Below, in pieces: positions 1-64,000 of a DNA stretch of 64,000 nucleotides; positions within the stretch are counted from its first letter, which is position 1; each line of letters opens with the position of its first letter. Location: contig JACPSW010000033.1 in NCBI GenBank assembly GCA_016193045.1, positions 43,020 to 107,019 of the forward strand, read 5' to 3'. Origin of the DNA: Candidatus Rokuibacteriota bacterium. GTDB lineage: Bacteria; Methylomirabilota; Methylomirabilia; Rokubacteriales; CSP1-6. A program made the position numbers and the translations under genes. Under the pieces are notes generated by a model, which saw only the letters and a list, made by a program, of their open reading frames with translations, made no database searches and had not been told where the DNA came from.

Positions 1-46
1 CAACGCGGGAGAGGATCTGCTCCAGGGCTTCTTCGACCGACACCAC
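1..46 (-). CDS. moeA: Molybdopterin molybdenumtransferase MoeA, N-terminal fragment (probable)
   Basis: The minus strand from 46 reads VVSVEEALEQILSRV and runs off the window edge. A start followed by SVEEAL.xIL is typical of the N-terminus of MoeA, which inserts molybdate into adenylylated molybdopterin. GTG codons at 46 or 43 are the possible starts. A TACAAT -10-like hexamer ends only 6 bases upstream of the GTG, so the transcript would be leaderless or nearly so. A Mo-cofactor gene would fit the formate dehydrogenase in this window. Only about 15 codons are visible, so the call is tentative. Confidence 0.42.
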   Translation of the reverse strand, partial: MVSVEEALEQILSRV

Positions 47-52
47 GCCCGT

Positions 53-58
53 ATTGTA
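53..58 (-). promoter_or_regulatory. -10-like hexamer TACAAT upstream of the moeA-like start
   Basis: TACAAT lies on the minus strand 6 bases before the GTG at 46. I see no convincing -35 hexamer at the usual distance. If it is used, the message would start at or next to the initiation codon. Confidence 0.3.
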
Positions 59-91
59 GCACCCGGTGGCAGACGGGGCCCGGGGGGGCCT

Positions 92-280
92 GAGGGCGTG
101 CTCCTCCCGCTCAGACCTCCTCGCCTCGACGCGTTGCGCTCGCTCGGGCGGCTCCGCTGGCCCCCCCATCCCCCCGCGGCGGGGGGCAGGCTTCGTCCCT
201 CCGGGACTCAGCGCGCTGCGCCGCCCTGCGCTTCGCGCCGCGCCACGGCTCGTCGGATTCGCTCCTTGGAGCACGCCCTC
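92..280. repeat. GC-rich inverted-repeat region
   Basis: The stretch from about 60 to 363 has no believable gene. GAGGGCGTGCTCC at 92-104 is the exact inverse of GGAGCACGCCCTC at 268-280. The 163 bases between are very GC-rich and contain further self-complementary runs (for example C and G runs near 160-190). It could be a foldback mobile element or simply low-complexity intergenic DNA. Open frames here have no RBS and no recognisable protein. Confidence 0.4.
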
Positions 281-300
281 CGCCCTCCCCTCTATCACCT

Positions 301-338
301 GGGCACGGGCACCCCGGGCTGTCGCCACGCCCGTGCCC
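301..338 (-). repeat. Stem-loop family member E1 (downstream of actF)
   Basis: The arms GGGCACGGGC (301-310) and GCCCGTGCCC (329-338) are perfectly complementary, 10 bp, around an 18-base loop (311-328). The loop is nearly identical to that of the copy at 54765-54799 and related to the one at 51962-51999, although the arm sequences differ. On the minus strand it lies just after the actF stop. It has no T-tract, so it is not a standard terminator. Confidence 0.6.
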
Positions 339-363
339 CGCCGGAACCGTGCGCGGGGTGACT

Positions 364-1479
364 CTATCGGCCGATCTGAGTCGTGGTCATGCGGAACCGG
401 GCGAGGAACCAGCGGCGACTCAGCACGAACAGCGCGAAGAATCCCGCCGTCACGAAGACCTCGACGAGGCCCGCGGGAAAGGAGGCGGTGGGTGAGATCG
501 AGGGGACCACCACCAGCACGCGCTCGAGGAAGATGGCCGAGAGGCTCAGGAGGGAGATGACCACCAGCGGGCGGTGGCGCTCCGGCGGCTTGCCGGTGAG
601 CCGCTTCAGGAGGTACGAAAAGGGCACGATCCACCCGGCAGCCAGCACGACGAACGCCAGCACTCGCCAGGGGTCCTCGAAGAAGCGCCGGAGGAAGAAC
701 TTCGTTTCGACCGGCACGTTCCCGTACCAGATGACCAGGTACTGGGACCAGAAGAAGTACATCCACAGAGTGCTCGTCGCAAGGATCAGCTTGGCCACGT
801 CCTGGATCGCCGAGGGCGTGACCACCGCGAGGCCCGAGGCGTTGGCGCTGACGGCCAGCAGGGCCAGGAGGGCGAATCCCGTGTAGAGCGTGCTGACGAC
901 GAAGTAGCCGCCGAAGAGCCCGCTGTACCACGTGGGGTCGAGCGACATGACGAGGTCGAAGCCGAGGAGCGACACCACGATCACGTAGAGGAACAGCATG
1001 ATCGTGGCCAGGACCACGCGGCGGTGCCGGGCCTGGCGCTGGACGTCGGGGCCGCCGCTCCCCTCGCGGAACCCGGCCTTCACGAAGGCGAAGACCACCC
1101 AGTAGAGCAGCAGGACGCCGAGGCCGATCCGGAGCGCCATGAACGGCACGTTGAGCCAGGCCGCCTTGACGGGCAGCGGGGTCGTCACCCACGGGTACAG
1201 GACGCCGCGCCCCCCGAAGAGGACGAGGAAGAGGACGAAGGAGTAGGGCAGGAATCCGGCCGTGGTCAGCGCCAGGCGCTTCACGCTCGGGGACCACCGG
1301 GCCTCCATGAGCTCCATGATCCCGGCGATGGCGGGTCCCGTCACCGCCAGCCCCGACCAGAAAAGAAGGTTGATCAGGTAAATGGCCCAGGTCCGTTCGG
1401 GAGCGCGCGAGACTCCCAAGACGAACGCCAGGCACCCCGCAGCGGCCAGCGCCGCCAGGAAGAGATTGCCGCGGCTCAT
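364..1479 (-). CDS. actF: Alternative complex III membrane subunit ActF (NrfD-like)
   Basis: Integral membrane quinone-interacting subunit of alternative complex III (quinol:cytochrome c/HiPIP oxidoreductase). The 371-residue product is about ten hydrophobic helices with short loops, begins MSRGNLFLAAL and resembles ActC/ActF of the NrfD family. The start is fixed by a 4-base ATGA overlap with actE. A longer in-phase frame extends upstream, but its N-terminal part is only the actE gene read out of frame. It is last in the order actA-B-C-D-E-F. Which of the two NrfD-like subunits carries the quinol site cannot be read from sequence alone. Confidence 0.85.
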   Translation of the reverse strand: MSRGNLFLAALAAAGCLAFVLGVSRAPERTWAIYLINLLFWSGLAVTGPAIAGIMELMEARWSPSVKRLALTTAGFLPYSFVLFLVLFGGRGVLYPWVTTPLPVKAAWLNVPFMALRIGLGVLLLYWVVFAFVKAGFREGSGGPDVQRQARHRRVVLATIMLFLYVIVVSLLGFDLVMSLDPTWYSGLFGGYFVVSTLYTGFALLALLAVSANASGLAVVTPSAIQDVAKLILATSTLWMYFFWSQYLVIWYGNVPVETKFFLRRFFEDPWRVLAFVVLAAGWIVPFSYLLKRLTGKPPERHRPLVVISLLSLSAIFLERVLVVVPSISPTASFPAGLVEVFVTAGFFALFVLSRRWFLARFRMTTTQIGR

Positions 1480-1979
1480 TTCTGGGCGATGCTCCGGAGG
1501 TAGTTCACCACGTGCCAGCGCTCCTCGGGAGAGAGGGCCTCGCCGTAGGCCGGCATCACGGCGCCCCCGGTGCCGATGACGTGCTGCCAGAAGCCGTCGG
1601 TCCGCTGCTTCTGGAGCGTGGCATTGGTGACGTCCGGCGGCGGGATGAACTTCGGGGCGACCGTTCCGTCCCCCTTGCCTGCCGGGCCGTGGCACGGGGC
1701 ACAGTGGATCGTGAAGAGCGCCTGGCCGGCGGCGATCGAGTCGGGTGTCGCCTTGACGGGGTTCGGCCGCCTGGCGGCGATGTCGCGGTTCTCGCGGGGC
1801 GGCGTCAGCTCGCCGCCGGCGCGGGGCAGCGTCCCGGCGGGCATCGGCAGGACGCGCTCGCCCGGGACGATCTTCACGGTGGCGGTCATGTTGTCGGTCC
1901 ACCGGAGAACGACGACGCTCCCCATGAGGCCGCCCGCGGCGAGGACCACGAGGAGAGCCAGCCCGAAGAGGTACTTCAC
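1476..1979 (-). CDS. actE: Alternative complex III monoheme cytochrome c subunit ActE
   Basis: A membrane-anchored cytochrome c of about 167 residues. An N-terminal helix (KYLFGLALLVVLAAGG) is followed by a linker, the single heme c site CAPCH, and a distal candidate Met ligand in AVMPAYGEAL. The GTG start at 1979 overlaps the actD stop (GTGA), and the stop overlaps actF, so the three genes are translationally coupled. It should take electrons from the ActA/ActB side of the complex or hand them on to a terminal acceptor. The small conserved size fits the family. Confidence 0.85.
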   Translation of the reverse strand: MKYLFGLALLVVLAAGGLMGSVVVLRWTDNMTATVKIVPGERVLPMPAGTLPRAGGELTPPRENRDIAARRPNPVKATPDSIAAGQALFTIHCAPCHGPAGKGDGTVAPKFIPPPDVTNATLQKQRTDGFWQHVIGTGGAVMPAYGEALSPEERWHVVNYLRSIAQK

Positions 1980-2482
1980 CGCCTGACCTCCTCGGCCCCG
2001 GCCTGGCTCAGGCACCGGCCCGCGGCGTCCGCCCGGTCCGGGGAGCAGGTCACCGCGACTCCGAAGTGGTCCACCGTGAAGCGGGGATCATAGGTGGGCG
2101 ACCGCCGCAGCGCGGGCAGCTTCCCCAGGACGAGGATGGCGAGCAGGGTGGAGAGGCCCCCGAGCAGGATGGTGAGCTCGAAGGCGATGATCACGAAGGG
2201 GGGGATCGACACCACCGGCTTGCCGCCGGTGACCAGCCCCCACTTGAGCGCCGACCAGATCGTGAGGCCGAACCCCGTGATGGTCCCCGTCAACCCCCCG
2301 ATGAGCGTGAAGAGCCGGACGGGGCTCACGGGGCGGTTCTCCTCCAGCACCGCCTCGATCTCCTCCACCGGCACGGGCGAGTACACGGTGAAGTCGGTGA
2401 AGCCCTGCGCCCGCAGCTCTCGAATCGCCATCACCGTGGTGTCCACGTGGGCGAAGACACCGAGCACGCGTCCCGCCGCCAT
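1976..2482 (-). CDS. actD: Alternative complex III subunit ActD (DUF3341)
   Basis: A 168-residue DUF3341-type protein: a soluble N-terminal part (starting MAAGRVLGVF, with a ferredoxin-like alternation of hydrophobic residues), two membrane helices near residues 60-80 and 95-120, and a short cytoplasmic tail. It is a structural subunit of alternative complex III; no catalytic residues are known. The ATG shares one base with the actC stop (TGATG). The longer upstream open frame is actC read in the wrong frame. Confidence 0.85.
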   Translation of the reverse strand: MAAGRVLGVFAHVDTTVMAIRELRAQGFTDFTVYSPVPVEEIEAVLEENRPVSPVRLFTLIGGLTGTITGFGLTIWSALKWGLVTGGKPVVSIPPFVIIAFELTILLGGLSTLLAILVLGKLPALRRSPTYDPRFTVDHFGVAVTCSPDRADAAGRCLSQAGAEEVRR

Positions 2483-3819
2483 CAGTGGTGCGCCTCCTTG
2501 ACCGGGTGCGGGAGCGTCTCCTTCACCTCGACGATGGAGACCGAGGGCATGACCTTGATGAAGCCGAGGAACAGGATGAAGAACCAGGCGAAGCTGCCGA
2601 TGACGATCATCGTGTCGGTGACCGTCGGCCAGTAGATCCCCCAGGTGTAGGGATAGAAGTCGTGCCCCAGGGACGGAACGATGATGTTGAAGCGCTCGAA
2701 CCACATCCCAATCAGCACCAGGATGGACACGACGTACAGCGTGGGGGTGTGGGTTCGCGCGCGCTTCCGGAACAGGACCAGCGGCGCCAGGCTGTTGCAG
2801 AAGTACTGCAGCCAAAAGGCCCAGGCGTAGCTCTTGGTGGCCTTCCAGAAGAGCGAGGCGCGCTCGAAGTGGTCGCCGCTGTACCATGCGGTGAACGCCT
2901 CGCAGACGTAGAAGTAGCTCAGCACGAGGCTCGTCACGAGGATCAGCTTCCCCATGGCGTCGAGGTGCTTGTCGGTGATGTACGGATAGAGGTTCCAAAA
3001 GTAGCGCATCGGGATGATGAGGACCAGCACCATGGCGAAGCCGGAGAAGATCGCGCCGTCCACGAAGAACGGGGCGAAGAGGGTCGAGTGCCAGCCCGGG
3101 ACCAGCGCCATGGCGAAGTCCCAGGACACGACGCTGTGCACCGAGAGCACGAGGGGGGTCGCGAGGGAGGCGAACAGGCCGTAGGCGCGCCGGTAGTGCC
3201 GCCACTGCCGGTCCGTCCCCTCCCACCCCAGGGAGAGCACCCCGTAGATCTTCTTCCGCCAGCCGGTGGAGGCGTCCCGGATGGCGGCGATGTCCGGCAG
3301 CAGGCCGACGCAGAAGAAGACCACGCTGATCGTCAGGTAGGTGGAGATCGCGAACACGTCCCAGACGAGCGGCGAGCGGAAGTTGGGCCACAGGTAGCGC
3401 TGGTTCGGGTACGGCAGGAGCCAGTAGGCGAACCACATCCGTCCGGCGTGGATCAGGGGGAACAGCCCGGCCGTCAGGACCGCGAAGACCGTCATCGCCT
3501 CGGCGCCGCGGTAGATCGAGGTCCGCCAGCGGGCTCGGAAGAGATACAGGATGGCCGAGATGAGCGTCCCGGCGTGGCCGATGCCGATCCAGAAGACGAA
3601 CGTCGTGATGTACATCGCCCACATCTGGGGCGTGCGCTTGCCGGCCGCGCCCATGCCCATGTAGATCTGGTACGTCCAGGCGAGGATCCCGGCTGCCAGG
3701 ATCAGGGCGACGACCGTCATCCAGCCGAAATAGGCCGGGGAGGGCGGCTCCAGCGTGCGGATGACGTCCCGGTTGACGTCGGCGTAGGTCGGTGGGCGAG
3801 GGGCAGCTTCCTGGCTCAT
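2482..3819 (-). CDS. actC: Alternative complex III membrane subunit ActC (NrfD-like)
   Basis: A polytopic NrfD/PsrC-type membrane protein of 445 residues with about ten helices; the N-terminal 35 residues are cytoplasmic. In the family it binds quinol and contacts the ActB iron-sulfur domain. Conserved-looking polar residues in helices (IGHAGTLISA, SVHSVVSWDFA, WYSGD) are typical of ActC. The start is set by ATGA overlap with actB and the stop by TGATG overlap with actD. It pairs with ActF, the second NrfD-like subunit. Confidence 0.88.
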   Translation of the reverse strand: MSQEAAPRPPTYADVNRDVIRTLEPPSPAYFGWMTVVALILAAGILAWTYQIYMGMGAAGKRTPQMWAMYITTFVFWIGIGHAGTLISAILYLFRARWRTSIYRGAEAMTVFAVLTAGLFPLIHAGRMWFAYWLLPYPNQRYLWPNFRSPLVWDVFAISTYLTISVVFFCVGLLPDIAAIRDASTGWRKKIYGVLSLGWEGTDRQWRHYRRAYGLFASLATPLVLSVHSVVSWDFAMALVPGWHSTLFAPFFVDGAIFSGFAMVLVLIIPMRYFWNLYPYITDKHLDAMGKLILVTSLVLSYFYVCEAFTAWYSGDHFERASLFWKATKSYAWAFWLQYFCNSLAPLVLFRKRARTHTPTLYVVSILVLIGMWFERFNIIVPSLGHDFYPYTWGIYWPTVTDTMIVIGSFAWFFILFLGFIKVMPSVSIVEVKETLPHPVKEAHH

Positions 3820-6767
3820 CCTTTGCCGTGATCCCGGGTGACCTTTTTCAGGTACGTGACGGCGGGCCGCGTCCCGATCTCCTCCAGGACGTGGTAGCCG
3901 CGGGGGGACCGGGACAGCTTCGCCACCCGGCTCGACGGGTCCTTCAGGTTGCCGAACAGGATGGCCTGGGTGGGGCACGTCTGCTGGCACGCGGTCTGGA
4001 CCTCCCCGTCCCTCACCGGGCGCTTCTCGTCCCGCGCCGCGTCCTTCCCGGCCACGATACGCTGGACGCACATGGTGCACTTCTCCATCACGCCGAGCTG
4101 GCGGACCGTCACGTCCGGGTTGAGCTGGAGCGGGAGCGGGTCGGGGAAGGCGTAGCTGCTCGATGCGGGGGAGCTGTAGTCCCACCAGTTGAAGCGTCGC
4201 ACGTGGTAGGGGCAGTTGTTGTTGCAGTAGCGCGTGCCCACGCAGCGGTTGTAGATCTGGGCGTTGAGCCCCTCCTCGGTGTGGTAGGCCGCGAAGACCG
4301 GGCAGACCGGCTCGCAGGGCGCGATCTCGCAGTGCTGGCAGAACATGGGCAGGAAAAGGTTCCTGGGATGCTCCGACCTGCCCTCCTGCCAGCGCTCGAG
4401 CCTGAGCCAGTGCATGTCGCGCCCATAGGCGACCTGCTCCTTTCCCACCACCGGCACGTTGTTCTCGGCCTTGCAGGCGATCACGCACGCCTGGCAGCCC
4501 GTGCACGCATCCAGGTCCACCGCCATCCCCCAGCGGTACTCGGGGTACTTGAGGTCGGGATACATACTCGGGTGGCTCGCCTTCGCTGGGGCGGCGCCCC
4601 GGAGCTCGAGCTCCCGCGCGGCGCCCAGCCCCACGTGCTGGGCGATCTCGCGGTCGTCCTGGTCATGGGTGGCCTGGGGGATGGCGAGCGGCCGGCGCCC
4701 GCCCGTCCTGGTCAGCGTGACCTTGACTGACAGGAAGGCCAGACTGGGCCCGCCGGGCAGCAGCGTCAGAGGATTCGCCCCCCGATCCTTCGCATAGCGG
4801 CCGTAGGCCGTGTGGCCCTGGCCGATGGGGATGGCGACGACCCCCCGGTGAAGCGATTCTGAAACATAGGCGGGCAGCTCGATGGCGCCGTGAGGCGACG
4901 CGACCTTCACGAGGTCGCCCTGCCGAATGCCGAGCTTCTTGGCGACCTCAGCCGGAACCTCGACCCAGGAATCCCACGTCACCTGGGTCATGGTGTCGGG
5001 GGCCTCCTGGAGCCACGGCTTGTTGGCCCCCCGCCCGTCGTAGAACCGCTGCGAAGGATACACGAGGAGGGTGAGCCCCTGGGGATCGCCCTCTACGCTC
5101 GCCGGCTTTCCCTGGATCGGGGCGCCGGGAGTGGACCGAGCCTGAACGGGCGCGGTGGCCACGTCCTTCCATACCCCGCCGCGTCGGAGCGCCTCCTCCC
5201 AGAACTGATCGACCGGTGTCCTTGGCGAATATTCCCGGGCGATCGCTCGCCATTGCTCCTTGAGGTAATCGGCGAACGTCTCCCAGCGGAAGGGCCCCCT
5301 CCCCGCGGGCGATCCGAGCACCTGGCGACCGACCGAGAGCAGCACGTCACCCACGGCGCGGGAGTCGAAGACAGGCGCCATCGTCGGCTGCATGAGCCCG
5401 GCGACGCCTTCACGCGGAGCGAAATCTCCCCACGACTCGAGCGGGTGGAGGTCGGGAAGGATGAGGTGGGCCTGCTCGGTCGTCTCGTCGGGCTGGTTGG
5501 AGAAGCTCACCAGCAGGGGGACCTTCGTGAGGGCCGCGGCGAAGCCCCCCGTGGGAGGCAGCGCGAAGAGGGGGTTGGCGTGGATCAGCATCAGGACGTC
5601 GATCTCCCCCTGGGCCATGAGCTGCGTGAGCGGTCCCACGAAGGCATGGGGAGTGGCCTTGCCGAAGGCCGAGTCCGGTCCGAACCGCAGCGTCCGCCCC
5701 ACGTTCCCCGCCGCGTAGTTCAAGAGGTGGATGGCCCGCTGGGTTTCCACGGCGAGGGGGCTGGTCACGGCGACGCCGCCGCCGATGGCGATGCCCGGCC
5801 GGGCCTTGGCGAAGGCGCGCGCGATGCGCGTGATGGTCTCGACGGACACCCCGGACTGGCCGGCCGCGGCTTCCAGATCCACGGGCAGGGCGACGTTGCG
5901 GAGGAGGGCCACGTCCACGCCCGGGGCCTGGAGCCCGTCGGTGAGGATCACCTTGAGGATCGCCAGCGTCAAAAGCCCTTCGGTCCCCGGGGCGTTACGG
6001 ACCCATTCGTCGGCGTTGGCGGCGGTGAGCGAGAGCCGCGGCTCCACGTGGATGAACGTGCCCGCCTTGCCGTGCTTGAAGGCGTGCATCCGGGTGAAGG
6101 CCCGCGCGTGCTCGACGGGCGAGAGCCAGCTCTCGAGAAAGTCGGCCCCGAAGGAGAGGATGACGTTGGCCTCCTCGAGGGCATAGTGGGGAATCGCGTC
6201 CCGTCCGAAGACGAGACGGCTCGCGTGGCGGATCGCCTCGTAGTTGAACGGCTCATACGTCATCCGCCGGGCCCCGAGGGCGCCCGCCCACGAGTCCAGG
6301 AGCCGCCCGAGGCTCCTGTTCTCGAGCTGGCTCACGACCACGATCCGCTTACCCTTGCCCTCCTTGACCAGACCGGTCAGCCGCTCGACCAGGAGCTTCT
6401 CAGCCTCCTCCCACTTCACGGGTGTCAGGGCGCCCGAAGCGTCCCGCCGCATCGGGCCGCGCAGGCGGTCGGGGTTGTAGAGCCCCTGGAGCGCCGCCTG
6501 GCCCCGGATGCAGAGCGCGCCCCGGTTGACCGGGTGATCGGGGTTCCCCTCCAGCTTGACCACGCGCCCCTCGCGATTCCGGGCGATCACCCCGCACCCC
6601 GCCGGACATTCGCGGCAGACCGTCGAGAACCACGCGGCCACGCCGGGGATGAGGTTGTCGGGCGGGATCACGTAGGGAAGGATCCGCTCGGGCGCTTGGC
6701 CGCAGCCCGCGGCGGCCACCGCCCCCGCGCTCGTCCCCACGATCTTGAAGAACTCCCGCCTATTCAT
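3816..6767 (-). CDS. actB: Alternative complex III molybdopterin-like/iron-sulfur subunit ActB
   Basis: 983 residues. It starts with a Tat-type RREFFK motif and a lipobox-like AAGC (Cys22). A bis-MGD oxidoreductase-like domain follows (C51, C54, C58, C86 in the N-terminal cluster motif). The C-terminal roughly 230 residues form a ferredoxin-like domain with several CxxCxxC...CP motifs (CTGCQACVIAC; CQHCEIAPCEPVCP; CVGTRYCNNNCP; CTMCVQRI). In the family the large domain has lost its cofactor and the Fe-S domain wires electrons through the complex. The usual leader just upstream of its ATG is now the edge of a MITE-like insertion, so expression may depend on transcription through that element. 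Confidence 0.9.
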   Translation of the reverse strand: MNRREFFKIVGTSAGAVAAAGCGQAPERILPYVIPPDNLIPGVAAWFSTVCRECPAGCGVIARNREGRVVKLEGNPDHPVNRGALCIRGQAALQGLYNPDRLRGPMRRDASGALTPVKWEEAEKLLVERLTGLVKEGKGKRIVVVSQLENRSLGRLLDSWAGALGARRMTYEPFNYEAIRHASRLVFGRDAIPHYALEEANVILSFGADFLESWLSPVEHARAFTRMHAFKHGKAGTFIHVEPRLSLTAANADEWVRNAPGTEGLLTLAILKVILTDGLQAPGVDVALLRNVALPVDLEAAAGQSGVSVETITRIARAFAKARPGIAIGGGVAVTSPLAVETQRAIHLLNYAAGNVGRTLRFGPDSAFGKATPHAFVGPLTQLMAQGEIDVLMLIHANPLFALPPTGGFAAALTKVPLLVSFSNQPDETTEQAHLILPDLHPLESWGDFAPREGVAGLMQPTMAPVFDSRAVGDVLLSVGRQVLGSPAGRGPFRWETFADYLKEQWRAIAREYSPRTPVDQFWEEALRRGGVWKDVATAPVQARSTPGAPIQGKPASVEGDPQGLTLLVYPSQRFYDGRGANKPWLQEAPDTMTQVTWDSWVEVPAEVAKKLGIRQGDLVKVASPHGAIELPAYVSESLHRGVVAIPIGQGHTAYGRYAKDRGANPLTLLPGGPSLAFLSVKVTLTRTGGRRPLAIPQATHDQDDREIAQHVGLGAARELELRGAAPAKASHPSMYPDLKYPEYRWGMAVDLDACTGCQACVIACKAENNVPVVGKEQVAYGRDMHWLRLERWQEGRSEHPRNLFLPMFCQHCEIAPCEPVCPVFAAYHTEEGLNAQIYNRCVGTRYCNNNCPYHVRRFNWWDYSSPASSSYAFPDPLPLQLNPDVTVRQLGVMEKCTMCVQRIVAGKDAARDEKRPVRDGEVQTACQQTCPTQAILFGNLKDPSSRVAKLSRSPRGYHVLEEIGTRPAVTYLKKVTRDHGKG

Positions 6768-6775
6768 CGCCCTAG

Positions 6776-6986
6776 ACCCCCTTATTCACGAACGGGCGTC
6801 GCCTGCGGCGGGCGGGTCCTGTCGCAGGGTGCGGTCCCCGCGGGTCCGGCTCCGTCACCCACTCGCCCGAACGCCGCGCTGCGCACGGCGGACGGGACGA
6901 GGGGGGCCCACTGCGCGCGGCCCCGCGGGGACCGCACCCTGCGCCACCCGCCCGGTCGTGCCATCGCCGTTCGCGAATAATGCGCC
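6776..6986. mobile_element. MITE-like element, copy 1 (211 bp), between actA and actB
   Basis: A 211-bp element flanked by CTAG on both sides (6772-6775 and 6987-6990); the flanking identity even extends to CGCCCTAGACCC at 6768-6779 and 6983-6994. The ends are inverted: TTATTCACGAACGG from 6782, and its counterpart TTCGCGAATAA ending at 6980. Inside, the two halves form a long imperfect palindrome (GCGGTCCCCGCGGG in one arm, its inverse in the other). It is nearly identical to 9831-10041 and related to 60982-61107. It encodes no transposase. It separates actA from actB by 306 bases and stops 8 bases before the actB ATG. Confidence 0.85.
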
Positions 6987-7001
6987 CTAGACCCTGTTCG
7001 A

Positions 7002-7020
7002 GCGCGGGCTTTGCCCGCGC
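7002..7020 (-). other. Perfect 8-bp GC hairpin in the actA-actB spacer
   Basis: GCGCGGGC (7002-7009), a TTT loop and GCCCGCGC (7013-7020) form a very stable hairpin. There is no U-tract on either strand, so it is more likely an mRNA-stability or processing structure, or part of a stem-loop repeat. TTCGAGCGCGGGC here is also found before the hairpin at 52653. Confidence 0.5.
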
Positions 7021-7073
7021 AACCCTCCTGGGGGAGGCATCGGAGGGGGCCGTCGAGGCCCCCTCCGAACTCG

Positions 7074-7652
7074 CTAGTGATGGCAGGTGACGCATTCGAG
7101 CGGCGCCTTCGTCTTTTCCTTCGCGTTCATCGTCGTGTGGCACTCGACGCACCAGCCCATGGTGAGCGGCGTCGAGGACCGGGCCAGACCCACCAGGTTC
7201 AAGAGGTCGTTGGCGAGGTTCTGGCCGGTCCGGGCTTCCACCACGGCCATCTTCTCGATGGGGCCGTGGCAGGTCTGGCACTTCACGTTGGCCCGGACGT
7301 GGGCCTTGTGGGGGAAGTAGACGTACTCGGGAACCATGAAGATGCGCACCCACGGAATCGGCTCGTTCCTGTTGAAGAAGCCCGCGAGCTTCTGGACCTC
7401 GGGCCGGTCCGCGGCGGTGATCTTGTGGCAGCCCATGCAGCGGGAGACCGAAGGAATGCCCGCGTATTCCGACCGGCGCGCGTCGGCATGGCAATACTGG
7501 CAGTCGATCTTGTACTGGTCGGCGTGGATCTGATGGTTGAAGGCGATGGGCTGAGCGGGACCGGCCGCCTGACCGCGCGTCGAGAGGACGAGGAAGAGGG
7601 CGGCGGCGAGGAGGGTGAGGCCCAGAGCGCCGACGCCCACCCTTGTCCTCAT
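7074..7652 (-). CDS. actA: Alternative complex III pentaheme cytochrome c subunit ActA
   Basis: A 192-residue periplasmic cytochrome with an N-terminal signal or anchor (VGALGLTLLAAALFLVL) and five CxxCH heme sites: CQYCH, CMGCH, CQTCH, CVECH and CVTCH, the last at the extreme C-terminus. Five hemes is the family hallmark; additional His residues (FNHQIH, FPHKAH, ECHTTM) can serve as distal ligands. ActA passes electrons from the quinol/Fe-S core to ActE or a soluble acceptor. It is the first gene of the act operon, with a promoter about 105 bases upstream. Confidence 0.9.
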   Translation of the reverse strand: MRTRVGVGALGLTLLAAALFLVLSTRGQAAGPAQPIAFNHQIHADQYKIDCQYCHADARRSEYAGIPSVSRCMGCHKITAADRPEVQKLAGFFNRNEPIPWVRIFMVPEYVYFPHKAHVRANVKCQTCHGPIEKMAVVEARTGQNLANDLLNLVGLARSSTPLTMGWCVECHTTMNAKEKTKAPLECVTCHH

Positions 7653-7755
7653 CTCGCGTTACGCACTCCTCTGGCCCGGTAAAGCCGATCTCGTGTGTGG
7701 CGCTGCGATCAAAAACGGAGCCGGAAGGCGTGACCCCAGGGACGAAACCTCGTGA

Positions 7756-7785
7756 ATCCTATCACCCGGTCTCCGTCGGAGTCAA
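7756..7785 (-). promoter_or_regulatory. Sigma-70-type promoter for the act operon
   Basis: On the minus strand TTGACT (7785-7780) is followed after 18 bases by TAGGAT (7761-7756). The predicted leader to the actA ATG at 7652 is about 95 bases. The -35 overlaps a perfect CTCCG-N-CGGAG inverted repeat just downstream of it, which could be an operator. The promoter sits directly after the hemL stop. Confidence 0.55.
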
Positions 7786-7790
7786 GGGGG

Positions 7791-9064
<1,274 letters not shown>

Positions 9065-9068
<4 letters not shown>

Positions 9069-9532
9069 CGGGGAAGCTCCGCCAGTTCCACCGGCAGGAA
9101 ATCCTGCCTCGAGTCGTCCCAGGCGAACGCCGCCGCGCCTACCACTCTCCCCGCCACGACCGAAAGCACCACGTAGGCGGCATCCGGGTACAGCGGCGCG
9201 TCCCGGACCAGGGCGTTCTGCTTGTCGGTCTCGGAAAAGTATGCGCCCGCCTCGATATGGGAATGGTAGATCGTCCGGACGCGGTACCCGTCGTCCTCGC
9301 GCCGGGCGATCCGGAGCAAATCCCGAGGATCCATATGGTAGGCGGTCCGGGCGTCCCGTGGATGGCGTGAGGGGTCCTTGGCGTGAAGCTCGTTTTGCAC
9401 GTTGCGGCAGGGAACCAGCGAGCGCTCCCCGGGAGACCCTTCCCTCACCAGCACGACCCCGCAGCACTCGGCCGGGTATTCCGCCTCGGCCTGGGCCCGG
9501 ATGCGCTGGAACTCCTCTCCGGTGAGGATCAT
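9065..9532 (-). CDS. mec: JAMM/MPN metalloprotease, Mec+/QbsD type
   Basis: A 155-residue JAMM-domain peptidase. It shows the metal signature [14 protein letters not shown] (HxHx10D) and an upstream Glu in YPAECCG. Family members (Mec+, QbsD) trim the C-terminus of a small sulfur carrier or release cysteine from it. The gene overlaps both neighbours by 4 bases: cysO upstream and hemL downstream. Together with cysK and cysO it makes a carrier-dependent cysteine synthesis module. The assignment to cysteine synthesis rather than another thiocarboxylate pathway rests on neighbours. Confidence 0.85.
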
Positions 9533-9807
9533 CGCCCCCCGGCCAGCGCCGGGATGATGGCGACCTCGTCGCCGTCCTTGAGCGGGGTCGCGAGCCCCTG
9601 AAGGGCTTCGATGCCCTCGCTGTTCACGTAGATATTGACGTGGTGGTGCACCTCGCCCTTTTCGTTCCTCACGAGACCCTTGAGGCCGCTGAAGTCGGCC
9701 TCGAGCCGGTCCAGGAGCCGCCCGACGTCGGCGGCCTCGACCTCGACCTTGTCCCTGTTGTTCGTCGCCCGTCGGAAGGGCGTCGGGATGTAGACCTTCA
9801 CTGCCAT
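9529..9807 (-). CDS. cysO: ThiS/MoaD-fold sulfur carrier protein, CysO-like
   Basis: 92 residues with the ubiquitin-like beta-grasp pattern ([10 protein letters not shown]...NIYVNSEGI...[16 protein letters not shown]). The expected thiocarboxylate-forming GG is followed by one extra Arg, which the adjacent JAMM protease would have to remove. I chose the ATG at 9807 because a GGAGGTG Shine-Dalgarno lies directly upstream; a GTG nine bases earlier would sit inside it. A MITE-like element now lies between it and cysK. Confidence 0.85.
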
Positions 9808-9830
9808 GCCGGTCACCTCCGAGTCGCTAA

Positions 9831-10041
9831 CCTGGATTATTCACGAGCGATCGTCGCCCGCCGCGGGCGGGTCCTGTCGCAGGGCGCGGGCCCCGCAGGT
9901 CCGGCTCCGTCACCCACTCGCCCGAACGCCGCGCTCCGCGCGGCGGACGGGACGAGGGGGGCCCACTGCGCGCGGCCCCGCGGGGACCGCACCCTGCGCC
10001 ACCCGCCCGGTCGTTCCATCGCCTTTCGTGAATAGTGCGCG
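9831..10041. mobile_element. MITE-like element, copy 2 (211 bp), between cysK and cysO
   Basis: Same length and nearly the same sequence as copy 1. Flanks are CTAA (9827-9830) and CTAA (10042-10045). The second CTAA overlaps the cysK stop codon, TAG on the minus strand. Terminal inverted repeats are TTATTCACGA and TTTCGTGAATA. It carries only spurious open frames. Like copy 1 it splits an operon whose genes belong together. Confidence 0.85.
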
Positions 10042-11019
10042 CTAAAGGGGCAGGCTCAGGTATCGCTCGCCGGTGTCGGGAAGGACGGTCACGACCACCT
10101 GCTCGGGAGCGAGGCGCGCCGCCACCTGGCACGCCGCGAAGACGGCCGCGCCCGCCGAGATTCCCACCAGGAGCCCTTCCTCGCGCGTCAGGCGCCCGGC
10201 GGTGGCCATGGCGTCCTCGTCCCTCACCTGGATGATTTCGTCGATCACCTTCATGTTGAGCACACCTGGGACGAAGGAGGCCCCGATTCCCTGGATGGCG
10301 TGGGGGCGCGCCTTTCCGCCGGAGAGCACCGGGGACCTCGTCGGCTCTACGGCGACGATCCTGATCCCGGGGACTCTTTCCTTCAAGACTTCCCCCACTC
10401 CCGTAATCGTCCCTCCGGTCCCGACCCCCGCCACGAAGGCGTGAAGCCGTCCCTCGGTGGCGTCGAGAATCTCCAGCGCGGTCGTCCGGCGGTGGATCTC
10501 CGGGTTGGCCCGGTTCTCGAACTGCTGGGGCATGAAGTAGTCCGGGTGGGCGCGGAGGAGCTCGGCGGCGGCATGGACCGCTCCCGTCATCCCTTCGATG
10601 GCGGGCGTCAGCTGGAGCTCGGCGCCCAGCCGGGCCAGGAGCCGCTGGCGCTCCACGCTCATGTCGTCGGGCATCGTCAGGATGAGCCGGTAGCCGCGCA
10701 CGGCGGCGACCATGGCGAGGCCGATCCCCGTGTTGCCGCTGGTGGGCTCGACGATGGTGGAGCCCGGCCGGAGGAGGCCGCGCCGCTCCGCGTCCTCGAT
10801 CATGCTGACCGCGATCCGGTCCTTCACGCTTCCCGCGGGGTTCTGCGACTCCAGCTTTGCGAGGATCGTGGCGCCCCCGGGCTTGGGCAACCGGTTGAGG
10901 CGGACCAGCGGCGTGTTCCCGACCAGCTCGAGCACCGACGCGGCGACCCTCGGCCGCGCGGGGGCTTCCCCACGGCGCGTGGTGATGCCGCCCTTTCCTA
11001 TCGGGGTCTCGGGGGTCAT
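10042..11019 (-). CDS. cysK: Cysteine synthase (O-acetylserine or O-phosphoserine sulfhydrylase)
   Basis: A PLP enzyme of the CysK/CysM family, 325 residues. Motifs: PLP lysine in NPAGSVKDR, the serine/substrate loop [12 protein letters not shown], the phosphate loop [12 protein letters not shown] and C-terminal PDTGERYLS. Next to cysO and mec it probably uses CysO-thiocarboxylate as sulfur donor, as CysM of Mycobacterium does; sequence alone does not decide whether O-acetylserine or O-phosphoserine is used. Its TAG stop lies within the CTAA target duplication of MITE copy 2. The upstream gene is an Rrf2 regulator, 10 bases away. Confidence 0.92.
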
Positions 11020-11029
11020 TGGCGAGAAG

Positions 11030-11476
11030 TTAGATGTGGTACATGGGGCGCGCCGCGCTCCGCCGCTGCTCGACGCGCTGGCAGAGATCCGCGAACGACA
11101 CGCGGTCCACGACGCCCGCGACCGCGGCGGAGATTTCGCTCCAGAGCTCCTCGAGGTCGCGCGCGTGGTCGGAGGCCGCCCGCCGGCCCGCCCGCTGCCC
11201 CGTCTCCGGCCGTTCCAGCGATCCCTCCATGGCTCTCACCACCGCTCCCACCGTGATTTCCTGCGGCGGACGCTGGAGCTGGTACCCGCCGGCGGAGCCG
11301 CGCCTGGACTGAAGGAACCCGGCGCGCTTGAGCAGCAGGAGCACCTGCTCCAGATACCGCTGGGGGATTCCCTGGCGCGCCGCGATGGCCTGGATGGGGA
11401 TCAGGCCTTTGCCGTGGTGCAGGGCCAGGTCCAGCATCGCCTTGATCGCGTATTCACCCTTGGCCGAGATGCGCAT
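11030..11476 (-). CDS. Rrf2-family transcriptional regulator, CymR-like
   Basis: A 148-residue winged-helix regulator with the Rrf2 N-terminus ([18 protein letters not shown]) and the recognition region [16 protein letters not shown]. It lacks the three clustered cysteines that hold a [2Fe-2S] in IscR; the only Cys is in FADLCQRV. Cys-poor Rrf2 proteins such as Bacillus CymR sense cysteine status by binding CysK. Being directly upstream of cysK this is the likely role here, but that is inference from context. Confidence 0.85.
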
Positions 11477-11482
11477 CCTGCG

Positions 11483-12469
11483 CTACGGGGTGGCGCCACT
11501 CTCGAGGAGCCGCGCCACGTCCTTCGCGAAATAGGTGATGACGAGGTCGGCTCCCGCCCGGCGGATCGCGATGAGGGATTCCATCATCGCGCGCTCCTCG
11601 TCGAGCCAGCCCAGGCGCCCGGCGGCCTTGATCATCGCATACTCGCCGGAGACAGAATACGCGGCCACGGGCAGCCCGAACTCGCCCTTCACGCGGGCGA
11701 TCACGTCGAGATACGGCAGCGCGGGCTTCACCATGACGATGTCGGCGCCTTCGTCCACGTCCAGGCCGACCTCCCGCAGGGCTTCGATCGCGTTGCCGGG
11801 ATCCATCTGGTAGGACCGCCGGTCGCCGAACTGGGGGGCGGACTCCGCGGCGTCGCGGAACGGGCCGTAGAAGCTGGAAGCGTACTTGGCCGAGTAGGCC
11901 ATGATCGGCGTCTCGTGGAACCCGCCGTCGTCGAGGGACTCGCGGATCGCCGCGACGCGCCCGTCCATCATGTCCGACGGCGCCACCATGTCCGCGCCCG
12001 CCTCCACGTGGGACACGGCGGTGCGCGCCAGGAGATCGAGCGTCGGGTCGTTCTTGACCCGGCCGTCCTCGACGACGCCGCAGTGGCCGTGGCTGGTGTA
12101 CTGGCAGAGGCAGACGTCGGTGATCACCAGCAGGTCGGGGATCGTGTCCTTGACGGCCCGGACGGCCTGCTGGACGATGCCGTCCTCCGCGTAGGCCTCG
12201 GAGCCGCGGGGGTCTTTCGCGTTCGGCAGGCCGAACAGGAGCACCGCCGGGATGCGCATCCCCGCGGCGTCCTTGGCCTCCTTCACCAGCTCGTCCACCG
12301 AGAGGCGGCACTGGCCGGGCATCGAGGGGATCGGCTCCCGGATCCCGCGCCCGTGCACGGCGAACAGCGGGTAGATCAGGTCGCCCACATCGAGCCGCGT
12401 CTCGCGGACCATCTTCCTCAGGAGGGCCGATTCGCGGAGCCGCCGCGGGCGGAAGACCGGGTACGGCAT
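11483..12469 (-). CDS. hemB: Delta-aminolevulinic acid dehydratase (porphobilinogen synthase)
   Basis: Condenses two 5-aminolevulinates to porphobilinogen. 328 residues. The catalytic lysines are in [18 protein letters not shown] and MVKPALPY. The metal loop [14 protein letters not shown] keeps three cysteines, marking the zinc-dependent class rather than the Mg-only class. It is fourth of the consecutive hem genes, 4 bases after hemD. Confidence 0.95.
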
Positions 12470-12473
12470 GGCG

Positions 12474-13286
12474 TTACTCCTTTTCGTGTTTCTTCGAATA
12501 ATACCCGATGATGGCGCGCGCCAGGGCCGGGATCGTGTACTCGGCCGGCATGATATCCGGATGGAGGCCCAATTCCACCGCGGTCTGAGCCGTGATGGGG
12601 CCGATGCAGGCGACGGTCACGTTCCGCAGCAGGGTCACGGCCTCGCCGGGGGCGAACATCGCCACGAAGTGGCGGACCGTGGAGGAGCTCGTGTAGGTCA
12701 CCACGTCCACCGTGCCGCCCTCGAGGGCGCGGCGCAGCAAGGGCGCCCCCTCGTTGACGGCCACCGTCCGGTACGCGGCGACCTCGACAACATCGGCACC
12801 GAGCCGCCCCAGCTCCTTCACGAGGAGATCCCGCGTCTCGGCCGCGCGCGGTAGGAGCACCCGATCACCGGGGCGGATGTGGGTCCGGAGGTGCTCGAGG
12901 AGCCCCTCGGCCCGGTACTCGTCGGGAACCACCTGCGGGGAGACTCCAAGCCCATTCAGGGCCTCCGCCGTGGCCGGCCCGATGGCGGCCACCCGGCGGC
13001 CGGGCGCGTCGAGATCCTTGCCGCTGGTCGCCAGCCGCTGGCGGAAATTCTCCACCCCGTTGACGCTCGTGAAGATGAGCCACTGAAATTCGTCGAGCCG
13101 GCTGATCGCGCGGTCCAGAGGTCCCCAGGATTCCGGCGGCTCGATCCGGATGGTCGGGACCTCGAGCACCTCGCCGCCCGCCTCTTCGAGAAGCCGCCGG
13201 AACTGGCCCGCTTGCTCCCGGGCCCGGGTGATCAGGATGCGGCGGCCCGCCAGCGGTCGCGCCCGCACGTTCGCGCGAACGGTCAT
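12474..13286 (-). CDS. hemD: Uroporphyrinogen-III synthase
   Basis: 270 residues in two alternating alpha/beta domains, typical of the poorly conserved HemD family: [18 protein letters not shown] at the N-terminus, the [10 protein letters not shown] segment, and the [11 protein letters not shown] and [14 protein letters not shown] segments in the C-terminal half. It cyclises hydroxymethylbilane with D-ring inversion. ATGA overlap with hemC supports the start and the call. Confidence 0.9.
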
Positions 13287-14218
13287 CGCCGGTCCCCCGC
13301 GATCTCGCCCAGGATCTCTCGGGCTCCGCGCGCCAGCAGTTCCTGTGCGAGCTTCTGCCCCAGCAGCTCGGCGCTGGCGGGCGCGCCCGCCGTCTGGCCC
13401 CGGAGGACCCGGCGGCCGTCGAGGCTCGCGACCAGCCCGTCCAGTGCCAGCTCGCCGTTCAGGAGGCGCGCGTGGGCGGCGACCGGCGTGTGGCAGCTGG
13501 CCCCCAGCTGGCGGAGAAACGCGCGTTCGGCCTCGGCCTGGCGGCGGGTCGTCGGGTCATCCACGCGCGCCAGCAGCGCGAGGAGCTCGAGATCCGAGGA
13601 GCGGCTTTCGACGGCCAGAATGCCCTGCCCTACGGCGGGGACGAATTGATCCGGCTCGAGGGGCCGGGCGCCGGCAGGGGTGAGGCCGAGTCGCGCCAGC
13701 CCGGCCGCCGCGACGACGATGGCGTCCCACCCGCCGGCCGCCAGCCTGGTCAGCCGCGTGTCCACGTTGCCCCGGATCGCCGCGATCGTGAGGTCGGGGC
13801 GCAGGGAGAGGAGCAGCACCCGGCGCCGGAGGCTCGAGGTCCCGACCGTGGCCCCGCGGGGAAGGTCGGCGATGCCGCCTCCGGCCCGGCTTACCAGAAC
13901 GTCGCGGGGGTCGTCACGGGCGGGGAACGCCGCCAGGCAGAGACCCTCGGGAAGCTCGGCCGGCATATCCTTCAGGCTGTGGACGGCCGCGTCCACCCGC
14001 CCGTCGAGCAGGGCCTCCTCGAGCTCCTTCACGAAGAGCCCCTTCCCCCCGAATTCCCCCAGGGAGGCCTGAGCGAGGCGGTCCCCTGCGGTCTTCATGG
14101 GGACGATCTCGACCGGACGGCCGGGCGCCAGCGCGCGGAGGCGCCCGGGCACCGCGCCCGCCTGGCTCAGCGCCAGAGGGCTCCCGCGCGTCCCGATCCG
14201 GAGGGGAGACGCGGTCAT
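13283..14218 (-). CDS. hemC: Porphobilinogen deaminase (hydroxymethylbilane synthase)
   Basis: 311 residues starting MTASPLRIGTRGSPLALSQA, the standard HemC start. It polymerises four porphobilinogens. The cofactor-attachment Cys is in LGASCHTPVAAHA; HSLKDMP contributes the catalytic Asp, and GTSSLRR lines the active site. The start is fixed by ATGA overlap with hemA, and the stop overlaps hemD. A longer open frame upstream is only hemA read in the wrong frame. Confidence 0.95.
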   Translation of the reverse strand: MTASPLRIGTRGSPLALSQAGAVPGRLRALAPGRPVEIVPMKTAGDRLAQASLGEFGGKGLFVKELEEALLDGRVDAAVHSLKDMPAELPEGLCLAAFPARDDPRDVLVSRAGGGIADLPRGATVGTSSLRRRVLLLSLRPDLTIAAIRGNVDTRLTRLAAGGWDAIVVAAAGLARLGLTPAGARPLEPDQFVPAVGQGILAVESRSSDLELLALLARVDDPTTRRQAEAERAFLRQLGASCHTPVAAHARLLNGELALDGLVASLDGRRVLRGQTAGAPASAELLGQKLAQELLARGAREILGEIAGDRR

Positions 14219-15498
14219 TTCTCTTCTCCCCTCCCGCCGAGGCCGAACAGCTCGTGGACCATCTCGGTCCAGCTGCGGACGTGGCCGCCCCGCGAGAGCT
14301 CCCGCAGTTTGACGGTGGGCGTGTGAAGGATCTTGTTGACGATGGCCTGCGACATCGCCTCGATCGCCCGGCGGGTCTGGGCGTCGGCGTTGGGAAGGAC
14401 GCCGTAGGCCTTCTCCACCTCGCCCCGCCGGATCGCCTCCAGGCGCTCTCGCAGGGACACGATCGTGGGGACCACCTCCAGATCCTGAGCCCGGGCGGTG
14501 AATTTCACCACCTCGCGCTCGACGAGGGCTTCGGCCTTCTGGGCCTCGCGGAGCCGCTCGCGGAGGTTCGACTCCACCACCTGGCGCAGATCGTCGATGT
14601 CGTAGCAGAACACGGCCTCCAGCTCGTTGACCCCCGGCTCCACGTCCCGCGGGACTCCGATGTCGATGAAGAAGAGGGGCCGGGAGCGGCGGCCCTGGAG
14701 GCAGCGCTCGACGTCGGCCCGCCGCACGATCGGCTCCGTGGCGCCCGTGGAGGTGATCACGATATCCATCGTTGCCAGGGTCTCGGCCCACGCGTCGAAG
14801 GGCACCGCCGTCCCCGACAGGGCGCGGGCCATCTCCTGGGCGCGCGCCCAGGTCCGGTTGGTGACGTACACGGGGAAGGCGCCCTGGTCCACCAGCTGCT
14901 TGGCGGCGAGCTCGCCCATCTTGCCGGCGCCGATCAGGAGGACCGCCTTGCCCTCGAGGGTCCCGAAGATTTTCCGGGCGAGCTCCACGGCGGCGTAGGA
15001 GACCGACACCGCGTGCCGCGCCAGCTCCGTCTCCGTCCTGACCTTCTTCGCCACGGCGAAGGCCTGGGTCCAGAGGTGATGGAGGAGCGGCCCCACCGCC
15101 TGGCAGTGCTGGGCCAGCGCGAAGGCGTCCTTCACCTGCCCCAGGATCTGGGGCTCGCCGAGGAGCATGGAGTCCAGGCTGGCGGCGACGCGGAAGCAGT
15201 GGTGAATCGCCTCCGCTCCCGACTTGGTGTAGAGCAGCGGCTCGACCTGGGAGAGATCCAGGCCGCGGTGCTGGCCGAGACGGCGGAAGGCCAGCGCGCG
15301 GGCCTCGCCGGGCACGTCGGCGACGCCGTACACCTCCACGCGATTGCAGGTCGAGAGGATCACGACCTCGGAGAGCACTCCCGCCCCGTGGACGTCCACG
15401 AGGATCTCGCGGAGCTTGTCCTCCTCCACGGCCAGCTGCTCGCGGAGGGCGATCGGCGCGGTCTTGTGGCTCAGGCCCGAGACGAAGAGCTCGGGCAT
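14215..15498 (-). CDS. hemA: Glutamyl-tRNA reductase
   Basis: The first committed enzyme of the C5 heme pathway, reducing glutamyl-tRNA(Glu) with NADPH. 427 residues, starting MPELFVSGLSHKTAPIALRE. The catalytic Cys is in STCNRVEVYG, the Rossmann motif is LIGAGKMGELAA, and a C-terminal dimerisation helix is present. The ATG shares a base with the stop of the upstream membrane gene (TGATG). It is likely the control point of the cluster. Confidence 0.95.
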   Translation of the reverse strand: MPELFVSGLSHKTAPIALREQLAVEEDKLREILVDVHGAGVLSEVVILSTCNRVEVYGVADVPGEARALAFRRLGQHRGLDLSQVEPLLYTKSGAEAIHHCFRVAASLDSMLLGEPQILGQVKDAFALAQHCQAVGPLLHHLWTQAFAVAKKVRTETELARHAVSVSYAAVELARKIFGTLEGKAVLLIGAGKMGELAAKQLVDQGAFPVYVTNRTWARAQEMARALSGTAVPFDAWAETLATMDIVITSTGATEPIVRRADVERCLQGRRSRPLFFIDIGVPRDVEPGVNELEAVFCYDIDDLRQVVESNLRERLREAQKAEALVEREVVKFTARAQDLEVVPTIVSLRERLEAIRRGEVEKAYGVLPNADAQTRRAIEAMSQAIVNKILHTPTVKLRELSRGGHVRSWTEMVHELFGLGGRGEEK

Positions 15499-16307
15499 CA
15501 GGACCCGTGCCTGCCGGGAAGCAGCAACCCGGCCCCCAGAGTCAGCAGGAGCACGCCGAAGCCCACGACGGCGAAGTACGCGGCCCGACGCCCCCGCCAC
15601 CCCGCCACGACCCGGCCGCCGAGGGTCGCGGCGTAGACGAGCCAGGCCAGGAACGAGAAGAGGGCCAGGGGATCGAAGGCGAAGACGCTCCCCCAGGCGG
15701 TGCGCGCCCAGAGCGCCCCGAGCAGGAGCCCGAGCGTCAGGAACGGGAACCCCAGGGTCAGCGCGCGGTAGGTCATGCGGTCCAGGGTTTCGAGGGAGGG
15801 CAGGCGATAGTAGAGAGCGCCGGGACGCTTGACCTTCAGCTGATGCTCCTGAAGCAGGTACATGACACCCCCCGCGAAGTTCAGGATGAAGGCCGCGATT
15901 CCCAGCATCGCGAGGACCACGTGGATGGAGATCCACGCGTTCCTGAGGGCGGGGGCGAGGTCGGTGAGCCCCGGAGGAAGCCACGCCCCCGAGACGCCGG
16001 AAAGCGCGACGAGGGGGAGCACGAACGCGCCGAGGACCTTGACGCCGTACTGCCGCTCGGCCCAGAGGGTGAACAGCACGGCGGCCCACCCCACCACGGA
16101 CATGGCCTCGACCAGCGTCCCGAGAGGGGGCCGGCCGACCTCCACGCCTCTCACGACCAGCGCCAGCGTGTGGAGCACCCAGCCGGCGAGCGTCACCAGC
16201 ACCGCGAGGCGGTAAATGGCCTCCTGGCGCTGCACCAGGTGGACCAGTGCCAGCGCTGTGGCCAGCAGATACCCGACCAGTGCCAGGTCGAAGAGGATCA
16301 GGTTCAT
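15498..16307 (-). CDS. hemX: CcsA/HemX-family membrane protein
   Basis: 270 residues with about eight membrane helices, of the CcsA/CcmF-like cytochrome c assembly family. The usual WWD heme-handling motif is degenerate here: WGSVFAFDPLALFSFL instead of the Trp-rich WGxxWxWD form. That, and the position directly before hemA, points to HemX, which in Bacillus affects HemA levels, rather than to a working cytochrome c synthetase. The multiheme ActA does require a synthetase, so a true CcsA may be elsewhere. Confidence 0.75.
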   Translation of the reverse strand: MNLILFDLALVGYLLATALALVHLVQRQEAIYRLAVLVTLAGWVLHTLALVVRGVEVGRPPLGTLVEAMSVVGWAAVLFTLWAERQYGVKVLGAFVLPLVALSGVSGAWLPPGLTDLAPALRNAWISIHVVLAMLGIAAFILNFAGGVMYLLQEHQLKVKRPGALYYRLPSLETLDRMTYRALTLGFPFLTLGLLLGALWARTAWGSVFAFDPLALFSFLAWLVYAATLGGRVVAGWRGRRAAYFAVVGFGVLLLTLGAGLLLPGRHGS

Positions 16308-16331
16308 GGAACCCCCTGAAAATATGCGAAA

Positions 16332-16360
16332 AGTCTAGCAGTCCGCCGCCGCCGACGCAA
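16332..16360 (-). promoter_or_regulatory. Promoter for the hem operon
   Basis: On the minus strand TTGCGT (16360-16355), 17 bases, TAGACT (16337-16332). AGGGGG precedes the hemX ATG at 16307. It is back to back with the plus-strand promoter at 16368. Confidence 0.55.
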
Positions 16361-16367
16361 CTTCGAG

Positions 16368-16396
16368 TTGACAGTCCAACCCCGCCGCCCTACCCT
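16368..16396 (+). promoter_or_regulatory. Promoter for the SDR gene
   Basis: TTGACA (16368-16373), a 17-base spacer and TACCCT (16391-16396). The leader to the chosen GTG start is about 35 bases and carries GGGGGAGGT 6 bases before it. Confidence 0.6.
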
Positions 16397-16437
16397 CCCC
16401 CTGCTGAGGAGTGCACTCTCATGGGGGAGGTCCGCCA

Positions 16438-17220
16438 GTGAGCCTCGATGCGTTTCGTCTCGATGACCGGGTGGCGATCGTGACCGGAGGGGGAACGGGG
16501 ATCGGAAAAGCCATCGCGCTCGAATTCGCGCGTGCGGGTGCGCATGTGGTGATCGGCAGCCGGAAGTCCGAGCACCTGGAACCCGTGTCGCGGGCCATCC
16601 GCGACCTGGGCCGGAAGTCGCTCGCCATCCCCGTGGACGTGCGCCAGGCCGAGCAGGTGGATCAGCTCGTGGATCGCACGGTCGCCGAGCTGGGGCGCCT
16701 CGACATTCTGGTCAACAACGCGGGTGCGAGCTTCATGGCCCCCGTGGAGGCGATCAGCCCCAACGGCTGGAACACGGTGGTGGCGATCAACCTCTCGGGC
16801 GTCTTCCTCTGTTCCAAGGCCGCCGGCCGTCACATGATCCCCCAGAAGCGCGGCGTCATCGTCAACATCTCCTCCATTGCCGGGGAGCACGGCTCCGTCC
16901 TGATGGCCCCGTACGGCGCCGCCAAGGCCGGGGTGATCAACTTCACGAAGAGCCTCGCGCTGGCGTGGGCGCCGCACGGGATCCGCGTCAACGCCATCGC
17001 CCCCGGGCCCGTCGTGACCGAGGGGTTCGAGGGCGTCCTCGGCATGGGCGGGGAGGAGGCCAGGCAGACCTATGAGCGGGTCGCGGACTCGGTGGCGATG
17101 AGGCGCTGGGGAAAGCCGGAGGAGGTCGCCTACCCCGCGCTGCTGCTGGCCTCGGACGCGTCCAGCTTCATGACGGGCACCACGGTCTTCGTGGACGGCG
17201 GCCCGTCGCCCCGCCACTAA
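16438..17220 (+). CDS. Short-chain dehydrogenase/reductase (NAD(P)-dependent)
   Basis: 260 residues, classical SDR. The nucleotide-binding motif is TGGGTGIGKA, then NNAG; the catalytic Ser is in NISSIAG and the YxxxK pair in YGAAKAG; the C-terminal substrate loop holds PGPV. Similar proteins are annotated as 3-oxoacyl-ACP reductase or 2,4-dienoyl-CoA reductase-like; the substrate cannot be told. I chose the GTG at 16438 (GGGGGAGGT RBS) over an in-frame GTG at 16411 with no RBS. Its stop is 3 bases from the convergent fdhE stop. Confidence 0.85.
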   Translation: MSLDAFRLDDRVAIVTGGGTGIGKAIALEFARAGAHVVIGSRKSEHLEPVSRAIRDLGRKSLAIPVDVRQAEQVDQLVDRTVAELGRLDILVNNAGASFMAPVEAISPNGWNTVVAINLSGVFLCSKAAGRHMIPQKRGVIVNISSIAGEHGSVLMAPYGAAKAGVINFTKSLALAWAPHGIRVNAIAPGPVVTEGFEGVLGMGGEEARQTYERVADSVAMRRWGKPEEVAYPALLLASDASSFMTGTTVFVDGGPSPRH

Positions 17221-17222
17221 CT

Positions 17223-18095
17223 TTAGTCTGCGGGCGGCGCCAGCTGGATGAGGCTGGGAGTCGCCCGCCAGTAGCCGCGGCGGCGGGCGATGAGGTCGAG
17301 GTGCGGCGTTCCCCAGTCCTCGATCAGGGCGGAGGCCGCGTTCCAGCGCGTCCGTCGATCCACGCCCTTCAGGTAGCCCCGGCAGAGATCGCAGGCCTCG
17401 ATCAGGTAGCCTTCCTCCTGCTCCTCGGCGGCGAGGCGGGTCAACGTCTTGGCGTCCCGGTTGTCGCAGAACGGGCAGCGGAGGCGGCCGAGCGTCCAGC
17501 GACCGCCGCACAGGGCGCAGCAGAGCCAGTGCTTGCCGTCTTCTCCGAAGTCTCCGAACGACGGGGGCCCGGCGCAGAGGGGGCACGCGCCGGCGTCCCA
17601 CAGGCCGGGGGAAAAGGCGGCCCGCGCGTCGGCGAAGTAGGTCTCCAACGGGGGGCGGAGCCCCAGGTAGGTCACGAAATTGAGGAGGTCCGGGGAGATC
17701 CTGAGCGCCTCCGAGAGCGCCCTCCCGCTCTCCTTCTGAAGCCCCGGGAGAAGCTCGGACGGCGCGAAGCGTCCCTCGTCCCAGGCGGCGGCGAAGCGGC
17801 TCAGCGCCTCCCCCTCCTCCTCCCCGAGGGCTGCCAGCTCCTCGAGCAGCGGGGCGAACAGCGGCTCCAGCGCGTCGCGGTTGAAGGCCGGCGGCGCCTC
17901 CACGATCAGCGACACGCCACGCTCCCAGCGCTCGCGGCACTGCTCGGGCCGCCAGCGGAGCACCGGAGAGCCTTCGGGGCTCCAGCGGCCCCACGCGCCC
18001 AGCACGGCCCCGTAGAGGCTGAGCGACTCGCGGAGGGCGGGCCGGCGGGCCAGGAGATCGTCCCACTCGGCGCTGAGGGAGGCGGCCGCGTCCAT
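17223..18095 (-). CDS. fdhE: Formate dehydrogenase accessory protein FdhE
   Basis: 290 residues. The C-terminal half is a rubredoxin-like metal-binding region with four CxxC motifs (CPLC, CALC, CPFC, CDLC), the FdhE signature. FdhE helps maturation of Tat-exported, membrane-bound formate dehydrogenase and binds iron. It lies 8 bases after fdhD and serves the fdhA-fdhB-nrfD genes at 19.6-24.4 kb. Confidence 0.88.
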   Translation of the reverse strand: MDAAASLSAEWDDLLARRPALRESLSLYGAVLGAWGRWSPEGSPVLRWRPEQCRERWERGVSLIVEAPPAFNRDALEPLFAPLLEELAALGEEEGEALSRFAAAWDEGRFAPSELLPGLQKESGRALSEALRISPDLLNFVTYLGLRPPLETYFADARAAFSPGLWDAGACPLCAGPPSFGDFGEDGKHWLCCALCGGRWTLGRLRCPFCDNRDAKTLTRLAAEEQEEGYLIEACDLCRGYLKGVDRRTRWNAASALIEDWGTPHLDLIARRRGYWRATPSLIQLAPPAD

Positions 18096-18103
18096 TCCCG
18101 CAG

Positions 18104-18859
18104 TCAGTGGATGTCCAGGACGACGGCGTCGCCGGCGTAGACGTTCAGGCTTTCAGGTCGGAGGTACCCCACCACGGTGATGCCGAGCTGCTCGGCGAGG
18201 CCCACGGCCATCTCCGTGGGGGAGGTCCGGGACGCCACCAGGGGCACTGCCATCCGGGCCGCCTTCAGCAGCATCTCGGAGGAGATCCGTCCGGTGGAGA
18301 GGAGGATCTGGTCGGTCGTGGGAATTCCCTTCAACAGCGCTTCGCCCATGATCTTGTCCACTGCGTTGTGGCGCCCTACGTCCTCGGCGACGATCAGAAG
18401 CCGGTCCGCGTCGCTGAGGGCCGCCCCGTGGATCCCCCGGGAGGCGCGGTAGTGCATGGCTGCGGCGAAGAGGTCCTTCATCCGCTCGGAGAGCTGCGCG
18501 GGGTGGACTTTCAGCGACGAACGGATCTGGGGGAACAGACGGGGGTCGATCCTGAAGGTGATGCCGCCCCCACAGCCCGACGTGAGGATGCGCTCGGTGG
18601 GGAGATCCACCTCGCGCGTGAGGGTCACGTCCGCCCGGCCGTCCACCTCGGAGACGTCCAGCCGCTGGATCTCGTCGAGCGACGCGATGACTTTCTCGAG
18701 CCAGAGGTACCCCACGACCAGGCAATCGAGCTTGAGCGGGGAGCAGAGGAGGGTGACGAACTTCTGGCCGTTGACGTAGATCACGAGCGGCTGCTCGCGG
18801 ACGATCTCCCCCTTGACCTCTTCCGTCTTGCCGCCGTGCAACCGGACGAAGCTACGCAT
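18104..18859 (-). CDS. fdhD: Formate dehydrogenase accessory sulfurtransferase FdhD
   Basis: 251 residues. FdhD delivers sulfur to the bis-MGD cofactor of formate dehydrogenase. The active-site loop reads TSGCGGGITF, so only one Cys of the CxxC pair found in Escherichia coli FdhD is kept. The EDVGRHNAVDK and STGRISSEM motifs are canonical. A perfect TATAAT lies only 9 bases upstream of the ATG and there is no clear RBS, so the transcript may be leaderless. Confidence 0.92.
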   Translation of the reverse strand: MRSFVRLHGGKTEEVKGEIVREQPLVIYVNGQKFVTLLCSPLKLDCLVVGYLWLEKVIASLDEIQRLDVSEVDGRADVTLTREVDLPTERILTSGCGGGITFRIDPRLFPQIRSSLKVHPAQLSERMKDLFAAAMHYRASRGIHGAALSDADRLLIVAEDVGRHNAVDKIMGEALLKGIPTTDQILLSTGRISSEMLLKAARMAVPLVASRTSPTEMAVGLAEQLGITVVGYLRPESLNVYAGDAVVLDIH

Positions 18860-18868
18860 CGTGCCGCT

Positions 18869-18874
18869 ATTATA
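18869..18874 (-). promoter_or_regulatory. -10 box TATAAT for fdhD
   Basis: A perfect TATAAT is rare in this GC-rich sequence. It lies between the alternative oxidase stop and the fdhD ATG, with no TTGACA-like -35. The expected start site is within a few bases of the ATG at 18859. Confidence 0.45.
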
Positions 18875-18888
18875 TGCTCAGGACGCGG

Positions 18889-19545
18889 TTAGTGGAAGCG
18901 CGCCGCCGCGATCCGCGCCAGGCTCTCCTCCTTGTGCACCCGCTCGTCGTAGCCGATCTGCCGGAAGAGATCGGCCAGGGAGGCGAACTTGCCGTAGTCG
19001 TCAGCAAACATACTTTCGAAAGGCTCCCTCTCGAGAGCGGGGTTCTCGGCCACGTATGCCATGTACTCGTGCTCGGCGTGGTCCTCGAAGTGGGCGTTCA
19101 TCAGATAGCTCCACGCCGGCCGGATCACGTACAGCAGCCAGGAGATGTGGTAGTACACGAAGGCGATTACCTGGGGGATGAGCCGGTACCAAACAAAATT
19201 CTCATGGATGCCCTTCTTGTCGGTGAGCTCCTCCAGGATCAGCAGGTGCCATTGCTCGTTGTCCTGCTGGTCCCGGCTCTCCTTGACGCGGTCGAACACG
19301 CGGCGGGCGAAGTCCGGGCGCGCGTGGGTGTGGGTGATCGCGATGTAGGCCACGTGCTCCCAGGACTGGTAGGGGACCCGGGCGATGACCTCCAGGACCT
19401 TGAACTTCGAGAGCGTCCGCCGCCGGCCGTAGAGGAGGTCCATCGCGACGAACAGGATGCGCGAGAGAATACCGTAGCGCATGCGCGGAGAGCCGCGAGA
19501 TTTCTCTTGCTCCCGCTTGAGCTGTTCCGGGGGCAGGCGCTCCAT
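18889..19545 (-). CDS. aox: Alternative oxidase/PTOX-like diiron quinol oxidase
   Basis: 218 residues. All expected diiron ligands of the alternative oxidase family can be placed: E52 in LEVIARVPY, E97 and H100 in NEQWH, E154 in HFEDH, E201 and H204 in DERVH. EVIARVPY and NExxHLLI are as in cyanobacterial/plastid PTOX. It would oxidise quinol and reduce oxygen to water without pumping protons, as a monotopic membrane protein; VIAFVYYHISWLLYVI is the likely membrane-facing helix. The ATG at 19545 follows GAGG. It lies between the FDH genes and their accessory genes, suggesting a formate-to-oxygen short circuit. Confidence 0.82.
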   Translation of the reverse strand: MERLPPEQLKREQEKSRGSPRMRYGILSRILFVAMDLLYGRRRTLSKFKVLEVIARVPYQSWEHVAYIAITHTHARPDFARRVFDRVKESRDQQDNEQWHLLILEELTDKKGIHENFVWYRLIPQVIAFVYYHISWLLYVIRPAWSYLMNAHFEDHAEHEYMAYVAENPALEREPFESMFADDYGKFASLADLFRQIGYDERVHKEESLARIAAARFH

Positions 19546-19552
19546 CGTCCTC

Positions 19553-19584
19553 AAAAATGAAGAGGCCCCGCGGGGGGCCCCTTC
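19553..19584 (-). terminator. Intrinsic terminator after the formate dehydrogenase operon
   Basis: On the minus strand an 11-bp stem (GAAGGGGCCCC / GGGGCCTCTTC, one G-U pair) is followed directly by ATTTTTG. It lies between the nrfD stop and the oxidase start. Reading through it would be needed to co-transcribe the oxidase. Confidence 0.75.
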
Positions 19585-19607
19585 GCCATCTCACACGCGG
19601 TGAGAAT

Positions 19608-20534
19608 CTAGGACAGCACGACCTGGCCGGCAGCGATGATGACGTACTTGACCAAGAAGCCGCCGACCAGGATCAGGACCGCCGAGATCGCCAGGAGCCC
19701 GGGCTGGCGCGTCACGATCTGAAGGACGAACGGAACGATCAGGCCGACCGCCACCGCGCCCACCCAGAAGATCAGGCTGTACGGGCCGCTCAGGAGCAGC
19801 GCCAGCGACTGGGGGGTGCCCTCGCCGCCCGACATGCCAACCCTCAGGAGGAAGAGGGCAAGCGTCGCTGCCTGAAGCAGCAGAACCGGGATGATGATCT
19901 GCCGGAGCCGGCCCACTGTCCCGCCGGCCTCCTGACCGAGCAACGACAGGATCAGCGCGATGGCGGCCGCCCCGGTGCTGGCCCCGACGGCCAAAAACAG
20001 GGCGCCGAGGAAGCTCCCGTTCTGAAAGAGCGGCCGGGCCGTGGCGCCGAGGAGCACACCGGGATAGGCCGCCAGGAAGAAGCCGAAGAACCCCCCGATG
20101 ACCCCGACGGTGGTGCGCAGGGCCGAGAGGTTGCGCCCCCGCTTGGCGTCCTCCAGGAACACCGAGAGCGCTGCCAGGAACGCAAGGGCGCTGAATCCGA
20201 GGAGGGCCCAGGCGCCCATGTTCATCGGCGAGAACGGCTTGATATGGAACGGCCCGATGTTGATCGTGGCCGCCCCGATCGCCGGGTCGGGCTTGAAGCT
20301 CACGAGCATGTGCAGGAAGCGGCTGGGCACCCCCAGGTCCACGATGAGCAAGATCGGGCACGGGATCACGGCGAGGAGGGCCAGGTAGTAGCCGACCCTG
20401 ACCACGCTGCGATTCCGCTCCCCGCCCAGGAGATGGGCGATGGTGGCTATCACGAACGCCCCGCCGGCGAGCCCCGCCAGGAAAAAGTAGAGGTCGATCA
20501 AAAGCGGCCAATCGGCGCGCTGGAGGAGGGGCAT
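19608..20534 (-). CDS. nrfD: Formate dehydrogenase membrane subunit, NrfD/PsrC type
   Basis: 308 residues with about eight to nine membrane helices of the NrfD family (N-terminal WPLLIDLYFFLAGLAGGAF is typical). It replaces the cytochrome b gamma subunit of FDH-N and should pass electrons from the FdhB clusters to the quinone pool. It is 3 bases downstream of fdhB. No heme ligands are expected or seen. Confidence 0.85.
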   Translation of the reverse strand: MPLLQRADWPLLIDLYFFLAGLAGGAFVIATIAHLLGGERNRSVVRVGYYLALLAVIPCPILLIVDLGVPSRFLHMLVSFKPDPAIGAATINIGPFHIKPFSPMNMGAWALLGFSALAFLAALSVFLEDAKRGRNLSALRTTVGVIGGFFGFFLAAYPGVLLGATARPLFQNGSFLGALFLAVGASTGAAAIALILSLLGQEAGGTVGRLRQIIIPVLLLQAATLALFLLRVGMSGGEGTPQSLALLLSGPYSLIFWVGAVAVGLIVPFVLQIVTRQPGLLAISAVLILVGGFLVKYVIIAAGQVVLS

Positions 20535-20537
20535 CGG

Positions 20538-21305
20538 CTACTCCTTCCCGCCCCGCTCCCTGAACGCCACCATCGCCCCGATGCCGACCAGCAGGGCCGA
20601 GCCGATGGACAGGAGCGAGTCCACGAGGACGTTGTTCTGGGGGAGCCGCGGCTTCTCCGGCAGGCCGTACACCGACGGCTTGTCCAGGAGGAGGAAGAAC
20701 GCGTTGAGGCCGCCCAGCGGGCCGTTCTGGTCCTCGCCGTAGAGCTGCGCGTTCTTGTACCCCATCTTCTTCAATTCCTCGGCGCGCTTGCGGGCCTTGG
20801 CCGCCAGTTCGTCCCTGAAGCCGAACTGAATGGATTCGGTCGGGCAGGCCTTGGCGCAGGCGGGGCCGAGGCCGTTGTGGAGCCGGTCGTTGCAGAACGT
20901 GCACTTGCTCGCGCGCCCGGTGTCGTGGTTGAAGGCCACCACGCCGAACGGGCAGGCCGACACGCAGTATCGGCAGCCGTTACAGATGTCCTGGTTGATG
21001 TTGACGGTGCCGTACTGGGTCCGGTAGATGGCGCCGGTAGGGCAGGCCTCCAGGCACCCTGCCTGGGCACAGTGTTTGCAGACATCGGACATCAGGTTCC
21101 ACTGGAGCCCGCCCTTGTCGTCCTTCTCCTCGAAGAACCGCACGAGGCGGTAGCTCTTGTCGGTGAAGTGGGCGTGGTTCTGGTAGGTCCCCGTCCACTC
21201 GGGCTCCTCTGCTTCTAGCTGGTTCCACTGCTTGCAGGCGACCTGACAGGCACGGCAGCCGATGCACAGGGAGACATCCGTGAACATCGCGACAGTGCGC
21301 GCCAT
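20538..21305 (-). CDS. fdhB: Formate dehydrogenase iron-sulfur subunit FdhB
   Basis: 255 residues with four ferredoxin-like clusters: CIGCRACQVAC, CKHCAQAGCLEACP, CNGCRYCVSACP and CTFCNDRL...CAKACP. A single C-terminal helix (LLSIGSALLVGIGAMVAF) anchors it. It carries electrons from FdhA to the NrfD subunit. It begins 2 bases after fdhA. Confidence 0.92.
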   Translation of the reverse strand: MARTVAMFTDVSLCIGCRACQVACKQWNQLEAEEPEWTGTYQNHAHFTDKSYRLVRFFEEKDDKGGLQWNLMSDVCKHCAQAGCLEACPTGAIYRTQYGTVNINQDICNGCRYCVSACPFGVVAFNHDTGRASKCTFCNDRLHNGLGPACAKACPTESIQFGFRDELAAKARKRAEELKKMGYKNAQLYGEDQNGPLGGLNAFFLLLDKPSVYGLPEKPRLPQNNVLVDSLLSIGSALLVGIGAMVAFRERGGKE

Positions 21306-21307
21306 GG

Positions 21308-24300
21308 CTAGGCCACCCCCTTTCTCACATTACAGAGGAGCGCTTTGGACTCCTGGATGAACGTCGTGGGGTCTCCCAGGCTCGCAACCAGGTCGTTGGT
21401 GATGTCCCCCCGGGCCGACTTCGTTGCACCCTGGTACCCCCAGTGCCACGGGATCCCGACCTGGTAAACTTTCTTGCCGTTGATGATGAACGGCCGGATC
21501 CGCTCCGTGACCATGGCCTGCACCTTGATCTTCGCGCGCGGCGTCTCGACCGTGATCATGTCGCCGTTGGCGATCCCCAGCTCCTTGGCCATCTCGGGAC
21601 CGATCTCAGCGAAGTGGCCATAGAAGAGCTCGGAGAGCCACGGCACGTGCCGCGACATTCCCGCCGCATGGTGCTCGGTCAGCCGGTAGGTGGTGAGGAT
21701 GTAAGGGTACTTGTCGGGCGTCCCGAGCTTGTTCAGATCGCCGATGTCGTACACCTTGGCCACGGGGTTGTTGTCCACCTTCGACAGGAGATTCTTTGTG
21801 GGCGACTCGAACGGCTCGTAGTGCTCGGGGAACGGGCCGTCCAGGATGGAGGCGAAGAACTGCCCCCTGCCGTGAGGGTTCATGATGAACGTGTCGATGC
21901 CGCTGATCCCCTTGAGCAGCCCCTCCTTCGCCCGCGGCGCGTCCGGCGCCATGGCCAGGCCAAAGTCGGGCACGTCCAGCCCGACCCACTTCTTCTCGCC
22001 CGCGTCCCACCAGATGAGCTTCTTCTTCTCGCTCCACGGCTTGCCCGCGGCGTCCGCCGAGGCACGGTTGTAGAGGATGCGCCGGTTGGCGGGCCAGACG
22101 AACCCCCACTCGTGGGCCAGGTAGTCGCCTTCCTTGGACTTCCCGCGCCGGGCGGCCAGGTTTTTCCCCTCCTCGGGGTAGATGCCGCCGTAAATCCAGT
22201 TGCCGCACGCCGTCAGGCCGTCGTCCCTCAGCTGGACGAAGGTCTTCAGGTGATCGCCCTTCTTAAAGAGGACCTTGCCGTCCTTGTCGGTGATGTCGTC
22301 GGTGGCGTAGCCGTTGATCTCCTTGAGTACCAGCTCCATCTTGGGCTCCTTCTTGGGCCCCTGGGGCTGGTAGTCCCACACGAGATCCAGGACCGGCCGA
22401 TCCTTCTTGGCCTTGGAATCCTTGTAGAGGGCCTGCACCCGACTGCCGACGTCCACGATGAAGGCGGCGTCGGAGCGGGCGTCTCCGGGCGGCTCAACGG
22501 CCTTGGTGTGCCACTGGGCCAGTCGCATGGTGTTGGTGATGGATCCGTCCTTCTCCGCCGCGGGGGCCCCGGGGATGAAAAACACCTCGACCTTGGACGA
22601 CGTGGGATCGATCCCGGGCTCTTTCCAGACCGCCGCCGTGTCGGTCTCGAAGAGGTCCACCACCACGAGCCACTCCAGGTTCCGGAGAGCGGCCCGGGCC
22701 ATTTTGGCGTTGGGGCTGTCCACCGCCGGGTTCTGGCCCATGCAGATGAAGCCCTTCACCTGCTTCTTGTACATGCCCACCAGGAAGTGCTGGTGGGAGT
22801 AGGCATCCGCCTTCTCGCGCTTGGGGAGATAGTCGAAGGCGAAATCGTTCTCCTTGATCGCCGCCGGCCCCCACCACGCCTTGAGCTGGCTCACGACGAA
22901 CTTCGGGTTGTTGACCCAGAACCCGCCCTTGGGCGTCGTCTTCTCCAGGTACTCCATGAGTGTCGTGTGAGGCCCCTGGAGCGGCATCGGGGGGTATCCC
23001 GGGAGCATATGGTAGAGGGTGCCGAAGTCTGTGGCACCCTGGACGTTGGAGTGGCCGCGAAGGGCCACGACGCCGCCGCCCGGCCGGCCGATGTTCCCCA
23101 GGAGGAGCTGGAGCATGCAGAGCGACCGAATCTGCTGGACGCCGTTGGTGGACTGGTTGAGCTGGAGCGCGTACGAGATGGTGCCCGTCTTGTCGGGGCC
23201 CGACGCCGAACAATAAATGTCGGCCACCTTCAGGAACAGGTCCTTCGGGATCCCGCAAACCCGCTCCACCATGTCGGGGGTGTAGCGGCTGTAATGGCGC
23301 CGGAGGAGCTGGAAGACGCAGTTGGGATCGCGGAGCGTCGGGTCCTGCCGGGGATAGCCGTTCTCGTCCAGCTGGAACTTCCAGGCGGACTGGTCGTAAC
23401 TCCGCTTGGCCGGTTCATAGCCCGTGAACAGGCCGTTCAGGTCCGTCGGGGTCTTGAACTTCAGATCCACCAAGAAGGGGGCGTTGGTGTTGGTGACGAC
23501 GTAGTCGTGGAAGTACTTCTTGCTCTCGATGGCGTAGCGGATGAGCCCGCCGAAGAACACGATGTTGGTCCCCGAGCGGATCGGGACCCAGATGTCGGCG
23601 GTCGCCGAGGTGCGGGTAAAGCGCGGATCCACGTGGATGATCTTCGCCCCGCGCTCCTTAGCCTTCATCACCCACTTGTAGCTGACCGGGTGGCATTCGG
23701 CCCAGTTGGAGGTCGGCATGATCACGTCGGCGTTCACGACGTCGATCAGGTTGGTGGTCATCGCCCCGCGGCCGAAGGTCGCGCCCAGGGCCGGCACCGT
23801 GGCCGAGTGGCAGAGGCGGGCCGAGTTTTCGAGGTTGACGAGGCCCATGGCCCGGGAGAGCTTGGCGATGAGGTAGTTCTCCTCGTTGTCGAGGACCGAG
23901 GAGCCCAGCCACGCAATCCCCTCGCAGCGGTTGACCGTGACCTCCTTGTCTGCCACCTTGACCTTCTCGACGAAGGTCACGTCCCGGGCTTTTTTGATCC
24001 GCTGGGCGATCTGCTCCATCATCCAGTCGAGGGGCTTCTCCTCCCACTTGTCGCTCCCGGGGGCGCGGTACATGCCCTTCGTCCAGCGCCTTTCATTGAT
24101 CGACAACTGGTAGGTCGAGGACCCCTTCGGGCAGAGGGCGCCCTCCGTGTGCGGGGTTGTGGGGTCGCCTTCGATGTCGATGATCTTTCCGTCTTTGACG
24201 TAGATCAGCTGGGCGCAGCCCACCGCGCAATAAGGACACACTCCGGGGAAGGCTTTGGCTTCTTTGATCCGGATGGAGGTGGCGAAGGACTCGACGGCTC

Positions 24301-24385
24301 CGAGGTCGAGCGCGCGGCCGCCCGCCAGCACTCCGGCCGCCGTTGCCCCACCGTACTTGAAGAAATCCCGCCGTGAAAGGGCCAT
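21308..24385 (-). CDS. fdhA: Formate dehydrogenase catalytic subunit (Mo/W bis-MGD), Cys variant
   Basis: 1025 residues. It has a Tat signal (SRRDFFKYGGATAAGVL), a [4Fe-4S] motif at C50, C53, C57 and C85, and the FdhN/FdhO-type active-site segment ARLCHSATVPALG. C192 is where the Escherichia coli enzymes have selenocysteine, so this is a Cys homologue. GRGAMTTN and the C-terminal molybdopterin-binding domain are present. Tat export places it on the outside of the membrane with FdhB and NrfD. A strong promoter lies 69 bases upstream. Confidence 0.93.
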   Translation of the reverse strand: MALSRRDFFKYGGATAAGVLAGGRALDLGAVESFATSIRIKEAKAFPGVCPYCAVGCAQLIYVKDGKIIDIEGDPTTPHTEGALCPKGSSTYQLSINERRWTKGMYRAPGSDKWEEKPLDWMMEQIAQRIKKARDVTFVEKVKVADKEVTVNRCEGIAWLGSSVLDNEENYLIAKLSRAMGLVNLENSARLCHSATVPALGATFGRGAMTTNLIDVVNADVIMPTSNWAECHPVSYKWVMKAKERGAKIIHVDPRFTRTSATADIWVPIRSGTNIVFFGGLIRYAIESKKYFHDYVVTNTNAPFLVDLKFKTPTDLNGLFTGYEPAKRSYDQSAWKFQLDENGYPRQDPTLRDPNCVFQLLRRHYSRYTPDMVERVCGIPKDLFLKVADIYCSASGPDKTGTISYALQLNQSTNGVQQIRSLCMLQLLLGNIGRPGGGVVALRGHSNVQGATDFGTLYHMLPGYPPMPLQGPHTTLMEYLEKTTPKGGFWVNNPKFVVSQLKAWWGPAAIKENDFAFDYLPKREKADAYSHQHFLVGMYKKQVKGFICMGQNPAVDSPNAKMARAALRNLEWLVVVDLFETDTAAVWKEPGIDPTSSKVEVFFIPGAPAAEKDGSITNTMRLAQWHTKAVEPPGDARSDAAFIVDVGSRVQALYKDSKAKKDRPVLDLVWDYQPQGPKKEPKMELVLKEINGYATDDITDKDGKVLFKKGDHLKTFVQLRDDGLTACGNWIYGGIYPEEGKNLAARRGKSKEGDYLAHEWGFVWPANRRILYNRASADAAGKPWSEKKKLIWWDAGEKKWVGLDVPDFGLAMAPDAPRAKEGLLKGISGIDTFIMNPHGRGQFFASILDGPFPEHYEPFESPTKNLLSKVDNNPVAKVYDIGDLNKLGTPDKYPYILTTYRLTEHHAAGMSRHVPWLSELFYGHFAEIGPEMAKELGIANGDMITVETPRAKIKVQAMVTERIRPFIINGKKVYQVGIPWHWGYQGATKSARGDITNDLVASLGDPTTFIQESKALLCNVRKGVA

Positions 24386-24453
24386 GGTCGCACCCCTTTC
24401 AGAGGTCTTCCTTTGTGATTGTTTTCTCGTGGTTTGGCTTCAACTTGGCGTAA

Positions 24454-24482
24454 TTAGTAGTCAAAACGCACTAGGCTGTCAA
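24454..24482 (-). promoter_or_regulatory. Strong promoter for fdhA-fdhB-nrfD
   Basis: On the minus strand TTGACA (24482-24477), exactly 17 bases, then TACTAA (24459-24454). The leader to the fdhA ATG at 24385 is about 60 bases and AAGGGG precedes the start. Confidence 0.7.
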
Positions 24483-24540
24483 GAGGAAAAATATTCGAAC
24501 CGGGGGGGTGTGAAATGAAAAGAAATGACCGGTTACCGCA

Positions 24541-24819
24541 TCAATTGTCCTCCTTCGGCTTGAAGGTCTGGCAGTATTGCTGGAACCTCTCCTCCAGCGC
24601 CTGGCTGGCCTCCTCCGTCTGGCCCTGCGCCAGGAGGTCGACGATCCGGCGCCGGATTGCGTGCTCCAGAATGACTCCGCCGGAGACCGGGTCGTAGAAC
24701 CGCGAGAGTTCCAACAGCGTATGATTCACCGCGCGCGGGTCGGGGAACTGGGCCCGCGCCTGGTCGAAGAGCCGCTTGACGATCTCGGGGAGGTCCCGCC
24801 CTTCACGCCGCCTGGGCAT
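24541..24819 (-). CDS. Conserved-looking small protein of unknown function
   Basis: 92 residues, charged and helical (for example EEASQALEERFQQYCQTF), with no signal peptide or membrane segment. I do not recognise the family. It lies upstream of fdhA on the same strand but is separated from it by the strong fdh promoter. There is no good RBS, so the start is uncertain. It could be a helical regulatory or adaptor protein. Confidence 0.5.
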   Translation of the reverse strand: MPRRREGRDLPEIVKRLFDQARAQFPDPRAVNHTLLELSRFYDPVSGGVILEHAIRRRIVDLLAQGQTEEASQALEERFQQYCQTFKPKEDN

Positions 24820-24919
24820 GGGTCACGTTGGTGCTCGCTGACCTTTTTCTCCGCTCAGAGGCCGGAAACGCTTGGAACGCCGCGAATCTTTTCCGCCTCA
24901 TGATAGCACAAAATTGCGC

Positions 24920-24948
24920 TTGCCCGGAGTCGGGCCATTTGGTATAAG
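24920..24948 (+). promoter_or_regulatory. Promoter for the small gene at 25001
   Basis: TTGCCC (24920-24925), 17 bases, TATAAG (24943-24948). The leader is about 45 bases and ends with AAGGAGG. Confidence 0.55.
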
Positions 24949-25000
24949 GAGGCCATCGAGCAAGCCATTAGGCCCTCACGGTCAGAAGGAGGAATCTGCC

Positions 25001-25276
25001 ATGGCGCAGAGCTTGACCGATCTGATCCAGAAAAGTCGGCTGACGGTCGTATCGGTGGACAAGAGCGCCGGGCGTCTGCGCGTCCGCGACGACTCCGAGA
25101 TGTGCACCGACCTCACCTGTCAGGGGTCCCTGGTGGTCACGGAGGAGGAATCCCGCGCTGATCTCGGACTGATCAACCCGGGAGACATTATCAAGGTCGA
25201 GTTGAACGCGGGCCGGCCCGAAAAGATCGTGGTCGTCCGCCGGGCCTGGGAGGAGTACGCCAGCCCCGAGACCTAA
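25001..25276 (+). CDS. Small protein of unknown function
   Basis: 91 residues beginning MAQSLTDLIQKSRL after a near-perfect AAGGAGG RBS, with its own promoter and a strong terminator, so it is a well-delimited single-gene unit. The sequence alternates beta-like stretches (RLTVVSVDKSAGRLRVRD, KVELNAGRPEKIVVVRR) and looks like a small beta-barrel. It has two Cys in SEMCTDLTCQG that could bind metal or form a disulfide. I do not recognise the family. The upstream in-frame extension to 24872 has no RBS. Confidence 0.7.
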   Translation: MAQSLTDLIQKSRLTVVSVDKSAGRLRVRDDSEMCTDLTCQGSLVVTEEESRADLGLINPGDIIKVELNAGRPEKIVVVRRAWEEYASPET

Positions 25277-25300
25277 TTACTCGAAAGCCCCACTTGCGAA

Positions 25301-25334
25301 GGCCCTCCGGTTTCCCGGGAGGGCCTTTTTGTTT
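25301..25334 (+). terminator. Intrinsic terminator after the small gene
   Basis: A GC stem (GGCCCTC/GAGGGCC plus an inner CGG/CCG) at 25301-25325 is followed by TTTTTGTTT. It lies between two convergent genes and may also serve truA on the other strand, though the T-run is poorer there. Confidence 0.8.
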
Positions 25335-25342
25335 ACCTAGCG

Positions 25343-26098
25343 TCAGATGGATTCACGAGGGTAGGAGACGCGCAGCAGCGTGAGACCGTGTCCCGGGGCC
25401 GTCGGCCCCGCCCGGGTCCGGTCCCGCCCCAGGAGCAGCTCGGCCATCCACTCCGGCGGCCGATTCCCCCGGCCGATCTCCACGAGGCTCCCCACCACGT
25501 TTCGAACCATGTGATGGAGGAAGCTGTCGGCCGAGAGGAAGACACCCACGACGCCTCGCCGGGGCCGGAGGCGCCCGGAGTACAGCGTGCAGGTGGGCGT
25601 GCGCGCCCGCCCCGCCGCGGCGCAGAAGGCCGAGAAGTCGTGCTTGCCGCGGAGCGCCCTGAGCCCGCTCGCCATGGCGCGGAGGTCGAGGGCGCGCGGC
25701 ACGTGCCAGGCGTAGCGACGGAGCAGCGGGGTGGGCACCGGCCGGCTATCGATAAGGTAGACGTAGCGCTTGGACAGCGCCGAGCGGCGGGCGTCGAAGC
25801 CCGGGGGCGCCTCGGCGACGGCGAGGACGCGGATGTCCGGAGGGAGAACGCTGTTGAGGGCCGAGCGGATGGCCAGCGGGTGAAGCCGGCTCTCGACGAC
25901 GAGACTGGCGACCTGCCCCAGCGCGTGGACGCCGGCGTCGGTCCGGCTCGCGCCGATGAGCTTCAGGGGGCCGGAGAAGATCCGCGCGCACGCGTCAGTC
26001 AGGATCCCCTGGATGGTGGGCCGGGACGGCTGGATCTGCCAGCCGCTGTACGCGGTGCCGTCATAGGCGACGGCGAGGCGGAGGGTCCGCAGCGCCAC
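25343..26098 (-). CDS. truA: tRNA pseudouridine(38-40) synthase TruA
   Basis: 251 residues, normal for the family. The catalytic Asp is in SRTDAGVHALGQ; the N-terminal LAVAYDGTAYSGWQ motif and the C-terminal FLHHMVRNVVGSLVEIG motif are intact. It modifies the anticodon arm of many tRNAs. It is the last gene of the long amino-acid and phospholipid operon. Confidence 0.95.
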   Translation of the reverse strand: MALRTLRLAVAYDGTAYSGWQIQPSRPTIQGILTDACARIFSGPLKLIGASRTDAGVHALGQVASLVVESRLHPLAIRSALNSVLPPDIRVLAVAEAPPGFDARRSALSKRYVYLIDSRPVPTPLLRRYAWHVPRALDLRAMASGLRALRGKHDFSAFCAAAGRARTPTCTLYSGRLRPRRGVVGVFLSADSFLHHMVRNVVGSLVEIGRGNRPPEWMAELLLGRDRTRAGPTAPGHGLTLLRVSYPRESI

Positions 26099-26144
26099 GG
26101 CCGCCTAGCCTTCGCGCCGGGGTGCGACGCTTACCGGCACGGCA

Positions 26145-26477
26145 CTACCGGCGGGAGGAGCGGGAGCCCCGCCAGACCGAGCCTCCGGCGACGATCCACA
26201 GGAGTCCCACCAGCACCAGGAGCAGAAACTTGAAGGTCGTCTCCCAGCCGAACAGCGCCTGGCGAGCGCCCGGGAGGGATCGCAGGTAGTCCTGTCGCTC
26301 CACATCCTTGGGCTCGTAGTACGCCGGGTTGTACCCGCCCAGCGTCTCCGCGAGATCGACGATCCAGGGGACGACGACGTAGGCGATCACCACCACGGTG
26401 AACATCACGGCCAGGTAAAACTGACCGCGGCGTCGAACCCAGCGCCTGATCCGCCGCACCCTGGCCGTCGGGGACAC
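26145..26477 (-). CDS. Small membrane protein of unknown function
   Basis: 110 residues: a very basic N-terminus (RRIRRWVRRRG), a helix (YLAVMFTVVVIAYVVVPWIV), a loop with NPAYYEPKD, a second helix (FKFLLLVLVGLLWIVAGG) and a basic tail. By the positive-inside rule both ends are cytoplasmic. It lies between asd and truA with 3- and 46-base gaps. I do not recognise the family. Confidence 0.7.
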   Translation of the reverse strand: MSPTARVRRIRRWVRRRGQFYLAVMFTVVVIAYVVVPWIVDLAETLGGYNPAYYEPKDVERQDYLRSLPGARQALFGWETTFKFLLLVLVGLLWIVAGGSVWRGSRSSRR

Positions 26478-26480
26478 CCC

Positions 26481-27485
26481 CTACCGGATGAGGAGCTCGG
26501 CGATCTGGACGGCATTGGTGGCCGCGCCCTTTCGGAGCTGATCGCCGACCACCCAGAAGTTCAGCCCATTGGCCAGCGAGAGGTCCTGGCGGATGCGCCC
26601 CACGAAGCAGTCGTCCTGCCCCTCCACCACCACCGGCATCGGATAGCGGTTCTGCGCCGGCTCATCCCAGACCCGGAGGCCGGGGAAGTCGGCGAAGAGC
26701 TCGCGGGCGCGGCGGGGCGTGACCGGTTCCTCCGTCTCGACGTTCACCGCGATCGAGTGGGCGGTGAAGACGGGGACGCGGACTGTCGTGGGGGAAATCG
26801 CGAGATCCGGAAGCTCGAGGATCTTCCGGACTTCGTTCACGAGCTTGATCTCCTCGCCGGTGTAGCCATTCTCGGCGAACTTGTCGATGTGAGGGATGAG
26901 GTTGAAGGCGATCTGGTGGGGAAAAAACTCCACCTTGAGGGCTTCGCCCCGCGCCCAGGCCAGCGTCTGCCGCCGGAGCTCCTCCACCCCCCGCACCCCG
27001 GCTCCAGAAACCGCCTGGTAACTGGTGGCGATGACCCGGCGAAGGCGCGCCGCGTCGTGGAGCGGCTTCAGCGGCATCACCGTAACGACGGTCGTGCAGT
27101 TCGGGCTGGCGACGATCCCCGCGTGTCCCTTCACCGCGTGGGGGTTGATTTCCGGGACGACCAGCGGCACCGCGGGATCCATGCGGAAGGCGCTGGACTT
27201 GTCCACGACCACCGCCCCGGCCTTGACCGCCAGCGGGGCGTACTCCCTGGACTGGGCCGAGCCCGCCGAGAAGAAGGCGATCTCCACGCCCTTGAAGGCC
27301 TCCGCCCCCACCTGTTCCACCCGCAGGGAGTCCCCGCAAAACGCCACGGTCTTCCCCGCCGAGCGCTCGGAAGCGTAGCAGCGCAGCTCCCTGACGGGGA
27401 ACTTCCGCTCCTCAAGGATCGTGAGCGTTGTGCTCCCCGCTGCGCCCGTCGCTCCGACCACCGCCACCACGTATCCCGCACCCAT
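26481..27485 (-). CDS. asd: Aspartate-semialdehyde dehydrogenase
   Basis: 334 residues. It has the NADP motif VVGATGAAGSTTL, catalytic Cys in SPNCTTVV, substrate-binding GAGVRGVEELRRQ and the His in VFTAHSIAVNVE. It makes aspartate semialdehyde for lysine, methionine and threonine synthesis. It follows leuB by 11 bases, a common leuB-asd arrangement. Confidence 0.95.
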   Translation of the reverse strand: MGAGYVVAVVGATGAAGSTTLTILEERKFPVRELRCYASERSAGKTVAFCGDSLRVEQVGAEAFKGVEIAFFSAGSAQSREYAPLAVKAGAVVVDKSSAFRMDPAVPLVVPEINPHAVKGHAGIVASPNCTTVVTVMPLKPLHDAARLRRVIATSYQAVSGAGVRGVEELRRQTLAWARGEALKVEFFPHQIAFNLIPHIDKFAENGYTGEEIKLVNEVRKILELPDLAISPTTVRVPVFTAHSIAVNVETEEPVTPRRARELFADFPGLRVWDEPAQNRYPMPVVVEGQDDCFVGRIRQDLSLANGLNFWVVGDQLRKGAATNAVQIAELLIR

Positions 27486-27496
27486 CCGCTCGACTC

Positions 27497-28585
27497 CTAA
27501 CTGTATAGTGCGCTGAGTTCGCGCGCGATCAGGTCACCCATCTCGCCCGTGCCCACCGGGGACGTCCCGTCCTGGCGAATGTCCGCCGTCCGGTATCCCT
27601 TCTCCAGGACCCGCAGGACCGCCGTCTCCACCCTCTCCGCGTCACCGGCCATGTCGAGCGAGTATCGGAGCAGCATGGCGACCGAGAGGATAGCCGCGAT
27701 CGGATTGGCGATCCCCTTCCCCGCGATGTCGGGCGCCGTGCCGTGGACCGGCTCGTAGAGCGCCGTCCTGCCGCCGAGGCTCGCCGACGGCAGCATCCCC
27801 ATGGAGCCGGCCAGGATGGCGGCCTCATCGGACAGGATATCACCGAAGGTGTTCTCGGTCACGATCGTGTCGAAGCGCGTGGGCCGCGCGACCAGCGCCA
27901 TCGCGCAGTTGTCCACCAGCACGTGCTCGAGCTCGACGTCCGGGTAGTCCTGACCCACCCGGGTCACCACCTCCCGCCAGAGCTGCGAGACCACGAGGAC
28001 GTTGGCCTTGTCCACCGAGGCGAGCCGCTTCCGGCGCTTCCGGGCCACGTCGAACGCGACCCGAGCCACCCGCTCGATCTCCCGGGAGGTGTAGGCCATG
28101 GTGTTGACGGCGTGCGCGCTCCCGTCGGCCATCCGCTCGACGCCGCGCGGCTCGCCGAAGTAGAGGCCGCCGGTCAGCTCCCGGATGACCATGAGATCCG
28201 TGCCTTCGACGACGGAGCGCCGCAGGGGGGAGGCGTCCACGAGCATCGGGAAGCATTTGGCCGGCCGGAGGTTGGCGAACAGGTCAAGCTCCTTCCGGAG
28301 CCGGAGCAGGCCGCGCTCGGGCCGCCTCTCGTGCGGCGCGTCCTCCCATTTGGGGCCGCCGACCGCCCCGAAGAGGATGGCCCGGCTCGCCTCGCAGAGC
28401 CTGAACGTGGCCTCCGGCAGCGGGTCACCGGTCTCGTCGATCGCGGCGCCGCCCACCAGGCCCTGCTCGAACTCGAAGCCCACGCCAGCGCCCTTCCCCA
28501 CGACCTGGAGGATCTTGAGCGCCTCGGGGATCACCTCCTGGCCGATCCCGTCGCCGGGCAGCACCGCGATCTTGTAAGTCGCCAT
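27497..28585 (-). CDS. leuB: 3-isopropylmalate dehydrogenase
   Basis: 362 residues starting [17 protein letters not shown]. It oxidatively decarboxylates 3-isopropylmalate with NAD. Visible signatures are the substrate Arg in [14 protein letters not shown], the metal/active-site segment [13 protein letters not shown], and the NAD-binding [14 protein letters not shown]. It is 16 bases after leuD. Confidence 0.95.
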
Positions 28586-28601
28586 CTCGTTCGGAGGGGG
28601 G

Positions 28602-29102
28602 CTACGCCCTCGTGAGTCCCTTTTTCTTCGCCACGTACTTCATCAGCCCGCCCGCGGCCATGATCTCCCGGGCGAACTCGGGAAGCGGCTGGGCCTGGTA
28701 CCGCTCCCCCTTCGTCAGATTCATGATCTCCCCCGTGGCCGGGTTGAGCTCCGGGTCGTCCCCCTGCTCGATGCGCTCGGCGGCATCCGTCTCGAAGAGC
28801 GGCAGCCCCAGATTGATCGAGTTCCGGTAGAAGATCCGCGCGAAGGACCTGGCGACCACCGCCGACACGCCGGCCGCCTTGATCGAGATGGGGGCGTGCT
28901 CCCGCGAGGACCCGCAGCCGAAGTTCCTGAGCCCCACCAGCACGTCGCCGATCCGCACCTTCTTGGCGAATTCGGGCTCCGCGTCCTCCATGCAGTGCCT
29001 GCCCAGCTCCTCGGGGTCCGAGGTGACCAGGTAGCGGGCCGGAATGATCTGGTCGGTGTCCACGTTGTCGCCGAACTTCCACGCCTTGCCGTACAGGTTC
29101 AT
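28602..29102 (-). CDS. leuD: 3-isopropylmalate dehydratase small subunit
   Basis: 166 residues starting [25 protein letters not shown] after GGAGGAGGC. The [12 protein letters not shown] loop and [12 protein letters not shown] are the swivelling-domain signatures. It pairs with LeuC to isomerise 2- to 3-isopropylmalate. An upstream in-frame extension to 29192 lies inside the inverted-repeat element and has no RBS. Confidence 0.93.
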
Positions 29103-29112
29103 GCCTCCTCCT

Positions 29113-29398
29113 GTTAACCCCAATCCGAAAATAATGACTGTCCCATTTTCTCCGGCCCGCGGGTCCTGCCGCCCGCCCTCCCCACGCACCACGCTTCCAG
29201 CGTGTCGTGCGTCGGGGGACCAGCCCCACGGTGCTCGCTCCCGCGAGCGCTAGGCGCTTTCCGCGCCCGTTGCGGCCCACATTCCCGGCGTCTACTCTGT
29301 GAGGCGGTGCGCTCCGCGCCGTGGGGCGCCCCGTTCGCCGCGTCACCCGCGGGCCTTCGCCACTCCTCCCGCGCAGTCTTTCTTCGGATAAGGTTAAC
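29113..29398. mobile_element. Inverted-repeat (MITE-like) element between leuC and leuD
   Basis: The 361-base leuC-leuD spacer contains a 286-bp unit whose ends are inverted: GTTAACCCCAATCCGAAAA at 29113-29131 and, on the other strand from 29398, GTTAACCTTATCCGAAGAA. Both then read GACTG. TTAA may be the target duplication. The interior is GC-rich with small hairpins (for example CACGCT/AGCGTG) and no credible gene. It is unlike the CTAR family at 6.8, 9.8 and 61 kb. Confidence 0.6.
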
Positions 29399-29463
29399 TC
29401 GGGCCTCGCCTCGGGACTCGCCTCGCCACGGCCTCGGCGGCCGCCCCTCGGCTCGAACTGCGG

Positions 29464-30732
29464 CTACGTCCGCGCCACTTCCTCCGGGTGGGTGATCTTG
29501 CCCGTGACGGCCGTGGCCGCCGCCACGGCCGGGCTCGCCAGATAGACCTTGGCCTTCGGATGCCCCATCCGGCCGGGGAAGTTGCGGTTCGAGGTGCTGA
29601 GGCACACCTCCTCGGCGCCCAGGACGCCGTTGTAGCCGCCGAGGCACGGCCCGCACGTGGCCTCCGAGATGGCGCACCCCGCCTCCGAGAAGACCTCGAT
29701 CAGCCCTTCTCGGAGGGCCTCCTGGAAGACCGCATGGGTGGCAGGGATCACGATGCACCGCACGTAGGGCGCCACCTTCTTGCCGCGCATGATCCGCGCC
29801 GCGATGCGGAGGTCCTCCATCCGGGCGTTCGTGCAGGAGCCGATGAAGACCTGATCCACCTCGATCCCCGCCACCTCCGGGAGCGGCTTGACGTTGTCCG
29901 GCGAGTACGGGCACGCCACCTGAAGGCCGATCTTCCCGGCGTCCCATTCGCGCACGGAGTGGTAGGCCGCGCCGGCGTCCGAGGTGTACAGACGCCACGG
30001 GCGCTTGGCCCGGGGCTTCACGTACTCGAGGGTGATCTCATCGGCCGCGACGATCCCGCTCTTGCCCCCGGCCTCGATCGCCATGTTGCAGAGGGTGAGG
30101 CGCTGATCCACCGGCAGACGCTCGACCACCTCGCCGGTGAACTCCATGGCGCGGTAGGTGGCGCCGTCAACGCCGATCTGGCCGATGGCGTAGAGGATCA
30201 GGTCTTTGGCGGAGGACCAGGGCGCGAGCCGGCCGTAGAAGTGGAACTTCATCGACTCCGGGACCTTGAACCAGGTCTCCCCGGTGATCATCGCCGCCGC
30301 GAGGTCGGTTGACCCCACCCCCGTGCCAAAGCACCCGAGGCCCCCGTACGTGCACGAATGTGAGTCCGCCCCCAGCACGATGTCGCCGGGGACGACCAGT
30401 CCCTCCTGGGGGAGGAGGATGTGCTCGATACCGCCGCGCCCCTCGTCGAAGAAATACTTCAGCCGGTGCTTCTTCGCGAAGTCGCGGGCGATCCGACACT
30501 GGTCGGCGGACTTGATGTCCTTAGCGGGGACGAAGTGGCTGAGCACGATGGCCAGCCGGTCGGGCTCGAACACCGAAGCCGCGCCCACCTTCTCGAACTC
30601 TTTGATCGCGATGGGCGCGGTGATGTCGTTGCCCATGAGCATGTCGAGCCGGCAGGTGATCAGCTCGCCCGGGCGCACTTCGCGCTTGTCGGCGTGCGCC
30701 GCGAGGATCTTCTCGGTGATGGTCATCGGCAT
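29464..30732 (-). CDS. leuC: 3-isopropylmalate dehydratase large subunit
   Basis: 422 residues, the LeuC/aconitase-like short form. [4Fe-4S] cysteines are in GADSHSCTYG (approximately), FIGSCTNAR and ATCGPCLGG; catalytic residues are in SHFVPAKD. The start has GAGG upstream; a second ATG lies 6 bases later. The element in the spacer separates it from its partner leuD. Confidence 0.95.
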   Translation of the reverse strand: MPMTITEKILAAHADKREVRPGELITCRLDMLMGNDITAPIAIKEFEKVGAASVFEPDRLAIVLSHFVPAKDIKSADQCRIARDFAKKHRLKYFFDEGRGGIEHILLPQEGLVVPGDIVLGADSHSCTYGGLGCFGTGVGSTDLAAAMITGETWFKVPESMKFHFYGRLAPWSSAKDLILYAIGQIGVDGATYRAMEFTGEVVERLPVDQRLTLCNMAIEAGGKSGIVAADEITLEYVKPRAKRPWRLYTSDAGAAYHSVREWDAGKIGLQVACPYSPDNVKPLPEVAGIEVDQVFIGSCTNARMEDLRIAARIMRGKKVAPYVRCIVIPATHAVFQEALREGLIEVFSEAGCAISEATCGPCLGGYNGVLGAEEVCLSTSNRNFPGRMGHPKAKVYLASPAVAAATAVTGKITHPEEVART

Positions 30733-30809
30733 AGTCGTGCCTCGAGAGGAGGAGAGCCTGTCCCCGGGCCGTCCCCCGCGTCTGGGTCGTGCATTCGAGC
30801 CGGGCGCCG

Positions 30810-32354
30810 CTAGGGGCCGCTCTCCCGGACGCGGAGCGCCACGGGATGGACGGCGCGGTTCAGCGCGTTCACGTAGGCGCGGGCGCTGGCCTCGATGACG
30901 TCCGTGGACGCGCCCTTGCCGGTCACCACGGCGCCGTCGAAATCGACCTTGACCGACACCTCGCCGATCGCGTCCTTGCCGCCGGTGATGGCGCGCAGCT
31001 GGTAGTCGAGGAGGCGGCCCTTGAGCCCCGTGACCGCGTCGATCGCGTTCAGCGCGGCATCCACCGGCCCGTCCCCGACCCCGGAGTCCTGGAAGACCTG
31101 CCCCTCCTTGCTCAGCCGCACCGTGGCCGACGGGATGATGCCGGTCCCGCTGATCACGTGGAGGTAGTCGAGGGCGTAGGTCTCGGGGACGTGCGCCAGC
31201 TCGTCCTGGACGATCGCCATGAGGTCTTCATCGTAGACCTCTTTCTTCTTGTCGGCCAGATCCTTGAACTTCTTGAACGCCTTGTCCAGCTCGGCGCCCT
31301 CGAGCTCGAAGCCCAGGTCCTTCAGCCGGGCGGCCAGCGCGTGACGCCCCGAATGCTTCCCCATCACGAGCTTGTTGGAGGTCCGGCCGATGTCCTGCGG
31401 CCGCATGATCTCGTAGGTGAGCTTTTCCTTGAGCACGCCGTCCTGGTGGATGCCCGCCTCGTGGGCGAAGGCGTTCTCGCCGACGATGGCCTTGTTCGGC
31501 TGGACGTGCACGCCCGTGATATGGGAGAGGAGGCGCGAGGCCCGGAAGATCTCCTCGGTCCGGACCTGCGTGTCGATGGCGAAGAAGTCCTTCCGGGTCC
31601 GGAGCGCCATCGCGATCTCTTCCAGGGAGGCATTGCCGGCACGCTCCCCGATCCCGTTGATCGTGCACTCCACCTGCCGGGCCCCGTTCATGATCGCGAC
31701 CAGCGAGTTGGCGACCGCCTGCCCGAGGTCGTTGTGGCAGTGGACCGAGAGGATCGCCTTGCCGATGTTCTTGACGCGCTGCCGGATCCGCGCGATGCGC
31801 TCGCCCCACTCCTGGGGGATGGCGTACCCGACGGTATCGGGGATGTTGATGGTCGTGGCCCCCGCGTCGATCACGGCCTCGAGCACGTCGCACATGTAGT
31901 CGAAGTCCGAGCGCGACGCGTCCTCCGGCGAGAACTCCACGTCGGCGCAGTACCCGCGCGCGTGCTTCACTGCGTCGACCGCGGCCTTCAGCACCTCGGC
32001 GCGCGTCTTGCGGAGCTTGTACTTCAGGTGGATGTCCGACGTGGCCACGAAGGTGTGGATGCGCGAGTGCCTGGCATGCTTGACCGCCTCCCAGCAGCGG
32101 TCGATGTCGGCCAGCCCCACCCGGCTGAGACCGCAGATGACGGGCGAGCCGTCCAGGGTGCCGACCTGGCGGGCCACCTCGCGGGTGGCTTCGAAGTCCT
32201 CATCCGAGGAAATGGGGAAGCCGGCCTCGATGACGTCCACGTTGAGCCGGGCCAGCTGCCGGGCCATCTCGAGCTTCTCCATGGTGTTCATCGAAAAGCC
32301 CGGCGCCTGCTCCCCGTCCCTCAACGTGGTGTCGAATATGATGACGCGATCCAT
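30810..32354 (-). CDS. leuA: 2-isopropylmalate synthase
   Basis: 514 residues. The catalytic TIM barrel begins FDTTLRDGEQAPGFSM, with the metal site HCHNDLGQAVANSL and the NGIGERAGN loop. The C-terminal regulatory (leucine-binding) domain follows from about residue 390. The ATG at 32354 has GGAGG five bases upstream; a GTG 12 bases earlier is an alternative. It is likely inhibited by leucine. Confidence 0.95.
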   Translation of the reverse strand: MDRVIIFDTTLRDGEQAPGFSMNTMEKLEMARQLARLNVDVIEAGFPISSDEDFEATREVARQVGTLDGSPVICGLSRVGLADIDRCWEAVKHARHSRIHTFVATSDIHLKYKLRKTRAEVLKAAVDAVKHARGYCADVEFSPEDASRSDFDYMCDVLEAVIDAGATTINIPDTVGYAIPQEWGERIARIRQRVKNIGKAILSVHCHNDLGQAVANSLVAIMNGARQVECTINGIGERAGNASLEEIAMALRTRKDFFAIDTQVRTEEIFRASRLLSHITGVHVQPNKAIVGENAFAHEAGIHQDGVLKEKLTYEIMRPQDIGRTSNKLVMGKHSGRHALAARLKDLGFELEGAELDKAFKKFKDLADKKKEVYDEDLMAIVQDELAHVPETYALDYLHVISGTGIIPSATVRLSKEGQVFQDSGVGDGPVDAALNAIDAVTGLKGRLLDYQLRAITGGKDAIGEVSVKVDFDGAVVTGKGASTDVIEASARAYVNALNRAVHPVALRVRESGP

Positions 32355-32411
32355 GATCCCCTCCACGTGCAGTGTCCCGCGGCGGCCCCCCTGGGGACCC
32401 GCGTGCTGGTG

Positions 32412-33221
32412 TTATGGGTTGTCCTTCCGTTCCGCGTCGGTGCTCGGTGCGCTCTCCGGCTTCCGAACCCACAGGCGGCGCGCGGGCCCGGACAGGACGT
32501 AGAGCCCGAACAGGGCGAAGAGGAAAAGCTGGTGGTACGTGGCGACGATGAGCACCCCGAGCACGACCAGCAGCAGGATCCCCATCCGATGACGCCGGGA
32601 GAAATCCACTTCCTTGAAGCTCCAGTAGCGGAAGGTGGAGACCATCAGCACCGCCACGACGTACGTGGCGGCGCTGATGGCGAGCAGTCCCCAGCGGGCG
32701 ATCTCCGCGTCCGCCAGCAGGAGCACCGCGGAGGCGGCCGCTCCGGCGGCCGCCGGCGTCGGCAGGCCCACGAAGAAACGGCGGTCCCCCAGGCCGGCAT
32801 ACACGTTGAACCGGGCCAGCCGGAGGGCCCCGCAGATCACGAACAGAAAGGCGGCGAGCCAGGCGGCCCGTCCCAGCTGCGACAGCGCCCAGGCGTACAG
32901 GAGGAAGGCGGGGGCCACGCAGAACGACACCACGTCGGCCAGGGAGTCGAACTCCAGCCCGAACTGGGTCGTCGTGTTGGTGAGGCGCGCCACCTTGCCG
33001 TCGAGGATGTCCAGCAGGATGGCAGCCAGGATCGCCAGGGCCGCGTCCGCGTATCGGCCGTTCGCCGTGAGCAGCACGGCCAGGAATCCGCTGAAGAGGT
33101 TCGCGGTGGTCAGCAGGCTCGGCAGCAGGAAGATCCCCCGCCGGCGCTTTTCCCTCAGGCTCTGCCAGCGGCGCCGCCGCGCGGCCTGGGCACCCTCGCC
33201 GCCAATCAGCCTCCGTCTCAT
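32412..33221 (-). CDS. pssA: CDP-diacylglycerol-serine O-phosphatidyltransferase
   Basis: 269 residues, a polytopic CDP-alcohol phosphatidyltransferase. The signature DGx2ARx8Gx3Dx3D is present as LDILDGKVARLTNTTTQFG followed by LEFDSLAD. The N-terminus is basic and the first helix is typical of type II PssA. It makes phosphatidylserine, the substrate of Psd encoded directly upstream; the two genes overlap by 4 bases (ATGA). Confidence 0.93.
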   Translation of the reverse strand: MRRRLIGGEGAQAARRRRWQSLREKRRRGIFLLPSLLTTANLFSGFLAVLLTANGRYADAALAILAAILLDILDGKVARLTNTTTQFGLEFDSLADVVSFCVAPAFLLYAWALSQLGRAAWLAAFLFVICGALRLARFNVYAGLGDRRFFVGLPTPAAAGAAASAVLLLADAEIARWGLLAISAATYVVAVLMVSTFRYWSFKEVDFSRRHRMGILLLVVLGVLIVATYHQLFLFALFGLYVLSGPARRLWVRKPESAPSTDAERKDNP

Positions 33222-33844
33222 CTCAGCACTCCCATGATCGTCTCTCCCCCTCGAACCTTATCGCCGGGCCGGCACCGGAGGTGCGCGCCCCGGGGCATGA
33301 AGAGGTCCGTCCGCGACCCGAAGCGGATCAGCCCGAAGCGCTCCCCCGCCCGGAGCTTGTCACCGGAGCGCACGCGGCACACCACCCGGCGCGCGACGAT
33401 CCCCGCAATCTGGGTCACCGTCACCCGCGCCGATTCGCCCTGGAGCGCGATCCGGCACCGCTCGTTCTCCTCGGACGCTTCAGGGCGGTAGGCCGCCAGG
33501 AAGCGCCCCGGATGGAACTCGACCTCCGCCACCCGCCCTGCCAGCGGTGACCGGTTCACGTGCACATCCAGCGGGGAGAGGAAGATCGACACCCGCACCG
33601 CCTCTCCCACGAAGGGATCGCGCACGTCCCTGATCTCCCGGACCCGTCCATCGGCGGGCGCCAGCACCGCGCCCGGCACCTCCGGCGGCGTCCGCTCGGG
33701 GTCCCTGAAGAAGCCCAGGCCCGCCAGTGCCGCCACCCCGAGCACCAAGGCCGCCCACCACCACCCGGTCCACCCCAGCGCCCCCGCCACCGCGGCGGGA
33801 ATCAGGATGAACGGCCACCCCTCGGGAGCGACGGGAATCCTCAC
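33218..33844 (-). CDS. psd: Phosphatidylserine decarboxylase proenzyme (short form)
   Basis: 208 residues, the short archaeal/Bacillus-like class. An N-terminal membrane helix pair precedes the decarboxylase domain (FLSPLDVHVNRSPLAG). The self-cleavage, pyruvoyl-forming site is the Gly-Ser of IRFGSRTDLFMP near the C-terminus. It produces phosphatidylethanolamine. psd-pssA inside an ilv-leu operon is a recurrent arrangement in several phyla. Confidence 0.93.
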   Translation of the reverse strand: MRIPVAPEGWPFILIPAAVAGALGWTGWWWAALVLGVAALAGLGFFRDPERTPPEVPGAVLAPADGRVREIRDVRDPFVGEAVRVSIFLSPLDVHVNRSPLAGRVAEVEFHPGRFLAAYRPEASEENERCRIALQGESARVTVTQIAGIVARRVVCRVRSGDKLRAGERFGLIRFGSRTDLFMPRGAHLRCRPGDKVRGGETIMGVLR

Positions 33845-33853
33845 TCCCCTATC

Positions 33854-34858
33854 TTACATCCGGGGGGGCTTGATCCAGCTCATCATCGCCCGGAGCCGCT
33901 TGCCGACCTCCTCGATGGGATGCGCGGCGTCGCGCTTCCGCATGGCGAGGAACTGCGCCCGGTTGGCCTGGTTCTCCAGGACCCACTCGCGGGCGAACTG
34001 TCCCGACTGGATCTCTCCCAGGATCTTCCTCATCTCGGCGCGCGTCGCTTCATTGATCACGCGCGGGCCCCGCGTGTAGTCGCCGTATTCGGCGGTGTCA
34101 GACACCGAGTAGCGCATGTAGGCCAGGCCACCCTGGTAGAACAGATCCACGATCAGCTTCATCTCGTGCATGCACTCGAAGTATGCCACCTCGGGCTGGT
34201 AGCCGGCCTCGACCAGGGTCTCGAAGGCCGTCTTGATCAGGTGGGAGATCCCGCCGCAGAGCGTCGTCTGCTCGCCAAAGAGGTCGGTCTCCGTCTCCTC
34301 CTTGAAGGTGGTCTCGATGACGCCCGCCCGGGTGCACCCCACGCCTCGGGCGTACGCCAGCGCCGTATCTCGGGCTTTCCCCGACACGTCCTGCTGCACG
34401 GCGAGCAGCGCCGGGACGCCGGGCCCCTGGGTGAAGAGGTCCCGCATGACATGGCCGGGGGCCTTGGGGGCGATCATGGACACGTCCACGTCGGGAGGCG
34501 GCACGACCTGGTTGAAATGAATGTTGAAGCCGTGGGCGAACATCAGGGTCTTGCCCTTGCCGAGGCCGCCCTTGATGGACTCCTCGTAGACCTGCCGCTG
34601 GCTCTGGTCGGGGAGGAGGATCATGACGACGTCCGCCATCTGGGCCGCCTCCGCCACCGTGGCGACCTTGACGCCATCCTTCTCCGCCTTCGCCCAGCTC
34701 TTCGAGCCCTTGTAGAGCCCCACGACCACGTCCTGCCCCGAATCCTTGAGGTTCAGGGCGTGGGCGTGCCCCTGGCTGCCGTAGCCGATGACCGCGATCT
34801 TCTTCCCGTGGAGCAATCCCAGATCCGCGTCCTGATCGTAATAGATTCTGGCTGGCAC
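33854..34858 (-). CDS. ilvC: Ketol-acid reductoisomerase (class I)
   Basis: 334 residues. The NADPH motif [15 protein letters not shown] and the Mg2+/substrate residues in the knotted domain ([12 protein letters not shown]) are present. I chose the GTG at 34858, which gives the canonical start [17 protein letters not shown] and has GAGGAGG upstream; the longer frame to 34891 overlaps ilvN. It catalyses the second step common to valine, isoleucine and leucine synthesis. Confidence 0.95.
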
Positions 34859-34874
34859 GCTGGCGTCCTCCTCT

Positions 34875-35465
34875 TCAGTCCTCGAAGCCAATGTCCCGGA
34901 CGGCTTCCTTCGACTCCGGGACGGGCCCTCTGACCTTCCCCAGTGTCTCCCCCGCCCTCCGCAACCGCGCCTTCGCCCCCCGCGCGATGGCCACCTTGCC
35001 GGTGCGGACCAGCTCCTGGATGCCGAAGGGGCGCAGCAGTTCCACGATCGCGGTCACCTTCGACTCGTCCCCGGTGGCCTCGAGGGTGTACGTGGCGGGC
35101 GTCACGTCCACGACCTTCGCCCTGAAGATGTCGGCGATGCGCAAGATCTCGGCCCGCGACGTCGGCTCCGCGTTGACCTTGACGAGAATCATCTCTCGCT
35201 CGACGTGATTCTCTTCGGTCAGGTCGGTGACCTTGATCACGTCGATCAGCTTGTGCAGCTGCTTGATCACCTGCTCGATGACGAACGCGTCGCCGCGCAC
35301 GACCAACGTCATGCGGGAGACCGTCGGATCGAGCGTCTCGCCCACCGACAGGCTCTCGATGTTGTACCCCCGCGCGCTGAAGAGCCCCGCGACGCGCGAG
35401 AGCACGCCGAATCGGTTCTCGACCAGCACCGCGATCGTATGCTTCTGGGGCTCGTTATTAAGCAT
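34875..35465 (-). CDS. ilvN: Acetolactate synthase small (regulatory) subunit
   Basis: 196 residues. The N-terminal ACT domain starts [21 protein letters not shown], and a second ACT-like domain follows ([21 protein letters not shown]). It binds valine and activates IlvB. The upstream region is an unusual AT-rich tandem repeat rather than a normal intergenic gap. The ATG at 35465 is preceded by an in-frame TTG. Confidence 0.93.
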
Positions 35466-35569
35466 CAAAGAAACCTAAAAGCTGATTTTGGTCAAAGAAA
35501 CCTGAAAACTGATTTCACTCAAAACCACCTGAGAAGCCTTGAAGCTGATTTCACTGAAAACCGGAAGCT
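35466..35569. repeat. AT-rich imperfect tandem repeat between ilvB and ilvN
   Basis: About 100 bases made of three to four degenerate units of 27-36 bases, each with a TCAAAGAAACCT-like or TCAAAACCACCT-like start and an AGCTGATTT-like end (plus-strand view). It is strikingly AT-rich against its surroundings. ilvB stops at its edge and ilvN begins at its other edge. The repeats could pair in alternative ways in the mRNA, but no leader peptide is evident. Confidence 0.6.
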
Positions 35570-37324
35570 CTAGAAGCCCGTCTGAGACCGGGCGGCTTTG
35601 GCCTTGGCTTCCTTGCCGGGACGCTCGAGGATCATGTCCTTGTTCGCCCCGCCCGCCGGGACCATGGGGAACACGTTCTCCTCCCGGTCCACCACCATGT
35701 CCACGACGACCGGGCCCGGGGTCGAGAACGCCTTCTCCAGTGCTGGCACCACCTCGCTCGGCTTGGTCGCGCGGATGCCGACGCACCCGTAGGCCTCCGC
35801 CAGCTTCACGAAGTCGGGGCCGGCCGAGAGGTCGATCGAGCAGTAGCGCTCCTTGTAGATGATCTCCTGCCACTGGCGCACCATGCCGTGGCAGCCGTTG
35901 TTGATGATTACGGTCTTCACCGGCAGCCGGTTCTCGTAGACCGTGGCCAGCTCCTGGCTGTTCATCTGGAAGCTGCCGTCGCCGTCGATGTTGACGACGA
36001 GCTTGTCCGGGTGGGCCGCCTGCACCCCCATCGCCGTGGGCAGGCCGTACCCCATGGTCCCGAGGCCGCCGGACGTGCACCAGGCCCGGGGATGCTTGAA
36101 GCGATAGTACTGCGCCGCCCACATCTGGTGCTGCCCCACGCCGGTCACGATGAGCGCCTCGCCCCGGGTGAGATTCGAGATCTCCTGGATGACGTACTCC
36201 GGCTTGATCACCTCGTCGTCCCAATCGTAGCGGAGCGGGAACTCCGCCTTCCAGCGGGCGATCTGCTCGTGCCACTGCTTGCGCGCCTCGCGCGCCAGCG
36301 ACGGCACGCCCTGCTGGGTCTCCGCCTCGACCTCCTTGATCAGCCGGGCGAGCACCCGCCGGCAGTCGCCGACGATGGGGATGTGCACCTGGATGTTCTT
36401 GGAGATGGACGAGGGATCGATGTCGATGTGGATGATCTCGGCGCTGGGCGCGAACATTTCCACCTTGCCCGTCACCCGGTCGTCGAACCGCGCCCCCACA
36501 GCGATCAGGCAGTCCGAGTGATGGACCGCCATGTTGGCGTAGTAGGTGCCGTGCATGCCGAGCATTTCGAGGGAGAGCGGGTGATCGGACGGGAAGGCCC
36601 CGAGCCCCATCAGCGTGGTGGTCACCGGGGTCTGGGTCGTCTCGGCCAGGCGCCGGACCTCCTCGGAGGCGTCCGAGGAGATGACCCCGCCGCCGACGTA
36701 GAGCACGGGACGCTTGGCCTTCAGGATCGCGCGCGCGGCCTTCTTGATCTGGCCGGGATGCCCGTCGTAGGTGGGGTTGTACGAGCGGAGATGGACCTTG
36801 TCCGGGTACTCGAAGGACCACTCCTTCACCAGGACGTCCTTGGGCAGGTCCACGTGGACCGGTCCGGGGCGGCCGGTGGCGGCCAGATAGAATGCCTCCT
36901 TGATGGTCGGGCCGAGGTCCGTCCCGTCCTTCACGAGGAAGTTGTGCTTGGTGCAGGGTCGCGTGATGCCGACGTTGTCGGCTTCCTGAAACGCGTCGTT
37001 GCCGATCAGGTGGGTCGGCACCTGGCCGGTGAAGGCGACGATCGGCATCGAGTCCATGTAGGCGTCCTGGAGCGCGGTCACCAGGTTGGTGGCCGCCGGG
37101 CCGGACGTGACGAGGGCGACCCCGACCTTCCCGGTCGTGCGGGCATATCCCTCCGCGGCGTGACCGGCCGCCGCCTCCTGGCGGACGAGGATGTGACGCA
37201 GCCCGGCGAAGTCGTAGAGGGCGTCGTAGATCGGGAGCACCGCCCCGCCCGGCAGCCCGAACAGCACGTCCACGCCTTCCCGCTTCAGGCACTCCAGAAA
37301 GATCCGCGCTCCCGTGAGTTTCAC
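35570..37324 (-). CDS. ilvB: Acetolactate synthase large (catalytic) subunit
   Basis: 584 residues. The TPP-activating Glu is in [15 protein letters not shown], and the TPP/Mg motif is [19 protein letters not shown]...NN. FAD-type middle domain features ([11 protein letters not shown]) are present. The GTG at 37324 is eight bases after GGAGG; a TTG six bases earlier is too close to the RBS. The first enzyme of branched-chain amino acid synthesis. Confidence 0.95.
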
Positions 37325-37339
37325 TGCCAACGCCTCCCC

Positions 37340-38227
37340 CTAAAGCAGACCGGCCGTGGCCAAAAGCTCCCGGATCTCATCGATGGCGTCACCGTCGGGT
37401 GTGGCGAGCGGCGCCCGGCAGGGACCGCCGTAGAAGCCGAGCAGGTCCAGAGCCGCCTTGAGGCCCCCGATGCCGCGGCCGCCGTGGACGCCGCGATCCA
37501 CCGCCAGCATTCGATGCACGAGCTCGCGCGCCTCGCCCCAGCGTCCCTGCCGCGCGAGCGAATAGACCTCGCAGTGCTCCCGGGCGGCAATGACCGCCAG
37601 GGCCAGGATCCCCCCGGAAGAGCCCAGCGTCAGCGACGGCAGCAGGGCCGACGCCGCCCCGACCAGCACGTGGAAGGACTTCGGCGTCAGGTGGATGAGC
37701 TGCGCCGCCTGCGCGATGTTCCCGGACGAATCCTTGATCCCGCACACGTTCGCGTGCTCGGCGATCCGGGCGACGGTCTCCGGCTCCAGGTTGATGCCGG
37801 TGTTCTGCGGAAAGTTGTAGATCATCACCGGAATGGGCGAGGCCTCCGCGACCGCCAGGTAATGCCGGATCTGCGCCCCCGGCTGGGAGAGCCCCTTCTT
37901 GTAGTAGTGGGGAGTGATGACGATGGCCGCGTCGGCACCGATCTCCGCGGCGCGCCGGGTCTGGCGGATCGTGCCCTGCGTGGACTCGGTCCCGGTCCCG
38001 GCGATGAAAAACTTCTCGCGCGGAATGGCCTCCCGCGCCGCCACGAGGACCGCGTCCTTCTCCGCCTCCGTGAGCAGCGGAAACTCCCCCGTGGAGCCGA
38101 GCATGACGTAGCCGGCCAGGGCGGTCTCGTTCCAGCGCGCCAGGTTGGCCTTCAGACGGTCCAGGGCCACGGCCTCGCCCCGAAAGGGCGTCGGGACCGG
38201 GATGAACACTCCTTCCAGCTCAGGCAT
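37340..38227 (-). CDS. DapA-family aldolase (not a typical dihydrodipicolinate synthase)
   Basis: 295 residues, DHDPS/N-acetylneuraminate lyase superfamily. The Schiff-base lysine is K165 in GIKDSSGN, the catalytic Tyr is Y137 in [10 protein letters not shown], and [10 protein letters not shown] binds the keto acid. True DHDPS has Arg three residues after the YNxP motif to bind aspartate semialdehyde; here the sequence is QNTG, as in 4-hydroxy-2-oxoglutarate aldolase-like members. It could release pyruvate or glyoxylate from a hydroxy-keto acid. It overlaps the ppdK frame by 8 bases. Confidence 0.75.
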
Positions 38228-40929
38228 TCGTGACCTCCTCGTGCGCTCGCTGCTCTTTGACCCGCGCCTGAGCCGCCGCCAGACGCGCGACGGGGATCAT
38301 GAAGGGGGAGCAGGAGACATAGGTCATGCCCACGCGGTGACAGAACTCGACGGAGGACGGCTCCCCCCCATGCTCACCGCAGATTCCCACCTTCAGGCCA
38401 GGCCTGATCTTCCGCCCGCGCTCGATGCCGATCTTGATCAGTTCTCCGACGCCCTCTTGATCCAACACCGAAAAGGGATCAGCCGGCAGGAGCCCCCGGT
38501 CGATATAGAACGGGAGGAACTTCCCGATGTCGTCGCGGCTATACCCGAACGTCATCTGGGTGAGGTCGTTGGTCCCGAAGGAGAAGAACTCGGCGTCCGC
38601 CGCGATCCGATCCGCGACCAGCGCCGCCCGCGGCACCTCGATCATCGTGCCGATCAGGTACTTCACGCCGGCGCCCGCGTCGGCCAGCACCATGTCGGCG
38701 ATGGATCGGGTCATCTCGCGGGTGAGCTTCATCTCCCCTACCGTCCCCGTGAGCGGGATCATGATCTCCGGCTCGACCTTGACCCCTTCCCGCGTGACCG
38801 CGCAGGCCGCCTCCAGGATGGCGCGCACCTGCATCTCGTAGATCTCGGGGAAGGTGATCCCCAGGCGGCAGCCGCGGTGCCCGAGCATGGGGTTCGCCTC
38901 CTGGAGCGAGCGCACCTTGGCCATGATCTCCTCGAGCTGGCGGGCGCGCGCCTGGTTGATCCCCAGCGCGTCGAGGCGCGTGTGCTCCTCCAGGAGCTCC
39001 GTGTACTTCGGGAGGAACTCGTGCAGGGGGGGATCGAGCAGCCGGATGGTCACGGGCAGCCCGTCCATCGCCCGGAAGATTCCGATGAAGTCCTCGCGCT
39101 GGAGCGGCAGCAGCTTCTCGAGCGCCACCTGCCGGGCCTTCGTATCGGCCGCCATAATCATCTCGCGGACGATCGGGATGCGCTCCGCCTGGAAGAACAT
39201 GTGCTCCGTGCGGCATGTGCTCCGTGCGGACGAGGCCGATCCCCTCGCCGCCCTTCTCCCGGGCCTTCCGCGCGTCTTCGGGGGTATCGGCGTTGGCGCG
39301 CACGCCCAGGGTGCGGGTCTCGTCCGCCCACTTGAGGAGCACCCGCAGCTCTTCGGGCATCGGCGGGTGGATCCGCGTGATGCTCTCCCGCAGGATCTCC
39401 CCGGTATGACCGTCGACGGCGATGATGTCGCCCTCTCGGACCAGCGTCCGACCGGCCTGGAACGCGTGGCGCTCCTCGTCCACGAAGACGTCGCCCGCGC
39501 CAACGACGCAGCACTTGCCCATGCCCCGCGCCACCACGGCCGCGTGCGAGGTGAGACCACCCCGGGACGTCAGAATCCCCTCGGCGGCCCACATGCCGCC
39601 CACATCCTCGGGCGAGGTCTCCGGGCGAACCAGCAGGACCTTCTGCCCGCTCTTGGCCCACTCCACGGCCCGATCGGCGCTGAACACGACCCGGCCGACC
39701 GCGGCGCCCGGCCCCGCCGGCAGCCCCTTGGCCATCAGGCGGCCCTTCTGGATGGCCAGGGCCTTTTCGGTCGGCTCGAAGATGGGATGCAGGAGCTCGT
39801 TCAGGCGATGAGGCTCGACGCGGAGCAGCGCGGTCTCCTTGTCGATGAGCCCTTCCCGAACCATCTCGACGGCCACCCTGACCGCGGCTTTCGCCGTCCG
39901 TTTGCCGGAGCGCGTTTGCAGGAGGAAGAGGGTCCCATCCTGGATCGTGAACTCGATATCCTGCATGTCGCGGTAGTGGCGCTCCAGGCGATCCTTGATC
40001 GCGACCAGCTCCTCGTACACCTTCGGCGCCCGCGCCTGGAGCGCCGTGATGGGCTCGGGGGTGCGGACCCCGGCGACGACATCCTCCCCCTGGGCATTGA
40101 CCAGGAATTCGCCGAAGAAGCGCCGCTCGCCCGTGGCCGGATCCCGCGTGAAGGCCACGCCGGTCCCCGAGCTCTCACCCAGGTTGCCGAACACCATGGT
40201 CATCACGCTGACCGCGGTCCCCCAGTCGTGGGGGATCCCGTGGATCTTGCGGTAGGTGACCGCCCGCTGGTTGTGCCAGGAGTTGAAGACCGCGTCGATC
40301 GCCAGGCGAAGCTGTACCTCGGGATCCTGGGGGAACGCCTCCCCCGTCTTCTCCCTGACCAACGTCTTGTACCGGTCCACCAGGTCGATGAGCGCCTCGG
40401 CGGGCACCTCGGGATCGCTCTTCACGCCGATGCGCGCCTTGGTCTCCTCGAGGAGCCGCTCGAAGGCCACGCGCTCGAGACCGAGCACCACGTCGCCAAA
40501 CATCGTGACGAAGCGCCGGTAGCAGTCCCACGCGAAGCGGTCGTTCTTGGTCCGCCGGGCCAGGCCGACCACGGTCGTGTCGTTGAGGCCGAGATTCAAG
40601 ACCGTGTCCATCATGCCCGGCATGGACACCCGGGCTCCCGAGCGCACCGACACCAGGAGCGGGCTCGCCGGGTCCCCGAAGCGGAGCTCGATGGCAGACT
40701 CCAACCGTCGCAGGTTCGTGACCACCTCGTCCCACATGCCGTCCGGATGCCGTTTCTCCCGACTGAAGTACTCAACGCACGCCTCGGTCGTGATCGTGAA
40801 GCCGGGGGGCACGGGGACGCCGAGATTCGTCATCTCGGCCAGATCGCACCCTTTTCCCCCCAGGAGGTCCCGCATTCGCGAGGACCCTTCCGCCTTCCCG
40901 CCGCCGAAGAAGTACACGTACTTGGCCAT
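38220..40929 (-). pseudogene. ppdK: Pyruvate, phosphate dikinase, frameshifted by a 16-bp duplication
   Basis: The reading frame from 40929 encodes the nucleotide-binding domain (starting MAKYVYFFGGG) and the phosphohistidine domain (H462 in [15 protein letters not shown]), then loses homology after [10 protein letters not shown], near residue 572. The PEP/pyruvate barrel continues in another frame ([13 protein letters not shown] to the C-terminus, with the catalytic Cys in [10 protein letters not shown]). A direct tandem repeat of 16 bases at 39198-39229 causes the shift; removing one copy gives an intact 897-residue PPDK. Without the second part the enzyme cannot work. It is either a recent mutation or an assembly error. 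RBS GGGGGAG and a strong promoter are intact. Confidence 0.88.
39198..39229. repeat. ppdK: 16-bp perfect tandem duplication in ppdK
   Basis: CATGTGCTCCGTGCGG occurs twice back to back (39198-39213 and 39214-39229). Sixteen is not a multiple of three, so the second copy shifts the frame within the conserved RTEHM segment. Confidence 0.95.
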
Positions 40930-40969
40930 CGGTCGCGATCTCCCCCTGGTGGGCCGGAAAATCCTTATA

Positions 40970-40999
40970 AACCTAGCAAAATCCCCTCTTCCGTGTCAA
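40970..40999 (-). promoter_or_regulatory. Promoter for ppdK
   Basis: On the minus strand TTGACA (40999-40994), 18 bases, TAGGTT (40975-40970). It begins immediately after the terminator at 41011-41045, so ppdK has its own transcript. Confidence 0.65.
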
Positions 41000-41010
41000 G
41001 GAGCTCGCGC

Positions 41011-41045
41011 CAAAAGCCAAAGGGCCACGGGGTGTCCCGTGGCCC
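41011..41045 (-). terminator. Intrinsic terminator of the candidate small RNA
   Basis: GGGCCACGGG / CCCGTGGCCC (41045-41036 and 41031-41022), a 10-bp perfect stem with a 4-base loop, followed on the minus strand by TTTGGCTTTTGG. Confidence 0.75.
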
Positions 41046-41186
41046 TCATTCGCCTCCCCAGCCACGGGCTCTCCCGCCCGTGGCATCCGGCGTTCGCGCT
41101 ACGCGGCGGATGCTCCGGGCAGGCCCGGAAGGACCAGAATCAGGTTCAGTCGAAGCATCCGCTGCGAGCGCTCAGGCCTCATGGTG
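41011..41186 (-). ncRNA. Candidate stand-alone structured small RNA (~175 nt)
   Basis: Between uspA and ppdK a complete minus-strand transcription unit can be read: promoter at 41222-41193, then about 175 bases, then an intrinsic terminator. The body has an 8-bp closing stem GCGGATGC/GCATCCGC enclosing a loop and a TCCGGG-CCTG-CCCGGA hairpin, then a 9-bp hairpin GCCACGGGC/GCCCGTGGC, then the terminator stem. GGATGC-like segments occur more than once, allowing alternative pairing. A 27-codon open frame starting at 41182 (MRPERSQRMLRLNLILVLPG...) would be leaderless with no RBS, so a short hydrophobic peptide is an alternative reading. It matches no RNA family I know. Confidence 0.5.
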
Positions 41187-41192
41187 ACCACT

Positions 41193-41222
41193 ACCCTAAC
41201 CCATCGGCCAGGACACTGTCAA
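41193..41222 (-). promoter_or_regulatory. Promoter of the candidate small RNA
   Basis: On the minus strand TTGACA (41222-41217) followed by TTAGGG after 17 bases or TAGGGT after 18 bases (41199-41193). Confidence 0.55.
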
Positions 41223-41316
41223 GCCGCTCAGGGGCGGTTGATTCTCCCCTTCGTCGGGGCTGCCGAGGCGGTGGTGATCCACGCCCTCGGCGTCGCTAGC
41301 AAGAGGTGGGGCGAGT

Positions 41317-41331
41317 GGGGGCGAAGCGCCC
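41317..41331 (-). other. GC hairpin directly after the uspA stop
   Basis: GGGGCG/CGCCCC with a 3-base loop ends 2 bases from the uspA stop codon. Bases 41223-41316 hold further short GC hairpins (for example GCCGAGG/CCTCGGC) but no gene. There is no T-run, so it is probably a 3'-end stabiliser or weak terminator of the long operon. Confidence 0.4.
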
Positions 41332-41333
41332 CG

Positions 41334-41786
41334 TCACCTGCGACGGCCCCTGCGGCTGGGGACGGTGAGGACGGGACAAGGGGCGAGCTGGATCACCCGT
41401 TCGGCGACGCTGCCCAGGAAGAAGCGGCTGAAGCCGCTCCGGCCGTGAGTCCCGATCACGATGAGACCGGCGCGCTCCCGGGCGGCGGACCGCAGGATCT
41501 CGGCGAATGGCTGCCCCTCGAGCACGACGGCCCGCGCGCGCACGCCGGCACGGCCGGCCCGGGCCTGCAGCGAGCGCATTGCCAGGCCGGCCTCCCGGCG
41601 GGCAATCTCCTCATACGTTTTCAGGTCCATGTACCCCTTGCCGAGATGCGGGCCCCGCGGGGGGACCACGTGCACCAGGAGCAAGACGGCGCCGGCGTCC
41701 CGGGCAAGCGCCAGGGCCCGGGCGAACGCGGGTGCGGATGCCGGCGAGAAGTCCGTCGGGTGAAGGATCCTGCGAATCGCCGCCAT
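41334..41786 (-). CDS. Universal stress protein (UspA family)
   Basis: 150 residues. It is of the ATP-binding type: IRRILHPTDFSPAS at the N-terminus and the GTHGRSGFSRFFLGSVAERV nucleotide loop near the C-terminus. The ATG at 41786 follows GGGGGTGACC. It is the last gene of the putative oxalate operon, 37 bases after the GntR gene. UspA proteins often modulate stress survival; no more can be said. Confidence 0.85.
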   Translation of the reverse strand: MAAIRRILHPTDFSPASAPAFARALALARDAGAVLLLVHVVPPRGPHLGKGYMDLKTYEEIARREAGLAMRSLQARAGRAGVRARAVVLEGQPFAEILRSAARERAGLIVIGTHGRSGFSRFFLGSVAERVIQLAPCPVLTVPSRRGRRR

Positions 41787-41823
41787 GGTCACCCCCGTTG
41801 GACGCGCCCTCTCCTCCAGCCGC

Positions 41824-42615
41824 TCAGCGCGACCCCCCGCGCCTCCTGGCGGCGGAAGCCGGGCGCGCCGGCGGGGCGTCGCCGCCCATCACCAGGGCTG
41901 CCACGGCGTTCACGTGATCCCGCATTGCCCGGGAGGCGCCCGCCTCGTCCCTGCGGCGGATCGCGGCGAGAATCCGCTGGTGATCCTGGTGAGACCGGGT
42001 CGGCCGTCCCGGCGTCTGCAGCGACTCCTCGCGGCTCTGGGTCAGGAGGTCCAGGAGCGCGCTGATGATCCGCGTGATCGCCCGGTTGCGCACCGACACG
42101 GCGATCGAAGCGTGAAAGGCCGCATCCTGGGCCAGCCCCGTGAGTCCCGCGGCCACCTCCTTGGCCTGATCCTCCAGGATCCGCTCCATCTCGTGCACAT
42201 CGTCCTGGGTGGCGCGGCGGGCCGCCAGCCCCGCGATGGCGGGCTCCAGCAGCCGGCGAGCTTCGAAGAGCTCTCCGACGGCCTCGCGCCCGGAGAGGAT
42301 GACCTGGGCCAGCGGCTCGACGAGGGACTCGACCGACATCTCGCGGACGAAGGTGCCCTCCCCCGGACGGATCGCAATGAGCCCCATGCTCTCCAGCGTC
42401 CGGAGTGCCTCGCGGACGGACGTTCGGCTCACCTTGAACCGGGCCGCGAGGTCGCGCTCGGGAGGGAGTCGGTCTCCGGACCTGAGTCGGCCCTCCGTGA
42501 TCAACCCCCGGACCTGGCGCACGATCTCCTCGTAAATCCGCGTGCTCCGGATGGGCTCCACGTCCGGCCACGCGGGCCCTTGCCCCTGTCGGCCGCGGAG
42601 CTTGTCGTCAGGCAT
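41824..42615 (-). CDS. GntR-family transcriptional regulator, FadR/FCD subfamily
   Basis: 263 residues. The N-terminal winged helix has LPPERDLAARFKVSRTSVREALRTLESMGLI. The C-terminal FCD domain has metal/ligand-binding residues in DAAFHASIA, SHQDHQRI and AMRDHVNAV. Such regulators usually sense a small carboxylic acid. It overlaps the upstream permease gene by 8 bases, so it is translationally coupled and self-regulated. A FadR-type palindrome TGGTCTGACCA lies on the operon promoter at 50.8 kb. Confidence 0.88.
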   Translation of the reverse strand: MPDDKLRGRQGQGPAWPDVEPIRSTRIYEEIVRQVRGLITEGRLRSGDRLPPERDLAARFKVSRTSVREALRTLESMGLIAIRPGEGTFVREMSVESLVEPLAQVILSGREAVGELFEARRLLEPAIAGLAARRATQDDVHEMERILEDQAKEVAAGLTGLAQDAAFHASIAVSVRNRAITRIISALLDLLTQSREESLQTPGRPTRSHQDHQRILAAIRRRDEAGASRAMRDHVNAVAALVMGGDAPPARPASAARRRGGSR

Positions 42616-43951
42616 ACGGCAGCACCCAGACCAGCATTCCCAGCAGGTAGCAGACCAGGCAGGAGACGAGCACGAAGGGGATGCTCCAGCGCAGGAACTC
42701 CCCCACGGGGATCTTGCGCTTCTCCTCCCGCTCGCAGATGTTCAGCGCCACGTAGAGGGCCGGCGCCCCCGCCACGGTCAGGTTGCTCCCGAGCGTTCCC
42801 GCCCAGAGCAGCATCCACCAGAGCGGCCAGGGCTCGACCCCCTGCTGGCTCAGGTCGCGGATCGTGTAGAGGAACGTGAGAATGTAGGCGTCGTGCTCCA
42901 CGATGCCCACGATCGGCACCGTCACCCAGTAGAGGAGCGAGGCGCCCAGGACCAGGTTCTGCGCGAAGAGGGGCGCCAGGGACTCCGCCAGAGCCTTCAG
43001 GATCCCCGTGTTCTCGAGCCCCCCCACCAGCGCGAAGAGCGCAATGTAGAAGAACACGGCGCGCCAATCCAGCTCCTGCAGGATGACCTCGAACTCCGGC
43101 TTACGGAGCCGCCGCCCAAAGGCCTCCAGGATGAGAACCAGGGCCAGGGCGCCGCTCAGAGCGATGAACCCGAGCTTCACGTTCAGCACTTCCCGGAACG
43201 CCATGGCGACGATCGTCAGCAGAAATATACCCAGTACGATCAGGGCGAAGGGGAGGTCCGGGATCTTCGCGTCCACGCCCAAGTCGCCGCGGGGGTTGCC
43301 CGTAACCGCCGGCCCCGCCGGCGCCCCCGCCGGGCGGCGTGCCGTGCGGAACCCGTAGACGTACATGGCCGCCAACGTCAGGGCGAACGTGACCAGGAGG
43401 ATCGGAAATGACGAGGGACGACCCTGGTACCAGAGGAAGTCCAGGAACTCCGCCCCCGACACGCTGTGGAGCATCTGCGGGGGCAGATCGCCGAGGAGCA
43501 TGGCCGTCCCCATGAAGTTGGCGCTGAAGCCGATCATGAGGATCACCGGCGTGAGGGGGAGCCCCAGGTGGCGGATCAGGGGGAGGGCGACCGGCGCGAA
43601 CATCAAGATGACGACGACGTTGTCCACCACCATCGAGACGAGCCCGGACAGCGCGGACAGGATCATCACCAGGAGCCCGCCGTGGCCCCGCGACACCTTG
43701 AGCGCCCGGACGGCGAGCCACTCGGGCACCCCCGACTTGCCGAAGTAGCCGGCGATGGTCCAGATGCTGATCAGGATCGCCATCACGTTCCAGTCCACGA
43801 AGAGGAACGCCTCGACCTCGCCCATGACCCCCGCCCACACCATGATCCCCACGCCCAGGAGGGCGGTGACGGTCCGGTCGATGAGCCCGAGGATGACGAG
43901 GAGGATCGTCGCCGAGAAGATCGTGAGGGCCGCTGAAGCGGTGAAGTCCAT
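42608..43951 (-). CDS. Ion-transporter-superfamily permease (ArsB/NhaD/CitM-like)
   Basis: 447 residues, about eleven to twelve membrane helices in two repeats. Characteristic unwound-helix motifs are VVDNVVVILMFAPVALPL and AGTLGSNLTVAGAPALYVAL. The family includes arsenite, sodium/proton and di- or tricarboxylate carriers. Position between tctA and a FadR-type regulator favours a carboxylate, perhaps as an exchanger. It starts 5 bases after tctA. Confidence 0.75.
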   Translation of the reverse strand: MDFTASAALTIFSATILLVILGLIDRTVTALLGVGIMVWAGVMGEVEAFLFVDWNVMAILISIWTIAGYFGKSGVPEWLAVRALKVSRGHGGLLVMILSALSGLVSMVVDNVVVILMFAPVALPLIRHLGLPLTPVILMIGFSANFMGTAMLLGDLPPQMLHSVSGAEFLDFLWYQGRPSSFPILLVTFALTLAAMYVYGFRTARRPAGAPAGPAVTGNPRGDLGVDAKIPDLPFALIVLGIFLLTIVAMAFREVLNVKLGFIALSGALALVLILEAFGRRLRKPEFEVILQELDWRAVFFYIALFALVGGLENTGILKALAESLAPLFAQNLVLGASLLYWVTVPIVGIVEHDAYILTFLYTIRDLSQQGVEPWPLWWMLLWAGTLGSNLTVAGAPALYVALNICEREEKRKIPVGEFLRWSIPFVLVSCLVCYLLGMLVWVLPYA

Positions 43952-43956
43952 GGCCC

Positions 43957-45480
43957 TCACCGCCCGGAGAGCGGGGCGGCTCTGGACCCCCCCACGGCCT
44001 GGGGGAGGAGCGGTCTGAGCATCGGGAGCAGGAAGATGAACAGGGCCACGCCGATCAAAGCGGCGGCGATCGGCCGGGTCAAGAAAATCGTGAAGGAGCC
44101 GTCCGACATGATCAGGCTCTGGCGGAGGGCCTCTTCGGTCATGTCGCCGAGAACCAGGGCGACCACGAGCGGGGCCACGGGATAGGCGAGCTTCTTGAAC
44201 ACGTAGCCGACCACCCCGAAGATCAGCAGCAGCCAGATGTCCAGCATCATGTTCTTCACCGCGTACGCCCCGATGGCCGAGAAGAGCACGATGAGGGGGC
44301 CCAGGATCGCGTAGGGGATCCGGAGGATGGCGGTGAAGAACGGGACCAGCAGGAGGCACATGAGCAGCGCGATCATGTTGCCGATATACATGCTGGCAAT
44401 CAGCCCCCAGACGAAGTCGGGCTGCTCGACGAAGAGCCGCGGCCCGGGCTGGAGCCCCCAAACGAAGAGTCCCGCCAGCATCACGGCGGCCGTCGGGGAC
44501 CCGGGGATCCCCAGGGTGACCAGCGGGAGGAGGGCGCCGATCCCCGCCGCGTGAGCCGCGGTCTCGGTGGCCATGACCCCCTCCGGCACGCCGGTCCCGA
44601 ACTTATGGGGGTGCCGGGAGGACTGCTTGGCGAGCCCGTAGCTCATGAACGAGGCCGGGGTGGCCCCGGTCCCCGGCATCACCCCGACCCAGAACCCGAG
44701 GAGAGTTCCCATGACGAACGTCCGCAGGTGTTCGGCCAACGATCGGACGACCCGCCAGACCTCCCGGAGCCTGATCGTTGCCTGGACCCCCCTGAACTGG
44801 AGGGACTCCTCCGCCGACACCATGATCTCCCCCAGGCCGAAGAGCCCGATGCAGACCGTCACGAAGCTGAACCCTGCCAGGAGGTCGATGGTGCCGAAGG
44901 TGAGCCGCGGCTCCCCGGTGACGATGTCGAGCCCCACGGTGCCGAGCAGGAATCCGGCGAACATCGACACCAGCGTCTTTTCGAGCGGGCCCCCGCCCAG
45001 CCCGGCGAAGGTGCTGAAGGCGAGGAGGAGGACAGCGAGGTACTCCGGGGGGCCGAACTTCAAGGCGAGCTCCGCCAGCGGCGGGGCGAAGAACGTGAAG
45101 AGCAGGATGCCGAACAGGGAAGCGAAGAAGCCGGGAACGAAGGCCGACGCGAGGGCCTCGCCGGCCCGCCCCTGCTTCGCCATGGGGTAGCCGTCGAAGC
45201 AGGTGGCGACCGACCACGGCTCTCCCGGGATGTTGAAGAGGATCGAGGTGATCGCGCCGCCGAACAGGGCGCCCCAGTAGATGCTGGCCAGGAGGATGAT
45301 GCCGGAGGTGGCCGGCATCACCATCGTCATCGGCAGCAGGATCGCCACCCCGCTGGTCCCCCCGAGCCCGGGGAGGACGCCGATGATGATTCCCAGGAAC
45401 ACGCCGCTGGCGGCCACCATGAGGTTATAGGGAGTGAGCGCGATCGTGAATCCGAAGAGGAGGTTTCCCAGTGCTTCCAT
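43957..45480 (-). CDS. tctA: Tripartite tricarboxylate transporter TctA-family subunit
   Basis: 507 residues with roughly eleven to twelve helices. TctA signatures are GVLPGLGGTSGVAILLP and its repeat GVMPGTGATPASFMSYG; YWGALFGGAITSILFNIPGEP is also typical. It is the large permease of the TctABC secondary, periplasmic-binding-protein-dependent transporter. It is 16 bases after tctB. Confidence 0.93.
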   Translation of the reverse strand: MEALGNLLFGFTIALTPYNLMVAASGVFLGIIIGVLPGLGGTSGVAILLPMTMVMPATSGIILLASIYWGALFGGAITSILFNIPGEPWSVATCFDGYPMAKQGRAGEALASAFVPGFFASLFGILLFTFFAPPLAELALKFGPPEYLAVLLLAFSTFAGLGGGPLEKTLVSMFAGFLLGTVGLDIVTGEPRLTFGTIDLLAGFSFVTVCIGLFGLGEIMVSAEESLQFRGVQATIRLREVWRVVRSLAEHLRTFVMGTLLGFWVGVMPGTGATPASFMSYGLAKQSSRHPHKFGTGVPEGVMATETAAHAAGIGALLPLVTLGIPGSPTAAVMLAGLFVWGLQPGPRLFVEQPDFVWGLIASMYIGNMIALLMCLLLVPFFTAILRIPYAILGPLIVLFSAIGAYAVKNMMLDIWLLLIFGVVGYVFKKLAYPVAPLVVALVLGDMTEEALRQSLIMSDGSFTIFLTRPIAAALIGVALFIFLLPMLRPLLPQAVGGSRAAPLSGR

Positions 45481-45496
45481 CGCGCGCCGTCCCGAT

Positions 45497-45961
45497 TCAG
45501 AAGGGCGGGCGGAGGTCCAGATATCCCCGGGGGAGGCCGACCAGGAACCACCGCTCGATCACGAAGTAGACGGCCACCGGGAACAGCAAGCTCACGCCCA
45601 CCACCAGGGGCCAGCGGTGCCGTCCGAGCCAGCGCATGGACACTCCCAGGTAGAGCGCGCCGGCCAGATAGAATCCGACCACCTGCATGGCGAGGATCAT
45701 CCCCGCGATGGGCACGGCCAGCTTGAGCAGCGACGGCAGCGCTCCGCGCGGGAAGAACGGCCGCTCGGTCGGCGGGCTGCGCAGGGCACGGACCAGAACC
45801 GCCGCCGCCGACAGGGCCAGTCCCGTGGAAAGCCAGAAGGGGAAGAAGCCGGCTCCCGGGCCGCTGGCCTCCCAGCCGATGTTGAGGCGCATCGCCTCGC
45901 GCAGCATCAGCCCCGTCCAGATCAGGATCGCCAGGACGCAGGCGACCTCGGCGCGCTTCAT
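45497..45961 (-). CDS. tctB: Tripartite tricarboxylate transporter TctB-family subunit
   Basis: 154 residues with four predicted helices; the segment GPGAGFFPFWLSTGL after the first helix is the TctB family motif. It is the small permease partner of TctA. It is separated from tctC by a stable hairpin. Confidence 0.88.
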   Translation of the reverse strand: MKRAEVACVLAILIWTGLMLREAMRLNIGWEASGPGAGFFPFWLSTGLALSAAAVLVRALRSPPTERPFFPRGALPSLLKLAVPIAGMILAMQVVGFYLAGALYLGVSMRWLGRHRWPLVVGVSLLFPVAVYFVIERWFLVGLPRGYLDLRPPF

Positions 45962-45986
45962 CGCCTCCCGGTCACGACAGACGAAG

Positions 45987-46010
45987 CGGGCTGCCCTCGG
46001 GGGCAGCCCG
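45987..46010 (-). other. Hairpin between tctC and tctB (attenuator/stability element)
   Basis: A perfect 10-bp stem CGGGCTGCCC/GGGCAGCCCG with a TCGG loop. On the minus strand it is followed by only scattered T. Such hairpins often let the binding-protein message outlast the permease message. Confidence 0.55.
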
Positions 46011-46035
46011 CCGTTCTCGCCGGGCGGGGCGACCT

Positions 46036-47079
46036 CTACCGCGGTCGCAGGTCATCGCGAAGCTTCCACCCGATGACGTCCCGCATCACCTTGACGTGGT
46101 TGTTCTCGAAGCGGACGAGGAACTTCCTGTACTCCTCGCTGCGCATGAAGACCGGCTGCATCGCCCCCTTCTTCATGAACTCCTGCCACTCCGGCGTCTC
46201 CCAGACCTTCCGGAACATGTCCTCGTACCACGTCACCGCGTCCTTCGGCATGTCCGGGGCACCGATGACGCCGCGCATCTGGTGCAGGCCGGTCTCCAGA
46301 TCGAGCAGGGCCGCCCACTGGGAGTTGATTCCCTTCTCCCAGTGTGTCGTGGCCTCCGGGAACTCCTTGGGGCGCTCCTTCTGGAAGCTCAGAATCGGGA
46401 TCAGGCGCTGGGGGTAGTGGGGCAGCATCTCGGAGGGCTGGTTGACGTTGAAGTCGGCGTGCTTGCCGGCCACCGCCTTCGCGACGTCCCCTCCGCCCTT
46501 GTGCGGCACGTAGCGGAAGGGCTGGCACTTGAAGGCGTTCTGCATCGCGAAGATCTGGATCTCGTCCTCCTGCTTGGAGCCGGTTCCCGCTGCCGTCAGG
46601 CTCTGCTGGCGGCAGGCCGCCAGGAACTGCTCGACGGACTTGAACTGCTCCGGGTTCACGACGAGGAGGAACGGGTCCATCATCATTTTGACGATCGGGG
46701 TCAGGTCCTCCGAGAGGTACATGACCGGGATCTTCTGGAGGAGCGGGGTCGTGATGACGCTGTTGAGGGTGGGCGAGATGAAGTGCGGGTCCCCCTTCTT
46801 ACTGTGCAGGTGGGCCAGCGCCACGGCACCCGCGCCCCCCGGCATGTTGACCGGCACGACCGGCACCGGCGACAGCTTGTACTTGTCGATGATCCCGATC
46901 CAGAATCGCGCGTACACATCCGACCCACCGCCGGGGGAGGTCTGGATCACGAACTCCACCGGCTTCGAGGGCTGCCACGCGGCTTCCGCGGGGCGCTCCG
47001 CGAGGACCGACGCGCCGGCAAGGGCGAGGACGACCGCCGTGAGGATCACCCAGAGAAGGAGAGGGCCTCTCGATCGCAT
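46036..47079 (-). CDS. tctC: Tripartite tricarboxylate transporter substrate-binding protein (TctC/Bug)
   Basis: 347 residues. A Sec signal peptide (LLLWVILTAVVLALAGA, then AEAAW) precedes the Bug fold (KPVEFVIQTSPGGGSDVYARFW; VVPVNMPGGAGAVALAHL). Bug proteins clamp the carboxylate through two backbone-rich loops. The ligand cannot be read from sequence; next to the oxalate-oxidoreductase-like genes, oxalate or a related dicarboxylate is plausible. Confidence 0.9.
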   Translation of the reverse strand: MRSRGPLLLWVILTAVVLALAGASVLAERPAEAAWQPSKPVEFVIQTSPGGGSDVYARFWIGIIDKYKLSPVPVVPVNMPGGAGAVALAHLHSKKGDPHFISPTLNSVITTPLLQKIPVMYLSEDLTPIVKMMMDPFLLVVNPEQFKSVEQFLAACRQQSLTAAGTGSKQEDEIQIFAMQNAFKCQPFRYVPHKGGGDVAKAVAGKHADFNVNQPSEMLPHYPQRLIPILSFQKERPKEFPEATTHWEKGINSQWAALLDLETGLHQMRGVIGAPDMPKDAVTWYEDMFRKVWETPEWQEFMKKGAMQPVFMRSEEYRKFLVRFENNHVKVMRDVIGWKLRDDLRPR

Positions 47080-47145
47080 ATGCAGGGTCCTCCTGTTCGG
47101 GAGTCGTGGGTCAACGAACGGGCCGCATCATACCACGGGCGATGG

Positions 47146-48168
47146 TCAGCCGGCTACCGCCCTGGCGCCGTCCTTCTTGAAGCAGGCCACCCCCGGGAGC
47201 TCCCACTTGGTCCACATCTCGTCCACTTTGCCCTGGAAGTACTCGAGGTCCTCCTCGATGAAGTGGGCGAAGCGCCCCTGCTTCAGGAGGTACTCCCGGA
47301 CCGGCTTCCGAGGCCGCCCGTCCACGATGGCCTTCGTCTTCCCGTAGTACTTGACCACGCCCTCCTCGACCTCGTACAGGGGGAAGATCCCGCACTCGAT
47401 GGCCAGCTCGCCCAGCTCGTGGGAGAGCATCGGGTCGTAGTCCCAGCCCTTGGGGCACGGATCGAGCGAGTGGATGAACGTGGGGCCCCCGATCGACAGG
47501 GCCTTGCGCACCTTGTTCATCATCTCCACGGCATACGAGGCGCAGACCGTTGCCACGTAGCGGCACTCGGGGTGGCCCGCCGCCAGCATCCCGGCGGTGT
47601 TCTTCTTCCAGCGCGTGTGCATGATCCGCCGCGCCTTGCCCGGAGGGCTGAAGGTCGTGTGGGCCCCGTACGGGGTCGAGCCGGAGAGCTGGATGTCGGT
47701 GTTCGCGTAGGATTCATTGTCGTAGAGGAGGATCAGGCTGTTGTACTCCTTGTGCGTCAGGGTCGCCGAGATGGCGCCGAGCCCCATGTCGGCCCCGCCG
47801 CCGTCGCCGCAGAAGGCGATGACGTTGATCGGCTCGGCCTTCATCTTCCCCTTCTTCATCAGCGCCTTCAGGCCGGCGGCTGTCCCCAGGGCGGCCGAGC
47901 CCGAGGAGCCCAGCTGAGTATGCATCCAGGGCACCACCCATGGCGTGCTGTAGTAGGTGGTGTTGGCCACGTACATGCAGCCGGTCGAACCGAGGACGAT
48001 CGTCCGGGGCCCGGCAGCTTTGACCATGAGCTTCATGACCAATGCCGACTCGCACCCCTGGCAGGTCCGATGGCCCGAGGAGAAGTACTCTTCGATCGTG
48101 ACCTTCTTGACGCCCTTGAAGGGCTCGAGCACCTGGGTTGCGTTGCTGAAGGTGGCTATTTCGGCCAT
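47146..48168 (-). CDS. 2-oxoacid:ferredoxin oxidoreductase-type beta subunit (oxalate oxidoreductase candidate)
   Basis: 340 residues. TPP-binding subunit with GDGGGADMGLGAIS...DNESYANTDIQLSG. Four cysteines for the proximal [4Fe-4S] cluster are C36 and C39 (TCQGC), C64 (STGCMYV) and C238 (DPCPKGW). It works with the alpha subunit encoded 12 bases upstream and the fused gamma-delta subunit. The protein class is certain; the substrate is inferred from the alpha subunit. Confidence 0.88.
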   Translation of the reverse strand: MAEIATFSNATQVLEPFKGVKKVTIEEYFSSGHRTCQGCESALVMKLMVKAAGPRTIVLGSTGCMYVANTTYYSTPWVVPWMHTQLGSSGSAALGTAAGLKALMKKGKMKAEPINVIAFCGDGGGADMGLGAISATLTHKEYNSLILLYDNESYANTDIQLSGSTPYGAHTTFSPPGKARRIMHTRWKKNTAGMLAAGHPECRYVATVCASYAVEMMNKVRKALSIGGPTFIHSLDPCPKGWDYDPMLSHELGELAIECGIFPLYEVEEGVVKYYGKTKAIVDGRPRKPVREYLLKQGRFAHFIEEDLEYFQGKVDEMWTKWELPGVACFKKDGARAVAG

Positions 48169-48180
48169 GGGATGGTCTCC

Positions 48181-49410
48181 TTACTCGCGCACGCCAAGCC
48201 AGTAGGTGGCTCGCTCCGTTTTGCCGGCCTTGGCTGCACTATAGCAGATTTCGGCGGTCTTGTAGACGTCCTCCAGCGTGACCTCCCGACCGCCCAGCCC
48301 GCAGATGAAGCCGATGAGGGGCGGCCGGTGCTCGGCGTTATACAGCGCTGCCCTCACCTCGGTGGCGACAACCCCCGAGCCGAACGGCGAGCCGAAGGAG
48401 TAGTCGCGATCGATGACCCCAATGGCTCTGGCCTTGCGGAGGGCGCGGGCGAGCTGCTCGTAGGGGAAGGGCCGGAACCAGCGAAGTCGGATCAGCCCCA
48501 CTTTCTTTCCGTCTTCGCGCATCTTCCGGATCGCCACCTTGACCGGGAGCGAGAGCGTTCCCATCCCCATCAGGATAATCTCGGCGTCCTCCGTCATGTA
48601 CTCCTCGAACCACGGGTTCTCGGGTCCCCGCCCGAACACTCGACGAAAGTCAGCGTACGCCTCCTCGATCACCGTATAGGCCCGCTCTGTCGCCGCGTTG
48701 TTCTGACGACGGATCTCGATGACCCAGTCCTCGTTGACCTGAGGGGCGACGGTGATGGGGTTATCGGGGTGTAGCTGGAGGTCGCCGCGGTGATACGGCG
48801 GGAGGAACTTGTCGACAAGAGATTTGGAGGGCACCTTGGTGATCGCCTGGGAGTGGGTCAGGAAGGCGCCGTCGGCGGAGATGGCGATGGGAAGGAAGAT
48901 CCGACGGTCTTCGGCCACCCGGTAGGCGATCAGCGTCGTGTCCAGCGCCTCCTGGGAGCTGTCGATCCAGCAGAGCAGCCAGCCCAGGTCCCGGACGAAC
49001 AGGGCGTCGTTATGCTCCACGCCGAAGGCGCCCGGGTCGTCGAGGGCACGGTTGCCGACCATGGCGACCATCGGCACCCTGAGCGCCGGCGTGACGACGA
49101 GGCACTCCATCGCGTACGCCCAGCCGACACCCGAGGAGCCGCAGAAGACCCGGGCCCCCACAGTCGAGGCGTGCTTGACGATCTCGAACTGGCTGTGCTC
49201 CCCCTCGGCCACGATGTACTCGGCCACGAGCTTTCCACCGGAGATCTTCTTGGCGATTGCCTGCATGACCGTATCGTAGGGTCGGATCGGGTACGCGGTG
49301 ACGACGTCGATGTCGGCGAGCGTGAGGGCCTCGGCGATGGCCTCGCTCCCGGAGATCAGCATCTCCTGTTCTTGAATGGCGGCCGGAGCCGCTTGGGTTG
49401 CCACTGTCAT
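48181..49410 (-). CDS. 2-oxoacid:ferredoxin oxidoreductase-type alpha subunit with oxalate-specific residues
   Basis: 409 residues. In pyruvate oxidoreductases the substrate motif is YPITP; here it is YPIRP with R43 in place of Thr. Further on NRALDDPGAF places R121, D124 and F129. In the Moorella oxalate oxidoreductase structure, as I recall it, R31, R109, D112 and F117 set oxalate binding and the switch loop; all four align with one constant offset of 12. The pattern strongly suggests oxalate, cleaved to two CO2 with two electrons. The ATG at 49410 follows AAGGAGAT; an upstream in-frame start has no RBS. Confidence 0.85.
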   Translation of the reverse strand: MTVATQAAPAAIQEQEMLISGSEAIAEALTLADIDVVTAYPIRPYDTVMQAIAKKISGGKLVAEYIVAEGEHSQFEIVKHASTVGARVFCGSSGVGWAYAMECLVVTPALRVPMVAMVGNRALDDPGAFGVEHNDALFVRDLGWLLCWIDSSQEALDTTLIAYRVAEDRRIFLPIAISADGAFLTHSQAITKVPSKSLVDKFLPPYHRGDLQLHPDNPITVAPQVNEDWVIEIRRQNNAATERAYTVIEEAYADFRRVFGRGPENPWFEEYMTEDAEIILMGMGTLSLPVKVAIRKMREDGKKVGLIRLRWFRPFPYEQLARALRKARAIGVIDRDYSFGSPFGSGVVATEVRAALYNAEHRPPLIGFICGLGGREVTLEDVYKTAEICYSAAKAGKTERATYWLGVRE

Positions 49411-49478
49411 GAATCGATCTCCTTTCTCTCCGCTCACGGGATAGACAGCCGGCCATCACTTCCACCGGCGTCATCCCC

Positions 49479-50756
49479 CTAACCGCCGGGAGCTTCGGCG
49501 ACTCCTGTGACGATCGATGACGATTTGTCTTCGTGGACGTTCGGCTTCAATCCCTTCTGGTCCGCGTTCTCTCCCGGGATGCCGCTAGCCAGCGCTGCAC
49601 CACCCAGTTCCAGCTCGCCCGCTTTCAGCTCCTCCTCATACTGGCCCCGGTAGCGGAAGCCGTGGGAGCGACCGACGTGGACCTTGTCTGTAATCTTGGC
49701 CCCGAGCCACGCCTTGTAGGCACCCTTGTCCTTCCGCCACATCTCCCACTGGCTGGCGTTGTCGTCGAAGGCGGCCTCGTTCACCATCGTGATGCAGTTC
49801 TCCACTGGGCAGACGGCCTCGCAGATGCCGCAGCCGCAGCAGGCCTCCATGTTGGCGTCGTAGAGGCCCTCCGGGGTGACGTCGAAGCAGGAGTCCGGGC
49901 ACTGGAGCCAGCAGAGCGTGCACTTCACGCACGTGTCGAAGTCGATGACCGGCCGCATGGTGCGGGTGGAGAACTTCTTGAAGACCGCGCTTCGCTCCGG
50001 CCGATAGCCCTCCCCCCCCTCGATGGGCTTCCCGATAGGAAGGGAAGGAATCGTCACGCCCTCGCGCATCTCCCACCACTTGGGCATCTGGAACGAGTAG
50101 GGGGTCTCAGGGTTCCCGTCAGTAATTTTCACCGGCCGTCCCTGGATCCGCTCGTAGGCCTTGCGGGCGGATTCGACTTTAAGGTCGGATCCCCACTCGG
50201 CCTCCCTGATCGCCTCCGCGACCGCCTCGATGCTGAGGATCTTGGGCGCGATCTTGGCCAGGGCACCGAGGACCCGCACCTCGGTGTGATCCTCCTTATA
50301 GACCCAGAGCCCCGCAAGAGAGGCCTTCCCGGGCAGGATCCACAACGAGTACGGCGCGTCCTTCTTGTGGGCGTCCTTCAGGAGCTCCTCGGCGGACTGG
50401 GTGGAGCTGACGAGGAGATGGCCGTTGGGGAGCAGGAGCCGGTTGATCGGCTGGAGCCCGTACCAGGCCCAGGATTCGACGCCCTTGCACAGGGTGTCGT
50501 CCACGCAGATGGTGACGTGAAGCTCCTTGGGCTCGTAGCGGGCCATGTGCTGCTCCAGTTCCTCTTGGGTGTCCGCCACGATCGCGAAGTCCTTGGCCGG
50601 GATTCCGTTCCGCTGCGGGCTGTCGCCGTAGCGGCCGAAGGCGATCCCCCACTTGCCGGCCTTGCGCGCCGAGAGGACGATGCCTCGGGTGATTCGGGAG
50701 GCCAGGTTCTTCTGGAAGATGCCGCGATAAACCACTTCACAGATCAGGTGGGCCAT
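49479..50756 (-). CDS. Fused gamma-delta subunit of the oxalate/2-oxoacid oxidoreductase
   Basis: 425 residues. Residues 1-200 are the gamma domain (HLICEVVYRGIFQKNLASRI). Residues about 270-325 are a two-cluster ferredoxin domain (CVKCTLCWLQCPDSC and CGCGICEAVCPVENC), i.e. PorG and PorD joined. Gamma-delta fusion is also the arrangement of oxalate oxidoreductase. It is the first gene of the operon, has GGAGGT upstream of the ATG, and has the operon promoter and operator 26-76 bases away. The linker between the domains and about 100 C-terminal residues are not recognised. Confidence 0.85.
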   Translation of the reverse strand: MAHLICEVVYRGIFQKNLASRITRGIVLSARKAGKWGIAFGRYGDSPQRNGIPAKDFAIVADTQEELEQHMARYEPKELHVTICVDDTLCKGVESWAWYGLQPINRLLLPNGHLLVSSTQSAEELLKDAHKKDAPYSLWILPGKASLAGLWVYKEDHTEVRVLGALAKIAPKILSIEAVAEAIREAEWGSDLKVESARKAYERIQGRPVKITDGNPETPYSFQMPKWWEMREGVTIPSLPIGKPIEGGEGYRPERSAVFKKFSTRTMRPVIDFDTCVKCTLCWLQCPDSCFDVTPEGLYDANMEACCGCGICEAVCPVENCITMVNEAAFDDNASQWEMWRKDKGAYKAWLGAKITDKVHVGRSHGFRYRGQYEEELKAGELELGGAALASGIPGENADQKGLKPNVHEDKSSSIVTGVAEAPGG

Positions 50757-50781
50757 GCCTACCTCCGCTGCGGAGAGTCAA

Positions 50782-50801
50782 TTGGTCGGATGGTCTGACC
50801 A
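50782..50801 (-). promoter_or_regulatory. FadR/GntR-type operator
   Basis: TGGTCTGACCA (50791-50801) is a perfect 11-base palindrome of the TGGTnnnACCA type bound by FadR-subfamily GntR proteins. A second half-site, TTGGTCGG, abuts it at 50782. It starts at or just before the transcription start, directly after the -10, which suits repression by the GntR protein encoded in the same operon. Confidence 0.6.
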
Positions 50802-50802
50802 G

Positions 50803-50832
50803 ATACTACGCAGGCACGGCTTGCCCTGTCAA
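50803..50832 (-). promoter_or_regulatory. Promoter of the 50.8-41.3 kb operon
   Basis: On the minus strand TTGACA (50832-50827), 18 bases, TAGTAT (50808-50803). The leader to the ATG at 50756 is about 40 bases. Confidence 0.65.
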
Positions 50833-50863
50833 GGGCAATGTTTTTCCCTGTGAAACCCGCGCA

Positions 50864-51955
50864 TTAGAGTGAAAGACCGGCCCGGGCTCGACCGTGAGCG
50901 GGCTGGTCGCCTCGCATGGTGTCGGGGTTCGCGCCGCGCAGGAGCGCCATGTGGTAGGTGAAGAGCTGGAGGGGAACGACGGCCAGGATCGGGCTCAGCA
51001 GCTCCGGCACAGCAGGCAGGGACACGGTGTACGCGCAGAGCGCTGAGAGCTCCCGGTCCCCTTCTCCGACGAGGCCGACGATCGGCGCGCCGATCTCCCT
51101 CGCCGCCTTCCCGAGCGCCAGGCAGCGCTCGTACGATGGACCGGGCGGCGCGATCAGGACGACCACGTCGCTCGCCTCGAGCGCGGCCCACGGGCCGTGA
51201 AGCACCTGCTCGCAGTTCATCCCCACGGTGGTGGCGTAGTTGGCCTCGTTCATCTTGAGGGCCGCCTCGTAGGCGGTCGGGGTGTTGGGCCCTCCGCCCA
51301 CGAAGTAGTAGCGCCGCCGATCGGCGAAGCGCGCGGCCAGCTCCTCCCAGGACTCCTGCCCGAGCAGGAGCGCCATCTGATCCGGCAGGGCCTCGAGGGC
51401 GCGGGCCGTCTCCCCGTCTCCCCCAATCTCGGCCGCCAGCGCCGCGAGGAGCGACAGCGCCGTCGTGTAGCTGATCGTGTGGGCCGCCGAATTTTCCTGC
51501 TCGACCGTCACCAGGGAGTAATCCGCGATCCCCAGCCCCTCGCCGCTCCCCCGTCCCGTGATGGCGATCGCGATGCCCCCTCCGGCCTTCGCCTTCTGCA
51601 AGGCTTCGAGCGAGAAGCGCTTGGTGCCGCGGTGGCTGACGACGATCACGCCGCTCCGGGGGTCGGGGTCGGGCCAGTAGTTCTTGAACTCGAAGGAATG
51701 GAAGGCCCTGACGCGGTGCCCGAGCCCTCCGATCCGGGAGAGGAGCAGCTCGCCAACCAGGCAGGCGTGCCACGACGTGCCGATGCCGGAAAGGAAGACC
51801 CGGTCCACAGCCTTGAGATGCTCGGCCGCGACCCTGAGCGTCTCGGCGTTCGCGCGCAGCACCAGGCGAATCGCGCCCGGCTGGGCGTAGATGGATTCGT
51901 ACATGTAGTACGGGTGCCCGGGACGAGGCGGGGGCGGCGTCCAGGCCATAATCAT
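50864..51955 (-). CDS. SIS-domain sugar isomerase (GlmS/AgaS-like)
   Basis: 363 residues with two SIS domains. It begins with a GlmS-isomerase-like MYESIYAQPGAIRLVLRAN, then SGIGTSWHACLVGELL (phosphosugar loop) and VVSHRGTKRFS. It lacks the glutaminase domain of GlmS, so it is an amino-sugar-phosphate isomerase or deaminase, or a related enzyme. ATG codons at 51955 and 51949 are both possible and neither has a clear RBS. Instead the stem-loop element E3 lies directly upstream. Confidence 0.8.
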   Translation of the reverse strand: MIMAWTPPPPRPGHPYYMYESIYAQPGAIRLVLRANAETLRVAAEHLKAVDRVFLSGIGTSWHACLVGELLLSRIGGLGHRVRAFHSFEFKNYWPDPDPRSGVIVVSHRGTKRFSLEALQKAKAGGGIAIAITGRGSGEGLGIADYSLVTVEQENSAAHTISYTTALSLLAALAAEIGGDGETARALEALPDQMALLLGQESWEELAARFADRRRYYFVGGGPNTPTAYEAALKMNEANYATTVGMNCEQVLHGPWAALEASDVVVLIAPPGPSYERCLALGKAAREIGAPIVGLVGEGDRELSALCAYTVSLPAVPELLSPILAVVPLQLFTYHMALLRGANPDTMRGDQPAHGRARAGLSL

Positions 51956-51961
51956 CTATCA

Positions 51962-51999
51962 GGGGGCGGGCACCCGGTGCGTAGCACACGCCCGCCCCC
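51962..51999 (-). repeat. Stem-loop family member E3 (directly upstream of the SIS gene)
   Basis: The arms GGGGGCGGGC (51962-51971) and GCCCGCCCCC (51990-51999) are perfectly complementary around an 18-base loop beginning ACCCGG as in E1 and E2. Within the loop the minus strand can form a small GTGC-TAC-GCAC hairpin where E1 and E2 can form GGC-GACA-GCC. It ends 6 bases before the SIS start codon. Confidence 0.6.
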
Positions 52000-52048
52000 C
52001 GCCGGAATCCTGGAGCGTGTCAGGTCCATCGCCCGATCGGAGTCGCGG

Positions 52049-52630
52049 TCATTGCGCTGCATAGCGTACCATTTCGGCGAAGTGGTGGTGGATGGTGGGG
52101 TCGGCGGCGAGCTCCGGGTGAAAGGTAGCGACCAGCACGGTTCCCTCCCGGGCCATCACGCACTCACCGCCGTGGGACGCGAGAGGAACGACGCGTGGGC
52201 CCAGCCGGCGAATCCGCGGGGCGCGGATGAACACCATGGTGAGGGAGCGCGGCTGCCCCTCCAAAGTCGTCTCTCCTTCGGCCTCGAAGGACTCCTTCTG
52301 GCGGCCGTAAGCGTTTCGCTCGACCGTCACGTCGATGAGCCCCAGGGAGCGCTGCTTCGGGTTGAGTACCTCCCGCGCCAGGACGATGAGACCAGCGCAC
52401 GTCCCGAAGATCGGCCTCCCGTTGGCGTGGAATTTCTCCAGGCCGGGGACGAATCGCCCCCCGTCCATGAGCTTCAGCAGCGTGGTGCTCTCGCCGCCCG
52501 GGATGATCAGCCCGTCCACCGCGGCGAGTTCCTCGGGCTTTCTCACCTCGGCCGACTCGACCCCCACGCGGCCCAGCGCCTTCCGGTGGAGGGCGAAGTC
52601 GCCCTGGAGCGCCAGAACCCCGATCTTCAC
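52049..52630 (-). CDS. pdxT: Pyridoxal 5'-phosphate synthase glutaminase subunit PdxT
   Basis: 193 residues. Supplies ammonia to PdxS. The class I glutaminase triad is visible: Cys in FGTCAGLIVLA and His/Glu in FHPEL. The oxyanion strand is PGGEST. I chose the GTG at 52630, preceded by GGGAGA, which gives the canonical start (M)KIGVLALQGDF; an ATG 15 bases upstream is possible. Confidence 0.94.
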   Translation of the reverse strand: MKIGVLALQGDFALHRKALGRVGVESAEVRKPEELAAVDGLIIPGGESTTLLKLMDGGRFVPGLEKFHANGRPIFGTCAGLIVLAREVLNPKQRSLGLIDVTVERNAYGRQKESFEAEGETTLEGQPRSLTMVFIRAPRIRRLGPRVVPLASHGGECVMAREGTVLVATFHPELAADPTIHHHFAEMVRYAAQ

Positions 52631-52652
52631 CGTCTCTCCCGTCATCGTTCGA

Positions 52653-52677
52653 GCGCGGGCAATGCCACGACCCGCGC
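52653..52677 (-). other. Hairpin between pdxS and pdxT
   Basis: GCGCGGG/CCCGCGC, 7 bp, with an 11-base loop. Preceded by TTCGAGC as in the hairpin at 7002. It may regulate the PdxS:PdxT ratio or be a diverged member of the stem-loop repeats. Confidence 0.4.
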
Positions 52678-52683
52678 CACCTT

Positions 52684-53565
52684 CTACCAGCCCCGCGTCT
52701 GGAGCAGGTCCTTCTCGGCCAGCTTTGACGTCTCGATGCCGGGCATCGCCTCTCCCAGCTCTTCGGAGGCCTTCGCCAGCACCTCGGGATCCTTGTAGTG
52801 CGTCGTCGCCTGGACGATGGCCCGGGCGCGGCTGGCCGGATCCGACGACTTGAAGATCCCCGAGCCCACGAAGACCGCCTCGGCCCCGAGCTGCATCATC
52901 AGCGCGGCGTCCGCCGGGGTGGCGATCCCGCCGGCGGCGAAGTTCGGGACGGGAAGCCGGCCGTTTTGCGCCACCCACCGGACGAGATCGTACGGAGCCC
53001 CGAGCTCCTTGGCCTCGGTCATCAGCTCCTCCGGCCCGAGCGTGGTCAGGCGCTTGAGGTGGCCCGCCACCTTGCGCATGTGGCGCACCGCCTCCACGAT
53101 GTTCCCGGAGCCCGCCTCCCCCTTGGTGCGGATCATGGCCGCTCCTTCACCGATCCGCCGGAGGGCCTCGCCGAGGTCGCGCGCGCCGCAGACGAACGGG
53201 ACCGTGAAGGCGAACTTGTCGACGTGAAACCGCTCGTCGGCCGGGGTGAGCACCTCGGACTCGTCGACGTAGTCCACCCCGAGGGCCTGGAGGATCTGGG
53301 CCTCCACGAAGTGACCGATCCGGCACTTGGCCATGACCGGGATCGTCACCGTGGCCATGATCTCCTTGATCTTTTTCACCGAGGCCATGCGCGCAACCCC
53401 GCCCTGGGCGCGGATGTCCGCGGGCACCCGTTCCAGCGCCATCACGGCGACCGCTCCCGCGTCCTCGGCGATCTTCGCCTGCTCGGCCGTGGTGACGTCC
53501 ATGATGACGCCGCCCTTCAGCATCTCCGCCAGCCCAACCTTCAGTCGAAGCGTCCCGGTGTCCAT
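52684..53565 (-). CDS. pdxS: Pyridoxal 5'-phosphate synthase subunit PdxS
   Basis: 293 residues, the very conserved lyase subunit. Asp in GGVIMDVTT, the first Schiff-base Lys in [10 protein letters not shown] and the second in [12 protein letters not shown] are all present. It makes PLP from ribose 5-phosphate, glyceraldehyde 3-phosphate and ammonia. It follows the PLP-dependent trans-sulfuration gene by 16 bases. Confidence 0.97.
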
Positions 53566-53581
53566 AATCTTCCCCCTCGTG

Positions 53582-54748
53582 CTAGTTCTCGAGCGCGTCC
53601 TTCAGATCGTCGATCAGGTCCTCCACCGCCTCGAGGCCGACCGACAGCCTCACCAGGCCCGGCCCGATCCCCCTCTCGGCCTTGGCCGCGTCCGACATCC
53701 GGCGGTGGGAGGTCCTGGCCGGGTAGGTCCACGTCGTCGCCACATCGCCGAAGCTCGGGGCGAATTCGATCAGCCTGAGCCGCTTCATCAGCCGCTCGAC
53801 CGCGGGAGCCCCGCCCCCGAGGTCGAAGGACAGCATCGCCCCGGCTCCGTTCTTGAACAGGCGCGCGGCCAGCCCGTGTTGCGGGTGGGACGGCAGCCCC
53901 GGATAGTAGACGCGCTCCACCCCCGGCCGCCCTTCCAGAAACCGCGCGAGCACCAGCGCATTGGCGCACTGCCGTTCCAGCCGGACGTGCAGCGTCCTGA
54001 GCCCGCGGGCCGCGAGCCAGCAGTCGAAGGAGCCCAGGTTGGTCCCGACCCGGATCGCGGCCGCGCGCACCGGCTCCACCACCGCGCGGCTCCCCACCAC
54101 GACCCCCGCCGTCACGTCGCCGTGGCCCGAGATGAACTTGGTGGCGCTGTGAAGCACGACGCCCGCCCCGAGGCCGATCGGCCTCAGCACAGCCGGAGAG
54201 GCGAGGCTCGAATCCACGATCAGGTCCACGCCCCGCCCCGCGAGCCCCGCCGCCAGCGCCTCGACGTCCACCAGCCTCAGCAGCGGATTGGACAGCGCCT
54301 CGACGAAGACCGCGCGCGTCTTCGGGATCAGCGCCGCCACGACGCGTTCGGGGTCGGACGCGTCCACGAAGCTCACCTCGATCCCGAACCGCCCGACCTC
54401 CTCGGTGAAGAGCGCCGTGGTGGAGCCGTAGAGGTCCCGGGCCGCCACCAGGTGATCCCCCCGCCGGAGGAGCCCCAGCAGCAGGGCGGTGGTGGCGCCC
54501 ATCCCCGACGCGCACGCCACGGCCGCCTCCCCGCCTTCCAGTTCCGCGACCATCGCCTCCAGCATGGCGTGGTTCGGCGTACCGTACCGGCCGTACACGA
54601 ACCCGCGCTCCTTGCCCTCCCAGACGGCCTCCACCTGCGCCATCGAATCGAAGACGAAGACGTTGGTCTGGTAGAGCGGCGGGGTCAGCGGCCGGTTGGC
54701 CGACGGCACGTCCCGACCCCCCCGGGCGGCGATAGTCTCGAAACGCAT
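53582..54748 (-). CDS. Cystathionine gamma-synthase/lyase-family PLP enzyme
   Basis: 388 residues, Cys/Met metabolism PLP family. The N-terminal [10 protein letters not shown] and YGRYGTPN bind PLP phosphate and substrate; the Schiff-base lysine is in [13 protein letters not shown]. Family members include MetB, MetC, MetZ and methionine gamma-lyase, which are hard to separate by eye. The ATG at 54748 follows AAGGAG. Stem-loop E2 sits directly before that RBS. Being next to pdxS/pdxT it lies with its own cofactor supply. Confidence 0.85.
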
Positions 54749-54764
54749 GGCGGCTCCTTCACCT

Positions 54765-54799
54765 GGGGCGGGCACCCGGGCTGTCGCCACGCCCGCCCC
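54765..54799 (-). repeat. Stem-loop family member E2 (directly upstream of the trans-sulfuration gene)
   Basis: The arms GGGGCGGGC (54765-54773) and GCCCGCCCC (54791-54799) pair perfectly around the 17-base loop ACCCGGGCTGTCGCCAC, which is the E1 loop minus one C. The 3' flank on the minus strand, CCCAGGTGA, is shared with E1. It lies a few bases before the RBS of the gene. Confidence 0.6.
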
Positions 54800-54878
54800 C
54801 GCTCGATTCTCGCGACGCGTCACTTCCGGCGGCCGATCTCCGCTGTTGCCCTCGCTCCGCGGCCATGCGATCCGCCAG

Positions 54879-56423
54879 TCACACGAGGGGGACGGTCGAA
54901 CGTTCCACGTCTTGCCGCGGAGACGGCCGGCTCATGGCCTGGCGAATCACCTCGGCCAGGCGCCGGATCCCTTCGTCGATCCTCAGGGCCGGGGTGGACG
55001 AGAAGCTCAGGCGAAACGTGGACTCGCCCCCGCCGTTCACGAAGAAGACGCTCCCCGGGGTGAAGGCCACGCCCCGCTCCACGGCGCCCGGCAGCAGGGC
55101 CTCGGCGTCGATCCTCTCGGGGAGCCTGACCAGAGAGGAGAAGCCTCCCTGAGCCTCCGTCCACGTCACGCCCTTCGGCATCCGCCTGGCCAGGGAGCGC
55201 AAGAGGATCGTGCGGCGCCGCCCGTACTCCGCCGCGCAGCGCGAGAGATGGCGCCCCAGCAACCGGCGCTGACAGAAGTGCAACGCGGCGGCCTGGATGA
55301 GCGGGCTCGTGTGGATATCCGAGAGCTGCTTGGCCATCTCCAGGCGCTCCAGGAGCGGCCGCGGCGCCACGAGCCAGCCGAGGCGGAGGCCGGGAAAGAG
55401 GATCTTGGAGAACGTCCCGATGTAGATGACGAGACGGGAGGCGTCGGCCGCCTTGAGCGGCGCCGGCTGCCGGTCGCCGAACGAGAGGCCCCCGTCGAAG
55501 CCGTCCTCGACCACCGGGACCCGATGGCGCGCGGCCAGCGCCAGGAGGCCGCGGCGGGCCTCGGCGGAGAGCGTGAGGCCGGTGGGGTTGTGGGCCGTGG
55601 GCTGACAGTAGAGGAGCTTGGGCGCATGACGCCCCAGCACCCGCTCGAGCGCGTCGAGCCGCAGGCCCTCGTTCCCCAGAGGGACCGGCAGGAGCTGGGC
55701 CCCGAAGGCGCGAAAGACTTGGATCGCGCGCGAGTAGCTGGGCTCCTCGATCGCCACGGAGTCGCCGGGGTCCAGCAGGACCCGCGCGATCAGATCGAGC
55801 CCCTGCTGGGAGCCGTTGACGATCAGGATCTCCTCCGGCCTCGCCTCCACACCGAACCTCAGGAGGTGGCCGGCGAGGAACTGCCGGAGCGGCGGATACC
55901 CGCCGACGGGGGAGTACTGGAGCAGCTCGGGTCCCTCGGCCCGGATCACCCGGTTCAACGCGCGGCGAAAGGCCTCCGTCGGGAAGAGGCCGCTGTCCGG
56001 CATCCCCCCGGCGAACGAGATGAGCCCGGGCACCGAGCGTACGGCCTGGCTCGACGGTGCCCGGCGTCGCCCATCGGCGTCGGCGAGCTGCGACCCTTTG
56101 GAGAAAAGGCTGGACCAGTCCAGCCCTGACGGGAGGTTAGACGGCAAAGCCTGCGACTTCTCTTCAGGCGCCGCAACGAAGGTCCCCTGGCCAACGTGGG
56201 CGCGGGCGAGGCCCTCCGACACCAGCTCCTCATAGGCCAGCGACACCGTGGCCCGGTTCACGCCCAGGTCCCTGGCCAACTCCCGGCCAGCCGGGAGCTT
56301 CACCCCGGGCGCGAGAATCCCCTCCCGGATCAGGCGCTCCAGCCGCGAGCGAATCTGTTTCGTCAGGGGCACGGGCGAGGCGCGATCTATCCGGATCTCC
56401 ACGGGATCCTCCGTCTGAGCCAT
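54879..56423 (-). CDS. pdxR: MocR/PdxR-type regulator (GntR HTH fused to aminotransferase domain)
   Basis: 514 residues. N-terminal winged helix (LPAGRELARDLGVNRATVSLAYEEL), a linker rich in Ser/Gln, then a fold-type I aminotransferase-like domain with PLP lysine in GTFSKILFPGLRLGW. PdxR proteins sense PLP and control pdxST, which lie two genes downstream. The ATG at 56423 is chosen because a TACAAT -10 lies 18 bases upstream inside the longer frame. Confidence 0.85.
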   Translation of the reverse strand: MAQTEDPVEIRIDRASPVPLTKQIRSRLERLIREGILAPGVKLPAGRELARDLGVNRATVSLAYEELVSEGLARAHVGQGTFVAAPEEKSQALPSNLPSGLDWSSLFSKGSQLADADGRRRAPSSQAVRSVPGLISFAGGMPDSGLFPTEAFRRALNRVIRAEGPELLQYSPVGGYPPLRQFLAGHLLRFGVEARPEEILIVNGSQQGLDLIARVLLDPGDSVAIEEPSYSRAIQVFRAFGAQLLPVPLGNEGLRLDALERVLGRHAPKLLYCQPTAHNPTGLTLSAEARRGLLALAARHRVPVVEDGFDGGLSFGDRQPAPLKAADASRLVIYIGTFSKILFPGLRLGWLVAPRPLLERLEMAKQLSDIHTSPLIQAAALHFCQRRLLGRHLSRCAAEYGRRRTILLRSLARRMPKGVTWTEAQGGFSSLVRLPERIDAEALLPGAVERGVAFTPGSVFFVNGGGESTFRLSFSSTPALRIDEGIRRLAEVIRQAMSRPSPRQDVERSTVPLV

Positions 56424-56441
56424 TATCGACTGCTTTTGCGC

Positions 56442-56447
56442 ATTGTA
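56442..56447 (-). promoter_or_regulatory. -10 box TACAAT of the pdxR gene
   Basis: TACAAT on the minus strand, within CTTTACAATGCGC. No strong -35 is seen, as expected for an activator-dependent or autoregulated promoter. The intergenic region with the divergent gene at 56528 is about 100 bases. Confidence 0.4.
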
Positions 56448-56527
56448 AAGAGCCAATTGGCCCATGGTCACCCGACCAATCCGGAGGGGGTCGGCCGGCG
56501 TGGTAGAATTCCCATGCTGGGAGCATC

Positions 56528-57262
56528 ATGGCAGGCCTGATCGTCCTCGAGAGCATGTGGAACCCCCGCGGCAGGCTCCTCGACGAGGAACCCTCGGTCC
56601 TCCCCTACCTGAAGGCCATCCGCCAGTCGCTCGGGTGGGAAGGGGCGCGGGTGCGTCTCGTGTACCGGCGCTTCCACACCGCCTACGACCTGGGCCTCCT
56701 GCTCCGCGAGGTGCTGCGCAAACGGAAGACCTTCCGCGTCTGCTACATCGCCTCCCACGGGCAGCGGCGAAAGCTCCTGGGCCTCGGCGGCAAGGCCATC
56801 CGGCTCGAGACGCTGACCGACTACTGCCGGCCGAGCCCGAACATGGGCTTCGTCTTCGGGGCCTGCGACTTCCTCACGCCGGACACCGCCCTGAACTTCC
56901 TGAAGAACACCGGGGCCAACTTCGTCGCGGGCTACCAGAAGAGCATTCCCTGGACCGAATCCATGCTGGTGGACAGCCTCTTCCTCTCTTACCTCCTGGG
57001 CGGGACGATGAAGTGGGTGCGGACCAAGCACGGCGAGCGGGTCCCGCCGCTCGCCGCCACCAACAACTTCCAGATCACGCACTCTGAGAACCCGCAGAAG
57101 GTGGCCGCCCAGCTCTATCGGGACTTCTCCCTGGCCCACGACATCACGTTCACCCTGTTCACCCTGCAGCGGCGCCGCGGGCGGAAGCCGGAGCTGGTGA
57201 GCTCCTTCGACCTTCACCGGCGGAGCATCCACCGCGCCCGGCGTCTCCTCCGGGACCTCTGA
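56528..57262 (+). CDS. Caspase-fold-like protein (His/Cys dyad), unknown role
   Basis: 244 residues. A beta strand followed by SHG (FRVCYIASHGQRRKLLG, H77), and later a strand followed by GAC (MGFVFGACDFLTPD, C113), with ANFVAGYQKSIPW after it. This order matches caspase/CHAT-type cysteine peptidases, where the His and Cys form the dyad. The protein starts straight with the fold and ends with a basic helix, with no signal peptide or partner domain. It is followed 4 bases later by ABC transporter genes and preceded by GGGAG. No function should be assumed. Confidence 0.6.
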   Translation: MAGLIVLESMWNPRGRLLDEEPSVLPYLKAIRQSLGWEGARVRLVYRRFHTAYDLGLLLREVLRKRKTFRVCYIASHGQRRKLLGLGGKAIRLETLTDYCRPSPNMGFVFGACDFLTPDTALNFLKNTGANFVAGYQKSIPWTESMLVDSLFLSYLLGGTMKWVRTKHGERVPPLAATNNFQITHSENPQKVAAQLYRDFSLAHDITFTLFTLQRRRGRKPELVSSFDLHRRSIHRARRLLRDL

Positions 57263-57266
57263 GACG

Positions 57267-58022
57267 ATGGGCGCTCCGGACGGTCACCCCCTCCTGCGGC
57301 TCGACCGACTGTCCAAGCGCTTCGGCGACCGCCTGGCCGTCGAGGCCCTCACGCTGGAGGTGGCCCCGGGGGAGATCTACGGCCTCATCGGCCCCAACGG
57401 CTCCGGCAAGACCACGACGGTCAAGATGATCGCCGGCCTCTACCGGCCCACCGCCGGCCAGGTGCTGATCGCGGGGATTGACCTCGGCGTCGAGCCCGAG
57501 CGGGCCAAGGGGTTGCTCGGCTACATCCCCGATGAGCCGTTCGTGTACGAGAAGATGACGGGCCGCGAGTTCCTCGGTCTGGTTGCCGCGCTCTACCGCG
57601 TCGCCGAGCCCGAGCGGACGCGGCGGATCGAGGAGCTCCTCGCCCTCTACGCGCTCGACGCCGCGGCCGACGGGTACGTCGAAAACTACTCCCGCGGCAA
57701 CCGGCAGAAGCTCGCGATCCTGGCGAGCCTCCTCCACGCGCCGCGCCTGCTCGTCGTGGACGAGCCCATCGTGGGCCTCGACCCGGAGAGCGCCATCAAG
57801 ACGCGCGACCTTCTCAGGCGCTTCGCCGAGCGGGGCGGCAGCGCCCTGCTCTGCACGCACACCCTGCCCTTCGCCGAGCAGGTCTGTCACCGGGTCGGGC
57901 TCCTCACCGAGGGGCGGCTGGCCGAGGAGGGAGATCTCGCTGCCCTCCGGGGCCGCGCGGGCCTCCCCGGCGCGTCGCTGGAAGCCCTCTACCTCCACTT
58001 CACGAAGGGAAGGCCGGCGTGA
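57267..58022 (+). CDS. ABC transporter ATP-binding protein (ABC-2 type)
   Basis: 251 residues. Walker A GPNGSGKTTT, Q-loop in GYIPDEPF, signature YSRGNRQKLAI (a variant of LSGGQ common in ABC-2 exporters), Walker B LLVVDEPIVGLDP, and switch His in CTHTLPFAE. It overlaps the permease gene by 4 bases (GTGA). It powers export of an unknown substrate. Confidence 0.92.
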   Translation: MGAPDGHPLLRLDRLSKRFGDRLAVEALTLEVAPGEIYGLIGPNGSGKTTTVKMIAGLYRPTAGQVLIAGIDLGVEPERAKGLLGYIPDEPFVYEKMTGREFLGLVAALYRVAEPERTRRIEELLALYALDAAADGYVENYSRGNRQKLAILASLLHAPRLLVVDEPIVGLDPESAIKTRDLLRRFAERGGSALLCTHTLPFAEQVCHRVGLLTEGRLAEEGDLAALRGRAGLPGASLEALYLHFTKGRPA

Positions 58023-59695
58023 GCGTGGTCCCGCGGCTCCTCCGGAGGCGGCTCGACGCCCTCGGCAAGATCGTCAAGGACCGGGAGGGGGCCAGGCTCG
58101 CCGTGATCGCCGGCTTCGTGATCCTCTTCGGGCTGGTGATGACCGGCGAATATCTCGCTTTTCGCCAGGGGCTCGCCGAGGTGCTCGACCTCGGCCCTCC
58201 CAGCGCGGCGCTCACCCTCTACATCCTCGAGGCCTTCCTCGCGCTGGTCCTCGTCATCTCGGTGTTGAGCTTCGTCGCCACCGGCCTGTGGACGTTCTAC
58301 CGCGCGTCCGACACCGCGTTTCTCCTCTCGACGCCCGTGCCACTGGCCGACCTCTTCTGGCTCCGGGCGGTGGAGACGTTCCTGCTCACCTCCTGGGCGT
58401 TCGTCCTCTTGGGCGTCCCGGCGTTCCTCGCCCTGGGGGTCTCCCACGACGGGGGCCTGCCCTTCTACCTCCGGGCCTTCATCCTCCTCATCCTCATGAT
58501 GGTGCTGGCGGGGGCGCTCGGCACGCTCCTGACCGCGCTCGCGGGAGCGGCGTTCCGGCGGTACCGGGCCCGCACCGTCACCGTGCTGGCCACCGTCATC
58601 CTGGCCGGCGCCTTCGCGCTCCTCGTCGGCCGCCACGTGGTCCCGTCGCCGGCCGACTTCTACCTCATCTTCGAACCCGGCATCCCGAACGGGAAGCCCG
58701 CGTCCCTCCTGTTCATCGAACACCGGTTCTGGTTCTGGCCCAGCCACCCCCTCGCGGTCTCGCTCTTTGCCAGCGTCAGGGTCACCACGGCCGGCTCGGA
58801 TGCCCTCGCGGCGGCGGCCTGGGTGCTGCCCGCCCTGGCGCTCGTCGCAGCCGGCGTGATCGGCCGGCGACTCTTCGCCGCCACGCTGCCCGTCGTGGCC
58901 GAAGGCCCCGGTCTCGCAGGGCGCCCCGGGGGCCGGCGCGGCGCCGCGCTGGCGGAGTTCCCGCGGCTGCTGCGGGGGCCGGTCGGCGCCGTGATCGAGC
59001 GCGACCTCGTGATCCTGGGCCGGAGCCCCCAGGAGCTCGCGCGCGCCGGCTTCATCGTGTTCCTCCTGGCGCTCTACACCGCGATCCTCCTTGTGGCACC
59101 GCTCGCCGAAGCGCTGGAAGAGCCGGAGGCCGTGGCGCGGCTCTTCTTCCTGGATCTCATGGCGGTCGGGTACTTCGTGACGGCCTTCGGGATCCGCTTC
59201 GTCTTCCCGAGCCTGTCGCTCGAAGGTCGGGGGGCGTGGATTCTCTTCGCCGGCCCCCTCGCGATCGAGAGGCTGTTCCTCGGTAAGCTCCTCGCCTATT
59301 CCACCATCCTGGGGCTGGCGGTGGGCCCCATCGCGCTGGGGGGCGCCCTCCGGCTGGTGACGGATCCCGCGCTGCTGGGCGCCTTCGCGCTCTTGCTGGC
59401 GCTGCTGATCGGCACGACGGTCACGGTGTCGCTCGCCTTCGGGGTCCTCTGGCCTAACTTTCGAGAAGCCAACGCCGAGCGCCTGGCCACCAACGGCGGT
59501 GGGCTCGCCACGATCGTCCTCTGCCTGGGTTACGTGGCGGCGGTGGGCTGGGTCGGCGGGCAGTGTGTCCGGTCATTCCTGGCGGGTGAGTCGATCCTGG
59601 CGTATCTGGCCGCCGCCGTCGCGCTCTCGGGGGCGATCGTCGGGGGGGCGACGGCAGCGGCGCGCCGGCGGCTCGGGACTCTAGAGATCCTCTGA
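58019..59695 (+). CDS. ABC-2-type transporter permease
   Basis: 558 residues, about twelve helices, long for a single permease; it looks like two six-helix halves fused. The N-terminus is basic and cytoplasmic (RLLRRRLDALGKIVKDREGAR). The soluble middle segment around residues 290-330 (PGGRRGAALAEF) joins the halves. The substrate is unknown. GTG start from the overlap with the ATPase gene. Confidence 0.82.
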   Translation: MSVVPRLLRRRLDALGKIVKDREGARLAVIAGFVILFGLVMTGEYLAFRQGLAEVLDLGPPSAALTLYILEAFLALVLVISVLSFVATGLWTFYRASDTAFLLSTPVPLADLFWLRAVETFLLTSWAFVLLGVPAFLALGVSHDGGLPFYLRAFILLILMMVLAGALGTLLTALAGAAFRRYRARTVTVLATVILAGAFALLVGRHVVPSPADFYLIFEPGIPNGKPASLLFIEHRFWFWPSHPLAVSLFASVRVTTAGSDALAAAAWVLPALALVAAGVIGRRLFAATLPVVAEGPGLAGRPGGRRGAALAEFPRLLRGPVGAVIERDLVILGRSPQELARAGFIVFLLALYTAILLVAPLAEALEEPEAVARLFFLDLMAVGYFVTAFGIRFVFPSLSLEGRGAWILFAGPLAIERLFLGKLLAYSTILGLAVGPIALGGALRLVTDPALLGAFALLLALLIGTTVTVSLAFGVLWPNFREANAERLATNGGGLATIVLCLGYVAAVGWVGGQCVRSFLAGESILAYLAAAVALSGAIVGGATAAARRRLGTLEIL

Positions 59696-59708
59696 CGGAG
59701 GTGCGCGA

Positions 59709-59903
59709 ATGCCGGTCGGTGAAGCTCCCATCAAGCAAGCCCTGAAGTGGATCCTCGAGCAACTGGAGGACAACCCGAAGGCGGACCGGGCGAAGCTCGT
59801 GGACGAGGCGAGCCGGCGGTTCGACCTCGGTCCCCTGGACGCCGACTTTCTCTGGCGCCAGCTCGCGGACCGCGGCAAGGCCACACCGGGACCCACTCCC
59901 TGA
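59709..59903 (+). CDS. Small helical protein of unknown function
   Basis: 64 residues, starting MPVGEAPIKQALKWILEQLE. It has a good GGAGGTG RBS and lies 13 bases after the permease gene. The central motif KLVDEASRRFDLGPLDADFLWRQL looks like a small helix-turn-helix or dimerisation helix. I do not recognise the family; the RBS and spacing argue it is real. Confidence 0.65.
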   Translation: MPVGEAPIKQALKWILEQLEDNPKADRAKLVDEASRRFDLGPLDADFLWRQLADRGKATPGPTP

Positions 59904-60194
59904 TCAAGCCTTCAGGAGCACAACGGTCGCTCCCCAGCCGCCGCGTTCCGGCGGGGCGTCGAAGAAGCGCGCCACCAGGGGGTGGGCCGCCAGGAGCGAC
60001 TGCACGGCCGCGCGCTGGGCGCCCGTGCCCCGCCCGTGGATGAGCCTCACCTCGCCGAGCCCGCGCTGGCGGGCGGCCCGGAGGTACTCGTCGACCACGG
60101 AGGGAATGTCCCGGGGCGCGAAGGCGTGCAGGTCCAGCGAGTCCTCGATGGGCAGGATGATCGGCTCGTCCGGCTCCTCAGGGACGTCAGCCAT
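59904..60194 (-). CDS. Smr-domain protein
   Basis: 96 residues, an isolated Smr domain: LDLHAFAPRDIPSVVDEYLRAAR, then RLIHGRGTGAQRAAV. The LDLH and HGxGxG motifs are intact. Smr domains are nucleases in MutS2 and related proteins; the stand-alone form often acts on RNA or DNA. Its stop abuts the stop of the convergent small gene. Confidence 0.85.
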   Translation of the reverse strand: MADVPEEPDEPIILPIEDSLDLHAFAPRDIPSVVDEYLRAARQRGLGEVRLIHGRGTGAQRAAVQSLLAAHPLVARFFDAPPERGGWGATVVLLKA

Positions 60195-60443
60195 GGTGCA
60201 GTTAGAGAAGCTAGTAGCGTTCCAAGTAATCTCGGCGACTCGGATCGGAGCGCCGGGGGTGGCGCGGGCGTGGCCCCCGGAGCGGCCCGGCGGAGTGGGA
60301 CCCCTTCAGCCTCCTGCCCCAGTTCCGCGAACTGGGGGAGGGGGTGAACGGGTGACGGAGCTCGGCCGCGGCCGGGGGCAAGCCGCCGACAGGACCCCCG
60401 GCGCTCGGACGGCAGATGTTAGGCAAGACAAGTTGGAGTCGCA
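60195..60443. other. Gene-free spacer with three GC hairpins
   Basis: No gene is visible. Hairpins: CCGGGGG/CCCCCGG (60253-60280), CCCCAGTTC/GAACTGGGG with a CGC loop (60317-60337), and GCCGGGGG/CCCCCGGC (60371-60402). None has a T-tract. Stacked hairpins of this kind are typical 3'-end stabilisers or small repeats. Confidence 0.5.
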
Positions 60444-60489
60444 CTAGAGGCGGGGGCCGACGGTCAGGTGCTTCTGCCAGTGCTGGAAG

Positions 60490-60510
60490 CTCAGGAGATC
60501 CTCCCCTGAG
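60490..60510 (-). promoter_or_regulatory. SECIS-like hairpin downstream of an in-frame TGA (candidate)
   Basis: On the minus strand, 11 bases after the TGA at 60524-60522, an 8-bp stem (CTCAGGGG/CTCCTGAG, one G-U pair) carries the loop AGGAT. In Escherichia coli fdhF the SECIS hairpin also begins 11 bases after the UGA and has an AGGUCU loop. The similarity may be chance. Confidence 0.35.
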
Positions 60511-60521
60511 AACTTGCACTG

Positions 60522-60923
60522 TCAGAAGGTGGCGGCGCGCTCGAAGAAGGTGACGTCCACCAGCGCGACCCCCTCGGCCCGGGCGGTGTCGGCCACCTTC
60601 TGCGTCACCATCTGCCGGACGAAGGGGATCGGAATCCTGCCGAGACGGCGCAGCACCTCCTCCGTGCAGGGCACAGCGGTCCCCGGCAGCACCGCTCCGG
60701 CGCCGCTCTCCGGCGCCGGGGCGTGCTCGCAGGTCTCGGGGACGAGTTGCTGGAGCCGAAGCGAAACGTACTCCGTCACCCAGGACTTGATCCCCTCCTT
60801 GACCGAGTCGGCGTCCACCTGCGAGCGCTCGACCAGCTGGCTCAGGTTCATCAGCATCGTCTCGAGATGCGCCAGGCGGCGCTCGAGGGCGGCGAGTCGC
60901 CGGTCGAGCGTATCGGGATCCAT
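60522..60923 (-). CDS. PCP-reductase-domain protein; possible TGA readthrough to 60444
   Basis: 133 residues to the TGA. The N-terminus is a coiled coil (LDRRLAALERRLAHLETMLMNLSQLVE); the C-terminal part (EEVLRRLGRIPIPFVRQMVTQKVADTARAEGV) resembles the small domain (PCP_red) at the end of BchB/ChlB. After the TGA the frame stays open for 25 codons to a TAG at 60446-60444 (QCKFSGEDLLSFQHW...), with 23 of 25 third positions G or C, as in true genes here. With the hairpin at 60490-60510, selenocysteine at residue 134 is possible. RBS AGGAGG is excellent. Function unknown. Confidence 0.75.
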   Translation of the reverse strand: MDPDTLDRRLAALERRLAHLETMLMNLSQLVERSQVDADSVKEGIKSWVTEYVSLRLQQLVPETCEHAPAPESGAGAVLPGTAVPCTEEVLRRLGRIPIPFVRQMVTQKVADTARAEGVALVDVTFFERAATF

Positions 60924-60981
60924 CGCGGCCTCCTATCCTGCTTTATTCGTCAGTGCGCGGCTCATGGCGGCTGGCCGCCAG

Positions 60982-61107
60982 CGCGCATTATTCACGAACG
61001 GCGATGGCGCGACCGGGCGGGTGGGTGACGGAGCCGGACCCACGGGGGTTGCGCCCTGCGACAGGCCCCGCCCGCTACGCTCGACCATGGTTCGTGAATA
61101 ATGCAGG
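60982..61107. mobile_element. MITE-like element, copy 3 (126 bp, inverted, internally deleted)
   Basis: Ends are ATTATTCACGAACGG and CGTGAATAAT; flanks are CCAG (60978-60981, one change from CTAG) and CTAG (61108-61111). Relative to copies 1 and 2 it is in the opposite orientation and lacks about 85 internal bases. The CTAG flank overlaps the amidase stop codon. Six bases separate the CTAR flank from the TTATTC/GAATAR core at both ends, as in the full copies. Confidence 0.8.
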
Positions 61108-62553
61108 CTAGGGTGCGGGCTGGGAGGCGGGCGCCTCCTGGCCCAGGGGTGGCCGGCGGGTATGCCAGTCGGTGACCCGCTGGTAGGCGTCGGCCACGCG
61201 CAGCACCGTCGCCTCGTCGAACGGGCGCCCGACGATCTGCATCCCCATGGGCAGGCCCGCCACCGTGAACCCGCACGGCACCGTGCACGCCGGGTGCCCG
61301 GAGAGGTTGAACGGCCGGGTCAACCGGATCAGGCTTCCCCGCACGTCATGCCGCTCGCCCTCGACGACGACCTCTGCTTGCCCCACCGGCGGCGCCACGA
61401 TGGGGGTCGCCGGCGCGATGAGCACGTCGAGCTTCGCCAGGAGCGCGTCCACCTCGTTGCGGATGAGGTGGCGCGCCTGCTGGGCCTTGACGTACTGCGT
61501 GGCGGACACGAACGCCCCGAGCCGCAGCCGATCGCGCACGTCGGCGCCGTAGTCGCCGGGGCGCGTCCGCATCCACTCGTCGTGGTACGCGAGCGCCTCG
61601 GCCGCCACGATGGCGAACGAGGCGCCCGAGACGTGGGGGGCGCTCCCCAGCGCGACCTCCTGCACCCCGGCCCCCTGCTCTTCCAGGCGCTTGACGGCCC
61701 CTTCCACGGCCTGGCGAAGGACCATCCCGGCCGACTCGAGAAAGAAGGGGCGGAGCAGTCCCACCCGCAGGCCCTTGATCTCGCCCGTGAGCGCGGCCCG
61801 ATAATCCGGAACCGGCAGCACGCTCGTGGTGGGATCGCGCGGGTCGTACCCGGACATGGCCCCCAGCAGGAGCGCCGCGTCGGCCGCCGTGCGCGTCATG
61901 GGGCCGACGTGGTCCATGGACCAGGCCAGCGGCAGGACACCGGCGCGGCTCGCCCGGCCGTAGGTGGGCTTGAGCCCCGTGATCCCACAGAGGGCGGCCG
62001 GGATGCGGATCGAGCCGCCCGTGTCCGATCCCAGCGCTGCGGCGCAGAGGCCCGCGGCCACGGCCACGCCTGACCCCGATGACGAGCCACCGGCGATCCG
62101 GTGGGTGTGGGCGTCCCAGGGGTTCCAGGCGTTCCCGTAGTGGGCGTTGAGCCCCTCCGGCCCGTAGGCGAACTCGTGCATGTTGAGCTTGCCCAGCACG
62201 ATGGCCCCCGCTTCCTTCAGCCGCGCCACCACCGTGGCGTCGTCCTCGGGAATCCAGTCGGCGAGGATCTTCGATCCGCCGGTCGTCCGCGTCCCCTTGG
62301 TGGCGAACAGATCCTTGAGGCCGATGGGGACGCCGCAGAGCGGTCCCATGGCCTGCCCGCCCATGACGGCGGCCTCGGCGCTCTTCGCGGCGGCCAGGGC
62401 ATCGTCCCGGCACACGGTGAGGAAGGCCTTGAGTCTGCCGTCCAGCGCTTCGATGCGATCCAGGTAGGCCTGGACGACCTCCACGGGCGAAACCTCCTTG
62501 CCCGCGATGAGCCGGACGAGCTCCGAGAGGGGCTTCCAGACGAGTTCCGTCAC
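61108..62553 (-). CDS. Amidase-signature enzyme (GatA/AtzE-like)
   Basis: 481 residues. The Ser-cisSer-Lys triad is visible: Lys in PIGLKDLFATKG, the cis-Ser in GGSSSGSG, and the nucleophile Ser in SDTGGSIRIPA. It could be GatA of the amidotransferase GatCAB, but there is no gatB here and the small partner upstream is short, so an AtzE-like hydrolase of an amide or urea derivative is as likely. Its TAG stop lies in the target duplication of MITE copy 3. Confidence 0.85.
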   Translation of the reverse strand: MTELVWKPLSELVRLIAGKEVSPVEVVQAYLDRIEALDGRLKAFLTVCRDDALAAAKSAEAAVMGGQAMGPLCGVPIGLKDLFATKGTRTTGGSKILADWIPEDDATVVARLKEAGAIVLGKLNMHEFAYGPEGLNAHYGNAWNPWDAHTHRIAGGSSSGSGVAVAAGLCAAALGSDTGGSIRIPAALCGITGLKPTYGRASRAGVLPLAWSMDHVGPMTRTAADAALLLGAMSGYDPRDPTTSVLPVPDYRAALTGEIKGLRVGLLRPFFLESAGMVLRQAVEGAVKRLEEQGAGVQEVALGSAPHVSGASFAIVAAEALAYHDEWMRTRPGDYGADVRDRLRLGAFVSATQYVKAQQARHLIRNEVDALLAKLDVLIAPATPIVAPPVGQAEVVVEGERHDVRGSLIRLTRPFNLSGHPACTVPCGFTVAGLPMGMQIVGRPFDEATVLRVADAYQRVTDWHTRRPPLGQEAPASQPAP

Positions 62554-62562
62554 GACCGTCCC

Positions 62563-62742
62563 CTAGACAATGCGGTAGTGCAGAGCCGGCTCCACATCGC
62601 GGAGCGCGAGAGCGTCCAATCGCTCCACCATTTCCAGGCTCCTCTCCACCTGCGGGAGGAGCGCTTCGAGCTCCTCGTCGGGCCAGTCGTAGCCGAGCAG
62701 AGCCGCCATCCGCCTCAGGGTCTTCGCGCTCACACCCTCCAT
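62563..62742 (-). CDS. GatC/AtzG-like small subunit
   Basis: 59 residues on the minus strand, starting MEGVSAKTLRRMAALLGYDW and ending ALRDVEPALHYRIV. The pattern of an N-terminal helix, the L..QVERSLEMVERLDAL helix and a VEP...H end is that of GatC/AtzG, small proteins that wrap around the amidase and stabilise it. It lies 9 bases before the amidase start. The RBS is weak. Confidence 0.65.
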   Translation of the reverse strand: MEGVSAKTLRRMAALLGYDWPDEELEALLPQVERSLEMVERLDALALRDVEPALHYRIV

Positions 62743-62789
62743 GCCGAGAGAGGATAGCCGGTGCCCCCCTCCGGGTCAAGAAATGAGAA

Positions 62790-62817
62790 TTGACAGGACA
62801 GGGGAGGAATGGATAAT
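62790..62817 (+). promoter_or_regulatory. Promoter for the lipoprotein-dioxygenase operon
   Basis: TTGACA (62790-62795), 16 bases, GATAAT (62812-62817). Confidence 0.6.
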
Positions 62818-62847
62818 GGAGCAACCCCGACGCGAGGAGGACCCTCC

Positions 62848-62886
62848 ATGGCGAGAGCCTTCGTGACCCAGCGCCGCCAGTTCTGA
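62848..62886 (+). CDS. 12-codon leader ORF coupled to the lipoprotein gene
   Basis: MARAFVTQRRQF, preceded by GAGGAGG. Its TGA shares a base with the ATG of the next gene (TGATG). The lipoprotein ATG has no RBS of its own, so its translation probably depends on ribosomes finishing this leader. It may be an upstream regulatory ORF or simply a ribosome-loading device. Confidence 0.5.
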   Translation: MARAFVTQRRQF

Positions 62887-63317
62887 TGTCCCGACCCACC
62901 TGGGCGCTCCTCCTCGTCCTCCTCACGCTCGCGGGGTGCGGGGCCGGCGACAAGGAGGCAAGGGCCCGGGCGGCGGCGGAGGGATATCTTCAGGCCCTGA
63001 AGGACAAGGATCCCGACCGCGCCATGACATTCTTCGCCAGGACGTACTTCGAGACGCGGCCCCCCGCGGGCTGGAAAGCCGACCTCCGGCTCATCATGGC
63101 GCGGCTCGGCACGCTGCAGGCTTACTCCCTCAAGAACTGGCGCTGGCGCACCGGCTTCGTCCCGCCCGATAGCGGCACCCACGTCACCCTCGAGTACGAA
63201 GTCAAGTACACCAAGCACACGGCCACCGAGACCTTCACCGTCTACAAACCGTTGGCCCGCGGCGAGTACCAGATCGTCGGCCACAAGATCGTCTCGAGAG
63301 GATTCGCGCTCGAATGA
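62886..63317 (+). CDS. Putative lipoprotein of unknown function
   Basis: 143 residues. Signal peptide and lipobox at WALLLVLLTLAGC (Cys18 or nearby). The mature part (AEGYLQALKDKDPDRAMTFFA...LEYEVKYTKHTATETFTVYK...YQIVGHKI) resembles small NTF2-like or DUF4019-like exported proteins. Its ATG shares a base with the leader ORF stop. It lies upstream of the extradiol dioxygenase with a 22-base gap. Confidence 0.75.
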   Translation: MSRPTWALLLVLLTLAGCGAGDKEARARAAAEGYLQALKDKDPDRAMTFFARTYFETRPPAGWKADLRLIMARLGTLQAYSLKNWRWRTGFVPPDSGTHVTLEYEVKYTKHTATETFTVYKPLARGEYQIVGHKIVSRGFALE

Positions 63318-63339
63318 CTTCATCCAGAGGAGGCCGCCT

Positions 63340-64000
63340 ATGGGCGTGATCGTCGCGGCGGGGCTGCTGAGCCACGTGCCGAGCATCATGCTGCCGGAAG
63401 CCGAGCGAAGGCGGCGCTACGCCGGTCGCGATACCTCGTTTCCCCAGGCGCTCGGGGCGATCTATCGTGAGCGCGTTCAGCCGGCCACGTTCGACACCTT
63501 CATCATCTTCGACACCCACTGGTTCACGACCCGCGGGTTCGTCGTGAACACCCAGGAGCATCTCACCGGCATCTACACCTCAGACGAGCTCCCCGGCACG
63601 CTCCACGACATGGCCTTCGACTACCGCGGCGACAAGATGCTCGGCGAAGCGATCGTCGACGAGGCCCAGAAGATCGGGCTTCGCTGTGAGGGGGCGGATT
63701 ATCAGGGGATGGCGCTGCACTACCCGACCCTGAACCTCATGCATCACCTGAACCCTCGGCAGCAGCACCGGGTGCTTTCCGTCGGCGTATGCCAGACAGC
63801 CTCCCATGAGCGCAATCTCGAGGTCGGCCTCGCCATCGGGCGCGCCATCCAGCAGGCCGATCGCCGCGTCGTGATCCTGGCCGCGGGCGGACTGTCACAC
63901 CGGTTCTGGTCGTACGACGACATGGCCGCCCACAGCAGCCCCGATCCGGCGCATATCTCCAAAGAGGCCAATCGCGCGTACGACGAGAAGATCATCGCCC
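63340..64000 (+). CDS. hpaD: Class III extradiol ring-cleavage dioxygenase (HpaD-like), 5' part
   Basis: 220 codons are visible; the gene runs past the window edge. Motifs of the LigB-type homoprotocatechuate 2,3-dioxygenase are present: GLLSHVPSIM (iron-ligand His), IIFDTHWF (iron-ligand His), GIYTSDELPG, DMAFDYRGD, and LAAGGLSHRFW (catalytic His). It cleaves a catecholic ring, most likely 3,4-dihydroxyphenylacetate or a similar catechol, using Fe(II). The ATG at 63340 follows AGAGGAGG. The remaining iron-ligand Glu lies beyond the window. Confidence 0.85.
   Translation, partial: MGVIVAAGLLSHVPSIMLPEAERRRRYAGRDTSFPQALGAIYRERVQPATFDTFIIFDTHWFTTRGFVVNTQEHLTGIYTSDELPGTLHDMAFDYRGDKMLGEAIVDEAQKIGLRCEGADYQGMALHYPTLNLMHHLNPRQQHRVLSVGVCQTASHERNLEVGLAIGRAIQQADRRVVILAAGGLSHRFWSYDDMAAHSSPDPAHISKEANRAYDEKIIA

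Follow-up and report, generated by a model that had tools for sequence, protein, structure and literature searches.

A short palindromic repeat that is dispersed through the genomes of Rokubacteria, and of which three copies lie in the 64,000-nucleotide stretch of DNA analysed here (the window), is probably a Rokubacteria-specific, non-autonomous element of the REP/ERIC-like kind, which enters operon junctions directionally and whose hairpin is kept in the mRNA. This reading draws on the observed family of copies, its taxonomic limits, the bias in orientation and position of its sites, the occurrence of empty and filled sites, and covariation in the hairpin. Counted against it are the lack of terminal inverted repeats, of a clear target duplication, and of a transposase matched to the family. 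The repeat is classed as a new family among small interspersed palindromic repeats on the basis of its many short, intergenic, foldable and non-coding copies, its restriction to one lineage and its empty orthologous sites, and as a variant of that class by its placement at gene junctions in one direction. Its new features are the missing terminal inverted repeats, the sense-only placement of one element per junction, and compensatory changes in the arms at shared sites.

Structure of the repeat unit

The first-pass annotation had described a family of stem-loops of 35 to 38 nt, oriented like the genes, with perfect arms that differ from copy to copy. Inspection of the sequence bears out the coordinates and arms of all three hairpins (E1 to E3) and both variants of the mini-hairpin that they enclose (GGC/GCC in E1 and E2, GTGC/GCAC in E3). 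The agreement with gene orientation also stands, but the sequence quoted was that of the plus strand and hence antisense, as genes and element are read on the minus strand. The family is real, but its extent was underestimated: each hairpin is the end of a repeat of about 98 to 128 nt.

301 to 338, minus strand: E1 hairpin, arms GGGCACGGGC/GCCCGTGCCC around a GGC-GACA-GCC mini-hairpin; covariance-model match of 81.0 bits
296 to 390 (ends approximate), minus strand: E1 full element, extending into the 3' end of the gene at 364-1479
51962 to 51999, minus strand: E3 hairpin, 10-bp outer stem GGGGGCGGGC/GCCCGCCCCC, inner stem GTGC/GCAC with a TAC loop, and the conserved CCGGGTGCCC
G000:C178:94971-95063, minus strand: E3 covariance-model match of 69.1 bits, also matched by the strict pattern
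51957 to 52053 (ends approximate), minus strand: E3 full element, from comparison of filled and empty sites
54765 to 54799, minus strand: E2 hairpin, arms GGGGCGGGC/GCCCGCCCC around a GGC-GACA-GCC mini-hairpin; covariance-model match of 89.5 bits
54760 to 54878 (ends approximate), minus strand: E2 full element, from comparison with the empty site

The pattern GGGCACCC-N(6-16)-CGCCCG, which spans loop and arm bases, occurs three times in the window, exactly at E1 to E3, against 0.22 occurrences expected, and none of 100 shuffled sequences reaches three. On the gene strand, the unit begins with a conserved 5' box, GRCTSRGATCGSGC, followed by about 28 variable nucleotides, TTCCGGCGGGG, the first arm of a 9-11-bp stem, a mini-hairpin of the form GGC-GACA-GCC, CGGGT and the second arm. 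The 3' side of the second arm carries CAGGTGAAGGAG or CTGTTCAATGA and runs into the next gene. More generally the mini-hairpin can be written GGC-G(N)NA-GCC, its loop starting with G and ending with A in 151 of 163 cases. At four loci (L071, L200:2675-2791, L116:7673-7803 and L339), long extra sequence lies in the apical loop and the outer stem is still paired.

Units also occur in head-to-tail tandem arrays, as direct repeats with a period of 88-91 or 128 nt. One orthologous site holds four tandem units in G030 (L158:1736-2090) versus one in G041 (L163:2001-2090), from which it can be seen that array length shifts quickly.

The window contains other repeats besides this family. A direct repeat of 208 nt is present at 6782-6989 and 9837-10044, with copies that are 93% identical and 3055 nt apart, and a short AT-rich tandem repeat of 27 nt (TCAAAGAAACCT...), unusual in a GC-rich genome, occupies 35465-35554.

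Copy number and taxonomic range

Copy counts rest on searches with a covariance model that was built from 21 copies. The genome from which the window derives (3.86 Mb in 181 contigs) yields 32 matches to this model, 31 of them at E<1e-3, and 22 strict copies as compared with none for a reversed control pattern. Two of its contig ends (L002 on C7 and L008 on C52) carry a near-identical element with near-identical flanks, which reflects either segmental duplication or strain variation within the metagenome-assembled genome (MAG).

Among 99 relatives, 50 have model matches, the strong ones being confined to the same family of organisms. Within that family the distribution is patchy, ranging from 0 to 44 copies per genome and with some genera having none. 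When genomes of 84,980 species were scanned with the exact pattern, 21 contigs matched and all 21 belong to Rokubacteria. Viral contigs gave no exact match to the repeat, and a phage origin was dropped on that ground. A search of the openly accessible literature on repeats in Rokubacteria found no description of the family.

Empty and filled sites

Eighteen sites in the window genome were compared with their orthologs in the sister genomes G001 and G002 (searched with one concatenated query), for a total of 30 sister loci. Seventeen of the 18 sites are empty in the sisters, with an element in only one of the 30 loci. One additional site, situated within an open reading frame (ORF), is common to the window genome and G002, which is of the same genus. 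The pattern is that of an inserted element which is gained and lost, and not that of a conserved regulon.

The three copies in the window follow this pattern. None of the relatives examined has an element at the E2 or E3 junction; for E2 these include both G001 and G002. E2 is flanked by the stop codon of the gene at 54879-56402 and by the AAGGAG Shine-Dalgarno sequence of the gene at 53582-54748, whose predicted product, named from resemblance, is a PLP-dependent sulfur-amino-acid enzyme. E3 separates a glutaminase-like (PdxT-like) gene from a SIS-domain gene, and the orthologs of these two overlap in G001. The E1 junction is empty in G001, G002 and most other relatives, and elements adjoin the orthologous gene in G007 and G013. 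E1 had been placed directly after a stop codon, but no ordinary stop is found there. Instead, the gene at 364-1479, which by resemblance would encode an NrfD-like membrane protein, has lost its final codons and its own stop to the element, and the element now supplies its stop codon. The C-terminus accordingly reads ...FRMTTTQIGR* as against ...LKPRF* in the sisters, and the match to the sister ortholog stops at residue 363.

Clean pairs of empty and filled sites define the insertions more closely. One insertion of 121 nt (GAGCCATTC^GGAGACC) and one of 257 nt (CCT^AAGGAG, two units of 128 nt) each have two empty relatives for comparison, and about 98 nt open the TAATG overlap between oppB and oppC in G039 and G005, a junction that is empty in their congener G026. 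In the clean pairs, the inserted sequence follows the stop codon of the upstream gene and precedes the Shine-Dalgarno sequence or start codon of the downstream one. Terminal inverted repeats are absent from the clean insertions, whose ends read AGC.. or TGAC.. on one side and ..CAGGTG or ..TTCAA on the other, and no target duplication is seen at the 121-nt and 257-nt insertions. At overlapping TAATG/TGATG junctions such as that of oppB and oppC, an ATG-containing repeat could be a target duplication.

Junctions occupied in several genera include those of oppC, an SDR operon and mlaD, among others. They are somewhat more numerous than the approximately three expected by chance under random insertion (a rough estimate made without a formal test), and thus some sites are preferred or were inherited from long ago.

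Placement at gene junctions

Gene calls from a simple codon-based caller allowed 157 sites to be classified. Co-directional gene pairs hold 103 copies in sense and 11 in antisense orientation, 14 copies are in divergent and 10 in convergent intergenic regions, and the remainder lie within called ORFs or at contig ends. The sense preference at co-directional sites (103 of 114) has p = 7e-20 if sites are taken as independent, an assumption that orthologous sites violate. Positional bias had been proposed as a check on the family, and a strong bias toward gene starts is indeed found, with the 3' edge falling from -6 to +15 nt of the start codon at 82 of the 103 sense sites. Antisense and convergent copies often have their 3' edge directly against the stop codon of the gene on the opposite strand.

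Most sense copies (70 of 103) are in junctions with 40 nt or less left over. Such tight junctions make up 73% of co-directional junctions and only about 7% of intergenic bases, and the frequency of sites tracks the number of junctions rather than intergenic length. Random insertion into any tolerated intergenic base is ruled out, because tight junctions are heavily over-used for their length. A role for the element as a donor of Shine-Dalgarno sequences is likewise unsupported, as many empty sites already have a GGAG-like site, and Shine-Dalgarno sequences are found about equally often at element-adjacent starts (59 of 98) and at other starts (189 of 385).

A different palindromic repeat, CCCTCACCC...CTCTCCC...GGGGAGAGGG, is present in G002 (L309 and L325) at two junctions where the window genome has the element, as though more than one repeat family could settle at some junctions.

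Pairing of the hairpin and the question of host benefit

An alignment of 143 distinct matches has 95.9% of its cells paired, a percentage biased upward because the alignment was fitted to the hairpin structure. Five pairs show changes on both sides. The covariation of the arms noted in the first three copies holds in this larger set, in which 114 cells are double-changed, where shuffles give 40 +/- 7 and slid controls 0-6. These changes are plain in the arms GGGGCGGGC, GGCACGGGC, GGGATGGGC, GGCTGGGC, GGCGTGGGC and GGTGCGGGC, each of which occurs with its complement.

Changes of this type are also found at shared sites. At one junction, the arms are GGGGCGGGC/GCCCGCCCC versus GGCACGGGC/GCCCGTGCC in G010 and G030/G041, and the 5' box drifts. 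At the in-ORF site common to the window genome and G002, the inner stem has its two strands exchanged (GCC/GGC versus GGC/GCC in G002/G000); an in-frame element is seen in a TPP-decarboxylase-like ORF in both genomes (L198:6907-6998 on C113 of the window genome, L107:2001-2092 in G002). Compensatory arm changes at seemingly inherited sites suggest that pairing matters after insertion, although they may also stem from gene conversion in arrays or from reinsertion.

These observations give reason to consider that the element might be beneficial to its host, acting on the stability, processing or translational insulation of intercistronic mRNA and spreading because it is useful, with its mobile history being secondary. 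Compensation in the arms while the 5' domain drifts fits this explanation, as does the usual location of the hairpin next to translation signals. We nevertheless regard it as unlikely, if the strongest of the alternatives. Seventeen of the 18 sites are not shared with the sisters, several hairpins are interrupted by large insertions in the loop or have decayed (L071, L116 and L322), and gene conversion in tandem arrays could mimic compensation in place. Furthermore, the consensus fold pairs the hairpin only, with no structure for the 5' box, and single-sequence folds of whole elements are no better than those of shuffled sequences (z from -1.1 to 0.1). The structural evidence therefore covers the hairpin only.

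Probable mode of spread

If the repeat is a dispersed element that enters operon junctions, its copies have spread to junctions singly, chiefly by entering the gaps between a stop codon and a Shine-Dalgarno sequence or start codon, and in the same reading direction as the genes. After insertion, a copy would be part of the operon transcript, forming an intercistronic hairpin immediately 5' of the ribosome-binding site. Its 5' edge often supplies or abuts the upstream stop codon and its 3' edge abuts the downstream start, so that both genes can still be translated. Mobility would probably depend on a trans-acting enzyme that acts on the single-stranded hairpin, the effect on the host would be mild or absent, and selection may hold the hairpin paired at some occupied sites.

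A more specific proposal is that the element is of the REP/REPIN type, in which a Y1 (HUH) tyrosine transposase, either a RAYT or one of the IS200/IS605 type, mobilizes a single-stranded hairpin. IS200/IS605 elements insert without target duplication and have no terminal inverted repeats, which matches the insertions described above, and the covarying hairpin with its G..A loop is also of the expected kind. Compensatory changes have been reported for REPINs too (PMC3116915). However, the distribution of candidate enzymes makes this proposal rather improbable. Matches to PF01797 (Y1/RAYT) show no correlation with copy number across 60 genomes, which are incomplete MAGs. The copy-rich genomes G013 and G030 (43 copies each) lack any Y1 domain that reaches the Pfam cut-off, though incomplete assembly could hide the gene, whereas the copy-free genomes G004, G011 and G020 each have one. 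In the window genome, neither of the two contigs that bear Y1 genes (C122 and C177) has a model match, and units are arranged as direct tandems rather than as inverted doublets. An integron attC site was dropped from consideration, as inspection by eye found no RYYYAAC/GTTRRRY core sites.

It is similarly doubtful that the repeat is a mobile hairpin fitted to gene boundaries, inserted directionally where stop codon, Shine-Dalgarno sequence and start codon meet in operons, perhaps through recognition of mRNA or of translation starts, and then selected as an intercistronic RNA spacer with a compensating stem. If true, this would be a directional mode of junction targeting that is without description for REP, ERIC or MITE elements in the literature compared.

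Proposed regulatory leader and terminator functions

The first-pass annotation left a choice between a structured repeat, which the evidence upholds, and a regulatory leader, which it does not. A cis-regulatory leader (a riboswitch, an attenuator or a protein-binding site) serving a common regulon could account for covariation, sense orientation and position near start codons, and a few junctions (mlaD, oppC and the SDR operon) are common to several genera. This function is nonetheless very improbable. The 106 downstream genes make up 75 clusters, and their products appear from sequence reading to be as diverse as topoisomerase I, DAHP synthase, acyl-CoA dehydrogenase, an HNH nuclease and MlaD. 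The element is absent from the same genes in sister species, and E1 and the convergent copies have no adjacent downstream gene. In Rfam searches, nothing in the window reaches gathering level, and E1 to E3 lack even a meaningful weak match. A shared regulon is ruled out by the diversity of downstream genes together with absence from sister species, and copies in a 5' UTR are a single instance of the more general insertion at gene junctions. Because insertion is almost always in sense orientation between neighboring genes and the hairpin is paired, the copies are probably mobile-like structured spacers and not a switch for one set of genes.

That the hairpins are intrinsic transcription terminators between genes is scarcely credible, since, despite their GC-rich stem, their intergenic location and some copies upstream of a TTGACA-TATCNT-like promoter (L002 and L059), they have no U-tract 3' of the stem, where AGGTGAAGGAG or CTGTTCAATGA leads into the start codon, and most lie within tight co-directional gene pairs.

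Comparison with known small repeats

Among described families, the 127-bp enterobacterial ERIC (also IRU or RU-1) resembles the Rokubacteria repeat in size, in its many intergenic copies and in folding as an RNA hairpin. ERIC elements are co-transcribed in operons with orientation-dependent effects on mRNA (PMC2229807, PMC3049150). Most small repeats of this kind are A+T-rich, end in TA, carry terminal inverted repeats and are flanked by target duplications (PMC2229807). None of these four properties is clear in the Rokubacteria repeat. It is also unrelated to ERIC in sequence, found only in Rokubacteria and predominantly in sense orientation (103:11). MITEs are ruled out on the matter of terminal inverted repeats, none being present in the clean insertions.

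REP and REPIN sequences are likewise dispersed extragenic palindromes with compensatory changes and clusters (PMC3116915). REPINs, however, are inverted doublets, linked to RAYT and randomly spread in extragenic space, whereas the Rokubacteria repeat consists of direct units, has no linked Y1 gene and lies mostly at junctions in one direction. The BOX, RUP and SPRITE repeats of pneumococcus are small, modular and transcribed as 5' or 3' extensions of operons (PMC3049150), but BOX and RUP carry terminal inverted repeats that are similar to the ones of an IS element, and their sequence and host are different.

YPAL (RU-2) of Yersinia shares with the Rokubacteria repeat the absence of A+T-richness and TA ends, inverted repeats that are internal, and mobility as seen from empty and filled sites. 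It differs in its length of 168 bp, its target duplications of 3-26 bp and its targets at dyad symmetries, and no gene-direction bias is described for it in the available text (PMC2229807). Repeats such as ERIC, BOX or YPAL share the transcripts of operons and can alter the stability of the mRNA according to their orientation (PMC2229807, PMC3049150). By analogy, the Rokubacteria repeat would work like them, through putative co-transcription and orientation-dependent stability of the mRNA.

Implications

Rokubacteria genomes in this analysis are metagenome assemblies and experiments with these organisms are hard, so comparative evidence counts. The same junction with and without the element in close relatives offers many natural tests of the effect of the hairpin on an operon, and such pairs also bear on the one-directional entry into gene boundaries of a repeat that has no terminal inverted repeats. 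For the bacteria themselves, the family would be a previously undescribed repeat that alters the mRNA between cistrons in dozens of operons in each genome.
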